A DNA stretch of 64,000 nt, taken from NCBI RefSeq assembly GCF_024464595.1, contig NZ_JANHAW010000001.1:947083-1011082 (forward strand), read 5' to 3'. Both the position numbers and the translations under genes were made by a program. Shown one piece after another: positions 1-64,000 of the stretch; within the stretch, counting starts at the first letter, position 1; each line of letters opens with the position of its first letter. The notes beneath the pieces were generated by a model. That model was given only the letters and a program-made list of their open reading frames with translations. It was not told where the DNA came from and made no database searches. Source of the DNA: Halobellus litoreus (GTDB lineage Archaea > Halobacteriota > Halobacteria > Halobacteriales > Haloferacaceae).

Positions 1-1
1 C

Positions 2-346
2 GCGCAGTTCCTCCGGGGGATCCTCGAAGCCTGCGGCACCGTCTGCTTCCGGGAGTCGTCGGGATCGGTCGGCGTGTCGTTCGTCCACGAGGACGAGGCG
101 TTGCTCAGAACCGTTCGCTCGCTGCTCGACGCCGCAGCGCCCCACGTCCCGACTGACGATCTCTCGGAGACGTCCTCGGGCGGCTACTGGTTCGGCCTGG
201 CCGACGACGCGGACACGGCGGCGTTCGCGCGGTGGACGTACGCCGGAAGCGACGACTCCGGGTTGTACTCGACCGCGCGGCGTGGGAAACTCCGCCGAAG
301 CGTCGAGCGGGCTACGGGGAGCGAGGTGGGCGAGCTCTCAAGATGA
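2..346 (+). CDS. Cobalamin-cluster protein, LAGLIDADG-like domain (3' part only)
   Basis: The reading frame is open from the window edge, so the start codon lies outside. The visible 114 residues begin with FLRGILEACGTVCF, which resembles the LAGLIDADG helix of homing-endonuclease folds (compare FLRGFFDADGSV). The rest is a charged alpha/beta segment ending in RRGKLRRSVERA. Its stop codon overlaps the ATG of the ferredoxin-fused cbiX by 4 bases, so the two are translationally coupled. Haloarchaeal cobalamin clusters often carry an uncharacterised gene at this place; a regulatory or DNA-binding role is only a guess. No catalytic acidic residue is obvious in the helix (AC replaces the usual DAD), so nuclease activity is doubtful. 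Confidence 0.5.
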   Translation, partial: AQFLRGILEACGTVCFRESSGSVGVSFVHEDEALLRTVRSLLDAAAPHVPTDDLSETSSGGYWFGLADDADTAAFARWTYAGSDDSGLYSTARRGKLRRSVERATGSEVGELSR

Positions 347-1587
347 CCGCGAACGCCAGAGCCTCGCCGGACGCGCGGGACGACACCGGCGTACTCGACG
401 ACGAGGCCGTGTTGCTGGTAGGCCACGGCTCCCGCCGCGAGAAGTCGAACGAACAGGTCCGGGCGCTCGCGGCCGATCTGGAGGATCGACTCGGCCTACC
501 GGTCGACGCCGGCTTTCTGGAACTCGCGACGCCCTCGATATCCGACGCGATCGCCGGGCTCGCGGCGACAGTCTCGCGAATCAGCGTCGTGCAACTGTCG
601 CTGTTCGCCGCGAGCCACGTGAAGAACGACGTCCCGCTGGCGGTCCAGCGAGCCAGGAACGAACACCCCGACGTCACCGTCCACAACGGCGCACACCTCG
701 GCGTCCACCCGGCGCTCGTCGACCTGCTCGACGACCGGGCGGCGGCCGTGGAGGCCGAGTTGGGCGTCGACCGCGAGACCGACGACGTCGCGGTGGTGCT
801 CTGCGCGCGCGGCTCCAGCGATCCGGACGCCAACAGCGACGCGCACAAACTCGCCCGGTTGCTGTACGAGGGCCGGGCCTTCGACCGCGTCGAGACGGCC
901 TTCATCGGCGTCACCGAGCCGCGGTTGGAGGAGGCGCTGCACGCCGCCGCCAAACACCGGCCCGACGCCGTCGTCGTGCTCCCGTACATGCTCGGCGACG
1001 GCGTCCTCACCGGGCGGATCCGCGAGGGGGCCGCCGAGTTCGACGACGAGTACCCCTACGTCGACGCGGCGGCCGGCGACCCGCTCGGAACGGACGGCCG
1101 GCTGCTGGACGTCCTCGGCGACCGCTGGCAGGAGGCCCGGACGGAAAGCGTCGATATGTCCTGTGACACCTGCAAGTACAAGGTCGAACTCGACGGCTAC
1201 GAGGCGGACGTCGGCGGCGCGAAAGCGACGTTGCGCGCGCTGACGCATCAGGAGTCGCACGCCGACCGCGACGACGTGGACGACGAGCCACACGCACACG
1301 ACGCGCCGGCGAAGCACGTCGCGGTGTGTACCAATCAGACGTGCGCCGCCGACGGCGCGCCGGCCGTCCTCGAAGGGTTGCGGCAGGCCGCACGCGATTC
1401 CGACGCCTGCGACGCCCGGATCACGCGTTCGTCGTGTCTCGGCCGCTGCGGCGACGGCCCGATGGTCGCCGTCTACCCCGACGGCGTCTGGTACGGCGGC
1501 GTCGACGGGAGCGACGCGGAGCGAATCGTCTCGTCCCACCTCGATCGGGACCGCATCGTCTCGGACCTCGTCGACCAAGTGTTATAA
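343..1587 (+). CDS. cbiX: Sirohydrochlorin cobaltochelatase CbiX with C-terminal 2Fe-2S ferredoxin domain
   Basis: Inserts Co2+ into sirohydrochlorin, the first committed step of cobalt-early B12 synthesis. The 414-residue protein has two CbiX half-domains: the first holds VGHGS (His28) and ASHVKND (His92), the likely metal-binding histidines; the second holds CARGSS. A His-rich stretch (about 300-325) follows. Residues about 325-405 form a thioredoxin-like ferredoxin with cysteines 329, 334, 365 and 369 (CTNQTC and CLGRC) and the family-typical ending MVAVYPDGVWYGGV. The ATG at 343 overlaps the upstream stop and places HGS at the expected distance; an earlier in-frame ATG at 232 would run deep into the upstream gene. 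DUF3209 follows directly. The fusion suggests redox control or electron supply; that part is inference. Confidence 0.93.
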   Translation: MTANARASPDARDDTGVLDDEAVLLVGHGSRREKSNEQVRALAADLEDRLGLPVDAGFLELATPSISDAIAGLAATVSRISVVQLSLFAASHVKNDVPLAVQRARNEHPDVTVHNGAHLGVHPALVDLLDDRAAAVEAELGVDRETDDVAVVLCARGSSDPDANSDAHKLARLLYEGRAFDRVETAFIGVTEPRLEEALHAAAKHRPDAVVVLPYMLGDGVLTGRIREGAAEFDDEYPYVDAAAGDPLGTDGRLLDVLGDRWQEARTESVDMSCDTCKYKVELDGYEADVGGAKATLRALTHQESHADRDDVDDEPHAHDAPAKHVAVCTNQTCAADGAPAVLEGLRQAARDSDACDARITRSSCLGRCGDGPMVAVYPDGVWYGGVDGSDAERIVSSHLDRDRIVSDLVDQVL

Positions 1588-1959
1588 ATGAGCTGTCACG
1601 AAATCGAAGCCCTACGACTCGGACTGATGAACGTGCTCGGAACGGAAGATCGAAGCGCTCGCGAGCACGCGGAGAAGGAACTGGAGGGCCACCTCGACGG
1701 CCCGATCGAAGCCCTCGCGAACGCGGAGACGCTCTCGGAGATCGAGCGACACCTCGACGCGGCGCTCGTGGACCTAGAGGCGGAAGTCGCCGCGACCGAT
1801 CCCGACGACCCGGCGTACGGCTACGTCCGCGGGCGACTCGTCGCCGTTCGCGACGCCGAACGCGCGGTGCACAGGCTGACCGATCAGGGCGAGAGCGTCC
1901 TCGACGGACTTGGCGAGGCACACGACGTGCTGCACGAGACGTTCCCCGTCGAGGAGTAG
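1588..1959 (+). CDS. DUF3209 family protein
   Basis: A 123-residue acidic, all-helical protein beginning MSCHEIEALRLGLMNVLG, which I recognise as the DUF3209 family found next to cbiX in haloarchaea. Its ATG directly follows the cbiX stop codon, so the two are surely cotranscribed. The MSCHE start supplies a Cys-x-His pair that could bind metal, but there is no catalytic motif. Location suggests a helper in cobalt handling or chelation, for example a small chaperone for CbiX. Function is unknown, and the role is inferred from context only. Confidence 0.75.
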   Translation: MSCHEIEALRLGLMNVLGTEDRSAREHAEKELEGHLDGPIEALANAETLSEIERHLDAALVDLEAEVAATDPDDPAYGYVRGRLVAVRDAERAVHRLTDQGESVLDGLGEAHDVLHETFPVEE

Positions 1960-1983
1960 CGATCAGGGGGGCCGATCCCCCTT

Positions 1984-2319
1984 CTATCGCGGATCATTCA
2001 ACCGCGACGCGCCCGCGCCGAACTCGGCTTCGAGCAGCGCCGGCACGTCGTCGGGGACGACGTCGGAGTACCAGCGGTTTCGGGGGTGGATCGCGACCGC
2101 GGTCCCCTCGGCGCTGCACAGGCCGAGACAACTCGTCTCGGCGACGCGGACGCGCGACCAGAAGACGTCGCGGTCGCGCAGCCACGTTTTGACCGCCTCG
2201 TACACGTTGCGGCCCTGTACGTCCGCACAGCAGGCGTACTCCGAGTCCCGCACGTGCGTGCAGACGAGCACGTGAGCGGCGAAGTCGTCGTCGACGACGT
2301 CTTCGGTTCTCGACCGCAT
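1984..2319 (-). CDS. Thioredoxin-like (2Fe-2S) ferredoxin of the cobalt-transport operon
   Basis: A 111-residue protein with the thioredoxin-like ferredoxin pattern: an N-terminal strand VLVCTHVRDSEYACC, a middle helix, then SCLGLCSAEGTAVAIHPRNR with CxxxC ligands. It parallels the C-terminal domain of CbiX in this cluster and probably carries a 2Fe-2S centre. The ATG at 2319 overlaps the cbtA stop (TGATG), which fixes the start; an open frame running further upstream lies inside cbtA and is not used. As last gene of the chlID-cbtB-cbtA-ferredoxin run it may deliver electrons for corrin-ring reduction or sense redox state; the exact partner is not known. Confidence 0.85.
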   Translation of the reverse strand: MRSRTEDVVDDDFAAHVLVCTHVRDSEYACCADVQGRNVYEAVKTWLRDRDVFWSRVRVAETSCLGLCSAEGTAVAIHPRNRWYSDVVPDDVPALLEAEFGAGASRLNDPR

Positions 2320-3149
2320 CAGTCCGCCGCGGCCGGCGCGTCCGAGCGCGCGCTCGCGACCTCTGACGATCGGTCCCCGACAGAGCGCCGACGGAACCGC
2401 GCGTGTGCCGCGGCGAGCAACGCCCAGAGCAGCGCCTGTCCGAACACGGTCATCCCGACGAGCCCCGTCGCCAGGTCGGAGGGGAGCGCGCTCTCGACCG
2501 GGTTCGCGGGAGCGAACGCGGCGGGGACGGCCAAGAGACCGAACGGGAGCACGGCCGCGAGGACGGTGGCCCCCCGTCCGTGCGCTTCTCGGAGCCGCTG
2601 GTACGCGTACCCCGAGAGCAGACAGACCAGCGCCCCGGCGACCATCATCCCGGCGTAGAGGAGTGTTCGGGTCTCCGTGGGCAGCGATTGCGAGACTCCG
2701 GGCGGCTGCGGCGGGAGGACGAGCCACGGCGCGCCCGAAACGGTGACGAACCCGGCCGCCGCCAGGAGGTAGCTCTTCGACCTCTCGGCCCCCGGAATCG
2801 CTGGTTCGAGGAGGTAGAAGGCGAAGCCGAAGACGACGCCGCCGAGGAGGACTCCCCAGAGCACGCCGGAGAGGACGCTCACGGCGTTCGTGACCGCTGC
2901 GGGAACCGCGGTCTCGTGGTGCCCGCTCCCGACGTCACTGTGGTGGCCGCCGCCGGCATCGTGGTGGTGACCACCCCCTGCGTCGTGGTGCCCGCCGGTC
3001 GCGGGCTCGCCGACGGCTTCGCCGCCCTCGTGGCCGAGTTCGTCGGCGAACGCGACGAGCGGGTTGGCCACGAGCGCCAGCAGCAGGCCGAACGCCAGTC
3101 CGGCGACCACGCCGGCTTTCACGCCCCGAGTCAGGTAAGCGACGAGCAT
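2319..3149 (-). CDS. cbtA: Cobalt transporter subunit CbtA
   Basis: A 276-residue membrane protein with about six hydrophobic segments (near residues 12-35, 93-115, 127-147, 163-183, 193-213 and 229-249). The first external loop (about 53-79) is an array of HH and HHH clusters separated by DAGG and similar spacers, a metal-capturing loop typical of CbtA. The N-terminal sequence LTRGVKAGVVAGLAFGL is family-like. It sits 2 bases after cbtB and overlaps the ferredoxin gene, so CbtB, CbtA and the ferredoxin form one unit. Predicted to bring cobalt into the cell for the chelatases in the same cluster. Confidence 0.93.
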   Translation of the reverse strand: MLVAYLTRGVKAGVVAGLAFGLLLALVANPLVAFADELGHEGGEAVGEPATGGHHDAGGGHHHDAGGGHHSDVGSGHHETAVPAAVTNAVSVLSGVLWGVLLGGVVFGFAFYLLEPAIPGAERSKSYLLAAAGFVTVSGAPWLVLPPQPPGVSQSLPTETRTLLYAGMMVAGALVCLLSGYAYQRLREAHGRGATVLAAVLPFGLLAVPAAFAPANPVESALPSDLATGLVGMTVFGQALLWALLAAAHARFRRRSVGDRSSEVASARSDAPAAAD

Positions 3150-3151
3150 AC

Positions 3152-3340
3152 TCAGTGGCAGGTGATGCCCGCGGCGTGCCGGAAGTTGTGCATCGAGTCG
3201 TGCAGCATCGGTTCTTGAACGAACAGGAGTGCGAATCCGAGCGCGGCGACGAGCGCGAGTCCGACGGCGAGTTGCGTCGGCGTCAGCTCGATTCGGATCC
3301 CTTCGATTCGGCCGTGAACGGTGTCAGTGGTTGCCGCCAT
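3152..3340 (-). CDS. cbtB: Cobalt transporter subunit CbtB
   Basis: A 62-residue protein with one transmembrane helix (about 23-41) and the CbtB signature tail, a His- and Met-rich end HDSMHNFRHAAGITCH with four histidines and a terminal cysteine, suited to metal binding at the membrane surface. It lies 2 bases upstream of cbtA on the same strand. CbtB and CbtA are found together in B12-related cobalt uptake systems. The short AT-rich gap upstream (3341-3398) separates it from chlID and probably holds its own promoter. Confidence 0.93.
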   Translation of the reverse strand: MAATTDTVHGRIEGIRIELTPTQLAVGLALVAALGFALLFVQEPMLHDSMHNFRHAAGITCH

Positions 3341-3398
3341 TCTAAATCACACTTGGAAAAAGACAAGTTAGATTGTAAATCTTGCGTGTGAGAGAAAC
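3341..3398 (-). promoter_or_regulatory. Probable cbtBA promoter with inverted repeat
   Basis: AT-rich gap between chlID and cbtB in otherwise very GC-rich DNA. It contains an inverted repeat ACTTG (3351-3355) / CAAGT (3364-3368) and outer arms TCTAA (3341-3345) / TTAGA (3368-3372). Position directly before cbtB suggests a repressor site for cobalt uptake. The operator role is inference. Confidence 0.45.
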
Positions 3399-5633
3399 TC
3401 AGCTTTCACGTGCGGCACCGACGACCGCGTCGATCCGCTCGGCGGAGAGCGCAGACAGCGGAACGCGCGTCCCGTCTGTTTCGTCGGCGACCAGTCCGGC
3501 CACTCCCGCTTCCCCGCCGTCTCCTGCGTCGACGACGACGACGTGCGCGCCGAGTTCGGCCAGTCGCCGGGCGGCCTCGCGGGTCTCGCCGACCGGGCTC
3601 CCCCCGGCGACGTTCGCGCGGCCGTCCGTGACCAACACGACGACGGCGGCGGCGGGGTCGGCCCGATCGAGGACGTCGGCCGCGGTTCGGAGCCCCGCGG
3701 GCAGCGGGGTCCGGTCGCCGGTCGGCAGGTCCTTGAGGTGGCGCGCTGCGAGCGTGACGCTGTTCGTCGGCGGGAGGAGGACGTCCGCCCCGTCGCCGGC
3801 GAACGAGACGAACCCGACCTCGTCGCGCTGGCGGTACGCGTCCTTCAGCAGTTCGAGTACCGTCCCCTTCGCCGCGCGCATCGCCGGACGCATCGACGCG
3901 CTGGCGTCGACGACGAAGAGCACCAGTGCGCCCGCGTCGCTCCGGCGGACCGACTGCCGGAGGTCCCGCGACTCGACGGACGACGCGCCGCGGGCGGCCG
4001 CCGCGCGGACCGAGGCGGCGGCGTCGACGTCGTCCGCCGGATTCGCGCGACGTGTGCGCACCCGGGCCCCCTCGCTGTCGACGGTCGGGTCGGTCCGCGT
4101 TCGGGTGCCGCTCCCCGCCTTCGCGTCCGTGACGGCCTCAGGCGCGGTCAATTCGGGGGCACGTCCCGCGCCGACTCCGGCGGGCGACTGCCCCGGGACG
4201 AGCGGACTGGCCTGTGTGGAGTCGTCGGAGTCGTCCACTGAATCTTCACCGTCGGCGTCCGTGTCGGCCCCCGTGTTCCGGTTCCCGTCCTCCGCGATCT
4301 TCCCGTTCCCCGCTGCCGATTCGGTGTGATTGGGGTCGCTGTCGCCGTTTCGGCCCGACGAGGACGGTCCCGCGTCCGTCCCGTCGGGGTCGTTCCCCTC
4401 CTCGGACGGTTCGGGCTCGGTCGATGGTCCCGATCCATCGCCGTCGCCCGGGTCACCGGGGTCGCCGGTCTCGCTCGTCGGGTCGCCGCACTCGTTCGCC
4501 GAGTCGCTGTTCTCGCCCCTGGCGTCGCCTTCTTCTTTCCCTTCGGGGTCTTCCCCGTCGGTTTCCCCATCGTCCTCGTTGCCTTCGTCGCCCGCTCCGT
4601 CGAAGTGGTCGTCGACGAGTTCCTCGGGATCGGGGGCGTCCTCGAACGGGCGCGCTCGAAGCCGGTGCGGGAGCGCGAGTTCCGCCGCGCGTCGGACGTC
4701 GGGTTCGACGACCTTCGAGCGTCCGTCGAGTGCGGCGAAGGTCATCGCGGCCCGCGCCGTGGCGATGTCGCCGCGGTGTCCCTCCGCGCCCGAGTCCCGG
4801 CACAGTTCCGCGATCTCCCGTTGGAATTCGGTCGGGAGGTCGACCTCCGGGAGGAGTTCGCGGGCCGTTCGGAGCTGGTCTCGGCGATCTGCTTCGCCGT
4901 CGGTTTCGGTGCTTGACGCCGTCCCCCCCGTATCGCGGCCGATCGCACGGTCGATGATGTCGACCCGTTGATCCAGGTCCTCGCAGGCCGTCACCGTCGC
5001 CTGAAGCGCGAAGCGGTCCCGCAGCTGGGGACGGAGGTCACCCTCCTCGGGGTTCATCGTGCCGACGAGCGTGAAGTCGGCCGGGTGGGTGACGCTGACG
5101 CCGTCGCGCTCGACGCGATTGACCCCGCTGGCCGCCGCGTCCAGCAGCACGTCGACGAGGTGGTCGTCGAGGAGATTCACCTCGTCGACGTAGAGGATGC
5201 CGCGGTTCGCGCGGGCGAGCAGGCCGGGATCGAACTCGTACTCGCCGGCCAGCGCGTCCGACACCGAGAGCGTCCCGACGACCCGCTCGCGGGTCGCACC
5301 CAGCGGGAGCGTCACGAGTGGGACCGGCCGCTCGGTCCGCGGCGGGTCCGTCCGCTGGCGACAGCGATCGCACTGGCGTTCGGGGTCCTCGGGCGGACAG
5401 CCGTAGGGACAGTCGGTGACGACGTCCTGTTTCGGTAGCAGGTCCGTCAGCGCCCGGACCGCCGTCGACTTCGCCGTTCCCTTCTCGCCTCGGATAAGGA
5501 GGCCGTCCAGGCTGTCGTTCGCCGCGACGGCGAGTAAAGCCCGCTTGAGTTCCTCCTGTCCGACGATCTGGGAGAACGAGAACCCTGACTCCCGATCGTG
5601 CGAAGCTTTTTTCACTTCACCGTAATCAATCAT
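3399..5633 (-). CDS. Chelatase subunit ChlID-type (AAA+ ChlI part fused to VWA ChlD part)
   Basis: ATPase partner of CobN for ATP-driven cobalt (or magnesium-type) chelation. The 744-residue protein starts with an AAA+ domain: FSQIVGQEELK, Walker A RGEKGTAKST (about 49-58), Walker B region ILYVDEVNLLDDHL, sensor region TMNPEEGDLRPQLRDRF. A long Asp/Glu/Ser/Gly-rich linker (about 340-500) follows, then a von Willebrand A domain with the MIDAS motif DASAS at about 576. The start at 5633 (MIDYGEVKK) is chosen because residues further upstream read into the divergent cobN gene and look non-coding. A Cys cluster CPYGCPPEDPERQCDRC early in the AAA+ domain may bind zinc. It is divergent from cobN, with a 34-base gap. 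Confidence 0.9.
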   Translation of the reverse strand: MIDYGEVKKASHDRESGFSFSQIVGQEELKRALLAVAANDSLDGLLIRGEKGTAKSTAVRALTDLLPKQDVVTDCPYGCPPEDPERQCDRCRQRTDPPRTERPVPLVTLPLGATRERVVGTLSVSDALAGEYEFDPGLLARANRGILYVDEVNLLDDHLVDVLLDAAASGVNRVERDGVSVTHPADFTLVGTMNPEEGDLRPQLRDRFALQATVTACEDLDQRVDIIDRAIGRDTGGTASSTETDGEADRRDQLRTARELLPEVDLPTEFQREIAELCRDSGAEGHRGDIATARAAMTFAALDGRSKVVEPDVRRAAELALPHRLRARPFEDAPDPEELVDDHFDGAGDEGNEDDGETDGEDPEGKEEGDARGENSDSANECGDPTSETGDPGDPGDGDGSGPSTEPEPSEEGNDPDGTDAGPSSSGRNGDSDPNHTESAAGNGKIAEDGNRNTGADTDADGEDSVDDSDDSTQASPLVPGQSPAGVGAGRAPELTAPEAVTDAKAGSGTRTRTDPTVDSEGARVRTRRANPADDVDAAASVRAAAARGASSVESRDLRQSVRRSDAGALVLFVVDASASMRPAMRAAKGTVLELLKDAYRQRDEVGFVSFAGDGADVLLPPTNSVTLAARHLKDLPTGDRTPLPAGLRTAADVLDRADPAAAVVVLVTDGRANVAGGSPVGETREAARRLAELGAHVVVVDAGDGGEAGVAGLVADETDGTRVPLSALSAERIDAVVGAARES

Positions 5634-5667
5634 ACTTGAATTAGCGCAATAGAGGTTTAACAACGTT
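5634..5667. promoter_or_regulatory. Short divergent promoter region between chlID and cobN
   Basis: Only 34 bases separate the start codons of the two divergent chelatase genes. The stretch is AT-rich relative to its surroundings (TTGAATTAG and GGTTTAAC) and must hold both core promoters, so expression of the two subunits is probably linked. No clear palindrome is visible. Confidence 0.5.
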
Positions 5668-8600
5668 ATGCCAACAATCGGCCTGTACACCGCGACCGAA
5701 AACGAGCTCGGGGCCGTCCAGCGCGCCGCGAAGCGGACGGACGTCGACCTGGTCGTCCGCTCGGAGAGCGACCTCGACGACGGGACCGACGTCGACGCGT
5801 TCCTCGACGAGATCGACGACGCGACGGCGGCGGTCTTCTGGCTCCACGGCGGCGAGGAGAGTATGCCCGGATACGACCGCGCCGTCGAGCGATTGCGCGA
5901 CGCCGGCGTGCCGCTCGTCGTCAAATCGACCGGAGACGCCTACGCGATCGAGGACACGTCCGTCGCCGCGACGGACCGCGACCGCATCTACGAGTACCTG
6001 GAACGGGGCGGGACCGCCAACGTCGCGAACTGTCTCCGCTTCCTCGCCGACGAGTATTCCCACATCGACCGCGAGTACGACGATCCCGTGACGCTCCCGA
6101 CGGAGGGCGTCTACCACCCCGATCACCCCGGGGCGTCCTACGAGGAGTTGGCGGCCGACCTCGACCCGTCGACGCCGACGGTCGCGGTCTGGTTCTACGA
6201 GTCCCACTGGACCCACGAGAACACGCGCTACGTCGACGCCCAGGTGCGGGCCGTGGAGGCCCAAGGCGCGGACGCCCTGCCGATCTTTTGCAATCCGGCG
6301 ACCGATACCGAGGGGCAGTGGGACGCCGAGCGGGTGACTCAGGAGTGGCTCCTCGACGACGGAGAACCCCTCGTCGACGCCGTCCTCTCTTCGTTTATGT
6401 TCTCGCTGTCGATGGACGAGCGGGGGCGCGCGGCCGACGACGAGGGCGATAGCGCCGAAGACGTCTTTGTAGAGCAACTGGGCGTCCCGGTGATCCAGAC
6501 CGTCACGACGATGCGCTCGCGGTCCCGGTACGCGTCGAGCAACACGGGCGTGATGGGCTTCGAACTCGCCCTCTCGGTCGCGCTCCCGGAGTTCGACGGC
6601 AACGTCGTCACCCACCCGATCAGCGGGAAGGAGCGCACCGACGACGAGGCCGGCATCGGGAGCGCGCCGAAGCAGCACTTCCCGATCGACGACCGGGTCG
6701 ACCACGCCGCGCGACTGGCGGTCAACTGGGCGCGGTTGCGGCACGTCCCGAACGAGGAGAAGGACGTCGCGGTCGTCCTGCACAACTACCCGCCGAGCGA
6801 CGACGGGATCGGGACCGCCTTCGGCCTCGACAGCCCCGAGAGCACGGTCAATCTCCTGGAAGAACTCGGTGCACGGGGGTACGACCTCGGCGGGGGCGAC
6901 GGCAGCGACGCGTCGCCGTCGCTCCCCGACAGCGGCCAAGCGCTCGTCGAGCGGCTCACCGACCAGCTCACCCTGGACAACCGCTGGGTCGCCCCCGAGG
7001 ACGTCCGCGACCTGAGCGTCGACGTCGTCGCGCCAGGTCGCTACCGCGAGTGGTTCGGTGAACTGGACGAGCGCTTCCGAGAGAACGTCCGCGACGAGTG
7101 GGGCGAGGCCCCCGACCGACCCGTCGCGATCCCGGGCGTCGAGTTCGGGAACGTCCTCGTCACCGTCCAGCCGCCGCGCGGCTTCGGGATGGACCCCTCG
7201 AAAGTGTACCACGATTCGGACCTCCAGCCGCCGCGCGGCTTCGGGATGGACCCCTCGAAAGTGTACCACGATTCGGACCTCCAGCCGCCCCACGACTACG
7301 TGGCATTCTACGGCTGGCTCCGGAACGCGTTCGAGGCCGACGCCGTCGTCCACCTCGGGACCCACGGCAGCCTGGAGTGGCTCCCGGGCAAGACGGTCGG
7401 GTTGGACGGCGAGAGCGCCCCCGACCAACTGATCGACGACGTCCCGAACGTCTACCCCTACATCGTCAACAACCCCGGCGAGGGGACGCAGGCGAAGCGG
7501 CGCTCCTACGCGGCGATCGTCGACTACCTCACGCCGGTGATGCGCAACGCCGGAACGTACGACGAACTGTCCGAGTTGGAGGAACTCGCCGACCAGTATC
7601 GTGAGGCCGGGATGGAGGACGCCCGCACCGACGACGGCGAGGGCCTCGAACGGCAGCTCAGAGAGAAGGTCGACGAACTCGACCTCGCGGTGGAATTGGG
7701 AATCGCGGGCGACATCGACGAAAAAGCAGACGTTCGCGGTCCCGACGAAGCCGGCTCCACGCTCGCCGAGGGCGCGGTCGGCGGCGACGACGTCGCCGTC
7801 GACGAACTCGTCGAGCGCGTCCACGCGTACCTCACGGACGTGAAGACGACCCAGATCCGGATGGGGCTCCACACGATGGGCGAACCGCCCGAGGGCGAAC
7901 GGCTGACCGAGTATCTGGTCGCGCTCACCAGACTGGAGAACCCCGGCGGCCCGAGCCTCAGGGAGAGCGTCGCGGGCGTGCTCGGCGTCGACTACGAGCG
8001 GATGCTCGACGAGCCGGGCCACTACGACGAGGAGCTCGGGATGACGCTCTCGGAGGCGGCCGACGAGGTGTACGAGACGAGCCTCGACCTCGTCGAAACA
8101 CTCGCCGAGCACGACTTCGACCCGCCGGCCTCGGAGGTCGACGCTGGGCCAGACGATGAGGTAAATATGAACCTGCTCGTCGTCGATATCGACCCGCTCG
8201 GGGACGCGCGGGTGCAGTCCGGTGCGCACGAGGACCTCCGCGCGGCCCTGAACTTCGTCTGCGAGGAGGTGGCCCCGCGCGTCCGCGGCGCGTCCGAGGA
8301 GATTCCGCGAACGGCCGAGGCGCTGGCCGGCGAGTACGTGCCGCCCGGTGGCAGCGGCGCGCCGACCCGCGGCGGCGTCGACCTGCTGCCGACGGCGCGG
8401 AACTTCTACACGCTGGATCCCCGAAAGATCCCGGCGAAGAGCGCCTGGCGCGTCGGGCGCGAGGTCGCGGAGGGTACCGCCGAACGCCACGCCGACGAGC
8501 ACGGCGCGTACCCCGAGGAAGTCGGCGTCGTCGCCTGGGGGACGCCCACCGTGCGGACCCGCGGCGAGACGGTCGCGCAGGTGCTCGCGCTGATGGGCGT

Positions 8601-9630
8601 CGAACCAGAGTGGACCGACGCGGGACGCGTCGACGGCGTCTCTCCAATTCCACTCGACGAACTCGAACGCCCCCGAATCGACGTCACGACCCGCGTCTCG
8701 GGGCTGTTCCGCGACGCCTTCCCGCAGGCCGCGAGCGTCGTCCGCGACGCCGTCGACGCGGTCGTCGATCTGGACGAACCACACGAGATGAACTACGTGA
8801 AGAAGCACGTCGAGGAGGAGACCGAACGGCTCGAGGAGGCGGGCGTCGACGATCCGGAGACGGCCGCAAAGCACCGCGTGTTCACGACCCGTCCCGGCGG
8901 GTACGGCGCGGGCACGAACAAGGCCGTCGACGAGGGGAACTGGGAGGACCGATCCGATCTGGCCGACGTGTACGTCCAGTGGGGCGGGTACGCCCTGGGG
9001 AGTCGCGGCCGCGTCTCGGAGGCGCACGACGCCTTCGAACGTCGGCTGGGCAGCGTCGAGGCCACAGTCAAGATCGAAGACACCGCCGAGCAGGACGAGT
9101 TCGACAGCTCCGACTGGTACGCGTTCCACGGCGGCTTCATCACCGCCGTCTCGGAGATATCGGGCGAAGAGCCGGCCTCCTACGTCGGCGACTCCAGCGA
9201 CCCCGACAACGTCTCCGTCTACACGAACGAGGAGAAGGTCCGGAAGGCGATGCGCGCCCGCGTGCTCAACCCCGACTGGCTCGACAGTATGGAAGAGCAC
9301 GACTACAAGGGGGCCGGCGACCTGTCCACGACGGTCGACGTCGTCCTCGGCTGGGACGCGACCACCGGCGTCGTCAGCGACGCACTCTGGAGCGACGTCG
9401 CCGAGAAGTACGCCTTCGACGCGGACAGGCAAGAGTGGATGCGAGACGTGAACCCGTGGGCCATAGAGAGCATCACCGACACCTTGCTCGAAGCCATCAG
9501 CCGCGGGCTGTGGGACGCGGACGAGGCGACGGCCGATCGGCTGCGAGACGTCAACCTCCGCGTCGACGGTGACCTCGAAGCGCGCGCCGGGGGAGTAGCC
9601 GTTCCGGAGGCGTCGAGCGATGACGACTGA
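5668..9630 (+). CDS. cobN: Cobaltochelatase subunit CobN
   Basis: Large chelatase subunit of 1320 residues, within the usual CobN/ChlH size range. Visible landmarks: an N-terminal Rossmann-like segment MPTIGLYTATENELG, the motif HLGTHGSLEWLPGK at about 562-575, and the C-terminal GRGYGAG-type region seen here as RPGGYGAGTNKAVD. It works with the ChlID-type subunit encoded divergently. Residues 501-519 (QPPRGFGMDPSKVYHDSDL) are repeated exactly at 520-538, so the conserved CobN segment QPPRGFG...YHDPDL...PPHHY occurs twice in tandem just before the catalytic-region motif. The frame stays intact, but activity could be affected. cbiC overlaps the 3' end by 11 bases. Confidence 0.93.
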   Translation: MPTIGLYTATENELGAVQRAAKRTDVDLVVRSESDLDDGTDVDAFLDEIDDATAAVFWLHGGEESMPGYDRAVERLRDAGVPLVVKSTGDAYAIEDTSVAATDRDRIYEYLERGGTANVANCLRFLADEYSHIDREYDDPVTLPTEGVYHPDHPGASYEELAADLDPSTPTVAVWFYESHWTHENTRYVDAQVRAVEAQGADALPIFCNPATDTEGQWDAERVTQEWLLDDGEPLVDAVLSSFMFSLSMDERGRAADDEGDSAEDVFVEQLGVPVIQTVTTMRSRSRYASSNTGVMGFELALSVALPEFDGNVVTHPISGKERTDDEAGIGSAPKQHFPIDDRVDHAARLAVNWARLRHVPNEEKDVAVVLHNYPPSDDGIGTAFGLDSPESTVNLLEELGARGYDLGGGDGSDASPSLPDSGQALVERLTDQLTLDNRWVAPEDVRDLSVDVVAPGRYREWFGELDERFRENVRDEWGEAPDRPVAIPGVEFGNVLVTVQPPRGFGMDPSKVYHDSDLQPPRGFGMDPSKVYHDSDLQPPHDYVAFYGWLRNAFEADAVVHLGTHGSLEWLPGKTVGLDGESAPDQLIDDVPNVYPYIVNNPGEGTQAKRRSYAAIVDYLTPVMRNAGTYDELSELEELADQYREAGMEDARTDDGEGLERQLREKVDELDLAVELGIAGDIDEKADVRGPDEAGSTLAEGAVGGDDVAVDELVERVHAYLTDVKTTQIRMGLHTMGEPPEGERLTEYLVALTRLENPGGPSLRESVAGVLGVDYERMLDEPGHYDEELGMTLSEAADEVYETSLDLVETLAEHDFDPPASEVDAGPDDEVNMNLLVVDIDPLGDARVQSGAHEDLRAALNFVCEEVAPRVRGASEEIPRTAEALAGEYVPPGGSGAPTRGGVDLLPTARNFYTLDPRKIPAKSAWRVGREVAEGTAERHADEHGAYPEEVGVVAWGTPTVRTRGETVAQVLALMGVEPEWTDAGRVDGVSPIPLDELERPRIDVTTRVSGLFRDAFPQAASVVRDAVDAVVDLDEPHEMNYVKKHVEEETERLEEAGVDDPETAAKHRVFTTRPGGYGAGTNKAVDEGNWEDRSDLADVYVQWGGYALGSRGRVSEAHDAFERRLGSVEATVKIEDTAEQDEFDSSDWYAFHGGFITAVSEISGEEPASYVGDSSDPDNVSVYTNEEKVRKAMRARVLNPDWLDSMEEHDYKGAGDLSTTVDVVLGWDATTGVVSDALWSDVAEKYAFDADRQEWMRDVNPWAIESITDTLLEAISRGLWDADEATADRLRDVNLRVDGDLEARAGGVAVPEASSDDD
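7168..7281 (+). repeat. Perfect 57-bp in-frame tandem duplication inside cobN
   Basis: Bases 7168-7224 and 7225-7281 are identical over 57 bases (19 codons). A third start of the unit (CAGCCGCC) follows at 7282, where the normal family sequence resumes. Perfect identity implies a very recent event or an assembly artefact. Confidence 0.95.
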
Positions 9631-10333
9631 GCGAGTCGAAACTGCGTCCGAGAGCGACGTCGACGAGTACGCCGACCTCGGCGCGACCACGGAGAACGCG
9701 ATGGACATCGCGGAGACGAGTATGGACCGCGTGCGCGAACTCGTTCCCGACGAGACGCTCGCGGACCGGGTTCGACAGAAGAGCGTCCACGCGACCGGCG
9801 ATCCCGAGTTCCAGCACCTCGTGCGGTTCACCGGCGAGACCGACGACGAACCGGTCGTCGCCGGCGCGCGGGCGGTCCTCGAGGAGCGCCCCATCGTCAC
9901 CGATATCACGATGGTGAAAGCGGGGGTCACGGGGCGCGGTCACGGCTGCCCCGTGCGGAAGGCCATCGGAAACGGGGCCGATCTCGCGAAGCGAACCGGG
10001 ATGACGCGGACGGCCGCGTCCGTCCTGGAACTCGATCGCGAGGGCGTCTACGACGGCGCCGTCGCCGTCGTGGGCAACGCGCCGACGGCGGCGCTCGCGC
10101 TCGCCGACTGCATCGAAGACGGGACCCGACCCGCCGTCGCGGTGGCCACGCCGGTCGGGTTCGTCAAGGCCGTCGAGAGCCGCGAGCGCCTCCGCGAAGT
10201 GGCAGCGGCCCGTGGGGTCCCGGCGATCACGAACGTCGGCCGCCGCGGCGGGAGCGGGCTGGCGGCCGGGCTGACGAACGAGCTCGTCCACGTCGCGAGC
10301 GACGTCCGGAACGGCGAGGTCGACCTCCCGTGA
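9620..10333 (+). CDS. cbiC: Cobalt-precorrin-8 methylmutase CbiC
   Basis: Moves the C-11 methyl group to C-12, converting (cobalt-)precorrin-8 to (cobyr)inate. The 237-residue product contains IVTDITMVKAGVTGRGHGCPV, with the methylmutase-typical histidine in GHG, and VGNAPTAALALAD, VATPVGFVKAVESRE and ITNVGRRGGSGLAAG, all characteristic of CobH/CbiC. A 40-residue acidic N-terminal extension precedes the core. The ATG lies 11 bases inside the cobN end, and the stop overlaps the GTG of the next gene, so cobN-cbiC-cbiE are coupled. Confidence 0.93.
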   Translation: MTTERVETASESDVDEYADLGATTENAMDIAETSMDRVRELVPDETLADRVRQKSVHATGDPEFQHLVRFTGETDDEPVVAGARAVLEERPIVTDITMVKAGVTGRGHGCPVRKAIGNGADLAKRTGMTRTAASVLELDREGVYDGAVAVVGNAPTAALALADCIEDGTRPAVAVATPVGFVKAVESRERLREVAAARGVPAITNVGRRGGSGLAAGLTNELVHVASDVRNGEVDLP

Positions 10334-11094
10334 GCGACGAGTACGACCTGGATACGGGGCCCGATCCGGCCGCCGTCGCGGCCTCGGAACCGGAGCCCGA
10401 CGCTGACGGGAGGAGAAGTGCGGTCGACGCCGTCGGAATCGGGCCGGGAAACCCGGAGTACCTGACTCCGAGAGCCGAGCGTTCGATCCGCGAGGCCGAC
10501 GTCGTCGTCGGCTTCGAGACGGTCGTCGAGTTCGTCGCTGGGCAGACCGACGCCGACCTGCTCACCTGCGGATACCGCGACGAGGCCGAGACGCTCGCGA
10601 CGTTCGCCGACCGCGTCGCCGACGGGGAACGCGGGACGGCCGTGCTGATGGGCGATCCGAACCACTCGGGGTACCAGTTCGTCGGGAAGGTCGAGGCCGC
10701 CGTCGGAGCCCCGGTTCGGGTGATTCCGGGAATTTCCTCGCTGCAAGTGGCCGCGAGCAGGGCGCGGACGCCGATGGAGGACGCGTGCTTCGTGACGCTG
10801 CACAAGAGCGGAGACGTCACGGCGGGTCTGCAGCGACTCCGCCGCAACGTCGGTCAGCGGCACCTCCTCGTGCTCCCGCGCCCCTACGACTGGATGCCGG
10901 AGGACGTCGCGGCCGACTTGCTCGAAACGGGCGCCTCGGCGTCGCTGGACGCCCTCGTTCTGGAACGGCTCACGCATATCGACGAGGTGGTGACCCGAAC
11001 CACGCTGGGTGCCCTCGGAGCGCGGGCCACCGACTCCGCCTCCGAGGAATCGCCGTTCTCCGACCTCTCGGTGCTCGCCGTACGGTCCGACTGA
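10330..11094 (+). CDS. cbiE: Cobalt-precorrin-7 C5-methyltransferase CbiE-like
   Basis: SAM-dependent tetrapyrrole methylase of 254 residues. After a 35-residue acidic leader it shows AVGIGPGNPEYLTPRA, the CbiE/CobL N-terminal nucleotide-binding loop, then MGDPNHSGYQFVGKV (GDP motif) and IPGISSLQVAASR, the second SAM-binding motif. It acts near the end of corrin-ring methylation, next to CbiC. The GTG start at 10330 overlaps the cbiC stop (GTGA). A decarboxylating CbiT part is absent here and probably encoded elsewhere. Another precorrin methylase (for example CbiH-like) cannot be fully excluded, but the GPGNPEYLTP loop favours CbiE. Confidence 0.8.
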   Translation: MSDEYDLDTGPDPAAVAASEPEPDADGRRSAVDAVGIGPGNPEYLTPRAERSIREADVVVGFETVVEFVAGQTDADLLTCGYRDEAETLATFADRVADGERGTAVLMGDPNHSGYQFVGKVEAAVGAPVRVIPGISSLQVAASRARTPMEDACFVTLHKSGDVTAGLQRLRRNVGQRHLLVLPRPYDWMPEDVAADLLETGASASLDALVLERLTHIDEVVTRTTLGALGARATDSASEESPFSDLSVLAVRSD

Positions 11095-11298
11095 ACCAGC
11101 CAGCCGACCGCCATCCTCTGTCTGCTGTTTCGGAGTCCACCTCCGTCGTTCCCACCAGCCTGCGCGTCTCCCTCACCGTCCCGAAGCGGCGATCGCGGGC
11201 GACGGCGCCATCACCACAACTTATTTGATATTCCGTCTCCACGAGTAAATCAACCCAAATTTGGATAGATAAAATTAAATTGTTTTAATGGACGATCT
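11095..11298 (+). promoter_or_regulatory. AT-rich promoter region before the second cbiX-like gene
   Basis: A 204-base gap without a credible gene. From 11220 it becomes strikingly AT-rich. A TATA-like stretch at 11270-11281 lies 18-29 bases before the ATG, fitting a leaderless transcript. Just upstream sits a perfect 10-base palindrome CCAAATTTGG (11255-11264), at the position of the BRE, which is a candidate operator for B12 or cobalt control. Confidence 0.5.
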
Positions 11299-12084
11299 AT
11301 GACATCCGAATCAATCCTGCTCGTCGCCCGCGACACGAGAAACGCCCGCGAAGTGCTCGGAGAACACGCTGACCGACTCCGTCGCCGCGGTGTCGTCGAC
11401 GACGTCGAGGTGGCGACCTACGAGAGCGAACCGGTCCGAGAGCTCCGCGAACAGTTCGAGCGCGTCGCCGCCGACACGGTGTACGCGGTCCCGATGTGTG
11501 CCGCGCACACCCACGAAACGACCGACGACGTTCCCGCCGCGCTCTCGTACGTCCCGGGAAACGTCCGCTACTGCGAACCGCTGGGTGGGAGCCCCGCCGT
11601 CACCGAGGTGATCGAAGCGCGGGGCGAAGAGCTGCTCCCGGCGTCCGAAGACGTCTCGCTCATCCTTGTCGGCTTTGGAAGCAGTGCTAAGCCGTATCAC
11701 CGGCAGACGGTCGATTACCACGCGGCTCGACTTCGCGAACAGTCGGCGTATCGCGAGGTTCTGCCGTGTTATCTCCTCCAGAATCCTGCCGTCGAGTGCG
11801 TCCGATACAACGCGACCGGGAGCCGCTCGGTCGCCGTCCCGCTCTTTCTGTCGCGGACCGAGGCGACCGAGCGCCGGATCCCCGCGGAACTGGAACTGGA
11901 CCGCGGCGGCATCGAATACGCCGACCCGCTCGGGGAACACCCGCGGATAACCGACGCCGTTCACGCGGAAGTAGCGAAGCAGCGCGCGCTGGCACCCGTC
12001 GACGCGGCGACCGACGCCTCGTTCGAGACCCGACTGACTCGGTCGCGGCGTCCGGTCGCGACGGACGGAGAGGGCCGACGGTGA
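11299..12084 (+). CDS. CbiX-like protein, divergent paralogue
   Basis: A 261-residue protein with two CbiX-type half-domains: ILLVARDTRNAREVLGEHADRL and LILVGFGSSAKPYHRQTVDYHAARL, plus AVPMCAAHTHETTDDVP and AVPLFLSRTEATERRIP, which match the chelatase core around the second metal-binding histidine. The first histidine of the usual GHGS motif is replaced (VARDT), whereas the AAHTH site is kept. It may therefore be a chelatase with an altered metal site, or a metal chaperone. It lies upstream of cbiA, with a 21-codon frame linking them. Classified by pattern only; no close functional assignment. Confidence 0.7.
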   Translation: MTSESILLVARDTRNAREVLGEHADRLRRRGVVDDVEVATYESEPVRELREQFERVAADTVYAVPMCAAHTHETTDDVPAALSYVPGNVRYCEPLGGSPAVTEVIEARGEELLPASEDVSLILVGFGSSAKPYHRQTVDYHAARLREQSAYREVLPCYLLQNPAVECVRYNATGSRSVAVPLFLSRTEATERRIPAELELDRGGIEYADPLGEHPRITDAVHAEVAKQRALAPVDAATDASFETRLTRSRRPVATDGEGRR

Positions 12085-12146
12085 TTGTCCCGGTCGGTCC
12101 CGATACGACGGCAGTGGCTGCCCGCGGCGGCGGCTTGAGGCGATGA
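12081..12146 (+). CDS. Possible 21-codon linker ORF between the cbiX-like gene and cbiA
   Basis: A GTG at 12081 overlaps the preceding stop (GTGA), and the TGA at 12144 overlaps the ATG of cbiA (ATGA). The 21-residue product ends in ARGGGLRR and has no recognisable domain. The double overlap would let ribosomes run from one gene to the next without a gap. It may be a coupling leader, the remnant of a lost gene, or chance in GC-rich DNA. Confidence 0.25.
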   Translation: MIVPVGPDTTAVAARGGGLRR

Positions 12147-13447
12147 AGGGCATCGTAATCGGCGGAACCCGCTCCGGTGTCGGGAAAACCGTCGCCACGC
12201 TGGCCGTCGTTCGGGCGCTGGATGCGGCCGGGCAGTCGGTCCAACCCGCCAAGGCCGGTCCCGACTTCATCGATCCGAGTCACCACGAGCGCGTCGCGGG
12301 TCGCCCGTCGCGGACACTCGACCGCTGGCTCCAGGGCGAGGCGGGCCTCCGACGGAACTACCACCGCGGCGAGGGCGACGTCTGCGTCGTCGAGGGCGTG
12401 ATGGGTCTGTACGACGGCGACGGCTCCAGCACCGCGATGGTCGCCGAGGCGCTGGACCTCCCGGTCGTCCTCGTCGTCGACGCGAAGGCCGGGATGGAGA
12501 GCGTCGCCGCGACCGCGGTCGGGTTTCGGCGATACGCGGCACACGTCGACCGCGACGTCGACGTCGTCGGCGTCATCGCACAGCGCGCTCACGGCGGCCG
12601 CCACGAGCGCGGCATCCGCGACGCCTTGCCCGACGGGCTGGCGTATCTGGGACGGATCCCGCCGCGCGGCGATCTCGAGATTCCCGACAGACACCTCGGG
12701 TTGCGGATGGGCGACGAAGCGCCGCTCGAACCGGAGGTACTCGACGAGATCGCCGAGCGTATTCGCACCGACCGACTCCTCGACCTCGCGCGAACGTCGC
12801 CGCGACCCGATCCGGAAGCGGAGCGACCCCCGTCGGGGACCGGCAAGCGCGTCGCAGTCGCCCGGGACGACGCCTTCCGGTTCTGTTACCCGGCGACCGC
12901 CGAGCGCCTCCGCGAGCGCGCCGAAGTGGTGACCTTCGCGCCGACGGCCGGGGACGACCTCCCGGACTGCGACGGGGTCTATCTCCCGGGCGGGTATCCG
13001 GAACTGCACGGCGAGGCGCTGGCCGAGAGCCCGGCGCTCGATCAACTCGAAACCGCGGCGGCCGACGGCCGCCCCGTCTTCGGCGAGTGCGGCGGGCTGA
13101 TGGCACTCGCGGAGTCGCTGACGACCGCCGACGGCGACACTCACCGGATGGCCGGCGTCCTCCCGGCGGACGTGCGGATGCACGACCGGTATCAGGCGCT
13201 CGACCACGTCGAACTCCGCGCCCGTCGCGGGACGCTCACCGCCGATGCGGGGAGTCGGCTCCGGGGTCACGAGTTCCACTACTCCAGCGCCCAGGCGGCC
13301 ACGGACGCCCGATTCGCGTTCGACGTCGAGCGCGGCGAGGGCATCGACGACGGGCGAGGCGGGCTCACCGAGTACCGGACCCTCGGGACGTACTGTCACG
13401 TCCACCCCGCGAGCGGGGCCTTCGACGCGTTCGTCGAGTCGCTGTGA
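12143..13447 (+). CDS. cbiA: Cobyrinate a,c-diamide synthase CbiA
   Basis: Amidates the a and c side chains of cobyrinate using glutamine and ATP. The 434-residue protein has the CbiA N-terminal dethiobiotin-synthase-like domain with P-loop GGTRSGVGKT (7-16), PAKAGPDFIDPSHH and VEGVMGLYDG. It also has the C-terminal class I glutaminase domain with YLPGGYPELHGEAL and the nucleophile Cys316 in FGECGGLMAL, plus later histidines in HEFHYSS and YCHVHP. All key motifs are present. The ATG overlaps the stop of the short frame upstream. It is the last cobalamin gene of the window; the C-terminal end is followed by tRNA debris. Confidence 0.95.
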   Translation: MKGIVIGGTRSGVGKTVATLAVVRALDAAGQSVQPAKAGPDFIDPSHHERVAGRPSRTLDRWLQGEAGLRRNYHRGEGDVCVVEGVMGLYDGDGSSTAMVAEALDLPVVLVVDAKAGMESVAATAVGFRRYAAHVDRDVDVVGVIAQRAHGGRHERGIRDALPDGLAYLGRIPPRGDLEIPDRHLGLRMGDEAPLEPEVLDEIAERIRTDRLLDLARTSPRPDPEAERPPSGTGKRVAVARDDAFRFCYPATAERLRERAEVVTFAPTAGDDLPDCDGVYLPGGYPELHGEALAESPALDQLETAAADGRPVFGECGGLMALAESLTTADGDTHRMAGVLPADVRMHDRYQALDHVELRARRGTLTADAGSRLRGHEFHYSSAQAATDARFAFDVERGEGIDDGRGGLTEYRTLGTYCHVHPASGAFDAFVESL

Positions 13448-13511
13448 AAGTAGCGCATCGTTCGCGTCGCTCCTGACGGAGCGGCCGCTCGCGGGGAGTA
13501 CCGCTCGGAGG

Positions 13512-13536
13512 AAGGTCCGGGTGCGAGAATCGAACC
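13512..13536 (-). repeat. Displaced copy of the tRNA-His 3' end (candidate old attachment site)
   Basis: Twenty-five bases (13512-13536) are identical to 13622-13646, the 3' end and T-arm of tRNA-His. The stretch between the copies (about 85 bases) holds no gene. A 3'-end tRNA duplication as a direct repeat is the classic mark left by site-specific integration and loss of a plasmid or virus. There is no integrase nearby. Confidence 0.7.
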
Positions 13537-13624
13537 TCACTCGCAACTTCGCTGCGCTCAGTTGCTCGCTGATTCAATTCTCTGGACGGACTTTCGTCTG
13601 CTCACGTTGTTCGCGGACAGAAAG

Positions 13625-13698
13625 GTCCGGGTGCGAGAATCGAACCCGCGTCTCAGCCTCCACAAGGCTGAAGGATAGTCCACTACCCTAACCCGGAC
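13625..13698 (-). tRNA. tRNA-His (anticodon GTG)
   Basis: Cloverleaf on the minus strand. The acceptor 5' strand TCCGGGT pairs with ACCCGGA, with the histidine-specific extra G(-1) at 13698 opposite C73 at 13625. The D-arm is GG..CC type, the anticodon stem CAGCC/GGCTG holds a loop TTGTGGA giving anticodon GTG, and the T-arm is CGGGTTCGATTCTCG-like. CCA is not encoded. The gene lies between cbiA and the conserved gene at 13871. Confidence 0.95.
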
Positions 13699-13870
13699 AC
13701 GCACCTTCAGGTATCCCCGTCGAAGTCAAATACGTTACGACTCTGCAGCGGGATGCGCCGACCTCACACGGTGCACTTCCGATGGAACCGTCGCCGCGAT
13801 CGGCTCTGACGGCGCGACACGCCGCAGACCGGGACGCTTTTCGCTCACAGAGTCGTACGAGCCGATAACC

Positions 13871-14326
13871 GTGGCCATCACGGACAAGGTCTACCTCAAG
13901 AACCACCGTCAGATCGTCTCCCAGTTGGACGTCAACATTCCGAAAGGCGCGTTCAAGGGGGCGACGATAGACGTACTGTACTCGGGGGAGGGACTCACGA
14001 AAGTCGACGACGCGACGCGGGACCGGCTCCTCGACTTCGCGGAGGACTTCCTCGATCCGGAAAACCCCGACGACCTCTACACGGGCTATCCCGAGCGGCA
14101 GTTCGTCCGCTACCTCCTGGAACTCCGCGCCCAGGGCCTCGGTCCCGACGCCATCGTCGACGTGATGGGCGACGAGTATATGCTGTACGCGTATCCTGGC
14201 GACATCCTCTCGTTCTTGGACAACGCGGTCCGGACGCTGGAAGCGGCCGAGACGCTCGCCGAGGTCGAGGGGAACCAGAAAATGGAGCGGAAGATGCACC
14301 GCGCACGGAAGGCGCTCTCTGGGTAA
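13871..14326 (+). CDS. Conserved haloarchaeal protein, DUF5814-like
   Basis: A 151-residue soluble protein starting at GTG 13871 (MAITDKVYLKNHRQ). Recognisable conserved blocks are NIPKGAFKGATIDVLY, PERQFVRYLLELRAQGLGPDAIVDVM and YMLYAYPGDILSFLDNAVRTLEA. I associate these with DUF5814, a domain that in some haloarchaea precedes a helicase; here it stands alone. The helical C-terminus ends KMHRARKALSG. The RHH gene faces it convergently, 20 bases away. Function unknown. Confidence 0.6.
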   Translation: MAITDKVYLKNHRQIVSQLDVNIPKGAFKGATIDVLYSGEGLTKVDDATRDRLLDFAEDFLDPENPDDLYTGYPERQFVRYLLELRAQGLGPDAIVDVMGDEYMLYAYPGDILSFLDNAVRTLEAAETLAEVEGNQKMERKMHRARKALSG

Positions 14327-14346
14327 CTCCGGGTCGTAGCGTCCGC

Positions 14347-14757
14347 CTATCCCAGTCGGAACGACGGCTCGTCGGCCTCGTTCGCGTCGAGGTCTTCGAG
14401 TTGGATGACGTCCTCGTTCTCGTCTTCGAGTTGCTCGCGGAGGTAGTTCACGTACTGTTTGTGCTCCTCCAGTTGTTCGCGGAGGTGTTCGGCCTCCAGT
14501 TCGAGGCGCTCGTGCTCGCGGACGAAGCTCTTGGGGACTTTCACTTTCGGCGGGAAGCTCTCGTCCTCGCCGTTGCGTAACCGTTCGAGTTCGTGCTCGG
14601 GGACGACCTGAACCTGGCCGTCGTGGGCAACGAGCGTGTCGACGTAGTCTCGGAAGACGGCCGACAGCGAGATGTCGCGCTCCTCGGCGATTTCCCGCAG
14701 CGTCTCGAACGCGTCCTCGTTGACGCGGAACGAGATGGTCTTGTTCTTGTTGCCCAT
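14347..14757 (-). CDS. Ribbon-helix-helix DNA-binding protein with coiled coil
   Basis: A 136-residue protein. The N-terminus MGNKNKTISFRVNEDAFETL followed by REIAEERDISLSAVFRDYV fits a CopG/Arc-type ribbon-helix-helix domain (about 5-45). A long charged helix (about 85-120, EHERLELEAEHLREQLEEHK) should form a coiled coil for oligomers. The acidic C-terminus ends EPSFRLG. The start at 14757 is preferred over an upstream GTG-like extension because the RHH strand begins right there and a TATA-like TTTAAG lies 30-38 bases before it. Target genes are unknown. Confidence 0.8.
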   Translation of the reverse strand: MGNKNKTISFRVNEDAFETLREIAEERDISLSAVFRDYVDTLVAHDGQVQVVPEHELERLRNGEDESFPPKVKVPKSFVREHERLELEAEHLREQLEEHKQYVNYLREQLEDENEDVIQLEDLDANEADEPSFRLG

Positions 14758-14769
14758 TGGCTCGTTTCG

Positions 14770-14802
14770 ACGTTCGTCGGCGAACTCACTTAAACGTTCG
14801 TC
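14770..14802 (-). promoter_or_regulatory. Direct repeat around the RHH gene promoter
   Basis: The 9-mer ACGTTCGTC occurs at 14770-14778 and 14794-14802, a 24-base spacing, around the TATA-like sequence before the RHH gene. RHH proteins commonly bind short repeats in their own promoter, so autoregulation is plausible but unproven. Confidence 0.35.
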
Positions 14803-14891
14803 AGACAGTCCCACGGACCGGCTGCGTTTCGACCGACGGAGCGCACGCGCGGAGTGCGCTCGACGGATCGGAGTCGACAGGCGACTTCAGC

Positions 14892-15542
14892 CTACGGTTC
14901 GGGCTGGAGGTCGGCGCCGTCCCCGGCGTCGCCGACCTGTCCGCCGTCGAGTCCGAGTTCGTCGCCGTCCGACTCTTCGAGGCTCTCCAGCGCCGAGATC
15001 GCCGATTCGGTGTAGCGATCGATAGGGAGGTCGTACTCCTCTCGGGCCATCCGCGCGTACTCGTTGCCCTCGTCGTCGAAGGCGTCGATCCGGTCGAGCG
15101 TCCGCTCGGCGGTCTCGACGACCCAGCGGTCCCGGGTCGCGGCGTCGACGACCTGGATCGACTCGGGTCTGACGGAGACGTTGACGTTCCCGTCGTCGGT
15201 CTCGTACGTCCGCGGTTTGCCGACGACCGCGACGTACGCGGGCGGTTCGAGGTCCCGGAGCGTGCTCGCGGCCTCGGGCTGGTACTGCCCCGCGTAGACG
15301 AAGAACGTCCCCGTGGGGTCGACGATGCGGCCGCGCCAGTACTCGTTGTCCTCGCCGACGTCGTCCTTTTCGGTTAACGTCCCGACGAAGAACACGCGGT
15401 TGGCTTTCTCCCCGGTCGGCAGCAACAGGTAGACCGGGGCGCGGTCGTCGTCGGACTCTTTGAAGGTGAAGGCGGCGTCGTTGAACTCGTCCGCGAACAC
15501 ACGCCGGGCGACCTCTCGGGAGGGAATCTCGTTTGCGCTCAT
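14892..15542 (-). CDS. rpap3: RPA-associated protein (Rpap3-like, COG3390)
   Basis: A 216-residue partner of the single-strand DNA binding protein encoded immediately upstream (1-base gap). The N-terminal part VARRVFADEFNDAAFTFKES and the OB-fold region VFFVGTLTEKDDVG...YWRGRIVDPTGTFFVYAGQY...PAYVAVVGKPRTYE are typical of haloarchaeal RPA-associated proteins. A helical segment and an acidic tail follow. By analogy with Haloferax rpa3-rpap3, it should bind Rpa3 specifically and support DNA repair; the number in the name comes from that analogy. Confidence 0.85.
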   Translation of the reverse strand: MSANEIPSREVARRVFADEFNDAAFTFKESDDDRAPVYLLLPTGEKANRVFFVGTLTEKDDVGEDNEYWRGRIVDPTGTFFVYAGQYQPEAASTLRDLEPPAYVAVVGKPRTYETDDGNVNVSVRPESIQVVDAATRDRWVVETAERTLDRIDAFDDEGNEYARMAREEYDLPIDRYTESAISALESLEESDGDELGLDGGQVGDAGDGADLQPEP

Positions 15543-15543
15543 T

Positions 15544-16473
15544 TCAGATCGACCTCGCTTTGATCAGCACCGCTTCGGGATCCGCCGGTTCGGTGAGCCG
15601 TTCGACCTCGTCCGCGAGGACGTACCGCCCCAGTTCGGGGCCTGAGACCCGGTAGTAGGTACCGAGGAGGTCCTCGCGCATCTCGTCGACGACGACGGTC
15701 GTATCGAGGGCGTCCATCGCCATCTGCTGGGCCTCGTCGAGCGTGACGCCGGTGAGCTCTTCGGTCACGTCGCGGCCGAAGATAACCTCGTAAACCTCCT
15801 CGCCGTCGTCGAGAACGCCCTTGATCCGCAGGTCGAACTCGCCCTCGACGTCGCCGTGTTCCGAGCATCGGCCGTTCTGGAGCACGCGCGTACAGCCCTC
15901 CTCGGGGCAGCGCTTGATGAGGCCGCTCCCGGACTGGATGTCGACCAAGGCGCCCTCGACGGTGGTCGAGTCGTCGCCGACCTCGATGTCCTCGTCGAGC
16001 TCTTCGATCGAGGTCGTCTTGTTCAGTTTCACCGAGAAGTTGCCCTGGTACTCGTCGGTGACGACGTTGCCGAGGCGGTAGACCGCGCCCTCCTCGAGTT
16101 TCGGGAGGTCGGAGGTCTCGAAGGCGACGAACTTCGTTCGCCCGGACTCGTCGCCGAGCAGGCCGACCTGGGCGATCGACTCGCTTCTGGGCTCCCACAG
16201 TTCGACGACCTTGGCGGTCACGTCGATCCACTGCTCGTCCTGATCGATGTCCGCGAGGTGGACCTCGTCGTTGCCGCCGCGGCCGATCTCGTCGCGTTCG
16301 AGGCCGGCTTCTTCGAGGTAACTGTTGACGACCGAGCGGCGCGCCTCCTCGACGGGCACGCGGTACTCCTCGACGAGGTTGCGCAGTCGCTCCTCGACCT
16401 CGTCTTCGTCGACGTCCAAGTGGTCCGAGAACTGTTCGGCTATCTCCGCTGCGTGTGTTCGCAGGTCTGACAT
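15544..16473 (-). CDS. rpa3: Replication protein A-like single-strand DNA binding protein (Rpa3-type)
   Basis: A 309-residue ssDNA-binding protein. The N-terminal helical part MSDLRTHAAEIAEQFSDHLD precedes an OB fold (DIDQDEQWIDVTAKVVELWEP...IAQVGLLGDESGRTKFVAFE...YRLGNVVTDEYQGNFSVKLN). A zinc finger with CPEEGCTRVLQNGRCSEHGD follows (Cys-x4-Cys, Cys-x2-His). The start at 16473 is the ATG directly before the conserved N-terminal helix; the open frame further upstream is out of family. A TATA-like TTTATTA lies about 65-72 bases before it. It is cotranscribed with rpap3. Confidence 0.9.
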   Translation of the reverse strand: MSDLRTHAAEIAEQFSDHLDVDEDEVEERLRNLVEEYRVPVEEARRSVVNSYLEEAGLERDEIGRGGNDEVHLADIDQDEQWIDVTAKVVELWEPRSESIAQVGLLGDESGRTKFVAFETSDLPKLEEGAVYRLGNVVTDEYQGNFSVKLNKTTSIEELDEDIEVGDDSTTVEGALVDIQSGSGLIKRCPEEGCTRVLQNGRCSEHGDVEGEFDLRIKGVLDDGEEVYEVIFGRDVTEELTGVTLDEAQQMAMDALDTTVVVDEMREDLLGTYYRVSGPELGRYVLADEVERLTEPADPEAVLIKARSI

Positions 16474-16655
16474 AGTTGCACTCGCCTCCGCCTTGTTTTC
16501 CGTTGGGAGGCACAGGGCGTTTGGTGCGCGATGGGTAATAAAGTATCGTAACCGGGGTGAAAGTGAAACGTCGGCCGTCAGAACGACCGAAACGGGGACT
16601 GCGGGCCCTCGAAGGACCAACGGACCTATGACGGTCGCGGCCGCATATCGCACCG

Positions 16656-16958
16656 ATGCAGGACCGTCTCGAACGCCTCGTCCGGCGGAAGTTCCGCGAG
16701 GCGGGGCGACAGTACGCCCGCGCACGCGACGCCTACCGCGACGGCCGCGACGAGAGCACCGACGCCGGGCGCGACCTCGTTCCGGAGTCGCTCCCGCGGG
16801 ACGACGACGGACGCGTCCGGCTCGTCTGTCGCCGCCACGCCGAGCGACGGGCCGTCGCCGTCGACGACGAGGGATATCCCGCCTGCTTCGAGGCGGGCCA
16901 CCCCGACTGCGAGGGCTGCGTCGAGGACGTCAGAGACGGCATCGTGGAGACGTGGTGA
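16656..16958 (+). CDS. Small zinc-binding haloarchaeal protein (DUF7091-like)
   Basis: A 100-residue protein with a basic helical N-terminus (LERLVRRKFREAGRQYARARDAY) and a compact Cys/His domain: CRRHAERRAVAVDDEGYPAC, then FEAGHPDCEGCVEDV. The CxxH ... C ... H-x2-C-x2-C layout should bind zinc. I associate it with a haloarchaeal domain of unknown function (DUF7091), from memory. Its stop overlaps the ATG of the ManC-like gene (TGATG), so the two are coupled, but no functional link is known. Confidence 0.65.
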   Translation: MQDRLERLVRRKFREAGRQYARARDAYRDGRDESTDAGRDLVPESLPRDDDGRVRLVCRRHAERRAVAVDDEGYPACFEAGHPDCEGCVEDVRDGIVETW

Positions 16959-18151
16959 TGAGCGGGTCGTCAGGTTCGAACGACGCGGCCGACTCAGACG
17001 CGAACGACGCGCTCGATTCGGCAGGTCGCGACCGGCCGTCGGAGGCGACGACCGAAGACGGTCCGCGCCCGGTCGTCGCGGTCGTGCTCGCGGGGGGAAC
17101 CGGCTCCCGGCTCTATCCGGCGAGCCGGTCCCATCGACCGAAGCAGTTCCTCCCGTTGGCCGGCGAGGGGAAGGAATCGCTGCTCGAACGGACCGTTTCG
17201 CGCGCCCGAGAGGTGGCCGACGAAGTCGTCGTCGTCACCCGCGAGTCGTACGCCGACGGCGTCGCGGAGCGCGTCCCCGACGCGGCGGTGCTCGTCGAAC
17301 CCGCCGGCCGCGACACCGGCCCGGCGCTGCTGTACGCGACGCACCGGATTTCGCGGCGGCACGACGACTGCGTCGTCCTCGCGCTCCCGAGCGACCACCT
17401 CGTCGGCGAGGGCTTCGCGCCCGCCGTCCGGCGCGGTGCCGCCGTCGCCGCGAGCGAGGAGCGACTCGTCACCTTCGGCGTCGAGCCGACCCGGCCGGAG
17501 ACGGGGTACGGGTACGTCGAACCGGCGGAATCCGCCACGGACGCCGACTGGATGCCGGTCGAGTCGTTCCACGAGAAACCGGACGCCGAGACCGCGAGGG
17601 CGTACGTCGAGGCCGGCCACTACTGGAACGCCGGCCTGTTCGCGTGGCGGCCGCGCGTCTTTCTGGACGCCGCGGCGTCGTCGCCGCTGGCACCGCTGCT
17701 CGACGCGCTGGACGACGCGGCGAGCGAGTCTGTCGCCGAGGACGGGGAACGGTCCGCGAGCGGGGCACAGTCGGGCCCGAACGATCCCGCGGTGGCCGCA
17801 GCGTTCGAATCGGCCGAGCCGGTGAGCGTCGACAACGCGGTCTTCGAACGGGCCGACGACGTCGCCGTCGTCCCCGTCTCGTTCCCCTGGGACGACGTCG
17901 GCTCCTGGGACGCGCTTGAACGCGTGCTCGACGCCGACGGGGACGGAAACGTCACCGCCGGAGACGTCACGCTCCGGACGCTCGACGCCGGCGACAACGT
18001 CGTCGCCGCGGACGACCGACACGTCTCGCTCGTCGGCGTCTCCGACCTCGCGGTCGTGGCGTGGGACGACCGCGTGCTGGTCGTGCCGAAGGAACGTGCC
18101 CAGGACGTCAAGTCGCTCGTCCGGTCGCTGGAGTCTCGCGGGGAGTTCTGA
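16958..18151 (+). CDS. manC: Mannose-1-phosphate guanylyltransferase
   Basis: Forms GDP-mannose from mannose-1-phosphate and GTP for glycan synthesis. The 397-residue protein has a 38-residue disordered acidic leader, then the nucleotidyltransferase signature VVLAGGTGSRLYPASR, PKQFLPL and the metal-site region ALPSDHLV. Later motifs are TGYGYVE, FHEKP and HYWNAGLFAWR, the last two typical of the ManC family; SFPWDDVGSWDAL is the C-terminal marker. The isomerase half found in bifunctional bacterial enzymes is missing. The start at 16958 overlaps the upstream stop; the open frame before it belongs to other genes. Confidence 0.93.
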   Translation: MSGSSGSNDAADSDANDALDSAGRDRPSEATTEDGPRPVVAVVLAGGTGSRLYPASRSHRPKQFLPLAGEGKESLLERTVSRAREVADEVVVVTRESYADGVAERVPDAAVLVEPAGRDTGPALLYATHRISRRHDDCVVLALPSDHLVGEGFAPAVRRGAAVAASEERLVTFGVEPTRPETGYGYVEPAESATDADWMPVESFHEKPDAETARAYVEAGHYWNAGLFAWRPRVFLDAAASSPLAPLLDALDDAASESVAEDGERSASGAQSGPNDPAVAAAFESAEPVSVDNAVFERADDVAVVPVSFPWDDVGSWDALERVLDADGDGNVTAGDVTLRTLDAGDNVVAADDRHVSLVGVSDLAVVAWDDRVLVVPKERAQDVKSLVRSLESRGEF

Positions 18152-18181
18152 AAACCGGCGGGTTCGGAACGCCGCGCGCGC

Positions 18182-18694
18182 TCACTCCGCCGAGCGCCGC
18201 ACCTGCACGCGCCCGCCCGTCGTCACGCCGACGAGCAGCGATTCGCGCACTTCGCGACCCTGGATGGCGTCACCGGCGGCGTCGGAGACGATTTTCATCA
18301 GTTCGGGCGCGGTTCGGTTCACTTTCACGCCCGCGTCGTCGCAGGCGTCGTACACCTTCTTCGGCACGTCGTAGAGGTCGGTCCCCTCGTCGACCGAGAT
18401 CTGCACCGGCGCGGTGAGCGCCTCGGCGAACGCGACGGTTTCGCGGGCCTTCTCGACGTTCCGCCGGGCGCTCGACTCGACGCTGGAGACGTTCGCTCTG
18501 GACGTCCCGAGCATCGACGCGATCCGCGACTGGCGGATTCCCCGCTCGCGGAGCACGAGCACCTCCGCCTGCCGGCGGGTCAGGACGCTCTGTTCGGCCT
18601 CGAACCCCACCTCCGAGAGGGCGGCGTCGACGTCGAACTCTTCGGCGTCCTCCGGCCCCCCGGCGTCGTCGCCGGCGTCCTCGACGTTGTCCAT
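18182..18694 (-). CDS. Tfx family DNA-binding protein
   Basis: A 170-residue regulator. After an acidic leader, residues about 37-90 read LTRRQAEVLVLRERGIRQSRIASMLGTSRANVSSVESSARRNVEKA, a LuxR/sigma-like helix-turn-helix of the Tfx family. The C-terminal domain has DLYDVPKKVYDACDDAGVKVNRTAPELMKIVSDAAGD, also typical; Tfx proteins couple this to DNA binding at molybdenum-related genes in methanogens, but the haloarchaeal target is unknown. A run of T on the coding strand (18716-18724) about 25 bases before the start can serve as TATA box. Confidence 0.9.
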   Translation of the reverse strand: MDNVEDAGDDAGGPEDAEEFDVDAALSEVGFEAEQSVLTRRQAEVLVLRERGIRQSRIASMLGTSRANVSSVESSARRNVEKARETVAFAEALTAPVQISVDEGTDLYDVPKKVYDACDDAGVKVNRTAPELMKIVSDAAGDAIQGREVRESLLVGVTTGGRVQVRRSAE

Positions 18695-18775
18695 ACCGCA
18701 CCGTTAGGCGGCCGCCGCAAAAAAGCTACAGAAGAACGACTGTCCGTTCGGTCTCGCCCCGGCGCTCGCGGGCGA

Positions 18776-19273
18776 CTACCCGCCCCAGAAGTTGTCTCGG
18801 CTGCCGAGTGCGGTCGGACGCCCCGGACCGGACGTCTCCTCGCGCTCGGACTCCGAGCCGTCGTCCGCATCGGAATCGTCGTCCTCGTCGCCGTCGGTCG
18901 AATCGCTCGCACCCGCGTCCGGCTCGTCCTCGTCGTCGAGCGGGAGGCGTTCGACGATGGTCTTCGCGGTAGCGTGGTTCGACTTCACGCGGTCGATGCG
19001 GACGACCGCGCGTGCCTCGGGGAGGAGGCCGTCGACGAGGACGATGAAGCCGTCGTCGGTCCGACCGACGCCGGCGCCGCTCTCGTGGATGTCGTCGACG
19101 TCGACGACGACTTCCTCGCCGGGCTTGACTGGCTGCGCCTTCAGGTCGCGGATCGGCTGGTCGTAGTTGTTACACCACTCCGCGCCGCCGCGGTCGCCGT
19201 AGTACTGACATCCCATCCCGTCGATTCGCTCCGAATACCGGGGACAGTCGTCGGCCAGCGGACAGTCAGACAT
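18776..19273 (-). CDS. TRAM domain protein with N-terminal cysteine cluster
   Basis: A 165-residue protein. Residues 1-40 contain five cysteines (MSDCPLADDC, MGCQYY, GGAEWCNN) that may bind zinc or an Fe-S centre. Residues about 46-110 are a TRAM domain: VKPGEEVVVDVDDIHESGAG, then DGFIVLVDGLLPEARAVVRI. The rest is an acidic Ser/Asp-rich tail ending DNFWGG. Small TRAM proteins act as RNA-binding chaperones in archaea; this longer version is common in haloarchaea. A TATA-like GTTTAGA lies about 25-31 bases before the ATG. Confidence 0.88.
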   Translation of the reverse strand: MSDCPLADDCPRYSERIDGMGCQYYGDRGGAEWCNNYDQPIRDLKAQPVKPGEEVVVDVDDIHESGAGVGRTDDGFIVLVDGLLPEARAVVRIDRVKSNHATAKTIVERLPLDDEDEPDAGASDSTDGDEDDDSDADDGSESEREETSGPGRPTALGSRDNFWGG

Positions 19274-19516
19274 ACCGTGAACTACTCCACCGCGTGTCTA
19301 AACGCTTGCGGGTCTACACGGGGCCGGCGCGTACGGATCTGTCGACCCCGTTACGCACGGGCTGATGACCGGACGTCGGGAGTCCGGCCGGGGCGCGCGC
19401 ACCGCCCGTCGGCCGCTCGGGGCCAAACTACTGTTCAGCCCGACCCGAAATGACACCCGCTCCCGTCCGAATTTCCCGACCGCAACGCTTTCTGCCGTCT
19501 CGCCCCGACTACGGGT

Positions 19517-20203
19517 ATGAGCCGTCGCGTCCCCGAGTTCGCCGTCGTCACGGGCGTTTTCCTCGGTCTCTCGGTCGTCGTGACCGGCGTCACGCTCGGC
19601 TGGGGGCTGTACGCGACGGTCGTGATCGGCGCGCTGGTCTCGTATCCGTTCGTCGGCTTCGGAATCGTCCGCGACGACGACCCCGCGGCGACGATCCGAC
19701 CCCGCTGGCTCCTGGGCGCCGGTATCGTCATCGCCGTCGCGGGCGCGCTCGGCGTCCTGCTCGGCGATCCGACGCCCGGCGGCGTCCTGCGCGGCGTGCT
19801 CGTGGGTCTCGTCCTCGGCGCGCCGCCGGCGAGTTACGCAGTACGACACGGCGCCGACGTCAATCCGTTTCCACCCCGAACGACAGTGCTGGCGGGCGTC
19901 ACCGTCGGTATCGCGCTCGTCGTGGTCGGGCTGTTCGTCGAGCAACCGCTCGTCGGTGCCGCCGCCGGCGGCGTCGCGGCGCTCGGAAGCGCGCTGTACG
20001 GCACCGCACGCGGCGTCGACTTCGACGCGCAGACCAAACGGTACGCAGCGGCGGGCGGCGGTCTGCTCGGCCTCGGAATCGTCGCCCTCGGCGTCTTCGG
20101 CGGCGGCTCGCTCGGCGAGTGGCTCCTCGTCGGCACGGCGGTCGCGCTCGTTCCGAGCCTCTACGCGGCCGTGACGCTCGAACGAACGGGAGCGAGGCGG
20201 TAA
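19517..20203 (+). CDS. Multi-pass membrane protein of unknown function
   Basis: A 228-residue hydrophobic protein with about seven or eight helices made of Gly/Ala/Val-rich segments (for example VVTGVFLGLSVVVTGVTLGW, GAGIVIAVAGALGVLLG, GLLGLGIVALGVFGGGSLG). One polar loop (DDDPAATIRPRW) and a basic C-terminal end are the only charged parts. No catalytic or transport motif is recognisable. No neighbour suggests a role; it stands between two minus-strand genes. The 3' side is followed by a 136-bp tandem repeat. Confidence 0.75.
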   Translation: MSRRVPEFAVVTGVFLGLSVVVTGVTLGWGLYATVVIGALVSYPFVGFGIVRDDDPAATIRPRWLLGAGIVIAVAGALGVLLGDPTPGGVLRGVLVGLVLGAPPASYAVRHGADVNPFPPRTTVLAGVTVGIALVVVGLFVEQPLVGAAAGGVAALGSALYGTARGVDFDAQTKRYAAAGGGLLGLGIVALGVFGGGSLGEWLLVGTAVALVPSLYAAVTLERTGARR

Positions 20204-20232
20204 ACGCCGTCCGACGATCGGAGTCGCCGGAC

Positions 20233-20504
20233 CTACGCCAGCGGCGTCCGCTCGACTACGGTCCCAGTCCCACCTTTTGCGCTGCGCTCGCTCCGCTCGC
20301 TCGGCAAAAGCTGGACCAAAAGCCTCGCCTTCGGCTCGGCCGCTCGCACGCGCTGCGTCCTCGCGACGCTACGCCAGCGGCGTCCGCTCGACTACGGTCC
20401 CAGTCCCACCTTTTGCGCTGCGCTCGCTCCGCTCGCTCGGCAAAAGCTGGACCAAAAGCCTCGCCTTCGGCTCGGCCGCTCGCACGCGCTGCGTCCTCGC
20501 GACG
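20233..20504. repeat. 136-bp tandem repeat containing the 3' end of the radical SAM gene
   Basis: Two consecutive, essentially identical 136-bp units (20233-20368 and 20369-20504). The start of a third unit (20505-20537) is the genuine 3' end of the radical SAM gene. Each unit therefore carries a copy of the last codons and stop of that gene plus low-complexity haloarchaeal spacer (GCTCGCTCCGCTCGCTCGGC). The 301-base gap after the membrane-protein gene holds nothing else. Confidence 0.95.
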
Positions 20505-21500
20505 CTACGCCAGCGGCGTCCGCTCGACTACGGTCCCGTCGGCCGTCGGGTACTGCTCGACGATTTCGCCCTCGGGGACGTCGCCCTCCTCGATCATCTC
20601 CTCTAAGAGCCACCACGCGACCTCGACGTGCTCGGACTTGACGGTGTAGAACTCCTCGGGCACGCCGAGGGCGTCGAGTTCCTCGGACCCGATCCACGTC
20701 TTGCCGTAGACGAGGGTACCGTCGTCGGTCACCTCGTCGAACGGTCGCCGGATCGTCCGCGCCATCCGCTTCAGGCGGTTGCGGTGCTGGGCGGCGTCCT
20801 TGAACACGGAGGTGCAGAAGTACACGCGCTCGTGGTCGCCCATCGCCTCGAGGATCTCCGCTTTCGATCCGTCGACGGCGGACATGTGGCCCTCCTGGAG
20901 TTCGTAGCCCTGCTCCTGCATCCGCCGGTAGTTGCCGTCGCTCATCTCGAACTCGTTTACATTACAGAACTCGGCCGCGCCTTCGTCGAGGAACTCCAGG
21001 AACTCCTCCTCGGCGCGGATGCCGGGGATCTCGAAGGCGGGCGTCAGCCCCTCCTCGCGCGCGACGTGAAGTATCTCCTCCCACTCGGTGCCGTGGAGGT
21101 CGCCCCACAGTTCGTAGGGCGGGTGGAAGCGGATCTCGTCGAGGCCGGCCTCGGAGAGTCGGCGCATGTTCTCTCGACCGCCGGTGATGCCGGTGTAGAG
21201 GTGCGTGTGGTGGTCCTCGCCGAACTCGTCTTTCAGCAGCGAGAGGTAGTGGCAGGTCCGGTCGAGGGCCTCCTGGGGTTCGCCGCCGGTGATCGAGGTG
21301 CCGAGGGCGTCCATCCGGTGGGCCTCTTCGAGGACGTCGTCGTCGGACTCGACGAGGCGCTCGTTGGCGTAGACGTCGGTGACGTTCTTGCGGTTCTCGC
21401 CGAGCGGGCAGTAAAAGCAGTCGCGCTGGTCGCAGTAGCCGTAGACGAAGAGGACCATCTTCCCACCTTTCGCGCACTGCTCACAGCCCTTCGAGATCAT
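20505..21500 (-). CDS. Radical SAM protein (COG2108-like)
   Basis: A 331-residue radical SAM enzyme. The Fe-S motif is GYCDQRDCFYC (residues about 22-32), that is C-x4-C-x2-C rather than the standard C-x3-C-x2-C. GTSITGGEPQEALDR is the SAM-binding GGE motif, and HTHLYTGI and EIRFHPPYELW continue the barrel. The family is described as related to pyruvate formate-lyase activating enzymes, with unknown substrate. The start at 21500 follows from the N-terminal MISKGCEQCAKGGKMVLF. A TATA-like CTTTTGAG lies about 26-34 bases before it. The C-terminal codons are duplicated downstream in the 136-bp repeat, with no effect on the protein. Confidence 0.85.
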   Translation of the reverse strand: MISKGCEQCAKGGKMVLFVYGYCDQRDCFYCPLGENRKNVTDVYANERLVESDDDVLEEAHRMDALGTSITGGEPQEALDRTCHYLSLLKDEFGEDHHTHLYTGITGGRENMRRLSEAGLDEIRFHPPYELWGDLHGTEWEEILHVAREEGLTPAFEIPGIRAEEEFLEFLDEGAAEFCNVNEFEMSDGNYRRMQEQGYELQEGHMSAVDGSKAEILEAMGDHERVYFCTSVFKDAAQHRNRLKRMARTIRRPFDEVTDDGTLVYGKTWIGSEELDALGVPEEFYTVKSEHVEVAWWLLEEMIEEGDVPEGEIVEQYPTADGTVVERTPLA

Positions 21501-21525
21501 TTCGTTGTGTTCGATACCGTCCGGA

Positions 21526-21665
21526 GACTCAAAAGTCGTGCTACTTGGTCCGACCCGGTCGGACCGGCCGAGGTCGGTCCCCGGCTGCGACGCTTCCGGA
21601 AGCGGACACCCGCTTCCGACGCTCTCGAAAACGGACCCGCCTCCGGCGCTCCCGAAAACAGATAT
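21526..21665. promoter_or_regulatory. Divergent promoters for the radical SAM and DUF373 genes
   Basis: The 190-base gap has a minus-strand TATA-like CTTTTGAG near 21526-21535 and a plus-strand TATA-like AGATATAC at 21658-21665, 26-33 bases before the DUF373 ATG. Between them lie short GC-rich repeats of the type CGCTTCCG, CGCCTCCGGCGCTC and GAAAACGGAC / GAAAACAGAT. Confidence 0.5.
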
Positions 21666-21690
21666 ACTCCGACGGCGTAGGTCCCCGCAG

Positions 21691-22821
21691 ATGCTTTTGG
21701 TCCTCTGCGTCGACCTCGACGACGACCTCGGCCGCAAGACGGGGATGGAGACGCCCGTCGTCGGCCGCGACGCCGTCGAGTCGGCCGCGGTGTCGCTCGC
21801 GACCGCGGACCCGGAGGACTCCGACGTCAACGTGCTGTTCCAGGGGATCCACGAGTACGACGAACTCGACGCCGACCCCGACGTCGAAGAGGAAGTGACC
21901 GTCGCGGCCGTCACGGGTACCCAGGGCGGCGACGTGAAGGCCAACCGCGCGATCGGCGAGGAGATCGATCGGGTGCTCGCGGGTCTGTCGACCGGGGAGA
22001 ACGTCAGCGCCATCGTCATCACCGACGGCGCACAGGACGAGTCGGTCCTCCCGATCGTCCGCTCGCGCGTCCCCATCGACAGCGTCCGCCGGGTGGTCGT
22101 CCGGCAGGCGCAGGACCTCGAATCGATCTACTACACGATGAAGCAGGTCCTCGCGGATCCAGAGACCCGCGGGACGATCCTGGTGCCGCTCGGCATCCTG
22201 CTGCTCATCTACCCCTTCGTCACCATCGCGAGCTTCTTCGACGTGCCCGGGGCGGTGGTGCTGGGCGTCATCTCTGCGCTTCTTGGGCTCTATACGCTCT
22301 TCCGCGGGCTCGGCCTCGAAGACGCCGTCGACGACACCGCGAGTCGGATCCGCGACGTCCTCTACGAGGGCCGCGTCACGCTCATCACCTACGTCGCCGC
22401 CGCCGCCCTCATCGTCGTCGGCGGCTTCCGCGGGTACGCGCTCTTCGAGACGGCGCGGATGAGCGTGAGCGACCCGACGCCGCCGCTGATCGCGCTCGCG
22501 GCGCTCGTCCACGGCGCGGTCCAGTGGTTCGCGGCCGCCGGAGTCACCTCCAGTCTCGGGCAGGTGACAGACGAGTACCTCGCGGATCGGTTCAAGTGGC
22601 GGTACCTCAACGCGCCCTTCTACGTCGTCGCCATCGCCGTCGTCCTCTACGTCGTCTCGGGCTTCTTCCTCCCGGCGAGCATCGACGGCGTCCGGTCGTT
22701 CTCGCTGACGCAACTGGCGATCGGGCTCACGGGCGGGACGCTGCTGGGCGTGTTCAGCACGCTCGCGTTCGCGATCGCGGAGTCGCGGTTCCCGACGGCC
22801 GCGGAGGCGACGCAGGGGTGA
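21691..22821 (+). CDS. DUF373 family membrane protein
   Basis: A 376-residue protein with a soluble Rossmann-like N-terminal half (MLLVLCVDLDDDLGRKTG, then VTGTQGGDVKANRAIGEEID and VITDGAQDESVLPIV). Conserved acidic and TDGAQDE motifs mark the DUF373 family. A C-terminal half of about five or six transmembrane helices follows (residues about 165-370). The DDD and TDGAQDE motifs look like a nucleotide- or metal-binding site, but the function is unknown. The ATG at 21691 lies at leaderless distance from a TATA box; the open frame upstream is spacer. Confidence 0.9.
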   Translation: MLLVLCVDLDDDLGRKTGMETPVVGRDAVESAAVSLATADPEDSDVNVLFQGIHEYDELDADPDVEEEVTVAAVTGTQGGDVKANRAIGEEIDRVLAGLSTGENVSAIVITDGAQDESVLPIVRSRVPIDSVRRVVVRQAQDLESIYYTMKQVLADPETRGTILVPLGILLLIYPFVTIASFFDVPGAVVLGVISALLGLYTLFRGLGLEDAVDDTASRIRDVLYEGRVTLITYVAAAALIVVGGFRGYALFETARMSVSDPTPPLIALAALVHGAVQWFAAAGVTSSLGQVTDEYLADRFKWRYLNAPFYVVAIAVVLYVVSGFFLPASIDGVRSFSLTQLAIGLTGGTLLGVFSTLAFAIAESRFPTAAEATQG

Positions 22822-22854
22822 GGGTGGAGTGGAAATCGGATCGAAGAGTCCCGA

Positions 22855-23697
22855 CTACCGCTCGCGGACGACGACGAACTCCGCGAGGTCCTGAAGGTAG
22901 CCGAGCGGTTCGCTGTCGTCGACGTTCGACGCCGCCAGGGCGTCGAGCGCCTGTTCCGACTGGTCGTGCGCGCGCTGGTTCGCCTCCGCCGCGGAGAGGC
23001 CGGTGACCTGCACCAGCGACGGGCGGTCCATCTCCGCGTCCTGGCCGGTCGGCTTCCCGAGGTCGTCGGCGTCTGCCGTCGCGTCGAGGACGTCGTCGCG
23101 GATCTGAAACGCGACGCCGACCCGCTCGGCGTACTCGCCGAACGCCTCGATCGTGAAGGGGTCCGCGTCGGCGGCGACCGCCCCGAGTTCGGCCGCGGCG
23201 CGGAACAGCGCCCCCGTCTTGCGGCGAGCGAGGACCATATACTCCCCTTCGTCCGTGGGTCGGGCGACCAGTTCCGTGGCCTCGCCCTCGCCGAGTTCGA
23301 CCATCGACTCGGCGACGATCTGCGTCGCGTGGTCGTCCCGCGACAGCAGCGCGAACGCCTCGCCCAGCAGGCCGTCGGAGGCGATGATCGCGGGGCCGTA
23401 CCCGTACTCGGCCCACGCGCTCGCCGTCCCGCGGCGAACGTCCGAGCGGTCGATGATGTCGTCGATGACGAGCGAGGCGTTGTGAACGAGTTCGATCGCG
23501 ACCGCGAAGTCGACCGCGTCGTCGGGGTCGCCGCCGCACGCCTCGCAGGCCAGGATCGTGACGGCCGGTCGGACGCGTTTGCCGCCCGCTAACGCGACGT
23601 GTGCGACCTCGTCGGATAGTTCCGGAGGGTCGACCGCCTCGATGACAGCCTCGAGGCGCTCTTCGACCATCGAAACGCGACGCTCCAGATACTCCAT
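22855..23697 (-). CDS. Polyprenyl diphosphate synthase (short-type)
   Basis: Trans-prenyl elongating enzyme for archaeal lipids or quinone tails. The 280-residue protein has ALAGGKRVRPAVTILACEA (substrate lysine/arginine site), the first Asp-rich motif DDIIDRSDVRRG, GEATELVARPTDEGEY, and the second motif FQIRDDVLDATAD, all needed for Mg2+ and diphosphate binding. It is shorter than bacterial enzymes (about 320-350), as in the haloarchaeal IdsA3 group. The chain length made cannot be read from sequence. The start at 23697 (MEYLERRV) is preferred; the frame upstream lacks a family match. Confidence 0.88.
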   Translation of the reverse strand: MEYLERRVSMVEERLEAVIEAVDPPELSDEVAHVALAGGKRVRPAVTILACEACGGDPDDAVDFAVAIELVHNASLVIDDIIDRSDVRRGTASAWAEYGYGPAIIASDGLLGEAFALLSRDDHATQIVAESMVELGEGEATELVARPTDEGEYMVLARRKTGALFRAAAELGAVAADADPFTIEAFGEYAERVGVAFQIRDDVLDATADADDLGKPTGQDAEMDRPSLVQVTGLSAAEANQRAHDQSEQALDALAASNVDDSEPLGYLQDLAEFVVVRER

Positions 23698-23837
23698 TAC
23701 CCCTCGCTGAGGATGGCGCGGCAAAAGAGGTTCCGGAAACCGCATTCGGTTCGGGCCGAGGCGGCCGTCGTTCGCGCCGGAATGGCCGTGCCGAACGCGA
23801 GCGGAGATCGGAGCGCGATCGAGGGGGCTCGGCAGTG

Positions 23838-25166
23838 TTACGCTTCCTCGTCGCCGTCGTCTCCGTCCACCGAACCGTCCTCGGGGAGCGAGATGAGGTT
23901 CTCGCGACCGAGACGGAGTTTGTCGACGCGGCCTTCCTCGGCCATCGCCGACAGCAACTGGGAGACCTTCGCGTCGGACCAGTCCGTCTCGTCGACGATC
24001 GTCGCCTGTTTCATCCGCCCGCCGTTCTGTTCTAAGAGACGCTCGACGCGCTCCTCGTCGGAGAGTAGCGAGAGGTCGGTCTCCGCGCCCGCCGCGCCGT
24101 TGTCCGGGCTCTCCGCGCCGGCAGGCAGGGACGAGCCCGTCTCGGACGGCGGGCGGGTCGCGTCGGTGACGCCGCCCGCATCGCTCGCTCCGTTGGTCGC
24201 GCCAGCCTGCGAGGGACCGTTCCCGCCGTTGGTTTCGGTCCCCGCGCCCGGCGGCGAGTCGTCGTCCGGCGGAGACGGGGGACCGGAGACGCCGGTACCA
24301 CCGGACCGGTTTCGCAACAGCCAGACCCCGGCGACGACGACGAGCGCGAGGAGTCCGCCGCCCGCGAGGAGCCAGATCGGGAGCCGGTCGGCGGGGCCGA
24401 TCGACGTGTACGTGACCCGGAGTTCGCTCTCGTCGCCCTCGAAGTCAGACGGCTCAGCGAGGACGATCGCGCTCTCGCGCTGTTGGACGGCGATGCTCGT
24501 TCCGGTCACCGTGTACCCCTCGGGCGGGCGGATGAGGATCTCCTGGTCGGCGTCGAAGATCGAGAGCCACGTCCGTCGCTCGTCGCTCTCGGCGGTCGGG
24601 AGCGTGAACACGTCGTCGAGGACGAGCGTCTCGTTGTCGCCCTGCCGGAGGAAGTTCGTCCACCGGAACGTGAGCGCGAGCGTGCCGCGGCCGGCGGACT
24701 CGTCGACCGAACTGTGGTAGGTGACGTTCTCGATCGCCATCGAGCGGCCGGTCGACTCGCTCGCGCGCTGCTGGAGCGACTCGAACAGCACGGGCGTCGG
24801 TCCGACGTCGGCCTCGCCGGACTCGTACCGCGACGCCAGCGTCCGGAACGCGCGCGTCTCGTTCTCGGTTTCCAGCACGTAGTGCGTCTCGACGCGCCAC
24901 TCGGCGCTCCGGTCCGATTGGAGGTCGATCTCGACGGTCGTTCGTGGGGCCGTCTCGTCCTCCTCCACCTGTTCGTCGATGCCCGTCGAGCGGAGCGCGT
25001 CGGTGCGGTCGGCGGCAACAGCGCCAGACGCGGGGGGGACGTCGGCGTCTGGCGCGGTCGAGATGTCCGCTCGCTGAGCGGGTCGATCGTCGACGGCGAG
25101 CGCTGTCGCTGGAACGACAGCGGCGAGGACGAGGAGGAGGGCGAGCCACAGCGCGGACGTCCGCAT
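23838..25166 (-). CDS. Secreted-domain, membrane-anchored winged-helix protein
   Basis: A 442-residue protein with a signal peptide (LWLALLLVLAAVVPATALA), an extracellular beta-rich domain (about 40-265, including WLSIFDADQEILIRPPEGY), one transmembrane helix (about 272-292, LPIWLLAGGGLLALVVVAGVW) followed by LLRNRSGG, and a disordered Pro/Gly/Ser linker. A cytoplasmic winged helix (about 370-430) reads LLSDEERVERLLEQNGGRMK, then QATIVDETDWSDAKVSQLLS. The layout (DUF7345/DUF7343-like, from memory) suggests an outside signal passed to a DNA-binding domain at the membrane. It is divergent from the secreted-protein gene at 25287, a possible target. Confidence 0.8.
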   Translation of the reverse strand: MRTSALWLALLLVLAAVVPATALAVDDRPAQRADISTAPDADVPPASGAVAADRTDALRSTGIDEQVEEDETAPRTTVEIDLQSDRSAEWRVETHYVLETENETRAFRTLASRYESGEADVGPTPVLFESLQQRASESTGRSMAIENVTYHSSVDESAGRGTLALTFRWTNFLRQGDNETLVLDDVFTLPTAESDERRTWLSIFDADQEILIRPPEGYTVTGTSIAVQQRESAIVLAEPSDFEGDESELRVTYTSIGPADRLPIWLLAGGGLLALVVVAGVWLLRNRSGGTGVSGPPSPPDDDSPPGAGTETNGGNGPSQAGATNGASDAGGVTDATRPPSETGSSLPAGAESPDNGAAGAETDLSLLSDEERVERLLEQNGGRMKQATIVDETDWSDAKVSQLLSAMAEEGRVDKLRLGRENLISLPEDGSVDGDDGDEEA

Positions 25167-25188
25167 TTGATGAGAGTGCACGTGGAAC

Positions 25189-25261
25189 GCTCAAAACGCT
25201 TTCCATCGGTCGAGTTTCGTTCGGGAGAAACTCCACCACCGAGAATGGCGCGATTTTAATA
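25189..25261. promoter_or_regulatory. Divergent promoters between the winged-helix and secreted-protein genes
   Basis: The 120-base gap has a TATA-like CGTTTTGAG on the minus strand (25189-25198, 23-32 bases before the ATG at 25166) and TTTTAATA on the plus strand (about 25254-25261, 26-33 bases before the ATG at 25287). The shared gap would suit co-regulation. Confidence 0.5.
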
Positions 25262-25286
25262 ACGCCCCGGCGCTACGCTTCATCGT

Positions 25287-26648
25287 ATGCGCGCTGTCGC
25301 CCTCTCACTCGCCCTCCTCCTGGTCCTCTCGGCGGTCGCCGGCGCGGTCCCGGCGTTGCCGGACGATGGGGCGGACACGACGTCCGTCCCGGCGGCTTCG
25401 ACGCCGCAATCGCCGGAATCAGTCCAGGCGGGCCCGGTCACCAGCGGCCCGCAACTGCAGGTCTCGGAATCGACCGACAGCGAGGCGACCGAACTCAACG
25501 TGCTCGGGATCCCGCCGGGTGAGGCGACCCGGAGCACGATCGAAACCGAGTACGTCGAACTGGGTAGCGGCCTCGCGTTCGCGTCGGCGACGACGGAGGT
25601 CCGCCTGCAGACGGAAGCCACGGTCGAGCGGATCGAGTCCGCCGAGTCACCGGAGAAACGGCAACAGTACCTCTTACAGGAGGTCAGCGCGATCGAACAG
25701 CAGATCATCACGCTTCGCACGCGACAGCGGCAGGTGATCGCGGCCTACAGCCGAGACGAACTCGCGCCGCGACGACTCCTCTACGAACTCGCGCTGATCG
25801 ACGCCGAGGCGCGGGAACTCCAGCAGCGCCGCGAGCGGATCGAGACGCTCGTCCAGTCGACGTCGGGATTCAGCATCTCCTCGGCTCGGTTCGGAAACAT
25901 CGAACTCGAACTGAACACGCTCACCGGGCCGGTCCGCGGGCACGCGGCGTCCGTCCTCGGCGGGGAGGCGGCCGCGACGCGCTTCTTCGTCCAGTCGGGC
26001 GAGAACAGCGTCGAACTCGCCGTCATCCGTGACGGGACGTACGTTCGCGAAGCCTACCGCGGCGCCCTCCGCGTCGGCGAGGACGGGTCGTTCTCGCTGC
26101 CCGACGCGGTGAACGCGACCGAACAGGCGTACCCGACGATCACGGGACTGCGGCTCCGCGACGACGTCGTCGGCAACCCGGACAGCGACAGCACGCGGGT
26201 GTCGATCGAACACGAGCGGGGACGGCTCGTCGCGTTCGTCGACAGCGGCAGCCGGCGCGTGTTCAAGGAGTTCCAGTACCGACCGATCGATCAGGTGACG
26301 ACGACGTCGTCGACATCGGCGGTGAAAGACGCGCTGGAACTCACGGCCCACCGCACGTATCCGGGCGGCCCGGTCCGACTGCAACTCAACAGCACCACCT
26401 CCGGCGAGCCGGTCGACGCCCAGATCACGGTCGGTCCCGCCGGCGGTCGGAGCTCCGTCGTCGGCGAGACCGGCGACGACGGGTCGCTGTGGACGCTCGC
26501 ACCGAGCGGCACCTATCAGGTGACCGCCATCGACGGGAGTTCGGTCGTCGTCCTCTCGGTCGAGCCGACGGCGACCCCGTTCGTCTACGGCGAGCTCAAC
26601 GGAAGTTCGGGTGAAGAGGGGATGGAGACGGTCACACCGGCCGAGTAG
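25287..26648 (+). CDS. Secreted haloarchaeal protein (DUF7094-like)
   Basis: A 453-residue protein with an N-terminal signal peptide (LALLLVLSAVAGAVPAL). It has a helical region with coiled-coil character (about 115-190, EVSAIEQQIITLRTRQRQVI and ELQQRRERIETLV) and beta-rich C-terminal parts, including an Ig/carboxypeptidase-regulatory-like segment (GGPVRLQLNSTTSGEPVDAQ). There is no C-terminal anchor, so it is free or bound by other means. I associate it with DUF7094 from memory. It is opposite the membrane-anchored winged-helix gene and upstream of a pilin-like gene; a cell-surface role is likely but unspecified. Confidence 0.75.
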   Translation: MRAVALSLALLLVLSAVAGAVPALPDDGADTTSVPAASTPQSPESVQAGPVTSGPQLQVSESTDSEATELNVLGIPPGEATRSTIETEYVELGSGLAFASATTEVRLQTEATVERIESAESPEKRQQYLLQEVSAIEQQIITLRTRQRQVIAAYSRDELAPRRLLYELALIDAEARELQQRRERIETLVQSTSGFSISSARFGNIELELNTLTGPVRGHAASVLGGEAAATRFFVQSGENSVELAVIRDGTYVREAYRGALRVGEDGSFSLPDAVNATEQAYPTITGLRLRDDVVGNPDSDSTRVSIEHERGRLVAFVDSGSRRVFKEFQYRPIDQVTTTSSTSAVKDALELTAHRTYPGGPVRLQLNSTTSGEPVDAQITVGPAGGRSSVVGETGDDGSLWTLAPSGTYQVTAIDGSSVVVLSVEPTATPFVYGELNGSSGEEGMETVTPAE

Positions 26649-26712
26649 CGACCGTCCGACGGCGCGGCAGATCGACCGAAGGTTCATATCCCATCGAGGG
26701 CCCAGACCCCCC

Positions 26713-27213
26713 GTGACAGCCCGCGCGTCCGCGTCAGTGATCGGTGTCGTCGTCCTGCTCCTCTTCGGGGTCGTCCTGGGCGGTGTCGTCGCCGCCGGTG
26801 CCGAGGTGGTCGCGGCGGCGACGGGGCAAGACGGGCTCGCGAGCGGCGAGACGAACCCCGAATCGGCCCCCGAGACGGTCGCGCTGTCGCTCAGACTCGA
26901 CGGCGACGCGGTGGCGCTGACCCACGAGGCGGGGCCGCCGCTCCGGCTCTCGGAGACCCGGATCGTCGTCGCGATCGACGGCGAGAAGCTCCGCCATCAG
27001 CCGCCGGTCCCGTTCTTCGCCGCGAGGGGCTTCCGCGGCGGACCCACGGGGGCGTTCAACCTGGCGAGCGACGGCGTCTGGTCCGTCGGCGAAACCGGAT
27101 CGTTCCGGCTGGCGGGGACGAACGCGCCGCAGTTGAAACGGGGGCGGACCGTGTCGATCACCGTGTACGTCGACGCGGACCGCGTGAGTCGCGTGCGGGG
27201 GACGGTCGATTAG
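26713..27213 (+). CDS. Type IV pilin-like protein
   Basis: A 166-residue protein beginning at GTG 26713 with a pilin-like hydrophobic N-terminus (ASASVIGVVVLLLFGVVLGG). The domain that follows, from about residue 55, includes VALSLRLDGDAVALTHEAGP and LRLSETRIVVAIDGEKL, the archaeal pilin-type (DUF1628-like) pattern. The usual Lys/Arg-Gly cleavage site is replaced by TARASAS, so processing by prepilin peptidase is uncertain. A TATA-like TTCATATC at about 26684-26691 lies 22-29 bases before the GTG. An upstream ATG in the same frame is inside the preceding gene and is rejected. Confidence 0.75.
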   Translation: MTARASASVIGVVVLLLFGVVLGGVVAAGAEVVAAATGQDGLASGETNPESAPETVALSLRLDGDAVALTHEAGPPLRLSETRIVVAIDGEKLRHQPPVPFFAARGFRGGPTGAFNLASDGVWSVGETGSFRLAGTNAPQLKRGRTVSITVYVDADRVSRVRGTVD

Positions 27214-27256
27214 GGCGTCGTGCGCGTGTCGGGTACTGCCTGCGCTTCTGTGACCG

Positions 27257-27314
27257 CCTGGACTGACGACCGGGTTTGAGTGTCGCCTGGGTTGACAACG
27301 GGGTTTGAGCGCCG
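27257..27314. repeat. Short imperfect tandem repeat, 29-bp period
   Basis: Two 29-base units (27257-27285, 27286-27314) share CCTGG, TTGAC/CTGAC and GGGTTTGAG, and a weaker third copy follows. It lies in the 195-base convergent gap between the pilin-like and methyltransferase genes, which has no other recognisable feature. Confidence 0.7.
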
Positions 27315-27408
27315 CTTGCGCTGGCGACCGAATCCGAGTGGTGGGTTCGGGAGGGTGGATTTCGAGTGTCGGAGGAGGTCCGGTTCTGGGCCGCCTGGAG
27401 CCCCGGTC

Positions 27409-28032
27409 CTACTCGTCGGGCGCTCGCGCGATGGTGGTGATCGCCCGCGGACTGCCCGGATACGCCTGCTGGATGTGGTGTTCGATGTCGACGAAGCCGG
27501 CCTCCTCGAACATCCGCTGTGCTTCCCTCTCGTCGTAGAAGAGCATAATCGCGTCCGCGAGGCGCTGGAAGACCGAGTTGTTCGGGTAGTCGGGGCCGAC
27601 GACGAGGACCCGGTGGCCGGGCTTGACGACCCGGCGGAACTCCGCGAGCGCCGCGACCGGGTTCGGCCAGTACTCGATCGATCCCGACGACCAGACGACG
27701 TCGAAGGAGTCGTCGGCGAAAGGGAGGCGTTCGGCGTCGCCGCGGTAGAACCGAACCCGGTCCCGCGAACCGAACTTCTCGAACGCCTTCTCCATCTGGT
27801 GGCGGCTCTGGTCGAGGCCGTGGACGTCGTCGGTATAGCGGAGCAGGCCCTCGGTGGCGAAGCCGGTGCCGCAACCGACGTCGAGAACGCGGTCGCCCTC
27901 GTCGATGGCGAGCCATTCGAGCGCCTCGTCGCGCATCTCCTCGTTCCAGATGAAGGGGTTGATCCGGTCGTACACCTTCGAGAGGTACTTGTAGAACAGG
28001 CGCGCGTTGGCCTTGTCTTCGAGGACACCCAT
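27409..28032 (-). CDS. SAM-dependent methyltransferase (UbiE/quinone-type)
   Basis: A 207-residue class I methyltransferase. The N-terminal region ARLFYKYLSKVYDRINPFIW is like that of quinone methyltransferases. Motif I VLDVGCGTGFATEGLL, GLDQSRHQM (acidic residue after beta2), GDAERLPFADDSFDVVWSSGSIEYW and VVKPGHRVLVVGP follow. The substrate is likely a menaquinone-type precursor, but a different lipid cannot be excluded. The gene faces away from the atp operon; the same neighbour is present upstream of atpH in Haloferax, from memory. Confidence 0.8.
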   Translation of the reverse strand: MGVLEDKANARLFYKYLSKVYDRINPFIWNEEMRDEALEWLAIDEGDRVLDVGCGTGFATEGLLRYTDDVHGLDQSRHQMEKAFEKFGSRDRVRFYRGDAERLPFADDSFDVVWSSGSIEYWPNPVAALAEFRRVVKPGHRVLVVGPDYPNNSVFQRLADAIMLFYDEREAQRMFEEAGFVDIEHHIQQAYPGSPRAITTIARAPDE

Positions 28033-28097
28033 CGCGCGGCGGTTAGGACGGGAGAATCATAACGCTGCGGATCCGGTCCGAGAACGTATCGACTCGT

Positions 28098-28155
28098 CGA
28101 AACGTTGGCGAGAGTGTTCCGCAAACACCTTATACGCCGCTTGCGCAACGTTTCG
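28098..28155 (+). promoter_or_regulatory. atp operon promoter framed by an inverted repeat
   Basis: TATA-like TTATAC at 28130-28135 lies 32-37 bases before the atpH ATG. It is flanked by perfect 10-base inverted arms CGAAACGTTG (28098-28107) and CAACGTTTCG (28146-28155). The second arm overlaps the likely transcription start. This is a candidate regulator or looping site; the function is inferred. Confidence 0.55.
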
Positions 28156-28166
28156 GTGATACGAAT

Positions 28167-28499
28167 ATGCCGAGACCAGAGGTTCTCGAACGGATCAAAA
28201 CGGCGGAATCCGAGGCCGACGACATCGTGGAAGAGGCCGAGGAGGATCGCGAGGAGCGCATCGAGGAGGCGCGACGCGAGGCCGAGGAGATCCGCGCCGA
28301 CGCAGAACGCGCGGCCGACGAGTACGAGAAAGAGCGGCTCGCCGAGGCCCGCGAGGAGATCGAGGCGGAGCGGGAGGAACTCCTCGAGGAAGGGCAGGAA
28401 GCGCGCAAGAAACTGGTCGCGTCGGCCGAGGAGAACGCCGACGAGGCGGTCGAATACGCGATCAGCCAGTTCGAGGAGGCGGTACATGCTCAGACCTGA
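28167..28499 (+). CDS. atpH: A-type ATP synthase subunit H
   Basis: A 110-residue peripheral-stalk subunit, almost entirely Glu/Arg/Ala heptad-like helix (EEAEEDREERIEEARREAEE). It pairs with subunit E to form the stator. The N-terminus MPRPEVLERIKTAESEADDI is typical of archaeal AhaH/AtpH. It is the first gene of the operon; its last codons overlap atpI by 14 bases, so the two are coupled. Confidence 0.93.
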   Translation: MPRPEVLERIKTAESEADDIVEEAEEDREERIEEARREAEEIRADAERAADEYEKERLAEAREEIEAEREELLEEGQEARKKLVASAEENADEAVEYAISQFEEAVHAQT

Positions 28500-30753
28500 G
28501 CAGATGAGCAAGGTCTCGGTGACGGGATCGAAGGCCGTGATGAACGAGGTCATCGAGACCGCCCACGGCCTGAACCTCCTGCACGTCACCGAGTACGACG
28601 GCTCCTGGGACGGGTTCGAGCCGGGGAATCCGGTCGAGGGAGCCGAGGAGTCCTCCGACCGGCTCGTGACCGTCCGCTCGCTCGAGAGCATCCTCGACGT
28701 CGACGCCGAGGACGCCGGTCCGACGCGGATCGTCACCGACGACGCGCTCGACGAGGAGCTCGAAGAGATCCGCACGCGGGTCAACGAACTCGACGACCGC
28801 CGACAGGAGCTCCGACAGGAGATCCGCGACATCGAGGACCGCATCGACGCGATCGACCCGTTCGTCGATCTCGGCATCGACCTCGACCTGCTGTCTGGCT
28901 ACGACACGCTGCAGGTCGCGGTCGGCGAGGGCGACCGCGACGCGATCGAGCGCGCGGTCATCGACGCCGAGGACCTCCGTTCGCACGAGATCTTCGCCGG
29001 CGAGGACGTCTTGGGCGTCTTCGCGTATCCGATGGCTGACGCCGACGAGTCGGCGCTCACCGACGCGCTGGTCAGCGCCGACTTCACCGCCTTCGAGGTG
29101 CCCGAGGCCGAGGGCACCCCGAGCGAGTACAAGCGGGAGCTCGAACACGAGAAACAGCAGCTGGAGTCCAAGCTCTCGACGGTCGAGAACGAACTCGAGG
29201 CCGAGAAGATGGACGCCGCCGGGTTCCTCCTCGCCGCGGAGGAGAAGCTCTCGATCGACGTCCAGAAGACCGAGGCGCCGCTGTCCTTCGCGACGACGGA
29301 GAACGCGTTCATCGCCGAGGGCTGGATCCCGACCGAGCGCTACACCGAGTTCAAGGGCGCGGTCAAGGACACGGTCGGCGAGCGCGTCGAGGTCGAGGAG
29401 CTCGAGCGAGCGGAGTTCTCGCGGGACGGCACCGACCACGTCCGCGAGGAGGTCCCCTCCGGCGGCAGCGGCGGAGCGGCCGCGGCCGCGGACGGCGGGG
29501 CGGAGACGGCCCGCGCCGACGGCGGCAGCGCGGTCGTGATGGCCGACGACGAGCCGCCGACGGTCCAGGATAACCCCGACTCGGTAAAGCCCTTCGAGAT
29601 CCTGGTGCAGGCGGTCAACCGGCCGAGCTACTACGAGTTCGACCCGACCGTCGTGCTCTTCCTGACGTTCCCGGCGTTCTTCGGGTTCATGATCGGCGAC
29701 CTCGGGTACGGGCTTATCTACACCGCGATCGGCTACTTCCTCTACACCAACTTCGCGGACCGTCCGGCGTTCCGGAGTATGGGCGGGGTCACCATCGCGG
29801 CAGGGGTGTTCACGGTGATCTTCGGTATTCTGTTCGGCGAGATCTTCGGGCTGCACCTGATCTCGACGTACTTCTGGGAGGGCGCGCTCGGGATGGCGCA
29901 CCCGCCCATAGAGAAGGGCCTCTCGCCCGCCGGCATCGACTGGGCCCGCGGGTGGCTCGTCGTGAGCGTGCTGGTCGGCATCTTCCACCTCAACGTGGCG
30001 TGGGTCTTCGGATTCTTCGAGGACCTCCAACTCCACGACGTCAAGCACGCCGTCTACGAGAACGTCTCGTGGATCCTGATGATGAACGGACTCTGGATCT
30101 GGGTGTTCAGCGACGCCCTCAGCAGCGTGGCTCCCAGCTTCATCTACACGACGTTCTCCAGCGAGGGCGTCGTCCCACTCGGGTTCAACGGGTTCCCGGC
30201 GATGGAACTGTTCACCATCCCCGGCGTCGGCCCGTTCACGCTGCCGCTCTTGGTGTTCATCGTCGGACTCGTGCTCCTCGCCTACGGCGAGCCGATCGAG
30301 GCCGTCGAGTTCCTGAACGTGCTCGTGAACGTGCTCTCGTACACCCGGCTCGCCGCGGTGCTGCTCGCGAAGGCGGGGATGGCCTTCACGGTCAACCTGC
30401 TGTTCTTCGGGGTCTACGTCGACGACCACGGCGGCTGGCACTTCGGCCTCGGAGGGATGCCGGACGCCGAGGCCATCGCGGCGCTCGGACCGGGCGAGAC
30501 GCTGAGTTACCACGGCTACGAGGTGACCGAGATAATGTTCGGCGGGCTCGTCCACGGCGACGCCGCGACGATCCTGATCGGCCTCCTCGTGCTCGTGTTC
30601 GGGCACGTACTCGTCCTGGCTCTCGGCGTCACGAGCGCCGGTCTACAAGCGGTGCGTCTCGAGTACGTGGAGTTCTTCAACAAGTTCTTCGACGGCGGCG
30701 GTCGCGAGTACGAACCGTTCGGCTACGAGCGCCGCTTCACGACCGAAGACTGA
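28486..30753 (+). CDS. atpI: A-type ATP synthase subunit I (membrane stator)
   Basis: A 755-residue homologue of the V-ATPase a subunit that forms the proton half-channels with the K ring. The N-terminal cytoplasmic half (1-360) has long helices (ELEEIRTRVNELDDRRQELR), then a Gly/Ala-rich linker (about 325-345). The C-terminal membrane half has about seven or eight helices, including PAFFGFMIGDLGYGLIY and NVLSYTRLAAVLLAKAGM, the latter containing the conserved essential arginine region. The start MLRPEQMSKVSVTG matches the haloarchaeal family. It ends 208 bases before atpK, which has its own promoter. Confidence 0.95.
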   Translation: MLRPEQMSKVSVTGSKAVMNEVIETAHGLNLLHVTEYDGSWDGFEPGNPVEGAEESSDRLVTVRSLESILDVDAEDAGPTRIVTDDALDEELEEIRTRVNELDDRRQELRQEIRDIEDRIDAIDPFVDLGIDLDLLSGYDTLQVAVGEGDRDAIERAVIDAEDLRSHEIFAGEDVLGVFAYPMADADESALTDALVSADFTAFEVPEAEGTPSEYKRELEHEKQQLESKLSTVENELEAEKMDAAGFLLAAEEKLSIDVQKTEAPLSFATTENAFIAEGWIPTERYTEFKGAVKDTVGERVEVEELERAEFSRDGTDHVREEVPSGGSGGAAAAADGGAETARADGGSAVVMADDEPPTVQDNPDSVKPFEILVQAVNRPSYYEFDPTVVLFLTFPAFFGFMIGDLGYGLIYTAIGYFLYTNFADRPAFRSMGGVTIAAGVFTVIFGILFGEIFGLHLISTYFWEGALGMAHPPIEKGLSPAGIDWARGWLVVSVLVGIFHLNVAWVFGFFEDLQLHDVKHAVYENVSWILMMNGLWIWVFSDALSSVAPSFIYTTFSSEGVVPLGFNGFPAMELFTIPGVGPFTLPLLVFIVGLVLLAYGEPIEAVEFLNVLVNVLSYTRLAAVLLAKAGMAFTVNLLFFGVYVDDHGGWHFGLGGMPDAEAIAALGPGETLSYHGYEVTEIMFGGLVHGDAATILIGLLVLVFGHVLVLALGVTSAGLQAVRLEYVEFFNKFFDGGGREYEPFGYERRFTTED

Positions 30754-30894
30754 CGCGGGAACGCGCGCGGCCCTCGCGTCGGTCTCGACGCCGTCCGAAC
30801 GTGGCACGGACAGCCGTGTGACTAATTCTCAAATCGGTCGAATACCGGCGGTTCACCGGCGCTTTGCTCCAGTCACGACGAGTTAGTTTGGGAA

Positions 30895-30903
30895 GCTTTA
30901 TGA
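30895..30903 (+). promoter_or_regulatory. Internal promoter before atpK
   Basis: GCTTTATGA in the atpI-atpK gap matches a TATA box with purine-rich BRE-like sequence in front (GGGAA). The transcript would start near 30928, leaving a short leader before the ATG at 30962. This supports extra expression of the proteolipid ring subunit, needed in many copies. Confidence 0.5.
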
Positions 30904-30961
30904 GATGCGTATGTCCAATAACGCACGTTCGGAGACGACTATCCGGTCAACACCTAAGACA

Positions 30962-31201
30962 ATGTTCGAAGCACTCCTACAGCAGACTCAGTCAGCCGCA
31001 CCAGCCATTGAACCGTCCGCCGCCGCCGCGCTCGCGTTGGGTCTCGCGGCCTTCGGCGCGGGGTATGCGGAGCGCGGAATCGGCGCGGCCGCGATGGGCG
31101 CTATCGCAGAGGACGACAGTCTCTTCGTCAACGGTCTGATCCTGACAGTCCTGCCGGAGACGCTCGTCATTCTCGCGCTCGTCGGGTTCTTCCTGATCTA
31201 A
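30962..31201 (+). CDS. atpK: A-type ATP synthase proteolipid subunit K
   Basis: Rotor-ring subunit of 79 residues, two transmembrane helices. Helix 1 is the Gly/Ala motif AAAALALGLAAFGAGYAERG with the loop GIGAAAMGAIAEDDSL. Helix 2 is LILTVLPETLVILALVGFF, with the ion-carrying glutamate in PET. The start at 30962 fits other haloarchaeal AtpK and the promoter position; ATGs at 30905 or 30911 would add a charged 17-19-residue leader lying before the probable transcript start. A single helical hairpin means one proton site per subunit. Confidence 0.9.
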   Translation: MFEALLQQTQSAAPAIEPSAAAALALGLAAFGAGYAERGIGAAAMGAIAEDDSLFVNGLILTVLPETLVILALVGFFLI

Positions 31202-31222
31202 CCCCTCCCGTTCTTTCCATCA

Positions 31223-31804
31223 ATGAGTTTGGACAACGTCGTCGAAGACATCCGAGACGAAGCCCGCGCGCGTGCGGAGGAGATACGCGAGCAGGGTGAG
31301 CGTCGCGCCGAGGAGATCGTCGAGACGGCAGAGACCGACGCCGAGGAACTCCGCGAGGCGCGAGAGGAAGACGTCGAGCGCCAGATCGCCCAAGAGCGCG
31401 AACGGGCGCTGTCGTCCGCGAAGCTCGAATCGAAGCAGGAACGGCTCGAAGCCCGCCGCGACGTCCTCGAGGACGTCCGCAGTCGGGTCGAGGCGGAACT
31501 CGTCGACCTCCCACAAGAGAAGCGCGAAGAACTGACACAGGCGCTTCTGGAGGACGCGACCACGGAGTTCGACGAGGACGAGTCGGTGTCGGTCTACGGT
31601 CGAGCCGACGACGCCGACCTGCTCGAATCCCTCTGTGCGGAGTACGACGGCTTCGAGTACGCCGGCGAGTACGAGTGTCTCGGCGGTGTCGTCGTCGAGG
31701 GGAGCGACTCCCGGGTTCGAGTGAACAACACCTTCGACTCCGTTCTTGAGGGCGTCTGGGAGGACAACCTCAAGGACGTGAGCCAGAAACTGTTCGACCA
31801 ATGA
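31223..31804 (+). CDS. atpE: A-type ATP synthase subunit E
   Basis: A 193-residue stator subunit. The N-terminal two-thirds is a charged helix with heptad pattern (residues about 5-100). The C-terminal domain has YECLGGVVVEGSDSRVRVNN and NTFDSVLEGVWEDNLKDVSQ, the E-subunit signature for binding the A3B3 head. The stop overlaps atpC by 4 bases (ATGA). Follows atpK after 21 bases. Confidence 0.95.
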   Translation: MSLDNVVEDIRDEARARAEEIREQGERRAEEIVETAETDAEELREAREEDVERQIAQERERALSSAKLESKQERLEARRDVLEDVRSRVEAELVDLPQEKREELTQALLEDATTEFDEDESVSVYGRADDADLLESLCAEYDGFEYAGEYECLGGVVVEGSDSRVRVNNTFDSVLEGVWEDNLKDVSQKLFDQ

Positions 31805-32847
31805 GTAGCGCCGGCGGTTCCAATCCCGAGTACGTGACAGCCCGCGTCCGGGCGCGCAAGAGCGTCCTCTACGGGGACGAGGAGTACCGAAAACTGATTC
31901 GGATGGGGCCGGCCGAGATCGCACGGTTCATGGAGGAGTCCGACTACGAGGAGGAGATCAACGCGCTCGGGGCGCGCCACTCCGGCGTCGATCTCATCGA
32001 GTACGCGCTCAACCGAAACCTCGCAAAGCAGTTCGACGACCTCCTCCGCTGGGCCGACGGTGGCCTCTACGACCTGATCGCTCGGTACCTCCGCAAGTTC
32101 GACGCCTGGAACGTCAAGACCGTCATCCGCGGCATCTACTCCGAGGCCGATCGCGAGGCGATCTCGGACGACCTCATCCGGGCCGGCGAGTTCGACGAGG
32201 GACTGCTCGATCAGTTGCTCGACGCGCCGAGCATCGAGGAGGTCGTCGACCGCCTCTCGGGGACCATCTTCGGTCCCGGCCTCGAGGACGCCTACGGCGA
32301 CTACGAGGACACCGGCGTGCTCGTTCCCCTGGAGAACGCCATCGACAGGACGTACTACGAGCACCTGCTGGAGGACCTCGTCGTCGACGAGGCCACCCAG
32401 CAGTACCGCGAGTTCCTGGAGGCCGAAATCGACTTCCGGAACGCCCGGAACGCGCTGCGGCTCGCACAGAGCGGCGCGGACATCGATCCCGCCGAGTACT
32501 ACATCGACGGCGGATCGCTGTTCTCGGCGAGCGAACTGGCGACGCTGGCGCAGAACCGCGACGAACTCGTCACGGCGATCCGGGAGTCGAAGTACGGTGA
32601 CGACCTCTCGGCGGCGCTCGACGAACTCGAGTCCGCGGAGAGCCTCATCAACTTCGAGCGCGCGCTCGACGTGGCGCTCCTGGAGTACACGGGGTCGCTC
32701 GGACACGTGTTTCCGCTCTCGATCACCCCGATCGCGTCGTACATCCTCGCGAAGGAGCGCGAGGTCGACAACATCCGGGCGATCGCCCGGGGACGCGAGG
32801 CGGGGCTCACGGAGGAGCAGATCGAGCAGGAGCTGGTGATCCTATGA
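31801..32847 (+). CDS. atpC: A-type ATP synthase subunit C
   Basis: A 348-residue V-ATPase d-like subunit that caps the K ring and docks the central stalk. Alpha-helical throughout, with N-terminal NPEYVTARVRARKSVLYGDEEYRKLIRMG, then AWNVKTVIRGIYSEAD and later PLSITPIASYILAKEREVDN with IRAIARGREAGLTEEQIEQ, both typical of the family. The ATG overlaps the atpE stop and its TGA overlaps atpF. Confidence 0.95.
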   Translation: MSSAGGSNPEYVTARVRARKSVLYGDEEYRKLIRMGPAEIARFMEESDYEEEINALGARHSGVDLIEYALNRNLAKQFDDLLRWADGGLYDLIARYLRKFDAWNVKTVIRGIYSEADREAISDDLIRAGEFDEGLLDQLLDAPSIEEVVDRLSGTIFGPGLEDAYGDYEDTGVLVPLENAIDRTYYEHLLEDLVVDEATQQYREFLEAEIDFRNARNALRLAQSGADIDPAEYYIDGGSLFSASELATLAQNRDELVTAIRESKYGDDLSAALDELESAESLINFERALDVALLEYTGSLGHVFPLSITPIASYILAKEREVDNIRAIARGREAGLTEEQIEQELVIL

Positions 32848-33170
32848 GCCAGGAAATCGCCGTCGTCGGCAGTTCGGACTTCACGACCGGGTTCCGCCTC
32901 GCGGGCGTCCGGAAGTTCGAGACCGTGCCCGACGAGGAGAAGGACGAACAACTCGACGAGGCCGTCACCGAGGTGCTCGAAGACGAGGACGTCGGCATCG
33001 TGGTGATGCACGACGACGACCTCGATCACCTCTCCCGGTCGGTCCGCGAGGCCGTCGAGACCAGCATCGAGCCGACGCTGGTCACCCTCGGCGGCGGCGC
33101 GGGCGCGGGCGGTCTCCGCGACCAAATCAAACGAGCCATCGGAATCGACCTGATGGAGGAGGACAACTAA
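32844..33170 (+). CDS. atpF: A-type ATP synthase subunit F
   Basis: A 108-residue central-stalk subunit with the CheY-like pattern: EIAVVGSSDFTTGFRLAGVR, then DVGIVVMHDDDL and PTLVTLGGGAGAG. It binds subunit D at the rotor. The ATG overlaps the atpC stop; atpA starts 3 bases later. Confidence 0.95.
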   Translation: MSQEIAVVGSSDFTTGFRLAGVRKFETVPDEEKDEQLDEAVTEVLEDEDVGIVVMHDDDLDHLSRSVREAVETSIEPTLVTLGGGAGAGGLRDQIKRAIGIDLMEEDN

Positions 33171-33173
33171 CAT

Positions 33174-34943
33174 ATGAGTCAGACAGCACAGACCGTCCGC
33201 GAGGACGGTATCATCGCGAGCGTGAGTGGTCCCGTCGTGGTCGCCCGCGATCTCGACGCCCGAATGAACGACGTCGTCTACGTGGGCGACGAGGGTCTGA
33301 TGGGCGAAGTCATCGAGATCGAAGGCGATACGACGACGATTCAAGTGTACGAAGAGACCTCGGGGATCGGCCCGGGCGAGCCCGTCGAGAACACGGGCGA
33401 ACCCCTGAGCGTCGACCTCGGTCCGGGGTTGCTGGACACCATCTACGACGGCGTCCAGCGCCCGCTGGACGTTCTCGAGGACAAGATGGGGAGCCCCTAC
33501 CTCGACCGCGGCGTCGACGCGCCGGGGATCGAACTCGACACCAAGTGGGAGTTCGAGCCGGAAGTCGAGGAGGGCGACGAGGTCGGCCGCGGCGACGTCG
33601 TCGGCGTCGTCGAGGAGACGATCACCATCGACCACAAGGTCATGGTCCCGCCGGACGCCCTCGAGGAGGGCGAGACCGCGGAGGTCGTCGACGTCAAGTC
33701 CGGCTCGTTCACCGTCGAGGAGACGGTGGCCGAACTCGACACCGGCGTCGAGATCCAGATGCGACAGGAGTGGCCGGTCCGTGAGGCCCGACCCACCGTC
33801 GAGAAGAAGACCCCGCGGACGCCGCTCGTCTCCGGGCAGCGGATCCTCGACGGCCTGTTCCCGATCGCGAAGGGCGGGACGGCCGCGATTCCGGGGCCGT
33901 TCGGCTCCGGGAAGACGGTTACCCAGCACCAGCTCGCGAAGTACGCCGACGCCGACATCATCATCTACGTCGGCTGCGGCGAGCGCGGCAACGAGATGAC
34001 CGAGGTCATCGACGACTTCCCGGAGCTGGAGGACCCCGCGACCGGGAACCCGCTGATGGCCCGGACGTCGCTCATCGCGAACACATCGAATATGCCCGTC
34101 GCCGCGCGCGAGTCGTGCGTCTACACGGGGATCACCATCGCGGAGTTCTACCGCGACATGGGCTACGACGTCGCGCTGATGGCCGACTCCACCTCGCGGT
34201 GGGCCGAGGCGATGCGCGAGATCTCCTCCCGACTGGAGGAGATGCCCGGCGAGGAAGGCTACCCCGCCTACCTCGCCGCGCGGCTCTCGCAGTTCTACGA
34301 GCGCGCCGGTTACTTCGAGAACGTCAACGGCACCGAGGGCTCTGTCTCCGCGATCGGTGCAGTGTCGCCGCCCGGCGGCGACTTCTCGGAGCCGGTCACC
34401 CAGAACACGCTTCGCATCGTGAAGACGTTCTGGGCGCTCGACGCCGACCTCGCGGAGCGCCGGCACTTCCCCTCGATCAACTGGAACGAGTCGTACTCCC
34501 TGTACAAGGATCAGCTCGATCCGTGGTTCCAGGAGGAGGTCGCCGACGACTGGCCCGAAAAGCGCCAGTGGGCCGTCGACGTCCTCGACGAGGAGACAGA
34601 GTTACAGGAGATCGTTCAGCTCGTCGGCAAGGACGCGCTGCCCGAGGATCAGCAGCTGACCCTCGAAGTGGCGCGCTACCTGCGCGAGGCGTACCTCCAG
34701 CAGAACGCGTTCCACCCGGTCGACACCTACTGTCCGCCGGAGAAGACGTACCTGATGCTGACGACGATCGAGACGTTCAACGACGAGGCCTTCGACGCGC
34801 TCGAAGCCGGCGTCCCGATCGAGGAGATCATCGACATCGACTCCGCGCCGAAGATCAACCGGATCGGCGTGCAGGAGGACTACGAGGAGTACGTCGACGA
34901 ACTCAAATCGGAGATCGCAGACGAACTCCGGAGTCTCTACTAA
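33174..34943 (+). CDS. atpA: A-type ATP synthase catalytic subunit A
   Basis: The 589-residue nucleotide-hydrolysing/synthesising subunit. N-terminal barrel [17 protein letters not shown], the A-type non-homologous insert (about 95-200), Walker [12 protein letters not shown] (about 241-251) and [40 protein letters not shown] and [19 protein letters not shown] are further family blocks. The size is normal with no intein. AtpB follows after one base. Cytoplasmic head piece, three copies per enzyme. Confidence 0.97.
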
Positions 34944-34944
34944 C

Positions 34945-36378
34945 ATGAAAGAGTACCAAACCATCACCGAGATCAGCGGTCCGCTGGTGTTCGCCGAGGT
35001 CGACGAGGCCATCGGCTACGACGAAATCGTCGAGATCGAGACGGCACAGGGCGAGACGCTGCGCGGCCAGGTGCTCGAATCCTCGGAGGGCGTCGTCGCC
35101 ATCCAGGTGTTCGAGGGCACCAGCGGCATCGACAAGAACGCATCAGTCCGTTTCCTCGGCGAGACGATGAAGATGCCCGTCACCGAGGATCTGCTCGGGC
35201 GGGTGCTCGACGGCTCCGGCCGCCCGATCGACGGCGGCCCGGACATCGTCCCCGAGGAGCGACAGGACATCGTCGGCGCGGCGATCAACCCCTACTCCCG
35301 GGAGTACCCCGAGGAGTTCATCGAGACCGGGGTATCGGCCATCGACGGGATGAACACGCTCGTCCGCGGCCAGAAGCTCCCGATCTTCTCGAGTTCGGGA
35401 CAGCCGCACAGCGAACTGGCGATGCAGATCGCCCGGCAGGCGTCCGTTCCGGAAGAGGAAGAGGGCGAGGGCGACGAAGGCTCCGAGTTCGCCGTCATCT
35501 TCGGCGCGATGGGAATCACCGCCGAGGAGGCGAACGAGTTTATGCAGGACTTCGAGCGCACCGGCGCGCTTGAACGCTCCGTCGTCTTCATGAACCTCGC
35601 GGACGACCCCGCCGTCGAGCGGACGGTCACGCCGCGGATGGTGCTGACGACCGCCGAGTACCTCGCCTTCGAGAAGGACTACCACGTCCTCGTCATCCTG
35701 ACGGACATGACCAACTACTGCGAGGCGCTCCGCGAGATCGGTGCCGCCCGCGAGGAGGTCCCGGGACGACGTGGGTACCCCGGATACATGTACACCGACC
35801 TGGCGCAGCTCTACGAGCGCGCCGGCCGGATCGAGGGCCGCGAGGGGTCGGTCACGCAGATTCCGATCCTCACGATGCCCGGCGACGACGACACGCATCC
35901 GATTCCGGACCTGACCGGGTACATCACGGAGGGGCAGATCTACGTCGACCCCGACCTCAACAGTCAGGGGCTGCAGCCCCCGGTGAACGTCCTTCCCAGC
36001 CTCTCACGGCTGATGGACGACGGTATCGGTGAGGGCCTCACCCGCGAGGACCACGCCGACGTCTCCGACCAGATGTACGCGGCGTACGCGGAGGGCGAAG
36101 ACCTGCGTGACCTCGTGAACATCGTCGGTCGCGAGGCGCTGTCGGAGCGCGACAACAAGTATCTCGACTTCGCCGACCGGTTCGAGGAGGAGTTCATCGA
36201 CCAGGGCTTCGACACGAACCGAGGGTTGGAGGAGACCCTCGACATCGGCTGGGACCTCCTCTCGATGCTGCCGACGGAGGAGCTCAACCGCGTCGACGAA
36301 GAGTTCATCGAGAAGTACTACCGCGAGGACGTCTCCGCCGACGCCGACGAGACCGAGACGGAAGCGACGGCCGACTGA
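34945..36378 (+). CDS. atpB: A-type ATP synthase regulatory subunit B
   Basis: The 477-residue non-catalytic head subunit. N-terminal [50 protein letters not shown] in place of a true P-loop, [30 protein letters not shown], and [20 protein letters not shown]. The C-terminal tail is acidic. In haloarchaea atpD usually follows; here it is 5.06 kb away, behind the rhodopsin cassette. A 262-base gap without gene (36379-36640) follows atpB. Confidence 0.97.
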
Positions 36379-36640
36379 ACGGCCGATTCGACGGCGACTT
36401 TTTCGGAATCGAACGCGCAGCGTCGCGTGACTCCCGTACGCGGCCGGCTCGGTGTGAACGGTCCCCACGCGGGAACGTCACTCCGGATTGAGAGTGCTCG
36501 TCTTCGGCCGGGTCGAGGTTCCGGCGCGGGCCTCGCCGCGCTCCCCGGCACCGCCGGGTGACGGCGAAATCTAGCAACTGTCCCGAGGATCTCCTGACAG
36601 CGGCCACACGTGTTTTGGTTCTTCGGCCGCTTGTGTACGT

Positions 36641-38389
36641 ATGGCACGGGGGGAAGACCCGGCTGTCCGAGCGGGGCCGGTGACGACGCGGGAGAAGCGA
36701 GACGGCGCCGAAACCGCGGGTTCGGCGAGCGCCGACGGCGTCGACGAGTCGCTGAAGACGCGCACAATGGACGAAGCGCCGGTGGGAATCACCATCGCGG
36801 ACGCCACGAAGCCGGACATGCCGCTGATCTACGCGAACGCCGCCTTCGAGCGAATCACCGGGTATCCGGCGGCGTACGCGGTCGGCCGGAACTGTCGATT
36901 CCTCCAGGGCGAAGCCACCCGCGAGAAACCCGTCAGGAAGATGCGCACCGCTATCGAGGAGGGAACGGCCACGACCGTCGAGGTCCGGAACTACCGTCGG
37001 AGCGGCGAGGTGTTCTGGAACGAGGTGACGCTCGCGCCGTTGCAGGACGAATCCGGCGGCGTCGCCTACTACGTCGGCTTCCAGCAGGACGTCACGCGTC
37101 GCAAGCGGGCCGAGCGGGCGGCCTCGGAGCGGGCGTCGCGGATCGAGCGGGAACGGATCGCCCAAGAGCGGTTGCTCGACCGACTCGACGGCGTCGTCGC
37201 CGACGTCACCGAGGCCGTAACGAGCGCCTCGTCGCGGCCGGCGCTCGAACGCGGGGTGGTTCGGAGCATAGCGGACACGTTCGTCGGCGCGTGGATCGGT
37301 CGGTACGACCCCGCCGCCGAGACGGTCGTCCCGCAGGTCGCCGAAGGGGTGCCGACGCGGCCGGGCGAGGACCGTCAGCCCCTCGTTGGAGCGGCTATCG
37401 AGCGCGACCCCGCTGACGAAGGGAAGCCAGACGAACCGGGCGACGGCCAGACCGTCGAGCGGGGAGTCGGTATGCGAGCCGTCGAGACGGCGGTCACCGA
37501 AGCGCTCGAGGATCGATACGTCCACATCGAACCGATCGAGTCCGACGCGTCGACGGCGTCGACGGCGGTCGCTGGGGTGCCGTTACACCGTGGCGAAGCC
37601 ACGTACGGAGCGATTGCCGTGTACGTTCGGAACGCGGAGTTCCACAGCCACGAGCGCGCCGTGCTCACGGCTCTCGGACGGACGGTCGCGGTCGGTATCA
37701 ACGCCATCGAGAGCCAGCGGACCTTACAGGGCGAGGAGATCGTCGAATTCCGGTTCACGCTCGGGGCGCATCCGTTGGTGGAACTGGCCGCGGCACTGGG
37801 AGGTCGGCTCCAGTTCGTCGGGAGCGTCGGCGACCGCCAAGAACCGTCGTTCCTGTTCGAGGTCCGTGACGCCGCCGATCTCGATGCGGACGTGATCGGC
37901 GAAACCGCGGACACGACGGACGTGACTGTCCACGGTGTCTTCGCTGACGAAACGGCCGCGCCGGTCATCGAGCTCTCTATCGGCGACGGGTCGCTACGCG
38001 ATCTGCTGCGGGACCACAGCGGGGAGCTACGCGAGTGGCAGATCGACGCGGAGGCCGCGCACGTGACCGTCGAAGTCAGACGCGAGGCGCTCGCACAGTC
38101 GCTGGCCGACGCAGCGATGAATCGATTCGAAAACGCCGAACTCGCCGGCTACAGGCGGTGTGAGCGACGTAACGAGACCCGCCGGGAGTTCGTCGCCGAA
38201 CTGGAGTCGAAACTGACAGAACGGCAGCTAGCGGCGCTGAACCGTGCGCACACGGCGGGGTACTTCGAATGGCCCCACGAGACGGACGGCGAGGAAATCG
38301 CCGAGTCGATGGGCGTCTGCCGGTCGACGTTCCACCAACACCTCCGTGCGGCCCAGCGGAAACTCGCGGCGGCGGTGCTCGATCGCTAG
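36641..38389 (+). CDS. bat: Bacterio-opsin activator Bat with LOV-type PAS domain
   Basis: A 582-residue regulator. Residues about 43-155 form a PAS domain with LOV features: GRNCRFLQGE (Cys85), NYRRSGEVFWNEV (Asn117, Asn127) and GFQQDVT (Gln148), matching the flavin-binding and adduct-forming pattern. A helical linker (about 155-190), a GAF-like domain (about 195-360), a Bat-specific beta-rich domain (375-500) and a C-terminal helix-turn-helix of the HTH_10 type follow. The HTH includes LTERQLAALNRAHTAGYFEW and GEEIAESMGVCRSTFHQHLR. It should activate bop through the upstream element at 38420. Start chosen as the first ATG after the gap; an internal GTG at 36678 is possible. Confidence 0.92.
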   Translation: MARGEDPAVRAGPVTTREKRDGAETAGSASADGVDESLKTRTMDEAPVGITIADATKPDMPLIYANAAFERITGYPAAYAVGRNCRFLQGEATREKPVRKMRTAIEEGTATTVEVRNYRRSGEVFWNEVTLAPLQDESGGVAYYVGFQQDVTRRKRAERAASERASRIERERIAQERLLDRLDGVVADVTEAVTSASSRPALERGVVRSIADTFVGAWIGRYDPAAETVVPQVAEGVPTRPGEDRQPLVGAAIERDPADEGKPDEPGDGQTVERGVGMRAVETAVTEALEDRYVHIEPIESDASTASTAVAGVPLHRGEATYGAIAVYVRNAEFHSHERAVLTALGRTVAVGINAIESQRTLQGEEIVEFRFTLGAHPLVELAAALGGRLQFVGSVGDRQEPSFLFEVRDAADLDADVIGETADTTDVTVHGVFADETAAPVIELSIGDGSLRDLLRDHSGELREWQIDAEAAHVTVEVRREALAQSLADAAMNRFENAELAGYRRCERRNETRREFVAELESKLTERQLAALNRAHTAGYFEWPHETDGEEIAESMGVCRSTFHQHLRAAQRKLAAAVLDR

Positions 38390-38419
38390 GCGGAGCGGAA
38401 TCGCAAGACCGAGTCGCGA

Positions 38420-38449
38420 GCCTAACTAGTTGTGTACGTTGCTTACTAC
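38420..38449 (+). promoter_or_regulatory. bop promoter: Bat-type activator site and TATA-like box
   Basis: CCTAACTAGTTGTG (38421-38434) matches the Halobacterium bop upstream activating sequence ACC-CN-ACTAG-TT as I remember it. A TATA-like TTACTA lies at 38443-38448. Both fall at the positions expected if transcription starts a few bases before the ATG at 38477, as for Halobacterium bop. Confidence 0.75.
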
Positions 38450-38476
38450 GATTCCTTTCGTACTCTCTACCGTACT

Positions 38477-39223
38477 ATGCCACAACCTGGTAGCGAAGGA
38501 ATATGGCTCTGGATCGGCACGCTCGGAATGTTCCTGGGGATGCTGTACTTCATCGCCCGGGGCTGGGGCGAAACGAACAGACGCCGACAGGAGTTCTACA
38601 TCGTCACGATATTCATCACCGCCATCGCGTTCGTCAACTATCTCGCGATGGCGCTCGGATTCGGGCTGACAATTATCCAGGTCGGTGGCGAGGAGCTACC
38701 GATCTACTGGGCCAGGTACACGGACTGGTTCTTCACGACGCCGCTTCTGCTCATCGACCTCGGCCTCCTCGTCGGGGCGAACCGAAACGAACTGTCGTCG
38801 CTGGTCGGCCTGGATATGCTGATGATCGGGACGGGCGCGGTTGCCACGCTCTCGGCCGGTCCCGGCGCACTCACGGAAGGCGCGCGACGGCTGGTCTGGT
38901 GGGGCGTCTCGACCGGCTTCCTGCTCGTCCTGCTGTATATGCTGTACGGCTCCCTCGACGAGAAAGCGAAGGAGCTGTCCGGCTCTGCCGCCTCGACGTT
39001 CAGTACGCTCCGGACGCTGATCGTCGTCGTCTGGCTGATCTACCCCGTCTGGTGGATCGTCGGCACAGAGGGGCTACAGCTGCTCCCGCTGTACGTCGAG
39101 ACGGCCGGATTTATGGTGCTGGACCTGGTTGCCAAGGTCGGATTCGGTATCATCCTGCTGTCGAGCCGCGAAGTGCTCGACGCAGCCGGATCGGTGAGCC
39201 CCGATCCCGAACCGGCCGACTGA
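38477..39223 (+). CDS. bop: Bacteriorhodopsin, light-driven proton pump
   Basis: A 248-residue seven-helix retinal protein. Using Halobacterium numbering in brackets: Asp83 (D85), Thr87 (T89), Asp94 (D96), Asp113 (D115), Glu198 (E194), Glu208 (E204), Asp216 (D212) and the retinal Lys220 (K216) are all present. The helix C block is [16 protein letters not shown]. These are the residues of a proton pump, not a chloride pump or sensory type. One change is Thr in place of Ala before D85 (RYTDW). The ATG at 38477 is chosen because an earlier ATG at 38432 would lie inside the activator site. It is preceded by bat and followed by retinal-synthesis genes. Confidence 0.97.
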
Positions 39224-39390
39224 CGGGGATCGTCCACCCGGAACCGACCGACTGATCGGAACCGCCGCCCCATCGACCGGGACGCAACACTGTCTGGTGG
39301 GAACCGGCTCGGGTCGTCGGGGGCGACCGTCGCCGACCCGTCGTTTCCACGTCGGTCCCACGACCCGAGCCGAAGCCGCGGAGACCACCG

Positions 39391-40209
39391 ATGACAACGC
39401 AATTCACCTACCTACAATTTCACCTCGCGTTCCTGGTTCCCGCCGTGCTCTTTCTGGTTGCGACGGGCTTCGTGAGTCGGACGCGGATCACGGGGAGCCG
39501 GGAGGTGCTCGGAAGCGGCTGGCGGCACTACTGGGCGGGAGTCGTCATCATCACCGTCGTCGCGCTCGCGTACACGACGCCGTGGGACAACTACCTCATC
39601 GCCCGGGGGGTGTGGTGGTACGGCAACGGAACGACGCTTCTGACGCTGGGGCACGCGCCGATCGAAGAGTACCTGTTCATCCTCGTCCAGCCCTGGATCA
39701 CGGCGCTGTGGCTGTCGCATCTCGACTTCAGGACGGCGTGGCCCCGGTCTTCGAGACCGGTCGCGTGGCGGGCGGGGGCCCTGCTGGTCGCGGCGGCGGT
39801 CGGGGTCGGCGGATGGCAGCTGCTCGGGGTCGACGAGGGCTTCTACCTCGGCGCGATCCTCGCGTGGGCCGCCCCGGTGCTGGCGCTGCAGTGGGCCGTG
39901 GGCGCACCGCAGCTCTGGGCGCGCCGCAAGACGGTCGCGCTCGGAACGCTGCTCCCGACGCTGTACCTGTGTGTCGTGGATCGAATCGCGATCGAGTACG
40001 GGATCTGGGTGCTCTCCGGACAGTACACGACCGGGATCACCGTCGCGGGACTCCCGGTAGAGGAGGCGACGTTCTTCCTCGTGACGAACCTCTTCGTCGT
40101 TCAGGGGCTCGTCCTCTACCGGCTGGTGATGGCCCGCTGGGGCGGCGACGCGTCGACCGCCCGCGGGTCGGCGGATCACCCCGATCCGGCGGTCGAGCAC
40201 AGCGGGTAG
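39391..40209 (+). CDS. crtY: Lycopene beta-cyclase CrtY (fused CrtYc-CrtYd type)
   Basis: A 272-residue membrane enzyme converting lycopene to beta-carotene. It has two repeated halves with catalytic motifs HAPIEEYLFILVQPW and GLPVEEATFFLVTNL, the PxEE pattern of the heterodimeric cyclase fused in archaea, and about seven helices. The 167-base gap from bop shows no activator-site copy, so it may be read through from bop or start on its own. blh follows after 4 bases. Confidence 0.93.
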   Translation: MTTQFTYLQFHLAFLVPAVLFLVATGFVSRTRITGSREVLGSGWRHYWAGVVIITVVALAYTTPWDNYLIARGVWWYGNGTTLLTLGHAPIEEYLFILVQPWITALWLSHLDFRTAWPRSSRPVAWRAGALLVAAAVGVGGWQLLGVDEGFYLGAILAWAAPVLALQWAVGAPQLWARRKTVALGTLLPTLYLCVVDRIAIEYGIWVLSGQYTTGITVAGLPVEEATFFLVTNLFVVQGLVLYRLVMARWGGDASTARGSADHPDPAVEHSG

Positions 40210-40213
40210 GTCG

Positions 40214-41398
40214 ATGAACGAACCGACAGGACACGAGGGCGATTCGACAGGCTACGAGGACAACTCGGCCGGCTACGAGGACGAACCGGCGGGATACGCA
40301 GCGGACGGGCCGACGTCGACGCGGCTCGTCGGGGCGCGGAGGGACCGCGGTACGTCCGTCGGTTCGGTGATGCGAGCGGTCGGCGTCCGCCCGGCTTGGC
40401 TGGTCGTCGGTGGGGTCGCTCTCGCCTGGGGCGTCGCGGCCGCGTTCACGGCGTCCCCGACGCTGCCGACGTGGCTCCGCTACGGACCGCTGGCGGTGAG
40501 TCTCGCGCTCTTCGGGCTCCCGCACGGTGCGGTCGACCACCTGGCCCCGGCGCGAGCTGCCGGCCACCGCCCCACGGTGACGTGGCTCCTCGCGGTCGGG
40601 GTGCTGTATCTCGTCCTCGGGAGCGCGTACGGGTTCCTGTGGTGGCTCCTCCCGGTCGCGTCGGCCGCGCTGTTCGTGGCACTGACCTGGTTCCACTGGG
40701 GACAGGGCGACGTCTACGCGCTCGACGCGCTCGGCGCGCGCCACCTCGACGGTCGCGGCGTCCGGGTCGGGACGTTACTGGTCCGCGGTGGGCTCCCGAT
40801 GCTGGTGCCGCTCCTCGGCCATCCCAAGGAGTACCGGGCCGTCGTCGGCGCGTGGGTGGCGCTGTTCGGCTCCGAGTTCGACGCCGCGTGGATCGCGTCA
40901 CCGACGGTCCGGATTGCGCTCGGCGGCGGGTTCGCGCTGCTTACGATCGGAACGCTGCTCGCGGGACGACGACGCGACGGCGGCCGCGTCTGGCTGCTCG
41001 ACGCCGGCGAGACGGTCCTGCTGTGGGGGTACTTCCTCCTCGTGCCGCCGCTTTTCGCTATCGGCGTGTACTTCTGCGTGTGGCACTCGCTGCGGCACAT
41101 CGCCAGGCTGATCGCGGTCGATCCGGCGTCGAGGGCGGCATTCCGCGAACGCGGCACCGTCCCGGCGCTGTTGCGGACGGGACGCGACGCGCTCCCGTTG
41201 ACGGTCGTCTCCGTCTTGTTGCTCGTCGGCATCGCGGTCGTCGGGGACGTCGCGGTCGGGACGCAGGCGGACCTCCAGGCGGCCGCGGCGCTGTATCTGG
41301 TGTTCATTTCCGTGCTGACGCTACCGCACGTGGCGATCGTGACGTGGATGGACCGGGCGGAGAACGCCGGTCTCGCCCCGCTCGTGAGTAAACAGTAA
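40214..41398 (+). CDS. blh: Beta-carotene 15,15'-dioxygenase, Brp/Blh type
   Basis: Splits beta-carotene into two retinals for bacteriorhodopsin. The 394-residue membrane protein has the conserved histidine blocks FGLPHGAVDHL, WFHWGQGDVYALD, YFCVWHSLRHIARL and LTLPHVAIVTWMD, the iron ligands of the family. The N-terminal 40 residues are an unusual hydrophilic extension with repeated GYED-like units (GYEDNSAGYEDEPAGYA). The gene is coupled to crtY (4-base gap), and only 36 bases separate it from atpD. Confidence 0.93.
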   Translation: MNEPTGHEGDSTGYEDNSAGYEDEPAGYAADGPTSTRLVGARRDRGTSVGSVMRAVGVRPAWLVVGGVALAWGVAAAFTASPTLPTWLRYGPLAVSLALFGLPHGAVDHLAPARAAGHRPTVTWLLAVGVLYLVLGSAYGFLWWLLPVASAALFVALTWFHWGQGDVYALDALGARHLDGRGVRVGTLLVRGGLPMLVPLLGHPKEYRAVVGAWVALFGSEFDAAWIASPTVRIALGGGFALLTIGTLLAGRRRDGGRVWLLDAGETVLLWGYFLLVPPLFAIGVYFCVWHSLRHIARLIAVDPASRAAFRERGTVPALLRTGRDALPLTVVSVLLLVGIAVVGDVAVGTQADLQAAAALYLVFISVLTLPHVAIVTWMDRAENAGLAPLVSKQ

Positions 41399-41434
41399 AA
41401 GGTTAACAGGCTCGGTTCACTAGCCACCTACAAG

Positions 41435-42118
41435 ATGGCCAAAGACGTCAAACCGACCCGCAAGAACCTGATGGCGATCGAGGATCGCATCGAACTCTCC
41501 GAACGGGGTCACGACACGCTCGAACAGAAGCGCGACGGCCTCATTATGGAGTTTATGGACATTCTGGATCAGGCCCAGGACGTCCGCTCGGAGCTCGACG
41601 AGAACTACGAGACCGCCCAGCAGAAGATCAATATGGCGCGGGCGATGGAGGGCGACGTCGCCGTCCGCGGGGCCGCCGCGGCGCTCAAAGAGCACCCGGA
41701 GATCACCACCCAGTCGAAGAACATTATGGGCGTCGTGGTCCCGCAGATCGAGTCCTCGCGCGTCAAGAAGAGTCTCGATCAGCGCGGGTACGGGCTGCTC
41801 GGCTCCTCGGCGCGGATCGACGAGGCCGCCGACGCCTACGAGGAACTCCTCGAGACGATCATCCTCGCCGCGGAGGTCGAAACGGCGATGAAGAAGATGC
41901 TCAAGGAGATCGAGACGACCAAGCGGCGGGTCAACGCCCTGGAGTTCAAGCTGCTCCCCGAACTCAACGAGAACAAGGAGTACATCGAGCAGAAGCTCGA
42001 AGAGCAGGAACGCGAGGAGATCTTCCGCCTGAAGAAGATCAAGAACAAGAAAGAAAAAGAGGAGAAAGAGGAGAAGGAGGCCGCGGAAGCGGCGGCCGCC
42101 GCCCCCGCGGACGACTGA
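41435..42118 (+). CDS. atpD: A-type ATP synthase subunit D (central stalk), split from the operon
   Basis: A 227-residue coiled-coil rotor subunit. The N-terminus [40 protein letters not shown] in the first helix, and the C-terminal helix [20 protein letters not shown] with [20 protein letters not shown] are diagnostic for AtpD. A Lys/Glu- then Ala-rich tail ends the protein. It normally follows atpB; here it stands behind blh in the same direction. A possible TATA-like GTAAAAGG at about 41393-41401 could give it an own promoter, or it depends on read-through from the rhodopsin genes. Confidence 0.95.
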
Positions 42119-42380
42119 TCGATCCCTCGAACGCCGTCAGGTCCCGAGTCGACATCTTCGGCCGATCTTCTCTCCGTCGCTGTCCGAACAGCGTCGGCGT
42201 CATCGGAATCCGTTCTCTCGTCGGCTCGACTGGTCCCCACGCGTCGGCCGGTGCGACGTCACAGGACTCACAGCATCGGCGGTTCGCGACGCCGCCCGAC
42301 GCGTCTTCGGTGACCGCTCCCACGCCGCCGTCAGATGATAAGTCTTAATTAGACTACCGGGCAACGAAGAAGTGGAGCAA

Positions 42381-42453
42381 GCCCGGGTGGTGTAGTGGCC
42401 CATCATACGACCCTGTCACGGTCGTGACGCGGGTTCAAATCCCGCCTCGGGCG
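42381..42453 (+). tRNA. tRNA-Asp (anticodon GTC), copy 1
   Basis: A 73-base cloverleaf: acceptor GCCCGGG/CTCGGGC, anticodon loop CTGTCAC with GTC, T-arm GCGGGTTCAAATCCCGC, discriminator G. No intron, CCA not encoded. TATA-like TTAATTAG lies about 30 bases upstream, in the 262-base gap after atpD that holds nothing else recognisable. Confidence 0.97.
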
Positions 42454-42475
42454 CTTGTGTTTTGCTCCGATGTGT

Positions 42476-42548
42476 GCCCGGGTGGTGTAGTGGCCCATCA
42501 TACGACCCTGTCACGGTCGTGACGCGGGTTCAAATCCCGCCTCGGGCG
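42476..42548 (+). tRNA. tRNA-Asp (anticodon GTC), copy 2
   Basis: Identical to the first copy over all 73 bases and separated from it by 22 bases, so the pair is probably one transcript. Identity indicates recent duplication or gene conversion. Confidence 0.97.
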
Positions 42549-42554
42549 CTTCTT

Positions 42555-42684
42555 CGATTTCACGCGTCGCGGAGTCTCGTCTCCGGGACTTACTCGTGAA
42601 ATCGGTGTGCGACGAACGCGGGATTTGAACCAGCGAGTGGAGCGAAAGCGGAACGAGTGAGGTTCAAATCCCGCCTCGGGCGCT
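42555..42684. repeat. tRNA-Asp 3'-end debris with inverted copies
   Basis: After copy 2 follow: an inverted repeat CGATTTCACG (42555-42564) / CGTGAAATCG (42595-42604); an inverted 14-base piece GCGGGATTTGAACC (42618-42631); and a direct piece with the T-arm and acceptor end (42661-42684, GGTTCAAATCCCGCCTCGGG...). The two pieces form a perfect 14-base inverted pair. This looks like leftover attachment sites or a failed third tRNA copy. Confidence 0.75.
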
Positions 42685-42735
42685 TTGATTTTCGACCATC
42701 AGCGAGGTGTCTCGTCGCCGTCGTTCTTGCGTGTC

Positions 42736-43113
42736 TCAGAGGATTCCGACCGTCGCCCACCCTACCCCGACGCCTAGGAGCGCGGACACCAGCGTGCCAG
42801 CGGCGTCGACGACGGCGAGTCGGGAGTCGCCCGCATCGATCGCACGGACGACGTTGACGGCGAACGACGAGAACGTCGTGAACGCGCCGCAGAATCCCGT
42901 CCCGGCGACCGCGAGCGTCGCGTCCGCGGGCGACGACGCCACGAGCGCACCGAGGGCGAAGCTACCGAGGACGTTGACGGCGAACGTGCTCCGTCGACCG
43001 CCGCCGAGCGTCACGTCGACCGCGTAGCGAGCGAGCGCGCCGAGCGCGCCGCCGAGACCGACGAGCAGGGCCGTGGGAGGCGCAGTGAGAAGCTCAAGGG
43101 TGCCAGCCGTCAT
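42736..43113 (-). CDS. crcB: Fluoride channel CrcB (Fluc), first subunit
   Basis: A 125-residue protein with four helices and family motifs GLGGALGALARYAVD, FAVNVLGSFALGALV and GTGFCGAFTTFSSFA, the last being the pore-lining FSTF-type signature. It expels fluoride. Its ATG overlaps the stop of the second crcB gene (ATGA), as in two-gene Fluc systems where different subunits form a heterodimer. It lacks any visible fluoride riboswitch. Confidence 0.93.
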   Translation of the reverse strand: MTAGTLELLTAPPTALLVGLGGALGALARYAVDVTLGGGRRSTFAVNVLGSFALGALVASSPADATLAVAGTGFCGAFTTFSSFAVNVVRAIDAGDSRLAVVDAAGTLVSALLGVGVGWATVGIL

Positions 43114-43451
43114 ACCCACCGCCTCCCGGCCACCAGTCCGAGGACAGCCGCGGCGAACCCGAGTGCGTACGTCGCGGCCACGTTGACGGCGCCGAGCGCC
43201 GGTCCGAGCGACGCCGTCTCGACGGCGAACGTGCTGTAGGTCGTGAAGGACGAGAGGAGCCCGGTCATCAGGAAGAACCGGAGCCGCGTCGACCGAACGA
43301 CGCCGACCGCGAGCGCCAGCGCGAAACTCCCGACCACGTTAGCGAGAAGCGTCCCGCCGGGACCGGCGACGACGGTCCCGAGCAGATGCCGCGCGGTGGC
43401 ACCGAGAAATCCCCCGAGCGCGACGAGCACGGGGACGAGTCGATCAGCCAT
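43110..43451 (-). CDS. crcB: Fluoride channel CrcB (Fluc), second subunit
   Basis: A 113-residue paralogue of the downstream subunit with VALGGFLGATARHLLG, LANVVGSFALALAVG and TGLLSSFTTYSTFAVE. The GTG at 43460 is an alternative start that adds three residues. The pair of short Fluc genes in tandem suggests an antiparallel heterodimer. No specific regulatory site is seen upstream. Confidence 0.93.
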   Translation of the reverse strand: MADRLVPVLVALGGFLGATARHLLGTVVAGPGGTLLANVVGSFALALAVGVVRSTRLRFFLMTGLLSSFTTYSTFAVETASLGPALGAVNVAATYALGFAAAVLGLVAGRRWV

Positions 43452-43472
43452 CGACGACACTCCCGCGGGCGG

Positions 43473-44594
43473 TCACTCATCAGTTTCGATGGCGCGCGCC
43501 GCGGCCGACGCTCGGGAACTGGCTCCGCCGTGCGGCGTGTCTCGGGCCCGAACGGCGACCGTCCGGGTCGCCTCGGCGGTGTCGTCGACGACGAGCGCTT
43601 CGCCGGGGGCCGTCGGCATCGCGTCCGCGATGTCGTCGTCGACGTAGGCCGGGTCGGCGGCGGCGAGCGCGCGGACGTCGGAGCCGGCGGTCAGCCGATG
43701 GACGACGCGGAGGTCCGACTGGGAGACGGCGACCGCGGGGAGGGCGCTCGGGCGCTGCGTGGCGGTGACGAGCGAGACGCCGGGAGCGCGCCCACGGGTG
43801 AGAATCGCCCGGAGCGGTCCGCTGGCGACGCCCTCGAAGAAGACGTGCGCCTCGTCGAGAAAGAGCCAGGGCAGGCGTTCGATTGGCGCGTCGCCGCCGG
43901 TGGCCGAGCGACCGAGGCGGCCGTCGTACAGCGCGGCCGCGACGCCCGCGGCGACGGCGTTCGACGGCGCGTCGTCGAGGCGGGAACAGTCGAGGACGGT
44001 CGCCGCGTCGTCGGCGAGCGCCCGCGCGTCGAGGCCCGCGGGGTCGAAGACCCCCCAGGAAGCGGCGCGTCGGAGACGGTTGGCCGCCGCCCGCCGGACG
44101 TCGTCGCCGGCGTCGGCGTCGGCGACGACCTCGCGCATCCCGTCGAGCGTTGCCGCCGCACCCGCGGCGTGCCAGACGAGCGCGCCGGCGGGCCCGTCCG
44201 GATCGGTACCGACGAGCGCGGGCCACTCCGCCGGCGAGACGGCGTCGGCGCGGATTGTCGGCTCCTCGATCACCCGCGCCGGAACCGGGTCGCCCGTCGC
44301 CTCCGCGGCGAGCCCGCGGAAGACGCCCATCGGATCGACGACGACGGGGGCGACGCCGGGCGTCCGCGCGGCCGCCTCGATCAGGACGCCGAGGGTATAG
44401 GACTTCCCGTATCCGCGCTTTCCGACCACGAGCGCGGCGTGCGGGCGGTCGAAATCGACCGCGACGGGCGCGCCGCGACTCCCGTCGCGGGCGCGGTGGT
44501 GGCCGAACGTGCCGGCGAACGACGCCGCGTCTGCAGTCGAGTCAGCGTCGGTAGGTCCGTCGTCGGCAGACCGACCGAGGACTTCGGTGTGCAT
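43473..44594 (-). CDS. HerA/DUF87-like ATPase
   Basis: A 373-residue P-loop ATPase. Walker A VGKRGYGKSYTLGVLIEA (about 57-74), a VVVDPMGVFRGL motif, Walker B LPWLFLDEAHVFFEG and ATQRPSALPAVAVSQSD with a later Arg-finger-like RGRAPG. It resembles HerA-type translocases but lacks the N-terminal HAS barrel, and no NurA nuclease gene is adjacent. It may be a stand-alone DNA-handling or cell-envelope ATPase. It is divergent from the small membrane protein at 44670; a shared function is possible. Confidence 0.8.
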   Translation of the reverse strand: MHTEVLGRSADDGPTDADSTADAASFAGTFGHHRARDGSRGAPVAVDFDRPHAALVVGKRGYGKSYTLGVLIEAAARTPGVAPVVVDPMGVFRGLAAEATGDPVPARVIEEPTIRADAVSPAEWPALVGTDPDGPAGALVWHAAGAAATLDGMREVVADADAGDDVRRAAANRLRRAASWGVFDPAGLDARALADDAATVLDCSRLDDAPSNAVAAGVAAALYDGRLGRSATGGDAPIERLPWLFLDEAHVFFEGVASGPLRAILTRGRAPGVSLVTATQRPSALPAVAVSQSDLRVVHRLTAGSDVRALAAADPAYVDDDIADAMPTAPGEALVVDDTAEATRTVAVRARDTPHGGASSRASAAARAIETDE

Positions 44595-44638
44595 CGGCGG
44601 GAGTGGTCCCGTCCACCGACTTGAACCCCCGTGCGAGC

Positions 44639-44648
44639 GTTTATATAC
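44639..44648 (+). promoter_or_regulatory. TATA box of the membrane protein gene at 44670
   Basis: GTTTATATAC lies 22-31 bases before the ATG at 44670, giving a leaderless or near-leaderless transcript. It sits in the 75-base divergent gap shared with the HerA-like gene. Confidence 0.65.
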
Positions 44649-44669
44649 GGAGACGGGACCACGGGCGGT

Positions 44670-45122
44670 ATGTTCGACGAACTCCGACGGTTCGCCGGGG
44701 ACGACCGCGCTATCGAAGGACTGCCGATCAGACTAGTGATCGCTCTCGTCGTGGGCGTCGCCACGATGAGCGTGATGCTGAATATGCTGTCTGGAGTGCA
44801 GGGGCTCGCCGTCTCCGAACTCGACGTCCGACCGACGCCGGACGTCGTCGAGCCCGGCGAGCAGGAACTCGAACTCGTCGTGGTCGACGACGACGGCGAC
44901 GGCGTCGAGGGCGCGACGGTGATCGTCAAGGACGGCAGCGCCGAGATGGAGGGCGTGGTGACGGCAAAATCGGACGCGAGCGGCGTCGCGAGCGTCACCG
45001 TCGAGACCGACACGCGGGCGAACCAGGAGACCGGAACGCTCGTCGTCGACGTGAAACCGCCGTCGGGGAGTCAGTACGTCGACCGCCGGGAGAACACGGA
45101 GATCCTAGTGGTCGAGGAGTGA
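44670..45122 (+). CDS. Single-span membrane protein with extracellular Ig-like domain
   Basis: A 150-residue protein: cytoplasmic MFDELRRFAGDDRAIEGLP, one helix (about 20-45, IRLVIALVVGVATMSVMLNM), then a beta-sandwich of the carboxypeptidase-regulatory type. That part includes PTPDVVEPGEQELELVVVDD, GVEGATVIVKDGS and GVASVTVETD. The N-terminal helix is pilin-like, and I associate the protein with haloarchaeal DUF7382 from memory. The ATG at 44670 is fixed by the TATA box. Possibly a surface appendage or sensor part; the role is unknown. Confidence 0.65.
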   Translation: MFDELRRFAGDDRAIEGLPIRLVIALVVGVATMSVMLNMLSGVQGLAVSELDVRPTPDVVEPGEQELELVVVDDDGDGVEGATVIVKDGSAEMEGVVTAKSDASGVASVTVETDTRANQETGTLVVDVKPPSGSQYVDRRENTEILVVEE

Positions 45123-45167
45123 TCGGGCCGAGGGATCTCTCGCAGACGCGATCCCCCCGGCCCGCGT

Positions 45168-46445
45168 TCAGCGTTCGGGGTGGATCGGCGCGTCGAAGCC
45201 GCCGCGGATCAGCGGCTTCGCGATGTGTCGGCGGGCGCACGGCGGCACCTCGTACCAGCCGCGTTCGAGGTCGCGGTCGAGGTCGACGGTGTCGGCCGTG
45301 GGGGCCGCAGTCCCGCAGTCGCGACAGCGATAGCCCTGCCCCCGACCGGCGCTCGCCATCGACCGGCCGCACGCCGGACAGGTAGGATTCGTCTGCTCGG
45401 TCCGTCGGAGCGACCGGACGGCGAACTTCTCCAGTTTGAGCGTGCCGTCCCCGACCTCGCCGCAGACGGTGAGGTCGTCGCCGACGCGGAGCGAGCGGAC
45501 GTGGTCGCGAAAGCGCTTCGTCGGCTCGAAGGCGGCGCAGTCGATCCGAGCGCCGCCGCCGTCCGGCCCGCGTAGCTCGAAGAAGACGTGGCCGCCGCGG
45601 CGCGTCTCCGGGTCGCTCGCGACGGTGCCGTCCACGCGGTAGGCGCGGCCGTCGCGCAGATCGCCCACCCCGCCGTCGCGCAGGTGACCGTCCGTCCCCT
45701 GATTCGTCAGGAACGTCGCCGACCGCTCGACGGGTTCGCTCTCGATCCGACCGGCCAGGTCCGCGACGACGCCGGCGTCGTCGCCGCGGATCCCGTAGAG
45801 GATGGGTCCCGGCGCGTTGGGGACGCAGACGGCCTGCTCCTCGACGCGGTCGACGGTGTCCCACGCGTCGGGATAGGCGCGCTCTGCGGCCTCGAAGACG
45901 GACGCCGCCTCGACGTTTCGAGCCGTGCCACAGCGATCGAACTCGCGATAGGCGATGTGCTCGTACGTCCACTCGTCGAGGGCGGCATACGCGCCGACGG
46001 CGGCGAGCGCGCCGATTCGGCCCCGGCCGCCGGCCCACCCGCGGTGGCGGTAGCCAGACTCGTCGAGGAGTTCGAGCGCCTCGGTCGGCTCGAGGAGGTC
46101 CCGGATCGCGCGGCGGGTGAACGCGGCGACGGCGTCGGGCACGGCCCCGGGATCGTCGTCGGCGACGACGACCCCGGGACTCGTGCGCGGGTCGTCGACC
46201 TCGGCGAGCGGTTCCAGTTCGGCGACGGCGAGGTCCAGCGCCCGCTCCGGATCGACGTCGGTGTGGACCGCGAGCGCGGCGTTGCCGCGGGTCTTGTGTT
46301 CGACCGCGGGATTGAGCCGGATCAACAGCGTGCGGTCGACCGTGCCGCCATCGGCCGCGACGGCCTCGGCGAGTCGCGTCGCGAGGTACGTCGTGCACAT
46401 CCCCCGTTCGCGGGAGTCGGTGTCGTCGAGGCCGATGATCGTCAT
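45168..46445 (-). CDS. tiaS: tRNA(Ile2) 2-agmatinylcytidine synthetase TiaS
   Basis: Attaches agmatine to C34 of the AUA-decoding tRNA-Ile. The 425-residue protein begins MTIIGLDDTDSRERGMCTTY (the DDTDS kinase-like motif), followed by LIRLNPAVEHKTRGNAA, YREFDRCGTAR and an OB fold. A C-terminal zinc ribbon reads CPACGRSMASAGRGQGYRCRDC, typical of TiaS. The start at 46445 is the ATG before MTIIGLDD; the frame upstream overlaps the promoter region. It is divergent from the regulator at 46574, with the palindrome at 46542 near that gene. Confidence 0.95.
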   Translation of the reverse strand: MTIIGLDDTDSRERGMCTTYLATRLAEAVAADGGTVDRTLLIRLNPAVEHKTRGNAALAVHTDVDPERALDLAVAELEPLAEVDDPRTSPGVVVADDDPGAVPDAVAAFTRRAIRDLLEPTEALELLDESGYRHRGWAGGRGRIGALAAVGAYAALDEWTYEHIAYREFDRCGTARNVEAASVFEAAERAYPDAWDTVDRVEEQAVCVPNAPGPILYGIRGDDAGVVADLAGRIESEPVERSATFLTNQGTDGHLRDGGVGDLRDGRAYRVDGTVASDPETRRGGHVFFELRGPDGGGARIDCAAFEPTKRFRDHVRSLRVGDDLTVCGEVGDGTLKLEKFAVRSLRRTEQTNPTCPACGRSMASAGRGQGYRCRDCGTAAPTADTVDLDRDLERGWYEVPPCARRHIAKPLIRGGFDAPIHPER

Positions 46446-46541
46446 CGGCGAGTCGTAGTCGGCGCGGCGGCTAACGACTTTCGGGACGGATCGAGCGAAT
46501 CGCCCGACTGAGCGGTGCCACTGGCGAACGGACGGCACAAC

Positions 46542-46569
46542 GTATATATGCGCTGAATCGCTTATATAC
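46542..46569. promoter_or_regulatory. 28-base palindrome over the promoter of the HTH gene
   Basis: Arms GTATATATGCG (46542-46552) and CGCTTATATAC (46559-46569) match in 10 of 11 positions, with a 6-base spacer. The left arm contains a TATA box 25-32 bases before the ATG at 46574, so a protein bound to the palindrome would block it. Likely an autoregulatory operator. Confidence 0.65.
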
Positions 46570-46573
46570 CCCT

Positions 46574-47551
46574 ATGTCTCGGTCCGCGCTAGTCGGAAAC
46601 GTCACGGCGATGCTGGAGGACGCCGGGTTCCTCGTCAGCGAGCGCTGTGCGATCCGACCGAAGAGCTTCGACGTCGCCGCGAGGCGGGGCGAGGACCTGG
46701 TGCTCCTGAAGATACTCGGTAACATCGACGCCTTCGACGGGACGACCGGCGAGGAGATGCGACGGCTGGGCACCTACCTCGACGCGACGCCGATGGTCGT
46801 CGGACTGCGGACCCGCGACGAGGACCTGAAGCCGGGCGTCGTGTACTTCAGACACGGCGTTCCGGTGTTCAACCCCGACACGGCGATGGAGTTGTTCGTC
46901 GAGGGCGTACCGCCGCTCATTTACGCCGCCCCGGGCGGCCTGTACGTCAACATCGACGGCGACCTCCTGGCGGACGAGCGACGCGAACGCGGGTGGAGTC
47001 TCGGTCAGTTGGCGACGGAACTCGGCGTCTCGCGGCGGACGGTCTCGAAGTACGAGGACGGGATGAACGCCAGCATCGAGGTGGCGATCCAACTCGAAGA
47101 GATGTTCGACCAGCCGTTCTCGAGTCCGGTCGAGGTGATGGACGGGGCCGAGGAGGTCCGCGACGCGGAGCCGACGCCAGACGATCCCGACCCCGAATCC
47201 GACGACGAACACGTCGTCCACGTCCTGACGCGGGCGGGGTTCACCGTCCACCCGACCGCGCGCGCGCCGTTCAAGGCGGTCAGCGAGGACGACGAGCGCC
47301 GGCGGGACTTCATGCCGATGCTCACCGGACACTCCGCGTTTACGCGCAGCGCCGAAAAGCGCGCGCGGATTATGTCCTCACTCGGGGAGGTCACCCAGAC
47401 TCGGTCGGTCTACTTCACCGAGAACCAATCGAAGCGCGAGTCCGTCGAGGGGACCGCACTCGTCAGTTGCGAGGAACTCGCCGACATCGACGACCCCGAC
47501 GACATCCGCGACCTGATCCGCGACCGGTCGCAGGAACCGACCGAGGCGTAA
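46574..47551 (+). CDS. HTH-type transcriptional regulator (archaeal conserved family)
   Basis: A 325-residue protein. The N-terminal half resembles a restriction-nuclease-like fold ([40 protein letters not shown]), and residues about 125-190 contain a Cro/C1-type helix-turn-helix ([20 protein letters not shown], then [12 protein letters not shown]). The C-terminal half repeats the nuclease-like pattern ([35 protein letters not shown]). It belongs to the widespread archaeal 'putative HTH-type transcriptional regulatory protein' family. A palindrome in its own promoter suggests autoregulation. Confidence 0.85.
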
Positions 47552-47653
47552 GCGGGTCGCATCGCGAAATCTCTCGTTCTACTGGCCGCGAAACGCGTAG
47601 TCCGGAAACCGTAACGCCGCCGTCCACACAGCGCCGGGCTCTCGTCGGGAGCT

Positions 47654-47911
47654 TCAGCTCGCTCCGTCGCCGTACGTCTCTTCGAGATAGTCGACGATGT
47701 CGTCGCTCTCGGCCATCCCTTCGATCCCGTTGGCCTCGTCGACGAGAACCGGAACGCCGGTCTGGCCGCTGATCTCTTCGACCGTCGTGCGTTCGCCGTG
47801 GGCCGAGGGAACCATCACCGACTCGTATTCGAGCCCGAGTTCGCGGAGTTTGTCCGTCACTTTCGCGCAGTACGGGCAGCCCTCGAGTTCGTACAGAACC
47901 AGATCTGACAT
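47654..47911 (-). CDS. Glutaredoxin
   Basis: An 85-residue thioredoxin-fold protein with the active site CPYC near the N-terminus (YELEGCPYCAKVTDKLRELG). It also has TGVPVLVDEANGIEGMAESD, containing the cis-proline and the glutathione-binding-type turn. Haloarchaea use gamma-glutamylcysteine rather than glutathione, so that is the probable thiol partner (family knowledge). The start at 47911 is the ATG immediately before SDLVLYELEG. No operon partner; the gene lies opposite the regulator at 46574. Confidence 0.93.
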   Translation of the reverse strand: MSDLVLYELEGCPYCAKVTDKLRELGLEYESVMVPSAHGERTTVEEISGQTGVPVLVDEANGIEGMAESDDIVDYLEETYGDGAS

Positions 47912-47989
47912 CGCGTCCGAGTAGCGGTGGCGTCCTAAAGAGTCACGCGGTCGAGTGCGCGGGAAACGCACGATGGGGGCGGGACCGAC

Positions 47990-49405
47990 TCATCGATCGG
48001 CGCGTCGGCGCACAGCCGCGACGAGTCGGCGACCGCCCGCGAGGATCGTTCGTCGGCCGGCGATCAGTTCGCCGCTCGCCCACACGGCGCCGACGAGGAC
48101 CGCTCCGATCGCCCACGCGAAGTCCCACCCGGACATCCAGACGGGGCGGAGCCACGGCGTCACGTGCGCCCAGCGGGTGGCGAACTCGTTCATCGGCCCC
48201 TCGATCGGCGTGTCGGCGAACGTGGCCCGGATTCGGCCGTCGAAGCCGACGCTCTCGTTGCCGCCCGCGGTGAGGTTCGCGCTTCCGGTGATCGGGTACC
48301 TCCCGGAGGCGTTCATATCGCGGATCGTCGGCCCCGACGACTCGGGGCCGGTTCCCATCCGTTCGGCGTCGTAGGGGCCCCACGTCGCGTAGTACTCCCA
48401 GACGACCTCGCCGGTGGGGGTGATCTCCATCACTCGGTGGTTGAGCGTGTCGGTGACGAGCGTGTTGCCGTTGGGGAGCCGATCGGCGTCCCGCGGCCAC
48501 GTGAGCGTGTTCGAGCCGACCTCCCAGGTCCGGACCCATTCGCCGTCCTCCTTCGCGTACTCGACGACCCGGTTGTTCTCGCTGTCGGCGACGAGGATCG
48601 TCGGGTTCCCCTCCTCGCTCACCAGCCAGTCGGGGTTGTGCTGTTCGCGCATCACGGAGTAGTCGTCGTCGCTGCCGAGACGCTCGACGATCTCTTTGGT
48701 CTCCATATCGACGACGATGGCCTGATCGAAGTTGCGCGGCGAGAGCAGCAGGCGGTCCTCGCCGATCTGATCGACGTCGTTGACGTGCGTCCAGTCGCTG
48801 CTGTAGCCGCCGTCGGTGCTCTCGGGGTAGTGGTTCCGGAAGTACCACTCCCAGGTGAACTCCTCGGAGGAGCGGTTGTAGACGACGACTCGGTCGTCGC
48901 TTCTGCCCGCGGACTCGTTCCACTGCCGCATATTCGCGATGGCGATGCGGTCGTCGCCGAGATACGCGACGTCGTGGGTGTCGGTCATATTGAACCGCTG
49001 CTGCCAGACGCGCTCTTGGGTGTCGGGATCCAACTCGAACAGGACTGTGTCGCCCGCGCGGGGCGAAGAGACGAGCAGGTTCCCGTTCGGCATCGGGTCG
49101 ACGTCGAAGAACCAGGCGTTGCCGCCGACGTTGTCGTCGTGGGTCCACTCCAGGTTCCCTCGCTCGTCGACGGAGACCAGCCGTGCGGGTTTCTTCGCGT
49201 TCGTGTTACCCCGGAACGTGAACCCCTGGACGCTGATGACGGTCGAGTTGTTCGCGGCGCTCGTGATGGTGCCGCGTTCGAGGCTCGTCTCGTCGGCGGG
49301 ATCGTACGTCAGCGCTGAAACGGCCGACGGCGCGAGGAGAGAGACCACGACCAGGAGGGCGACGAGCCGAACGGCGTTCGCTCGGGAAGGCGCGGGCAGG
49401 TTCAC
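47990..49405 (-). CDS. Arylsulfotransferase-like beta-propeller membrane protein
   Basis: A 471-residue protein. A signal or anchor helix (about 10-35, NAVRLVALLVVVSLLAPSA) is followed by a six-bladed propeller of the arylsulfotransferase (ASST) family. The propeller has repeats such as SVDERGNLEWTHDD, MPNGNLLVSSPRAGD, HDVAYLGDDRIAIAN and LPNGNTLVTDTLNHRVMEIT, and HNPDW and EVVWEYY are family-like. A second helix near the C-terminus (about 420-445) and a basic tail follow. Activity is unproven; a role in surface glycan sulfation is only possible. The GTG at 49405 places the signal peptide correctly. Confidence 0.8.
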   Translation of the reverse strand: MNLPAPSRANAVRLVALLVVVSLLAPSAVSALTYDPADETSLERGTITSAANNSTVISVQGFTFRGNTNAKKPARLVSVDERGNLEWTHDDNVGGNAWFFDVDPMPNGNLLVSSPRAGDTVLFELDPDTQERVWQQRFNMTDTHDVAYLGDDRIAIANMRQWNESAGRSDDRVVVYNRSSEEFTWEWYFRNHYPESTDGGYSSDWTHVNDVDQIGEDRLLLSPRNFDQAIVVDMETKEIVERLGSDDDYSVMREQHNPDWLVSEEGNPTILVADSENNRVVEYAKEDGEWVRTWEVGSNTLTWPRDADRLPNGNTLVTDTLNHRVMEITPTGEVVWEYYATWGPYDAERMGTGPESSGPTIRDMNASGRYPITGSANLTAGGNESVGFDGRIRATFADTPIEGPMNEFATRWAHVTPWLRPVWMSGWDFAWAIGAVLVGAVWASGELIAGRRTILAGGRRLVAAVRRRADR

Positions 49406-49508
49406 ATATGTCGGTCCGGCGGTATCGAATGAATCTCTTGCGGTCCGGAACCCCGCAGCGCCCACCGCACCGACGCAAACGGCGGCGCGTATCGGGAGCG
49501 GACGGTCC

Positions 49509-50921
49509 TCAGAGCTGCGCGGCGAGCACGCCGCCGGTCCGCACGATGAAGTAGACGACGAACGCGGCCGCGAGCACCCAGTGGCCGATCCGAACGTCCT
49601 CGCGCTCGCCGGCGGCGAGTTTGACGATCGGGTAGGACGCGATGCCGGCGGCGATGCCGTAGGCGATCGAGTACGTGAACGGCATCACGAGAATCGTCAA
49701 TCCCGCGGGGATCACGTTCGTCAGGTCGTCCCAGTCGATGTCGACGACGTTCTGGATCATCACGACGCCGATGACGACGAGTGCGATGTGAGAGGCGTAC
49801 TGCGGAACGGACGTCACGAGTGGGACGATCGCGAGCGAGCCGACGAACAGCGCGGCGACGGTGAACGCCGTGAGCCCGGTTCGGCCGCCCTCTTCGACGC
49901 CCGTCGCGGATTCGATGAACGTCGTCACCGTCGAGGTGCCGAGCATCCCGCCGACGGTCGTTCCGACGGCGTCGGCCATCAGCGGCTTGTCGATGTCGGG
50001 GAGATCGCCGTTCTCGTCGAGGAAGTCGCCCGCCTGCCCGACGCCGACGAGCGTTCCGGCGGTGTCGAAGAAGTCCACGAAGAAGAACGTGAAGACGATG
50101 AGCGCGAAGGAGAACGCCTCGACGTTGCCGAAGCCGGAGACGAACGCGCCCGCCAGCGGCGTGATGTCGTACGTGGCAGACGACGAACTGGCGACCAGTC
50201 CGGCGTCGGACGCGACCGGACCGAGCGCGGTGACGGCCCACCCGAGGGCCGCCGTCGCCACGATGCCGATGATGATCGACCCGGGGACCCCGCGAGCGTA
50301 GAGCGCGAGCGTCAGGAACAGCCCGATCACCGAGACGATCGCCACGGGGTCGGACGCGATCGACCCGAGTCCGATCATCGTTCCGGGGTCCGCGACGACG
50401 ATTCCCATCGCCTGCAGGCCGATCAATGCCAGAAACAGGCCGATACCGGTCCCGACCGCGAACTTCACCGGTTCGGGAAAGAGGTTGATCACGTACTCGC
50501 GCGCGCCGATCGCCGTGAGAATGATGAATATGATTCCCTCGACGACGACGGCGGCGAGCGCGGTCTGCCAGGGAACGCCGAGCACGCCGACGACGGTGAT
50601 CGCGAAGAACGCGTTGAGTCCGAGTCCGGGAGCCTGCGCGAACGGTCGGTTCGCGTAGACGGCCATCACGAACGTCGCGGTCGCCGCCGCGAGGATCGTG
50701 ACGATCGCGAGCATCGACTGGATTTCGCCCGTCGAGAAGCCCTCGATGACGATTCCCTCCACCAGATCCGTGTTCGGGTTGTCGGTCATTATCGCGGGGT
50801 TGACCACGATAATGTACGACATCGTGAGGAACGTGGTCAGTCCGGCGAGGAGTTCTGTCCGAACCGATGATCCGTGTTCTTGCACACCGAAGTAGTCTGA
50901 GACGGATTCAGCGAGTCCCAT
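49509..50921 (-). CDS. NCS2-family purine permease (AzgA/PbuG-like)
   Basis: A 470-residue transporter with about 12-14 helices. N-terminal RTELLAGLTTFLTMSYIIVV, NPAIM, PFAQAPGLGLNAFFAITVV and FFFVDFFDTAGTLVGVGQAG with GTSTVTTFIESATGVEEGGR are diagnostic for the AzgA type taking up adenine, guanine or hypoxanthine. It sits beside the PRTase-like regulator and pyrE, fitting nucleobase salvage. The ATG at 50921 starts MGLAESVSDYFG. Upstream of it is a 22-base inverted repeat (50951-50972). Confidence 0.92.
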   Translation of the reverse strand: MGLAESVSDYFGVQEHGSSVRTELLAGLTTFLTMSYIIVVNPAIMTDNPNTDLVEGIVIEGFSTGEIQSMLAIVTILAAATATFVMAVYANRPFAQAPGLGLNAFFAITVVGVLGVPWQTALAAVVVEGIIFIILTAIGAREYVINLFPEPVKFAVGTGIGLFLALIGLQAMGIVVADPGTMIGLGSIASDPVAIVSVIGLFLTLALYARGVPGSIIIGIVATAALGWAVTALGPVASDAGLVASSSSATYDITPLAGAFVSGFGNVEAFSFALIVFTFFFVDFFDTAGTLVGVGQAGDFLDENGDLPDIDKPLMADAVGTTVGGMLGTSTVTTFIESATGVEEGGRTGLTAFTVAALFVGSLAIVPLVTSVPQYASHIALVVIGVVMIQNVVDIDWDDLTNVIPAGLTILVMPFTYSIAYGIAAGIASYPIVKLAAGEREDVRIGHWVLAAAFVVYFIVRTGGVLAAQL

Positions 50922-50950
50922 AATGCACGTGTGAGCATAACTAGGAACCA

Positions 50951-50972
50951 CTCGATAAGCGTTTTCATCGAG
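50951..50972. promoter_or_regulatory. Inverted repeat upstream of the purine permease
   Basis: CTCGAT (50951-50956) and ATCGAG (50967-50972) form perfect arms around a T-rich centre, 30-51 bases before the permease start. The centre may hold its TATA box (coding-strand CGCTTATC nearby). Candidate site for a purine- or PRPP-sensing regulator such as the neighbouring gene product. Confidence 0.4.
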
Positions 50973-51033
50973 CACCCGCCGTCCCGGCCGAATCGAGCCG
51001 AAAGACGGCGGGCGAGCCACTCGACGTCGAAGC

Positions 51034-51753
51034 TCACTCGGCGTCGAACGTCGTGAGCGCGCCGACCGGGGCGTCCGTGAGTTCGCGGGCGCGGTCGATG
51101 CCCTCCTCGCCGACCGCGATGAGCGTGAAGACCCCGGCGACGTCGGCGTCGGCCTGGGTCGTGATGTCGAGCAGGAGTTCCTGGGTCTCGCCCGACCGGA
51201 TGAGGTCGTCGACGATCAGGACGTTCTCACCGCCCGAGAGCGCTCGTCGGGGGAGGTAGTACGTCAGTTCGATGCCGGAGGCGAGCCGCTGTCGGGACTC
51301 GATGAACTCCTCGACGGCCGTCTCCTTCGACTTCTTGGCGTACGCGACGCGGGCGTCGAAGTAACTCGCCATCGCCGCGCCCAGCGTGATCCCGTCGGTC
51401 GCGGCCGTCAGGACGACGTCCGGGCGCTCGAAGTCGAGCGCGTTGGCGGCGACGGGGGCGACGAGGTCGAGAAAGGACTGATCGAAGACGACGCCGGAGT
51501 TGTCGACGTACCCGCCGTCGTCGAACTCCACGCGGGCGCGCAGTTCCGTCGCCAAGGCGTCGCGGCCGACGCCGTCGACGACGTCGTGCGCGCGCTCCGC
51601 GCCGGGGAGGACGTGGCCGTTGACGTATCGGTTGAGGTCGCCTGCCGGGAGCCCAGTGAGTTCGGCGAGTTCGTCGTACGTCCGAGTCTCCTTGAGCATC
51701 CGCAGCACCGCCACCGACTGTAACTGGAGGGCCGCTTTCTCCGCTCTGTTCAT
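51034..51753 (-). CDS. gfcR: PRTase-like transcriptional regulator GfcR
   Basis: A 239-residue regulator. Residues 1-60 form an HTH-like helical domain (AVLRMLKETRTYDELAELTG, GDLNRYVNGHVLPGAERA). The rest is a phosphoribosyltransferase fold with VVLTAATDGITLGAAMASYF and the PRPP-binding loop VLIVDDLIRSGETQELLLDI. GfcR of Haloferax controls sugar-catabolism genes. The permease and pyrE neighbours suggest a link with nucleobase supply. The ATG at 51753 lies behind a TATA box and a palindrome. Confidence 0.9.
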   Translation of the reverse strand: MNRAEKAALQLQSVAVLRMLKETRTYDELAELTGLPAGDLNRYVNGHVLPGAERAHDVVDGVGRDALATELRARVEFDDGGYVDNSGVVFDQSFLDLVAPVAANALDFERPDVVLTAATDGITLGAAMASYFDARVAYAKKSKETAVEEFIESRQRLASGIELTYYLPRRALSGGENVLIVDDLIRSGETQELLLDITTQADADVAGVFTLIAVGEEGIDRARELTDAPVGALTTFDAE

Positions 51754-51762
51754 ACGTAGATG

Positions 51763-51790
51763 TGCGAGTTCTCGCAAGTATGAATATATC
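51763..51790 (-). promoter_or_regulatory. gfcR promoter with 14-base palindrome
   Basis: TGCGAG-TT-CTCGCA (51763-51776) is a perfect palindrome between a TATA-like ATATAT at about 51784-51790 and the start at 51753. This is the place where an autorepressor would act. The operator role is inferred. Confidence 0.55.
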
Positions 51791-51938
51791 GATACGAATT
51801 CTTTCGAAAAAGACCACAAACGTGGATTACGTTCGGGGCGCGAGACGACGGCACTCGCAGGGGAAGGCGAATAGCGGGCGGCACGCGAACGTCGGGGAGA
51901 GAGCGAACGCCCGGCGGTAGGTGAGCGCTAGCGGCCGA

Positions 51939-52463
51939 TCAGGACGCGTCTTCGAGGAGGTCCTCGGCAGTCACGAGCGCGTCGAGTTCGACGTCGGCGT
52001 CGGCGAGTCGCTCGCGCGCGCCCTCCTGACGGTCGACGACGACGAGGACCCGGTCGACCGTCGCGCCGGCGTCGCGAAGCGCCTCGACAGCGTCGAGCGC
52101 GCTCTTCCCGGTCGTCGCGATGTCTTCGAGAACGACGACTTTCTCGCCCTCGGCGAGGCGGCCCTCGATGCGGTTCCCTGTCCCGTACTCTTTGGCCTGC
52201 TTTCGAGCGATCACGTACGGGGAGTCGGTTTCGACGCTCGTGACGGCGACGAGCGGGACCGCCCCGAGCGCGACGCCGGCGAGTTTCTCGCCGTCCAACT
52301 TCTCCGCGAACGCCTCGGCGATCAGACGGAGGCAGCCCGGGTCGGTCTCGAAGAGGTACTTGTCGACGTAGTACTCGGAGGTGCCGCCGTGAGAGAGCTC
52401 GAACTCCCCGAACTTGACCGCGTCGGCGTCGCGTAGCGCCGCGATAAGTTCCTCGTTCGTCAT
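51939..52463 (-). CDS. pyrE: Orotate phosphoribosyltransferase PyrE
   Basis: A 174-residue enzyme forming orotidine monophosphate from orotate and PRPP. Motifs: [54 protein letters not shown], and the PRPP loop [21 protein letters not shown]. It matches the haloarchaeal PyrE2 type often used as selection marker. A TATA-like CGTTTAAG is 25-33 bases upstream. No other pyrimidine gene lies nearby. Confidence 0.95.
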
Positions 52464-52929
52464 TGGGTGTGAAACGGCGGGGGAGTCGCTTAAACGGGAC
52501 GATTCCGAGCGGAGACGGAAAAATGAAGACGAGTCGGGAGATCAGAGACGAATACGAAACCGGGAGTACCGCACGGTGGAGCGCATCGTAGAACCGTTCG
52601 ATGGCTTCTATTCACGTCTGTGACGCCGAATCGCCCGTCAGGGCGAGCTTGTATGCTGACGGGCACTCGTTCTACCAGTTCAGAGACGGATCTCGATAGC
52701 CGTGCGAGAGACAGGACGCGAATCTCAGACCACGGAAATCCCGTTTTTCAGCTGCTTGAACCGTTCAGTACAGTGAGTTCCAGTATCGCTCGACGCACCG
52801 TTCTCCTGTTTCGGTGCGCGGGGTACTCCAGTGGGCATCGAATCTGCCCCCGTCTCCCATCCCTGAGCGCGGGCCGTCGAGACGTACCGCAGCGGCAAAC
52901 GTTTATACGCGCCAGCGGAAGGTCAGCCT
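52464..52929. other. Gene-free gap with hairpin, start of the redox island
   Basis: No convincing gene in 466 bases; base composition is less GC-rich than around it. GCCCGTCAG (52633-52641) and CTGACGGGC (52656-52664) form a perfect 9-base hairpin with a 14-base loop, possibly the end of a lost mobile element. TATA-like GTTTATAC (about 52900-52908) serves the next gene. Confidence 0.5.
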
Positions 52930-53508
52930 ATGACCGACGGACCACACGTCGTCGCCGTCTGTGGCAGTTTACGCGAGGCAAGCCGGACTCGACGTGCGCT
53001 TTCCCACGCCCTCGACGGCGTTCGGGAATCCGGTGGAAGTGGGGAACTGGTCGATCTCCGGCAGTTCGATCTGCCGATGTACGACCCCGACGTTGACGAT
53101 CAGGCCGATGGCCACGAACTCCGGGTCCGACTCCGAGCCGCCGACGCTGTCATTCTGGGGACGCCGATGTACCACGGATCCTACTCGAACGTCGTGAAGA
53201 ACGCGCTCGACTACTGCGGGTTCGACGAGTTCGAGGGCAAGACCGTCGGTCTGCTGGCGGTCGCCGGGGGATCGTTCCCCGTGACGGCGCTCGAACACCT
53301 GCGCTCGGTCTGTCGGGCCCTCGACGCCTGGGTCGTCCCGCACCAGGTCGCGGTCCCCCGCGCCTCCGGGGCCATCGACGAGGACGGGACGTTCGACGAC
53401 GAGGGGCTCGCCGAGCGGGTTCGGGTCCTCGGGCGGAGGGTCGTCCAGTACGCCGACATCGGGCCCGATCCGGCTTCCTTCGAGAGTGAGCATAACGCGG
53501 GCGCGTGA
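52930..53508 (+). CDS. NADPH-dependent FMN reductase
   Basis: A 192-residue flavodoxin-fold protein. VAVCGSLREASRTRRALSHA at the N-terminus binds the flavin phosphate; DLRQFDLPMYDPDVD and ILGTPMYHGSYSNVVKNALD are the family's signature region. It resembles azoreductase/chromate-reductase-like proteins that reduce FMN or quinones. A TATA box lies about 25-30 bases before the ATG. It is the first gene of a small group of redox genes between pyrE and carS. The tail ends EHNAGA. Confidence 0.9.
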   Translation: MTDGPHVVAVCGSLREASRTRRALSHALDGVRESGGSGELVDLRQFDLPMYDPDVDDQADGHELRVRLRAADAVILGTPMYHGSYSNVVKNALDYCGFDEFEGKTVGLLAVAGGSFPVTALEHLRSVCRALDAWVVPHQVAVPRASGAIDEDGTFDDEGLAERVRVLGRRVVQYADIGPDPASFESEHNAGA

Positions 53509-53556
53509 AAACTGGAGCGTACAGACCACCCCACGGGCGAATGCCCTCGGAGGAAG

Positions 53557-53694
53557 GTGCCGTTCAGCTGTAAACTCGTGTATCACCGCGTACAGTTCCG
53601 TGGTGCGCACGTCTTCGACTTCAGGAACGGGAAAAACACCCGGTGGACGTCCTACGCCGACAGTGCGCTGTTCAACGAGGCGTACCAGACGTGA
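53557..53694 (+). pseudogene. Remnant of a SnoaL/NTF2-like gene (3' end)
   Basis: The frame ending at TGA 53692-53694 encodes VYHRVQFRGAHVFDFRNGKN followed by TRWTSYADSALFNEAYQT. This is the typical C-terminal strand pair and helix of SnoaL-like (NTF2-fold) proteins, such as VFEFRDGKITRW. No matching N-terminal half or good start is visible upstream, where the FMN reductase gene ends, so this is probably a truncated gene. Confidence 0.55.
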
Positions 53695-53718
53695 CTGTTG
53701 CGGCGTGGTCGCCGGTAT

Positions 53719-54507
53719 TCAACGCGCCGTGAGCGCCTCCGCTTCGAACGGGACCGCGTCTCGCCGATACGCGTCGAAAACCACCCGTGCGTGTTCGAGT
53801 GCCTCGGGCGCGTCGGTGTCGAGAATGGCCCGCGAGATGCCGGTCTCGTAGTCCCGACAGCACGTCCCAACGCAATCGTCGAAGAGAGCCAGTCCCCCCG
53901 GGAGGTCGCCGTGGGTCAGAAGAACGAGATTCCCACTGGCGAGTGCCTCGTTCGCCAACTCCGGTTCTCTCCCCAACATATACCTCAGGCTCTCCTCGTC
54001 GAATACCAGTTCAACCGCTGTTCCGTCGACAGCCTGTTCGAACACCGCCCTGACGTTCTCCGGCTTGAGCGGGACCCGTCCCATCTCCCGGAGCGTGGTA
54101 GATGCTTCGACGAGCTCGATGTAGCGGTTGTTCGGAGAGTAGGGGTTGCTCTCGTTCGGACGGGTAACCGTTACTCCGGAGAACATCTCGAGGGTGAATC
54201 CGAGTTGCGTGGGGAACCACCGCCAGACACCACGAATCGACTGCTCGATTTCGAATCGCTCGACCAGGTCGAAGAACCCGTCGGCGATGAACTCGCCGAG
54301 TGACGTCAACTCGTACTGATCCCCGTCACGGTGCACCCAGGTTCGGGTCTCGAACTCGGAGAGAATGCGACCGACGGTAGCGTTCGAGGCCCCGGTTGCT
54401 ACTCGAAGATCGCCCCGCTTCTGGGGCCCCACGCTCAGTGCACCGAGCGCGTTCACGCGGTGGTCCGAACGTGCGAGGAATTCGATGTCTTCGAGCGGCG
54501 TATTCAT
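53719..54507 (-). CDS. HTH transcriptional regulator with FilR1-like middle domain
   Basis: A 262-residue regulator. Residues about 5-80 form a winged helix (DIEFLARSDHRVNALGALSV, ATGASNATVGRILSEFETRT, DGDQYELTSLGEFIADGFFD). The rest is the DUF1724/FilR1-like sensory domain (NNRYIELVEASTTLREMGRV, SLRYMLGREPELANEALASG, VLLTHGDLPGGLALFDDCVG). It faces the FMN reductase and SnoaL remnant convergently and is divergent from the FAD oxidoreductase across a 452-base gap, so it may control that enzyme. The ligand is unknown. Confidence 0.88.
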   Translation of the reverse strand: MNTPLEDIEFLARSDHRVNALGALSVGPQKRGDLRVATGASNATVGRILSEFETRTWVHRDGDQYELTSLGEFIADGFFDLVERFEIEQSIRGVWRWFPTQLGFTLEMFSGVTVTRPNESNPYSPNNRYIELVEASTTLREMGRVPLKPENVRAVFEQAVDGTAVELVFDEESLRYMLGREPELANEALASGNLVLLTHGDLPGGLALFDDCVGTCCRDYETGISRAILDTDAPEALEHARVVFDAYRRDAVPFEAEALTAR

Positions 54508-54959
54508 ACCGCACAGACGCTCGCTCAGCTATTACCTGTTCCGGGGGAACCGGGCCGCTAGCACGCCGCAACCAGAACTGACCGCGTGTATCGGATGCTG
54601 GTGGCCGACGTCGGTACTGATCGATAGCCTACGACAGGCGGATTGGGTTCGAACCCACCTCGGGGGCGGGTAGGATCAGACGAGGGAAACGCGACGGATG
54701 ACCGAATTTCAGTACGTGAAATCGTATCGCTCAGCATCGTCAATACCCAGCGACGCCTTCAGGTAGATGAGGAAAACGTATGTCAACAATCAGTGGACAG
54801 AGTAAGAACACGGTGCCTGTCGGAGCGACCCCCGTTCCCAAGTACGGTTCCTGGGACGAACACCGGGAAGCGATACGCCGCGATGTAGAAAACCGCCGGG
54901 TGTCGATGGAACGGAGACAGACGGAGAAAGTGTCAAATAGCCGTTATTCGGGGTAGAAA
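54508..54959. other. Gene-free gap in the redox island
   Basis: I see no gene that can be supported in these 452 bases. Near 54647-54660 there is a palindrome TGGGTTCGAACCCA that resembles a tRNA T-arm, but no cloverleaf can be drawn. The last 40 bases (AATAGCCGTTATTCGG) are AT-richer and probably hold the promoter of the FAD oxidoreductase. Confidence 0.45.
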
Positions 54960-56369
54960 ATGGCTATAACAGCAAACCAACCGTTGGCTGACGACGAGAT
55001 CGACGCCCTCACGACTGGATTCAGGGGTGACGTACTATCCCCGACTGACGAGGGATACGACGAGGCCCGGTCCGTGTGGAACGCGATGACCGACAGGCAC
55101 CCGGCGGTCGTCGTCCGTCCGCTCGGGGCGGCCGACGTGGTGGCCGCGGTCCAGTTCGCTCGGAAACAGCACCTCGAAATTTCCATCCGCGGCGGTGGAC
55201 ACCACGTGGCTGGCCACGCCGTCACGGACGGCGGGCTAATGATCGACTGCTCGGCGATGAAGTCGGTTCGCGTCGATCCCGAGACTAAACGGGCATGGGT
55301 CGAGCCCGGTGCACTCCTCCACGACGTGGACGTCGAAACCCAGGCCCACGGGCTCGTCCTTCCCGGTGGCTTCATCTCCCTGGTCGGGATTGCCGGCCTG
55401 ACGCTGGGCGGCGGGTTCGGCTATCTATCGCGCTCGCTCGGGCTGACGATCGACAACCTTCGGACGGTCGAACTGGTGACCGCCGATGGGGAGTTCGTCA
55501 CCGCGAGCGAGAGCGAGAACCCCGGCCTGTTCTGGGCGCTCCGCGGTGGCGGGGGCAACTTCGGCGTCGTGACGGCGTTCGAGTTCGATCTCCACGACCT
55601 CGAGCCGACCGTTCTGGCGGGCCCCATCGTCTACGACTTCGCGGACGCTCCGGAGGTGATGGCCGAAGTTGCCGAGGCTCTCAGAGCCGGTCCTGACGAA
55701 ATCGGGTGCGTGATGGGGATCCGGAAAGCACCACCTGCTCCCTTCCTGCCCGAGGAGGTACACGGCCAGCTCGTACTCATAGTGACCGTGATGTACGGCG
55801 GTGACGTGGCCGCAGGCGAGGCAGCGCTCGCTCCGATCCGCGCGATCGGCTCACCCGTCGCCGACGCCGTCGGGCCGAAGCCGTACGCGGCGTTCCAGAC
55901 GATGTTCGACGCGGCCGCCGGGCTCGGGGCGCGCAACTACTGGAAGACGCACTATCTCGCGGAGATGAGCCGAGCGGCCATCGATGTCGTCTGCGACCGT
56001 GCCACCGACATTGCCTCGCCCGAGACAGCCGTCAGTATGATGGCGCTCGGAGGCGAGATCGCCCGCCAGCCGGCCGACGCAACCCCGTATCGGCACCGCG
56101 ATGCGGAGTGGTTCGTGGTCGTGCAGGCCCGCTGGCGCGAGGCCGACGAGGACGAGAGCCACATCGAATGGGCCCGAGGCCTCTTCGACGCTCTCGAACC
56201 GCACGCGACCGGTGGCGTGTACCTCAACGCCACCAGTCCGGACGAAGGAGAGACGAGCGTTCGCGATGCCCTCGGTGAGGAGACGTACGACCGGCTTGCG
56301 GCTGTCAAGGCGCGGTGGGATCCTGAGAACGTGTTCCACCTCAACCCGAACGTGCGGCCAGCAGCATAG
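54960..56369 (+). CDS. FAD-binding oxidoreductase, berberine-bridge-enzyme-like
   Basis: A 469-residue flavoprotein. The PCMH-type FAD domain has VVVRPLGAADVVAAVQFARK, ISIRGGGHHVAGHAVTDGG (histidine for covalent FAD), LPGGFISLVGIAGLTLGGGF and GLFWALRGGGGNFGVVTAFE. The C-terminal BBE segment ends RLAAVKARWDPENVFHLNPN. The cysteine of bicovalent enzymes is replaced (GGFISL), so attachment would be through His only. It oxidises an unknown alcohol, sugar or phenolic. It follows the divergent HTH gene and is followed by a 45-codon frame. Confidence 0.9.
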   Translation: MAITANQPLADDEIDALTTGFRGDVLSPTDEGYDEARSVWNAMTDRHPAVVVRPLGAADVVAAVQFARKQHLEISIRGGGHHVAGHAVTDGGLMIDCSAMKSVRVDPETKRAWVEPGALLHDVDVETQAHGLVLPGGFISLVGIAGLTLGGGFGYLSRSLGLTIDNLRTVELVTADGEFVTASESENPGLFWALRGGGGNFGVVTAFEFDLHDLEPTVLAGPIVYDFADAPEVMAEVAEALRAGPDEIGCVMGIRKAPPAPFLPEEVHGQLVLIVTVMYGGDVAAGEAALAPIRAIGSPVADAVGPKPYAAFQTMFDAAAGLGARNYWKTHYLAEMSRAAIDVVCDRATDIASPETAVSMMALGGEIARQPADATPYRHRDAEWFVVVQARWREADEDESHIEWARGLFDALEPHATGGVYLNATSPDEGETSVRDALGEETYDRLAAVKARWDPENVFHLNPNVRPAA

Positions 56370-56373
56370 CCCG

Positions 56374-56511
56374 ATGGAAATCGAGCCCATCACGTTCGAG
56401 CCGGGAATCCGCGCCAGGCTCCGAAACGACTCCGACGAACGAAATCCCGACGGTACGACGTTCGACGTGGTGTTTCCACTGTTCGCGTTACACAACTCCC
56501 CTCTTTGTTGA
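56374..56511 (+). CDS. Short ORF of unknown nature after the FAD oxidoreductase
   Basis: A 45-residue frame (MEIEPITFEPGIRARLRNDS at the start) begins 4 bases after the FAD gene stop. It has mixed charged and hydrophobic composition and no known domain. The amino-acid usage is reasonable, so it may be a real small gene or the start of a truncated one cut at the island edge. Confidence 0.35.
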   Translation: MEIEPITFEPGIRARLRNDSDERNPDGTTFDVVFPLFALHNSPLC

Positions 56512-56557
56512 CTCGGACGTGCCCCCAGTGCACCGTTCGTTGCAGGAAGGTGGGTAT

Positions 56558-57097
56558 CTAGTACGGTTCGTCTTTCAGCCCCAGGAGGTACGCGATACCG
56601 TTGGTCGCGACGTGGAGCACGGGCGTGAGGACGACGACGACCCCGACGACCGGGAGGGTGAAGATATCGGTGAACCACGCGAGGTCGAAGAGCGCGGTAC
56701 AGACGAGCGCGCCGGCGACGAAGTCGAGTTGGTCGACGACGGGGAAGGCAGCGCCGCGCTCGCGACCCGTCCGTCGTTTGAGGAAGGACGCGCCGATGTC
56801 GCCGAGCATCGCTCCGAGCGCGAGCCCGACGGCCGCGGCGAGCGGAAACGTCGGGAGGTCCACGCCGATCGTTCGAGAGAGGATCGGAGCGAGCAGATTC
56901 AGGCCCTGCGCGAGGAGCACGCCGACGAGCGTCCCCACGGCCGTGCCGCGCCACGTCTTGCCGTCGCCCAGGAGCCTGCGGCCGCCCATCGTTCGGCCGC
57001 CGTCGATGGGAGCGCCACCGCCGGCGAGGACTGCGGCGTTGTTCGGGACGTACGCTGGAAGCATCGCCCAAAACGCGACGGCGACGAGGTCGAGCAT
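56558..57097 (-). CDS. carS: CDP-archaeol synthase CarS
   Basis: Transfers CMP from CTP to digeranylgeranylglycerol phosphate for archaeal phospholipids. The 179-residue membrane protein has about five helices, [40 protein letters not shown] (the GDGKTWRG signature) and [20 protein letters not shown] with [14 protein letters not shown]. All are family-conserved. The start at 57097 (MLDLVAVAF) is chosen; the frame extends 27 bases further. From memory it neighbours pyrE in Haloferax, where the redox island is absent. Confidence 0.95.
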
Positions 57098-57227
57098 AGG
57101 TGTCGGATCCGCCGGCGGGGACAAAAGTGTCCCCGATTCGTCGCACCGGAGCGACGCGGACCGGTCGGTCGAAACCGGCGTCGATACCAGTCACTTTAAC
57201 CCTTCAGTGAGACGTACCTCTCGACAG

Positions 57228-57815
57228 ATGTCCTCCTGGAGGAGAGATTTCGCAAGCGGACTAATCGTGCTAACGCCGATCCTCGTCATTCTACTCGTCC
57301 TCAACTACCTGTACTCGAGAATCGTCGACCTGCCCGTCATTCGTCGACTGGAGGAACCGCTCGGGTTCGTCGTCGCCGTCGTCGTCTTCGTGATGCTCGT
57401 CCTCTCGATCGGCTATCTGATGCGGACGACGGTCGGCCGACTGTTCGAGACGTACCTCGACGGGGCGATGAATCGCGTCCCGCTCATCCGCGTCCTCTAC
57501 AACGCCTCGAAACTCGCGGTCGAGACCGCGGTCTCCGGCACCGACGACCTCCAGAAGCCGGTGAAGGTCGAACCGTGGCAAGGGATGCGGATGACGGCGT
57601 TCAAAACCGGGAAGACGACCGAGGACGGGCGAGTGGTGCTGTTCATGCCGACCGCGCCGAACATCACGACGGGGTTCGTGATGGAGGTCGAACCGGAAGA
57701 TCTGACCGAGACCGAGGAGAGCGTCGAGGAGGCGCTGACGCGCGTGTTATCCGCTGGATTCGGCGAGGAGGAGCGGACGTCGCCGATCGAGATCGACGCG
57801 CGAACCGAAGATTGA
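57228..57815 (+). CDS. DUF502 family membrane protein
   Basis: A 195-residue protein with two N-terminal helices (about 9-30 and 44-68, GLIVLTPILVILLVLNYLYS and PLGFVVAVVVFVMLVLSIGY). A conserved block MNRVPLIRVLYNASKLAVETAV and a soluble beta domain with VLFMPTAPNITTGFVMEVEP follow, as in DUF502. The function is unknown. It is divergent from carS across 130 bases. The tail is acidic. Confidence 0.92.
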   Translation: MSSWRRDFASGLIVLTPILVILLVLNYLYSRIVDLPVIRRLEEPLGFVVAVVVFVMLVLSIGYLMRTTVGRLFETYLDGAMNRVPLIRVLYNASKLAVETAVSGTDDLQKPVKVEPWQGMRMTAFKTGKTTEDGRVVLFMPTAPNITTGFVMEVEPEDLTETEESVEEALTRVLSAGFGEEERTSPIEIDARTED

Positions 57816-58139
57816 GCGGCGGTTCGGGACGCCGTCTACAGCCCGTTCACCGGCGTCGAAGCCGCGGTCGCGGCCGGCGTCGACGACACCGGACCCTGAT
57901 CGAAGTGGTCCCGTGCGGGAGGATGCAGTAGGGCGGTTCCCCGCTCTGGCGGCACTGCGGCCCGGTGTAGCAGTGCAGTGCTGTGTGGTCGCGGCGCAGC
58001 GGCAATGCGGTCGCGGTGCGGGTGCGGTATTTCAGCGTTCGCACTGCGAGGCTCGCATACGCTCGCCTCGCGGCTTTTTCCCCACCAGGTTTTTGCGCGG
58101 CGGGGTCCTGCGGACCCCGCCGTGGAAAAAGGTGGGTGT
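57816..58139. other. Gene-free gap with strong hairpin after ilvE
   Basis: Convergent gap of 324 bases without a gene. The left part is repetitive (GCAGTGCAGTGCTGTG, TGCGGTCGCGGTGCGGGTGCGG). GCGGGGTCC / GGACCCCGC (58100-58120) forms a 9-base stem, extended outward by CCCACC...TTTTT and AAAAAGGTGGG, giving a long near-palindrome ending at the ilvE stop. Perhaps a bidirectional terminator. Confidence 0.5.
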
Positions 58140-59069
58140 CTAGACGTACGTGAACCACTCGTCGTGGGCGTCGGTCCGCCGCTCGACGAGGTCGAAGAAC
58201 GCCTGTTGGAGCTCTTCGGTGACGGGGCCGCGCGAACCATTGCCGATGACGACGTTGTCGACCTTCCGGATCGGCGTGACTTCGGCGGCCGTGCCGGTGA
58301 AGAACAGTTCGTCGGCGGTGTTGAGTTCGCCGCGAGAGATAGTGGCGCGGTCGTGGACGGTGTAGCCGCGCTCGCGGGCGAGTTCGATCACGCTGTTGCG
58401 CGTGATGCCGTCGAGGATGCTCTCGGAGAGGCCGGGCGTGTAGATCTCGCCGTCGCGGACGAGGAAGATGTTCTCGCCGGGGCCCTCGGCGACGTTGCCC
58501 TCCTTGTTCAGGACGATCGCCTCGGTGTAGCCGTTGCGACGGGCCTCCTCGCCCGCCAGCAGCGAGTTGACGTACAGCCCGGTCGTCTTCGCGTTCGTCG
58601 GAATCTGACTGGAGGCGTGCTTGCGCCACGAGGAGATCATCACCTCGACGCCGCGTTCGAGCGCCTCCTCGCCGAGGTACGCGCCCCACGGCCACGCCGC
58701 GATCGCGACGTTGACGGGGTTGTCCTTCGGACTGACGCCGAGCGAGCCGTAGCCGTAGAACGCGACCGGGCGGATGTAACAGGACTCCAGCCCTTCCCGG
58801 CGGAGCAGTTCGAGCGTCGCCTCGGTGAGTTCCTCACGCGAGTAGGGCAACTCCATATCGTAGGGCTGTCCCGACTGGTAGAACCGGTCGAGGTGTTCCT
58901 CCCAGCGGAAGATCGCCGGACCGTTCTCGGTGTCGTAACAGCGGACGCCCTCGAAGATACCCGAACCGTAGTGGAGACCGTGCGTGAGAACGTGAACCGT
59001 CGCGTCGTCCCAGTCGACGAACGAGCCGTCCTGCCAGATCGTGTCGACGTCCATCTCGTCAAATCCCAT
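58140..59069 (-). CDS. ilvE: Branched-chain amino acid aminotransferase IlvE
   Basis: A 309-residue PLP class IV enzyme. Motifs: DWDDATVHVLTHGLHYGSGI, FEGVRCYDT, YIRPVAFYGYGSLG, the lysine region SSQIPTNAKTTGLYVNSLLA, and EGNVAEGPGENIFLVRDGE. ELFFTGTAAEVTPIRKVDNV completes the active site. It makes or degrades Val, Leu and Ile. A TATA box and a palindrome lie directly upstream, pointing to regulation, perhaps by an Lrp-type protein. No other ilv or leu gene is near. Confidence 0.95.
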   Translation of the reverse strand: MGFDEMDVDTIWQDGSFVDWDDATVHVLTHGLHYGSGIFEGVRCYDTENGPAIFRWEEHLDRFYQSGQPYDMELPYSREELTEATLELLRREGLESCYIRPVAFYGYGSLGVSPKDNPVNVAIAAWPWGAYLGEEALERGVEVMISSWRKHASSQIPTNAKTTGLYVNSLLAGEEARRNGYTEAIVLNKEGNVAEGPGENIFLVRDGEIYTPGLSESILDGITRNSVIELARERGYTVHDRATISRGELNTADELFFTGTAAEVTPIRKVDNVVIGNGSRGPVTEELQQAFFDLVERRTDAHDEWFTYV

Positions 59070-59072
59070 ATG

Positions 59073-59099
59073 CCGTGGTTTGCACCACGGAATATAAAA
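59073..59099 (-). promoter_or_regulatory. ilvE promoter with palindromic operator
   Basis: On the coding strand a TTTTATATT box (59091-59099) is followed by CCGTGG-TTTGCA-CCACGG, read on the plus strand at 59073-59090, and then the ATG at 59069. A protein bound there would block transcription start, so this is a likely repressor site. Confidence 0.65.
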
Positions 59100-59148
59100 C
59101 CATATATGCGCGTCTGCGACCGTCTACGGGTCGCTCGGCGTCGCGAGA

Positions 59149-59892
59149 TCAGCCCAGGTGTTCGAGGATGTCCGCGCCCTCGACGTAGACGAGGTCGTTC
59201 CGGCGGGCGTATTCGAGCGCGGCGGTCGGCGTCCGAGCGCCGCCAGATTCGGCGTCGAGCATTTCGCAAACGACGACCGCGGGCGGGAGGTCCGCGGCGT
59301 CGGCGAGTGCGAGGCCGAGTTCGGTGTGGCCGCGGCGGTCCGCGAGCAGGTCCGGTGCGCCGCGGAGGACGTGGACGTGCCCCGGCGTGCGGAAGTCGGC
59401 GGCGAAGTCCGAGGCGTCGTAGTCGCTGTCGGGGGTCCGTGCCGTCGACGCGGCCGCCGCGAGGCGACGGATCGTGAGCGCGCGGTCGTCGTCGGTGATC
59501 CCGGTGAACGTCTCGCGGTGGTTCACGGGCAGGGAGAACGACGAGCGGTCGTCGTAGGCGAGGTCGTGATCGGCGGCCGCCGGGTGGTCGAGTTCGTCCT
59601 CGAGGAAGGGGAGGCCGAACGCGTCCGCGACGTCGTCGGAGACGGCCGTACAGACCAGTCCGCCCGCGTCGCTCCGGAGCCGGACCACGGCGTCGGCGTC
59701 GACGGCGCCCGCCGGGTAGACGATGTCCGTCTCGCCCTCCCGGTCGGCGGCGTCGTGGACGAGAACCGGGTCGCCCCGCCGGAACGCGGCGATCGCGCGG
59801 TCGACCGCGTTCTCGGCACCCATCTCGGCCTCGGTCGCCGCGTCGCCCTCTGCGGCGCCGTCGGGCGCGACGTCGGTCGTCGTCCGGGTCAT
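59149..59892 (-). CDS. ribB: 3,4-dihydroxy-2-butanone 4-phosphate synthase RibB
   Basis: Makes the four-carbon precursor of riboflavin from ribulose 5-phosphate. The 247-residue protein has a 28-residue acidic leader and [20 protein letters not shown] (the DxxDRExE metal site). [55 protein letters not shown] and [20 protein letters not shown] follow. All conserved blocks are present. The ATG overlaps the rbkR stop by 4 bases, so riboflavin kinase/regulator and RibB form one operon. Confidence 0.95.
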
Positions 59893-60599
59893 CGAACCGC
59901 CTCCACGCTGACCGTGACGACGTCGCCGTCCTCCAAGCCGAGCGCGTCGCGGAGCCGAACCGGCGCGATGACCTCCAGTTGCGTCTCGTCGTGATGGGTG
60001 CGCTCGGGGACGATGATGTGCGCCGTCTCCGCGGCGTCACCGTCGTACTCGACGGTCGCGGCGTAACACGTCGCCGGGCCGAACGTCCGCTCCTCGTCCT
60101 CCCAGCCGTCGATGGGGACGCCCGAGAGCGACGAGACGGCCGCCCGCGACCGGACGCTCTCCTCGTCGAGATCGACGTTGAGGGTCCCGGGGAACGGTTC
60201 GTACCCGAGTCGTTCCTCAAACTGCTCCATATAGCCCGAGAGGGAGATGTAGTGGCGGCCCTCGCCCATCCCGCTCGTGATGGTCCCGTCGAGTTCGACC
60301 GTCGATGGGTCCGTTCCCTCGAAGATGCGCCGGTAGTGGGCGTACTCGCGGTGGAGCGCCGCCTCGCCCGACTCGGTCAGCGAGACCCACTGCCCGTCGG
60401 CGACGACGTCGCGGTCGACGTGGCCCGCCTGTTCGAGTCGCTGGAGGCGTCTCGATGCGGTCTGGTTCGACGCGTCGAGCCGGCCGGCGAGGTCCGAGCA
60501 GGAGATTTTCACGGGGCCGGACCGCGCGCCCTCGAGGGCGACGAACTTCAGCGCCGCCAACTCGTCGTGTCCGACGGCGGAGACTGCCGATTCTGACAT
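59889..60599 (-). CDS. rbkR: Riboflavin kinase (CTP-type) fused to HTH, regulator RbkR
   Basis: A 236-residue bifunctional protein. Residues about 8-90 form a winged HTH ([40 protein letters not shown]). Residues about 100-236 are the archaeal CTP-dependent riboflavin kinase with [37 protein letters not shown], and the C-terminal [20 protein letters not shown]. In archaea RbkR represses riboflavin genes and makes FMN. It heads the operon with ribB. Repeats and a TATA-like TTAAC stretch lie directly upstream. Confidence 0.94.
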
Positions 60600-60623
60600 T
60601 ATCCCGAATTAGAAGGCCGGCGT

Positions 60624-60660
60624 GTTAAGCATAACGGCTATGAGATGTATAACAGATATG
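60624..60660 (-). promoter_or_regulatory. Repeats in the rbkR-ribB promoter
   Basis: GTTA (60624-60627) / TAAC (60632-60635) form a small palindrome overlapping the TATA-like site, and two 12-base repeats ATAACGGCTATG (60631-60642) and ATAACAGATATG (60649-60660) follow with an 18-base period. Candidate RbkR operator, by position. Confidence 0.45.
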
Positions 60661-60826
60661 GAACGGTATCGGTCCCGTTCGATCACGTTCCTGAGTGACG
60701 TTTCAGGATTGTTCGAGGTGGCTCCTAAAGGCGTCGATAGCGGTATCGGTCGGCGTTCAGACGCGACGCCCAGGGCGGGCGAAGCCGTTCGGAAAGGCCT
60801 TTAGCCGCGGTTGCTGAACGGCGAGT

Positions 60827-62581
60827 ATGTTCAGAGCCTTCCGTTCGGAGGTCGAGGACGCGGTCGAAGCGGCGCTGGAGTCGCTCGATCTGCCGACCGA
60901 CGACCTCGGCGTCGAGGAACCGCCGGAGGACGTGCCGGCGACGCTCGCATCGAGCGTCGCCTTCCGTCTGGCCGGCGAGGTGGGCGCCGCACCGCCGTCG
61001 GTCGCCGGAGACGTCGCCGACGCGATCGACGTCGACGACTGCGAGTACGTCGACCGAGTCGACACGCAGGGTCCGTACGTCAACTTCTACGTCTCCGAGG
61101 CCTACTACGCCGACACGCTCGCGGCCGGTCGCGAGGAGACGTACGGCGAACTCCCCGCGACCGGCAAGTCCGTCGTCGTCGAGCACACCAGCGCGAATCC
61201 GACCGGGCCGGTCCACGTCGGCCGCGCGCGAAACCCGATCTTCGGCGACGCCGTCGCCCGCGTGCTCGACTACGCCGGCAACGACGTCGAGCGGCACTAC
61301 TACGTCAACGACGCCGGCCGACAGGTCGCCGTGTTCACGTGGGCCTACGAGACGTTCGACGAGTCCGATCTCCCAGAACCCGAGCGCGACCGCGCGGACT
61401 ACGACCTCGTCCGGTACTACCGGAAGGGCAACGAGTTCCTCGAAGCGGAAGACGAGGACGTCGTCGAGGCGGCGGAGGCGGAGATTGCCGAGATCATGCA
61501 GGGCCTCGAAGCGGGCGACGAGGAGACCTACGAGCGCGTCGCCGTCGTCGTCGATCAGGTGCTCGGCGGGATGCGGGCGTCGCTGGAGCGGCTTCCCGCG
61601 GAGTTCGACCGCTTCGTGAAGGAGACGCAGTTCATCCGCAACGGCGACGCCGACGACGTGGTCGCCCGGCTGAAGGACTCGGAACACGCCGTGTACGAGG
61701 ACGACGCCTGGCAACTCGACCTCTCGGCGTTCGGACTGGAGAAGAACCTGGTCTTCCTGCGCTCTGACGACACCACGCTGTATACGACCCGGGACCTCGC
61801 TCATCACGAGTGGAAGTTCGAGAACTACGACGAGGCCGTGACGGTCCTGGGCGAAGATCACAAGCTCCAGGCCGAACAGCTCGAAGCGGCGCTGGACGTG
61901 CTGGGCAACGACACCGAGAAGCTCCGGCAGACGTTCTACTCGTGGGTCAACCTCCCAGAGGGCGGGATGTCGACCCGCGAGGGGACCGGCGTCGACCTCG
62001 ACGACTTGCTCGACGAGTCGATCCAGCGCGCCCGCGAGGAGGTCGAAGACCGCCTCGGATCGCGGATCCGAAACGACGAACTGAGCGAGGACGACATCGA
62101 TCGGATCGCCCGCCAGGTGGGGATCGGCGCGGTCCGATACGACATCGTCTCGAAACAGCCCACCAAGGGGATCACCTTCGAGTGGGAGCGCGCCCTCGAC
62201 TTCGAGGCGCAGTCGGCCCCGTACGTCCAGTACGTCCACGCGCGCTGCCGCGGCATCGAGGGCGAGGCGGCCGCCGCGGGGATCGAGGCGTCGACCGACG
62301 TCTCGGCGCTCGATACCGACGCCGAGCGCGCGCTGCTCCGCGACATCGCGCGCTTCCCGGCCGTGATCGAATCGGCCGCGGCGGACCTCGAACCCCACGT
62401 CGTCGCGACGTTCGCCCGCGAGTTCGCGGAGACCTTCAACGCCTTCTACCGGGAGTGTTCAGTCCTCAACGCCGACGACGAAGCGGTCGCCGCAGCGCGA
62501 CTCGGGCTCGTCGAGGCGTCGCGGCACACCGTCGCGAACGCGCTCGACGTCCTCGGGATCGAAGCACCGAATTCGATGTAA
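60827..62581 (+). CDS. argS: Arginyl-tRNA synthetase
   Basis: A 584-residue class I synthetase. The N-terminal Arg-tRNA-synthetase domain ([15 protein letters not shown]) is followed by [20 protein letters not shown] with the HIGH-type HVGR motif and [58 protein letters not shown] (in place of KMSKS) and the C-terminal anticodon-binding DALRA-type region ([20 protein letters not shown]) complete it. A TATA-like CTTTAGC lies about 22-28 bases before the start. From memory, argS neighbours minD in Haloferax too. Confidence 0.97.
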
Positions 62582-62619
62582 GCGACGGGCCGTCGGAACC
62601 GACGGCGACAGTCCGAATG

Positions 62620-62766
62620 TCAGAGCGCGAACGGCACGAGGGGCGCGACGGTGCCGGCGACGAGGGAGCCGCCGACGAGAAACACCGTCGCGACGCCCGC
62701 GCCGAGCGCCAACAGTAGGAACACGACGAGCCACCAGAAGGGGACGCGCGAATCTTTCTCTGCCAT
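62620..62766 (-). CDS. Small membrane protein, 48 residues
   Basis: A short frame on the minus strand between argS and the MinD-like gene. MAEKDSRVPFWWLVVFLLLA is a charged start running into a helix, followed by VATVFLVGGSLVAGTVAPLV as a second hydrophobic segment. The frame has a proper ATG, ends in TGA and uses haloarchaeal codons. No family is recognised. It is transcribed in the same direction as the MinD-like gene, 53 bases downstream of it, and might be cotranscribed. Confidence 0.55.
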   Translation of the reverse strand: MAEKDSRVPFWWLVVFLLLALGAGVATVFLVGGSLVAGTVAPLVPFAL

Positions 62767-62819
62767 ATCGACGACTCATCACATCCGCATAAAAGAACCT
62801 CCCGCTTCGGCGCGGGCGA

Positions 62820-64000
62820 TCAGCCGAAGAACCGGCCGAAGAGCCCCTTCTTGCCGTCGCCGTCGTCGTCGGACTCACCCGGATCCTCCTCTGCCGAGTC
62901 GCCGTCGCCGCCCGACTCGTCCGGATTCTCCTCGGCCGAGGTGTCAACACCGTCGTCGTCCGCTGTGTCCCCGCCGCTGTCGGCGTCAGTCGGATCGACG
63001 ACCGTCGCTGCGGCGTCGGCCTCCGAATCCTCCGGAGCCGACTCGGCGGGGTCGTCTGCGTCGGCCGACGACCCGTCGTCGTCGATCTCCGCCTCGAGTG
63101 ACGTCGTGTAGACTCCGCCCTCGGGATCGGTCTCGGCCTGCGGTTCGGCGGCGTCGATCTCGTCGGGGGTGGCCGGTTCGACGAGCGGCTCAGACTGCCC
63201 CGGGTCCGAGTCGCCCTCGGCGTCGGGAGCGACTCTTTCGACCGCTGTTCCGGCCTCGTCGTCGGTCTCGACCGGCTGGACCCCGGCGTCGTCGGAGTCG
63301 AGTTCGCCGTCGGAGGCGGATCCGTCCGCGTCCGCCTCGGATAGCTCGACGCGCTCCGGCGGGCGATCGCCCTCGTGAGACCCGGCGACGACGATGTCTT
63401 CGTCCGAGTAGTCGGAACCCGAAGGCGACTCCGCCGACGACGACGGGTTGGACGCTCGGTCGGCAGTTTCCCCGGCCGATGGTCCGTCGGTGCCGTCGCT
63501 TTCGGCGGTCCCCTCGGGGACGGGTTCTTCGCCGTCTGATTCGGCCTCGGAGGCCTCGGAAGTCGTCTCGTCTCCCGGTTCGGTTGCGTCGGCCGTGTCC
63601 TCGGAGTCGGTTTCGTCGACCGTGTCTTCCGAGTCGGAGTCTCCGGCCGCATCCCCGGCTTCGGCGTCACCGCTCACGTCCCCCGCTTCGGCGTCGCCGA
63701 CGGCGGTAGCCGCGTCGTCGACGAGCTCCAGTCCGGTCAGACTCCCCGCGAGCGCGCGGTACGCCGTTGCGGCGTCGCTTCCGGGCGCGAACGTCGTCAC
63801 CGGCTCGCCCGCGTCGGCGGCGTCCGCGAGCACGGCGGCGTCGGGGATCACGTCGAGAATCTCCGCGTCGAGCAGGTCGCCGACCCGGTCGCGGTCCAGC
63901 GACTCCGGGTCGGCGCGCGTGATCACGGCCCCGGCGACGGGCACGTCGAGGCGGTCGGCCACCTGTCGAGTCTTGTCGGTGTCGCCGAGCGCGTCCCGCG
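62820..64000 (-). CDS. MinD/ParA-family protein with long acidic tail, MinD4-like (5' end outside window)
   Basis: The frame is open through the window end, so only the last 393 residues are seen. The first part (DALGDTDKTRQVADRLDVPV, then AGAVITRADPESLDRDRVGD and LLDAEILDVIPDAAVLADAA) is the C-terminal half of a MinD fold; the P-loop lies outside. About 280 residues of Asp/Glu/Ser/Thr-rich disordered sequence follow, ending KKGLFGRFFG, an amphipathic segment like a MinD membrane anchor. The long tail and the argS neighbour recall Haloferax MinD4, which positions the archaellum and chemosensory arrays at the poles. That identity is inferred. Confidence 0.75.
   Translation of the reverse strand, partial: RDALGDTDKTRQVADRLDVPVAGAVITRADPESLDRDRVGDLLDAEILDVIPDAAVLADAADAGEPVTTFAPGSDAATAYRALAGSLTGLELVDDAATAVGDAEAGDVSGDAEAGDAAGDSDSEDTVDETDSEDTADATEPGDETTSEASEAESDGEEPVPEGTAESDGTDGPSAGETADRASNPSSSAESPSGSDYSDEDIVVAGSHEGDRPPERVELSEADADGSASDGELDSDDAGVQPVETDDEAGTAVERVAPDAEGDSDPGQSEPLVEPATPDEIDAAEPQAETDPEGGVYTTSLEAEIDDDGSSADADDPAESAPEDSEADAAATVVDPTDADSGGDTADDDGVDTSAEENPDESGGDGDSAEEDPGESDDDGDGKKGLFGRFFG

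Follow-up and report, generated by a model that had tools for sequence, protein, structure and literature searches.

The late cobaltochelatase gene cobN in the window (the whole 64-kb stretch of DNA that was analysed) carries a species-private, in-frame tandem duplication of Loop I. An ordinary microhomology-mediated mutation is its most likely source, with the resulting CobN either tolerated or impaired, and we give this reading as a whole a probability of about three in four. The duplication is a genuine observation, the mutation behind it is of an ordinary kind, and the site at which it fell is informative.

A perfect tandem array in cobN

The gene is identified by the curated CobN model TIGR02257, which its open reading frame matches at 902 bits, above the cut-off of 822. 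This bears out the name given to it in an earlier, sequence-only reading; matches to other CobN models fall short of the respective cut-offs. Relatives in the PDB are 7c6o, 9uk9 and ChlH 4zhj, and the HxG(T/K)HGxLEW active-site motif is present as HLGTHGSLEWLPGK. The features of the gene are as follows.

5668-9630, plus strand: cobN, late cobaltochelatase large subunit; 1,320 codons plus stop, intact; TIGR02257
7166-7289, plus strand: complete tandem array, two 57-bp copies and 10 bp of a third
7166-7175, plus strand: left microhomology, the first occurrence of the 10-bp direct repeat TCCAGCCGCC
7168-7224, plus strand: copy 1, codons Q501-L519, QPPRGFGMDPSKVYHDSDL
7225-7281, plus strand: copy 2, codons Q520-L538, nucleotide-identical to copy 1
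7280-7289, plus strand: right microhomology, the last occurrence of the 10-bp direct repeat TCCAGCCGCC, which opens QPPHDY
7351-7380, plus strand: HLGTHGSLEW motif, whose second His is the equivalent of HmuS His-538, a cleft metal ligand

Tandem Repeats Finder and an exact scan agree that 7166-7289 is one perfect array of period 57 with a 100% match. Both confirm the perfect 57-bp in-frame duplication that had been described at 7168-7281, which is the same array put in codon register. Since 57 bp is 19 codons, the cobN frame is kept. This adds 19 residues to domain III of the protein, where they lie between a beta-strand and an alpha-helix; 23 residues separate the end of copy 2 from HLGTHGSLEW. 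The array is far beyond chance: only two perfect tandem duplications with a period of at least 12 bp occur in the 64 kb. A genome-wide burst of such duplications was considered and rejected, as none with a period of at least 30 bp was seen in 200 kb sampled elsewhere on the same contig; the census outside the window rests on this sample and not on the whole genome.

The second perfect tandem duplication of the window lies at 20233-20537 (period 136, 2.2 copies, 33 bp of extra homology). The duplicated stretch takes in the 3' end of a minus-strand gene (20505-22076) and sequence downstream of it, including a TTTTGC...GCAAAAG inverted element; sister genomes match the neighbourhood only in part. 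An imperfect tandem repeat of period 42 with an 83% match is found at 62856-62940.

Loop I and its length among relatives

The duplicated block aligns without gaps to 7c6o, 9uk9, 4zhj and the HmuS structure 9d26. Two HmuS residues that belong to Loop I, Phe-502 and His-506 (PMC12583661), fall inside the aligned block, and His-506 corresponds to the His of YHD. Loop I is the beta5/alpha7 loop of domain III and gates the active-site cleft; ChlH has it closed, whereas in M. tuberculosis CobN it stands open and is partly disordered (PMC12583661). Going by this alignment, the duplicated block is Loop I, the gating loop of CobN/ChlH/HmuS chelatases. The absence of gaps also means that the length of Loop I is constant from haloarchaeal CobN to 7c6o, 9uk9, ChlH and HmuS, so that its doubling is unusual. 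AlphaFold models of the two-copy protein and of a one-copy relative are poor overall (pLDDT 51 and 53) and were used only for the local order of strand, loop and helix. That order appears in both, with a loop of 20 residues in the one-copy relative and 38 here.

With the class I large subunits 7c6o, 9uk9, 4zhj and 9d26 the protein shares homology over most of its length, the strand-Loop I-helix arrangement, the HxG(T/K)HG motif and an adjacent gene for a ChlI/ChlD-type partner. It differs from them in Loop I, which has 38 residues here versus 19, all compared relatives having the single length. The departure from the 19-residue spacing is the variation itself and not a family-defining catalytic feature.

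The single length also holds within the haloarchaea. The QPP...PPH spacing across the gating loop is 38 residues here and 19 in 103 other haloarchaeal CobN, and the 19 inserted columns are unique to this protein among 104 distinct sequences. Within the genus, cobN occurs in seven further genomes, each single-copy for the block. The 392 genomes of the order were searched with the 75-residue two-copy block as query, and 200 had a match. Among the matches listed, only the window's genome aligns over residues 1-75; all others cover the query only from residue 22 or 23 to 75, and the next-best E-value is about 17 orders weaker. In PLSDB, eight haloarchaeal plasmid-borne cobN genes match over 393-394 bp of the 450-451-bp query, which implies one copy in each. 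From these comparisons the duplication is private to one species. Two copies common to relatives, which the sequence-only reading had named as the outcome that would speak against it, were found in none of the 103 proteins, the eight plasmid records or the order-genome matches listed. Its suggestion of a private, slip-like insertion is supported.

Origin and age of the duplication

The ends of the array point to a short-homology slip. Single-copy sister species already carry TCCAGCCGCC twice, 57 bp apart (L003, L004, L009 and others), because the QPP motif that it encodes occurs at both ends of the loop. In L012 the matching 10-bp pair is kept, with one base changed in both sites. A short direct repeat thus pre-existed at both breakpoints of the unit, as microhomology-mediated tandem duplication calls for. 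Of random breakpoints in cobN, 0.02% have microhomology of at least 10 bp when the duplication spans 20-200 bp, and 0.29% when it spans 57 bp. In the proposed mechanism, a strand would mispair between the two TCCAGCCGCC sites and the interval would be copied once more, duplicating exactly 19 codons with the frame kept. The structure of the array, including its 10 extra matching bases, is as expected from that mispairing. A comparable pattern is known from Salmonella, where confirmed spontaneous duplications had direct repeats at their endpoints (PMC3411829). There too, short direct repeats of roughly 10 bp and upwards lay at the junctions, although those were rare junctions in chemostat cultures and this one belongs to an archaeon's assembled genome. 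Hairpin-promoted pausing was rejected as a cause, as folding of the single strand was no better than that of shuffled sequences (z -1.1 and 0.1).

The identity of the two copies places a limit on their age. The dS to the sister species is 0.241; copies as old as the sister split should then show about 3.3 synonymous differences, and 0 are seen. With no difference in 57 bp, the duplication can be at most about 90% as old as the split (95% level). Both copies use AAA for a Lys that is encoded by AAG in the five nearest relatives compared, which would place the duplication after that change, unless the copies were homogenised. Judged by these substitutions, the duplication is young on the species scale and arose somewhat later than the divergence from the nearest relative. 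The description "very recent" is overstated given a bound at only about 90% of the sister split; exact identity over 57 bp is not in itself proof of it.

By the substitution counts, cobN is under ordinary purifying selection. Its pairwise dN/dS with the nearest relatives comes to about 0.12-0.13, and its branch carries 21 nonsynonymous and 80 synonymous changes versus 24 and 64 in the sister. Decay of the gene after the duplication was rejected: no sign of it was seen in the reading frame, in dN/dS or in the branch counts, which match those of the sister lineage. Two changes, L273V and F491V (L002 numbering, about 5 residues above P0001 numbering), fall at otherwise invariant columns. They are not exceptional, as other sequences among the 104 CobN proteins have up to seven.

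Consequences for CobN and competing explanations

The neighbours of cobN match ChlI/D-type, CbiC, CbiE and CobB families and mark a cobalamin gene neighbourhood.

403-1128, plus strand: two CbiX-like domains in one frame, candidate early cobalt chelatase (genome C1:947485-948210)
3399-5633, minus strand: ChlI/ChlD-type chelatase subunit, divergent to cobN; start inferred at an internal ATG
9620-10333, plus strand: cbiC-like precorrin-8X methylmutase, overlapping the end of cobN
10330-11094, plus strand: cobalt-precorrin-7 C5-methyltransferase (CbiE type)
11299-12084, plus strand: CbiX-related chelatase-like protein
12143-13447, plus strand: cobyrinic acid a,c-diamide synthase (CobB/CbiA)

An extra loop could bulge outward or disturb closure of the lid, leaving CobN tolerated or impaired. 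The effect, as far as sequence can tell, is perhaps neutral or impairing. A faulty CobN may be survivable, because on the current view CbiX inserts cobalt early in haloarchaea, and CobN would serve, if at all, for salvage. In the haloarchaeal cobalt-early pathway CobN is described as "not required", and the role of the single-copy haloarchaeal protein is unproven (PMC8305020). This genome has CbiX-like genes, including the one at 403-1128, so an impaired CobN could persist. Against impairment stand the intact reading frame, the purifying selection and the fact that cobN is never separated from cbiC in the genus. The two genes occur in the same 8 of 17 genomes, which indicates that cobN is not lost on its own. 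This co-occurrence and the lack of decay fit a function that is still needed and argue against impairment, unless the duplication is young.

A different outcome would be a gain or shift of function, in which the doubled lid loosens the cleft of a CobN that still works, and altered lid dynamics change its choice of substrate or metal. The duplicated unit is exactly the gating loop, and the continuing purifying selection on cobN would suit such a change. The idea draws on the beta-lactamase PenL, where extra copies of omega-loop residues protrude outward, make the cavity wider and broaden the substrate range (PMC5101513), which suggests that a loop duplication can be accommodated. Both cases are in-frame intragenic duplications of an active-site loop; PenL, however, is an unrelated enzyme, and its functional effect was measured. 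No relative among the matches listed has the duplication, so there is no sign of recurrent selection, and the constant length of Loop I from haloarchaeal CobN to ChlH and HmuS suggests constraint. We therefore regard altered selectivity as unlikely. If it were true, it would be a natural case in which a single step duplicated an entire active-site loop of a class I chelatase.

That the array is an artefact of assembly, library or culture, and the living strain one-copy, strikes us as similarly improbable. The species, a haloarchaeon, is represented by one genome, a draft of 10 contigs, and the duplication is in only that one assembly. The locus nevertheless lies within a 1.5-Mb contig, in a window without N. 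The junction coincides exactly with a 10-bp repeat pair that sister species have too, as a mutational slip predicts, and a random contig-overlap error would land on such a repeat by chance in 0.02-0.3% of cases. The array, at 124 bp, is about as long as one short read, and for arrays of that length collapse in assembly is a commoner error than false duplication. The assembly error raised in the sequence-only reading is thus doubtful.

The same reading had raised a reversible slippage switch, with one copy active and two inactive and no frameshift between them. The array is physically able to act in this way: a perfect tandem repeat can drop one copy by mispairing, and this one offers a perfect 57-bp unit within 67 bp of aligned identity. 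We find nothing to recommend the switch beyond that generic instability, and consider it very improbable. Copy number does not vary in about 200 relatives (among the matches listed), all relatives examined having one copy, in contrast to what a phase-variable locus would show. The unit is a conserved protein block and not a low-complexity tract, and a one-off duplication gives the same picture. Under the preferred reading of a single microhomology-mediated event, one copy could likewise drop out again through renewed mispairing of this kind, which holds for any perfect tandem repeat.

If real, the duplication is a natural test of how much Loop I length class I chelatases tolerate. It would also offer a direct way into the question, left undecided in PMC8305020, of whether haloarchaea have any need of their late cobaltochelatase.

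The arrangement around cobN has some further features. The gene and that for the ChlI/ChlD-type subunit are apparently divergently transcribed, with about 34 bp between their likely starts (5633-5668), and cobN directly adjoins the cbiC-, cbiE- and cobB-type genes. Of the eight genomes of the genus that carry cobN, only five show strong conservation of the CbiX-related gene at 11299-12084; in the remaining three, the matches are weak and lie elsewhere.
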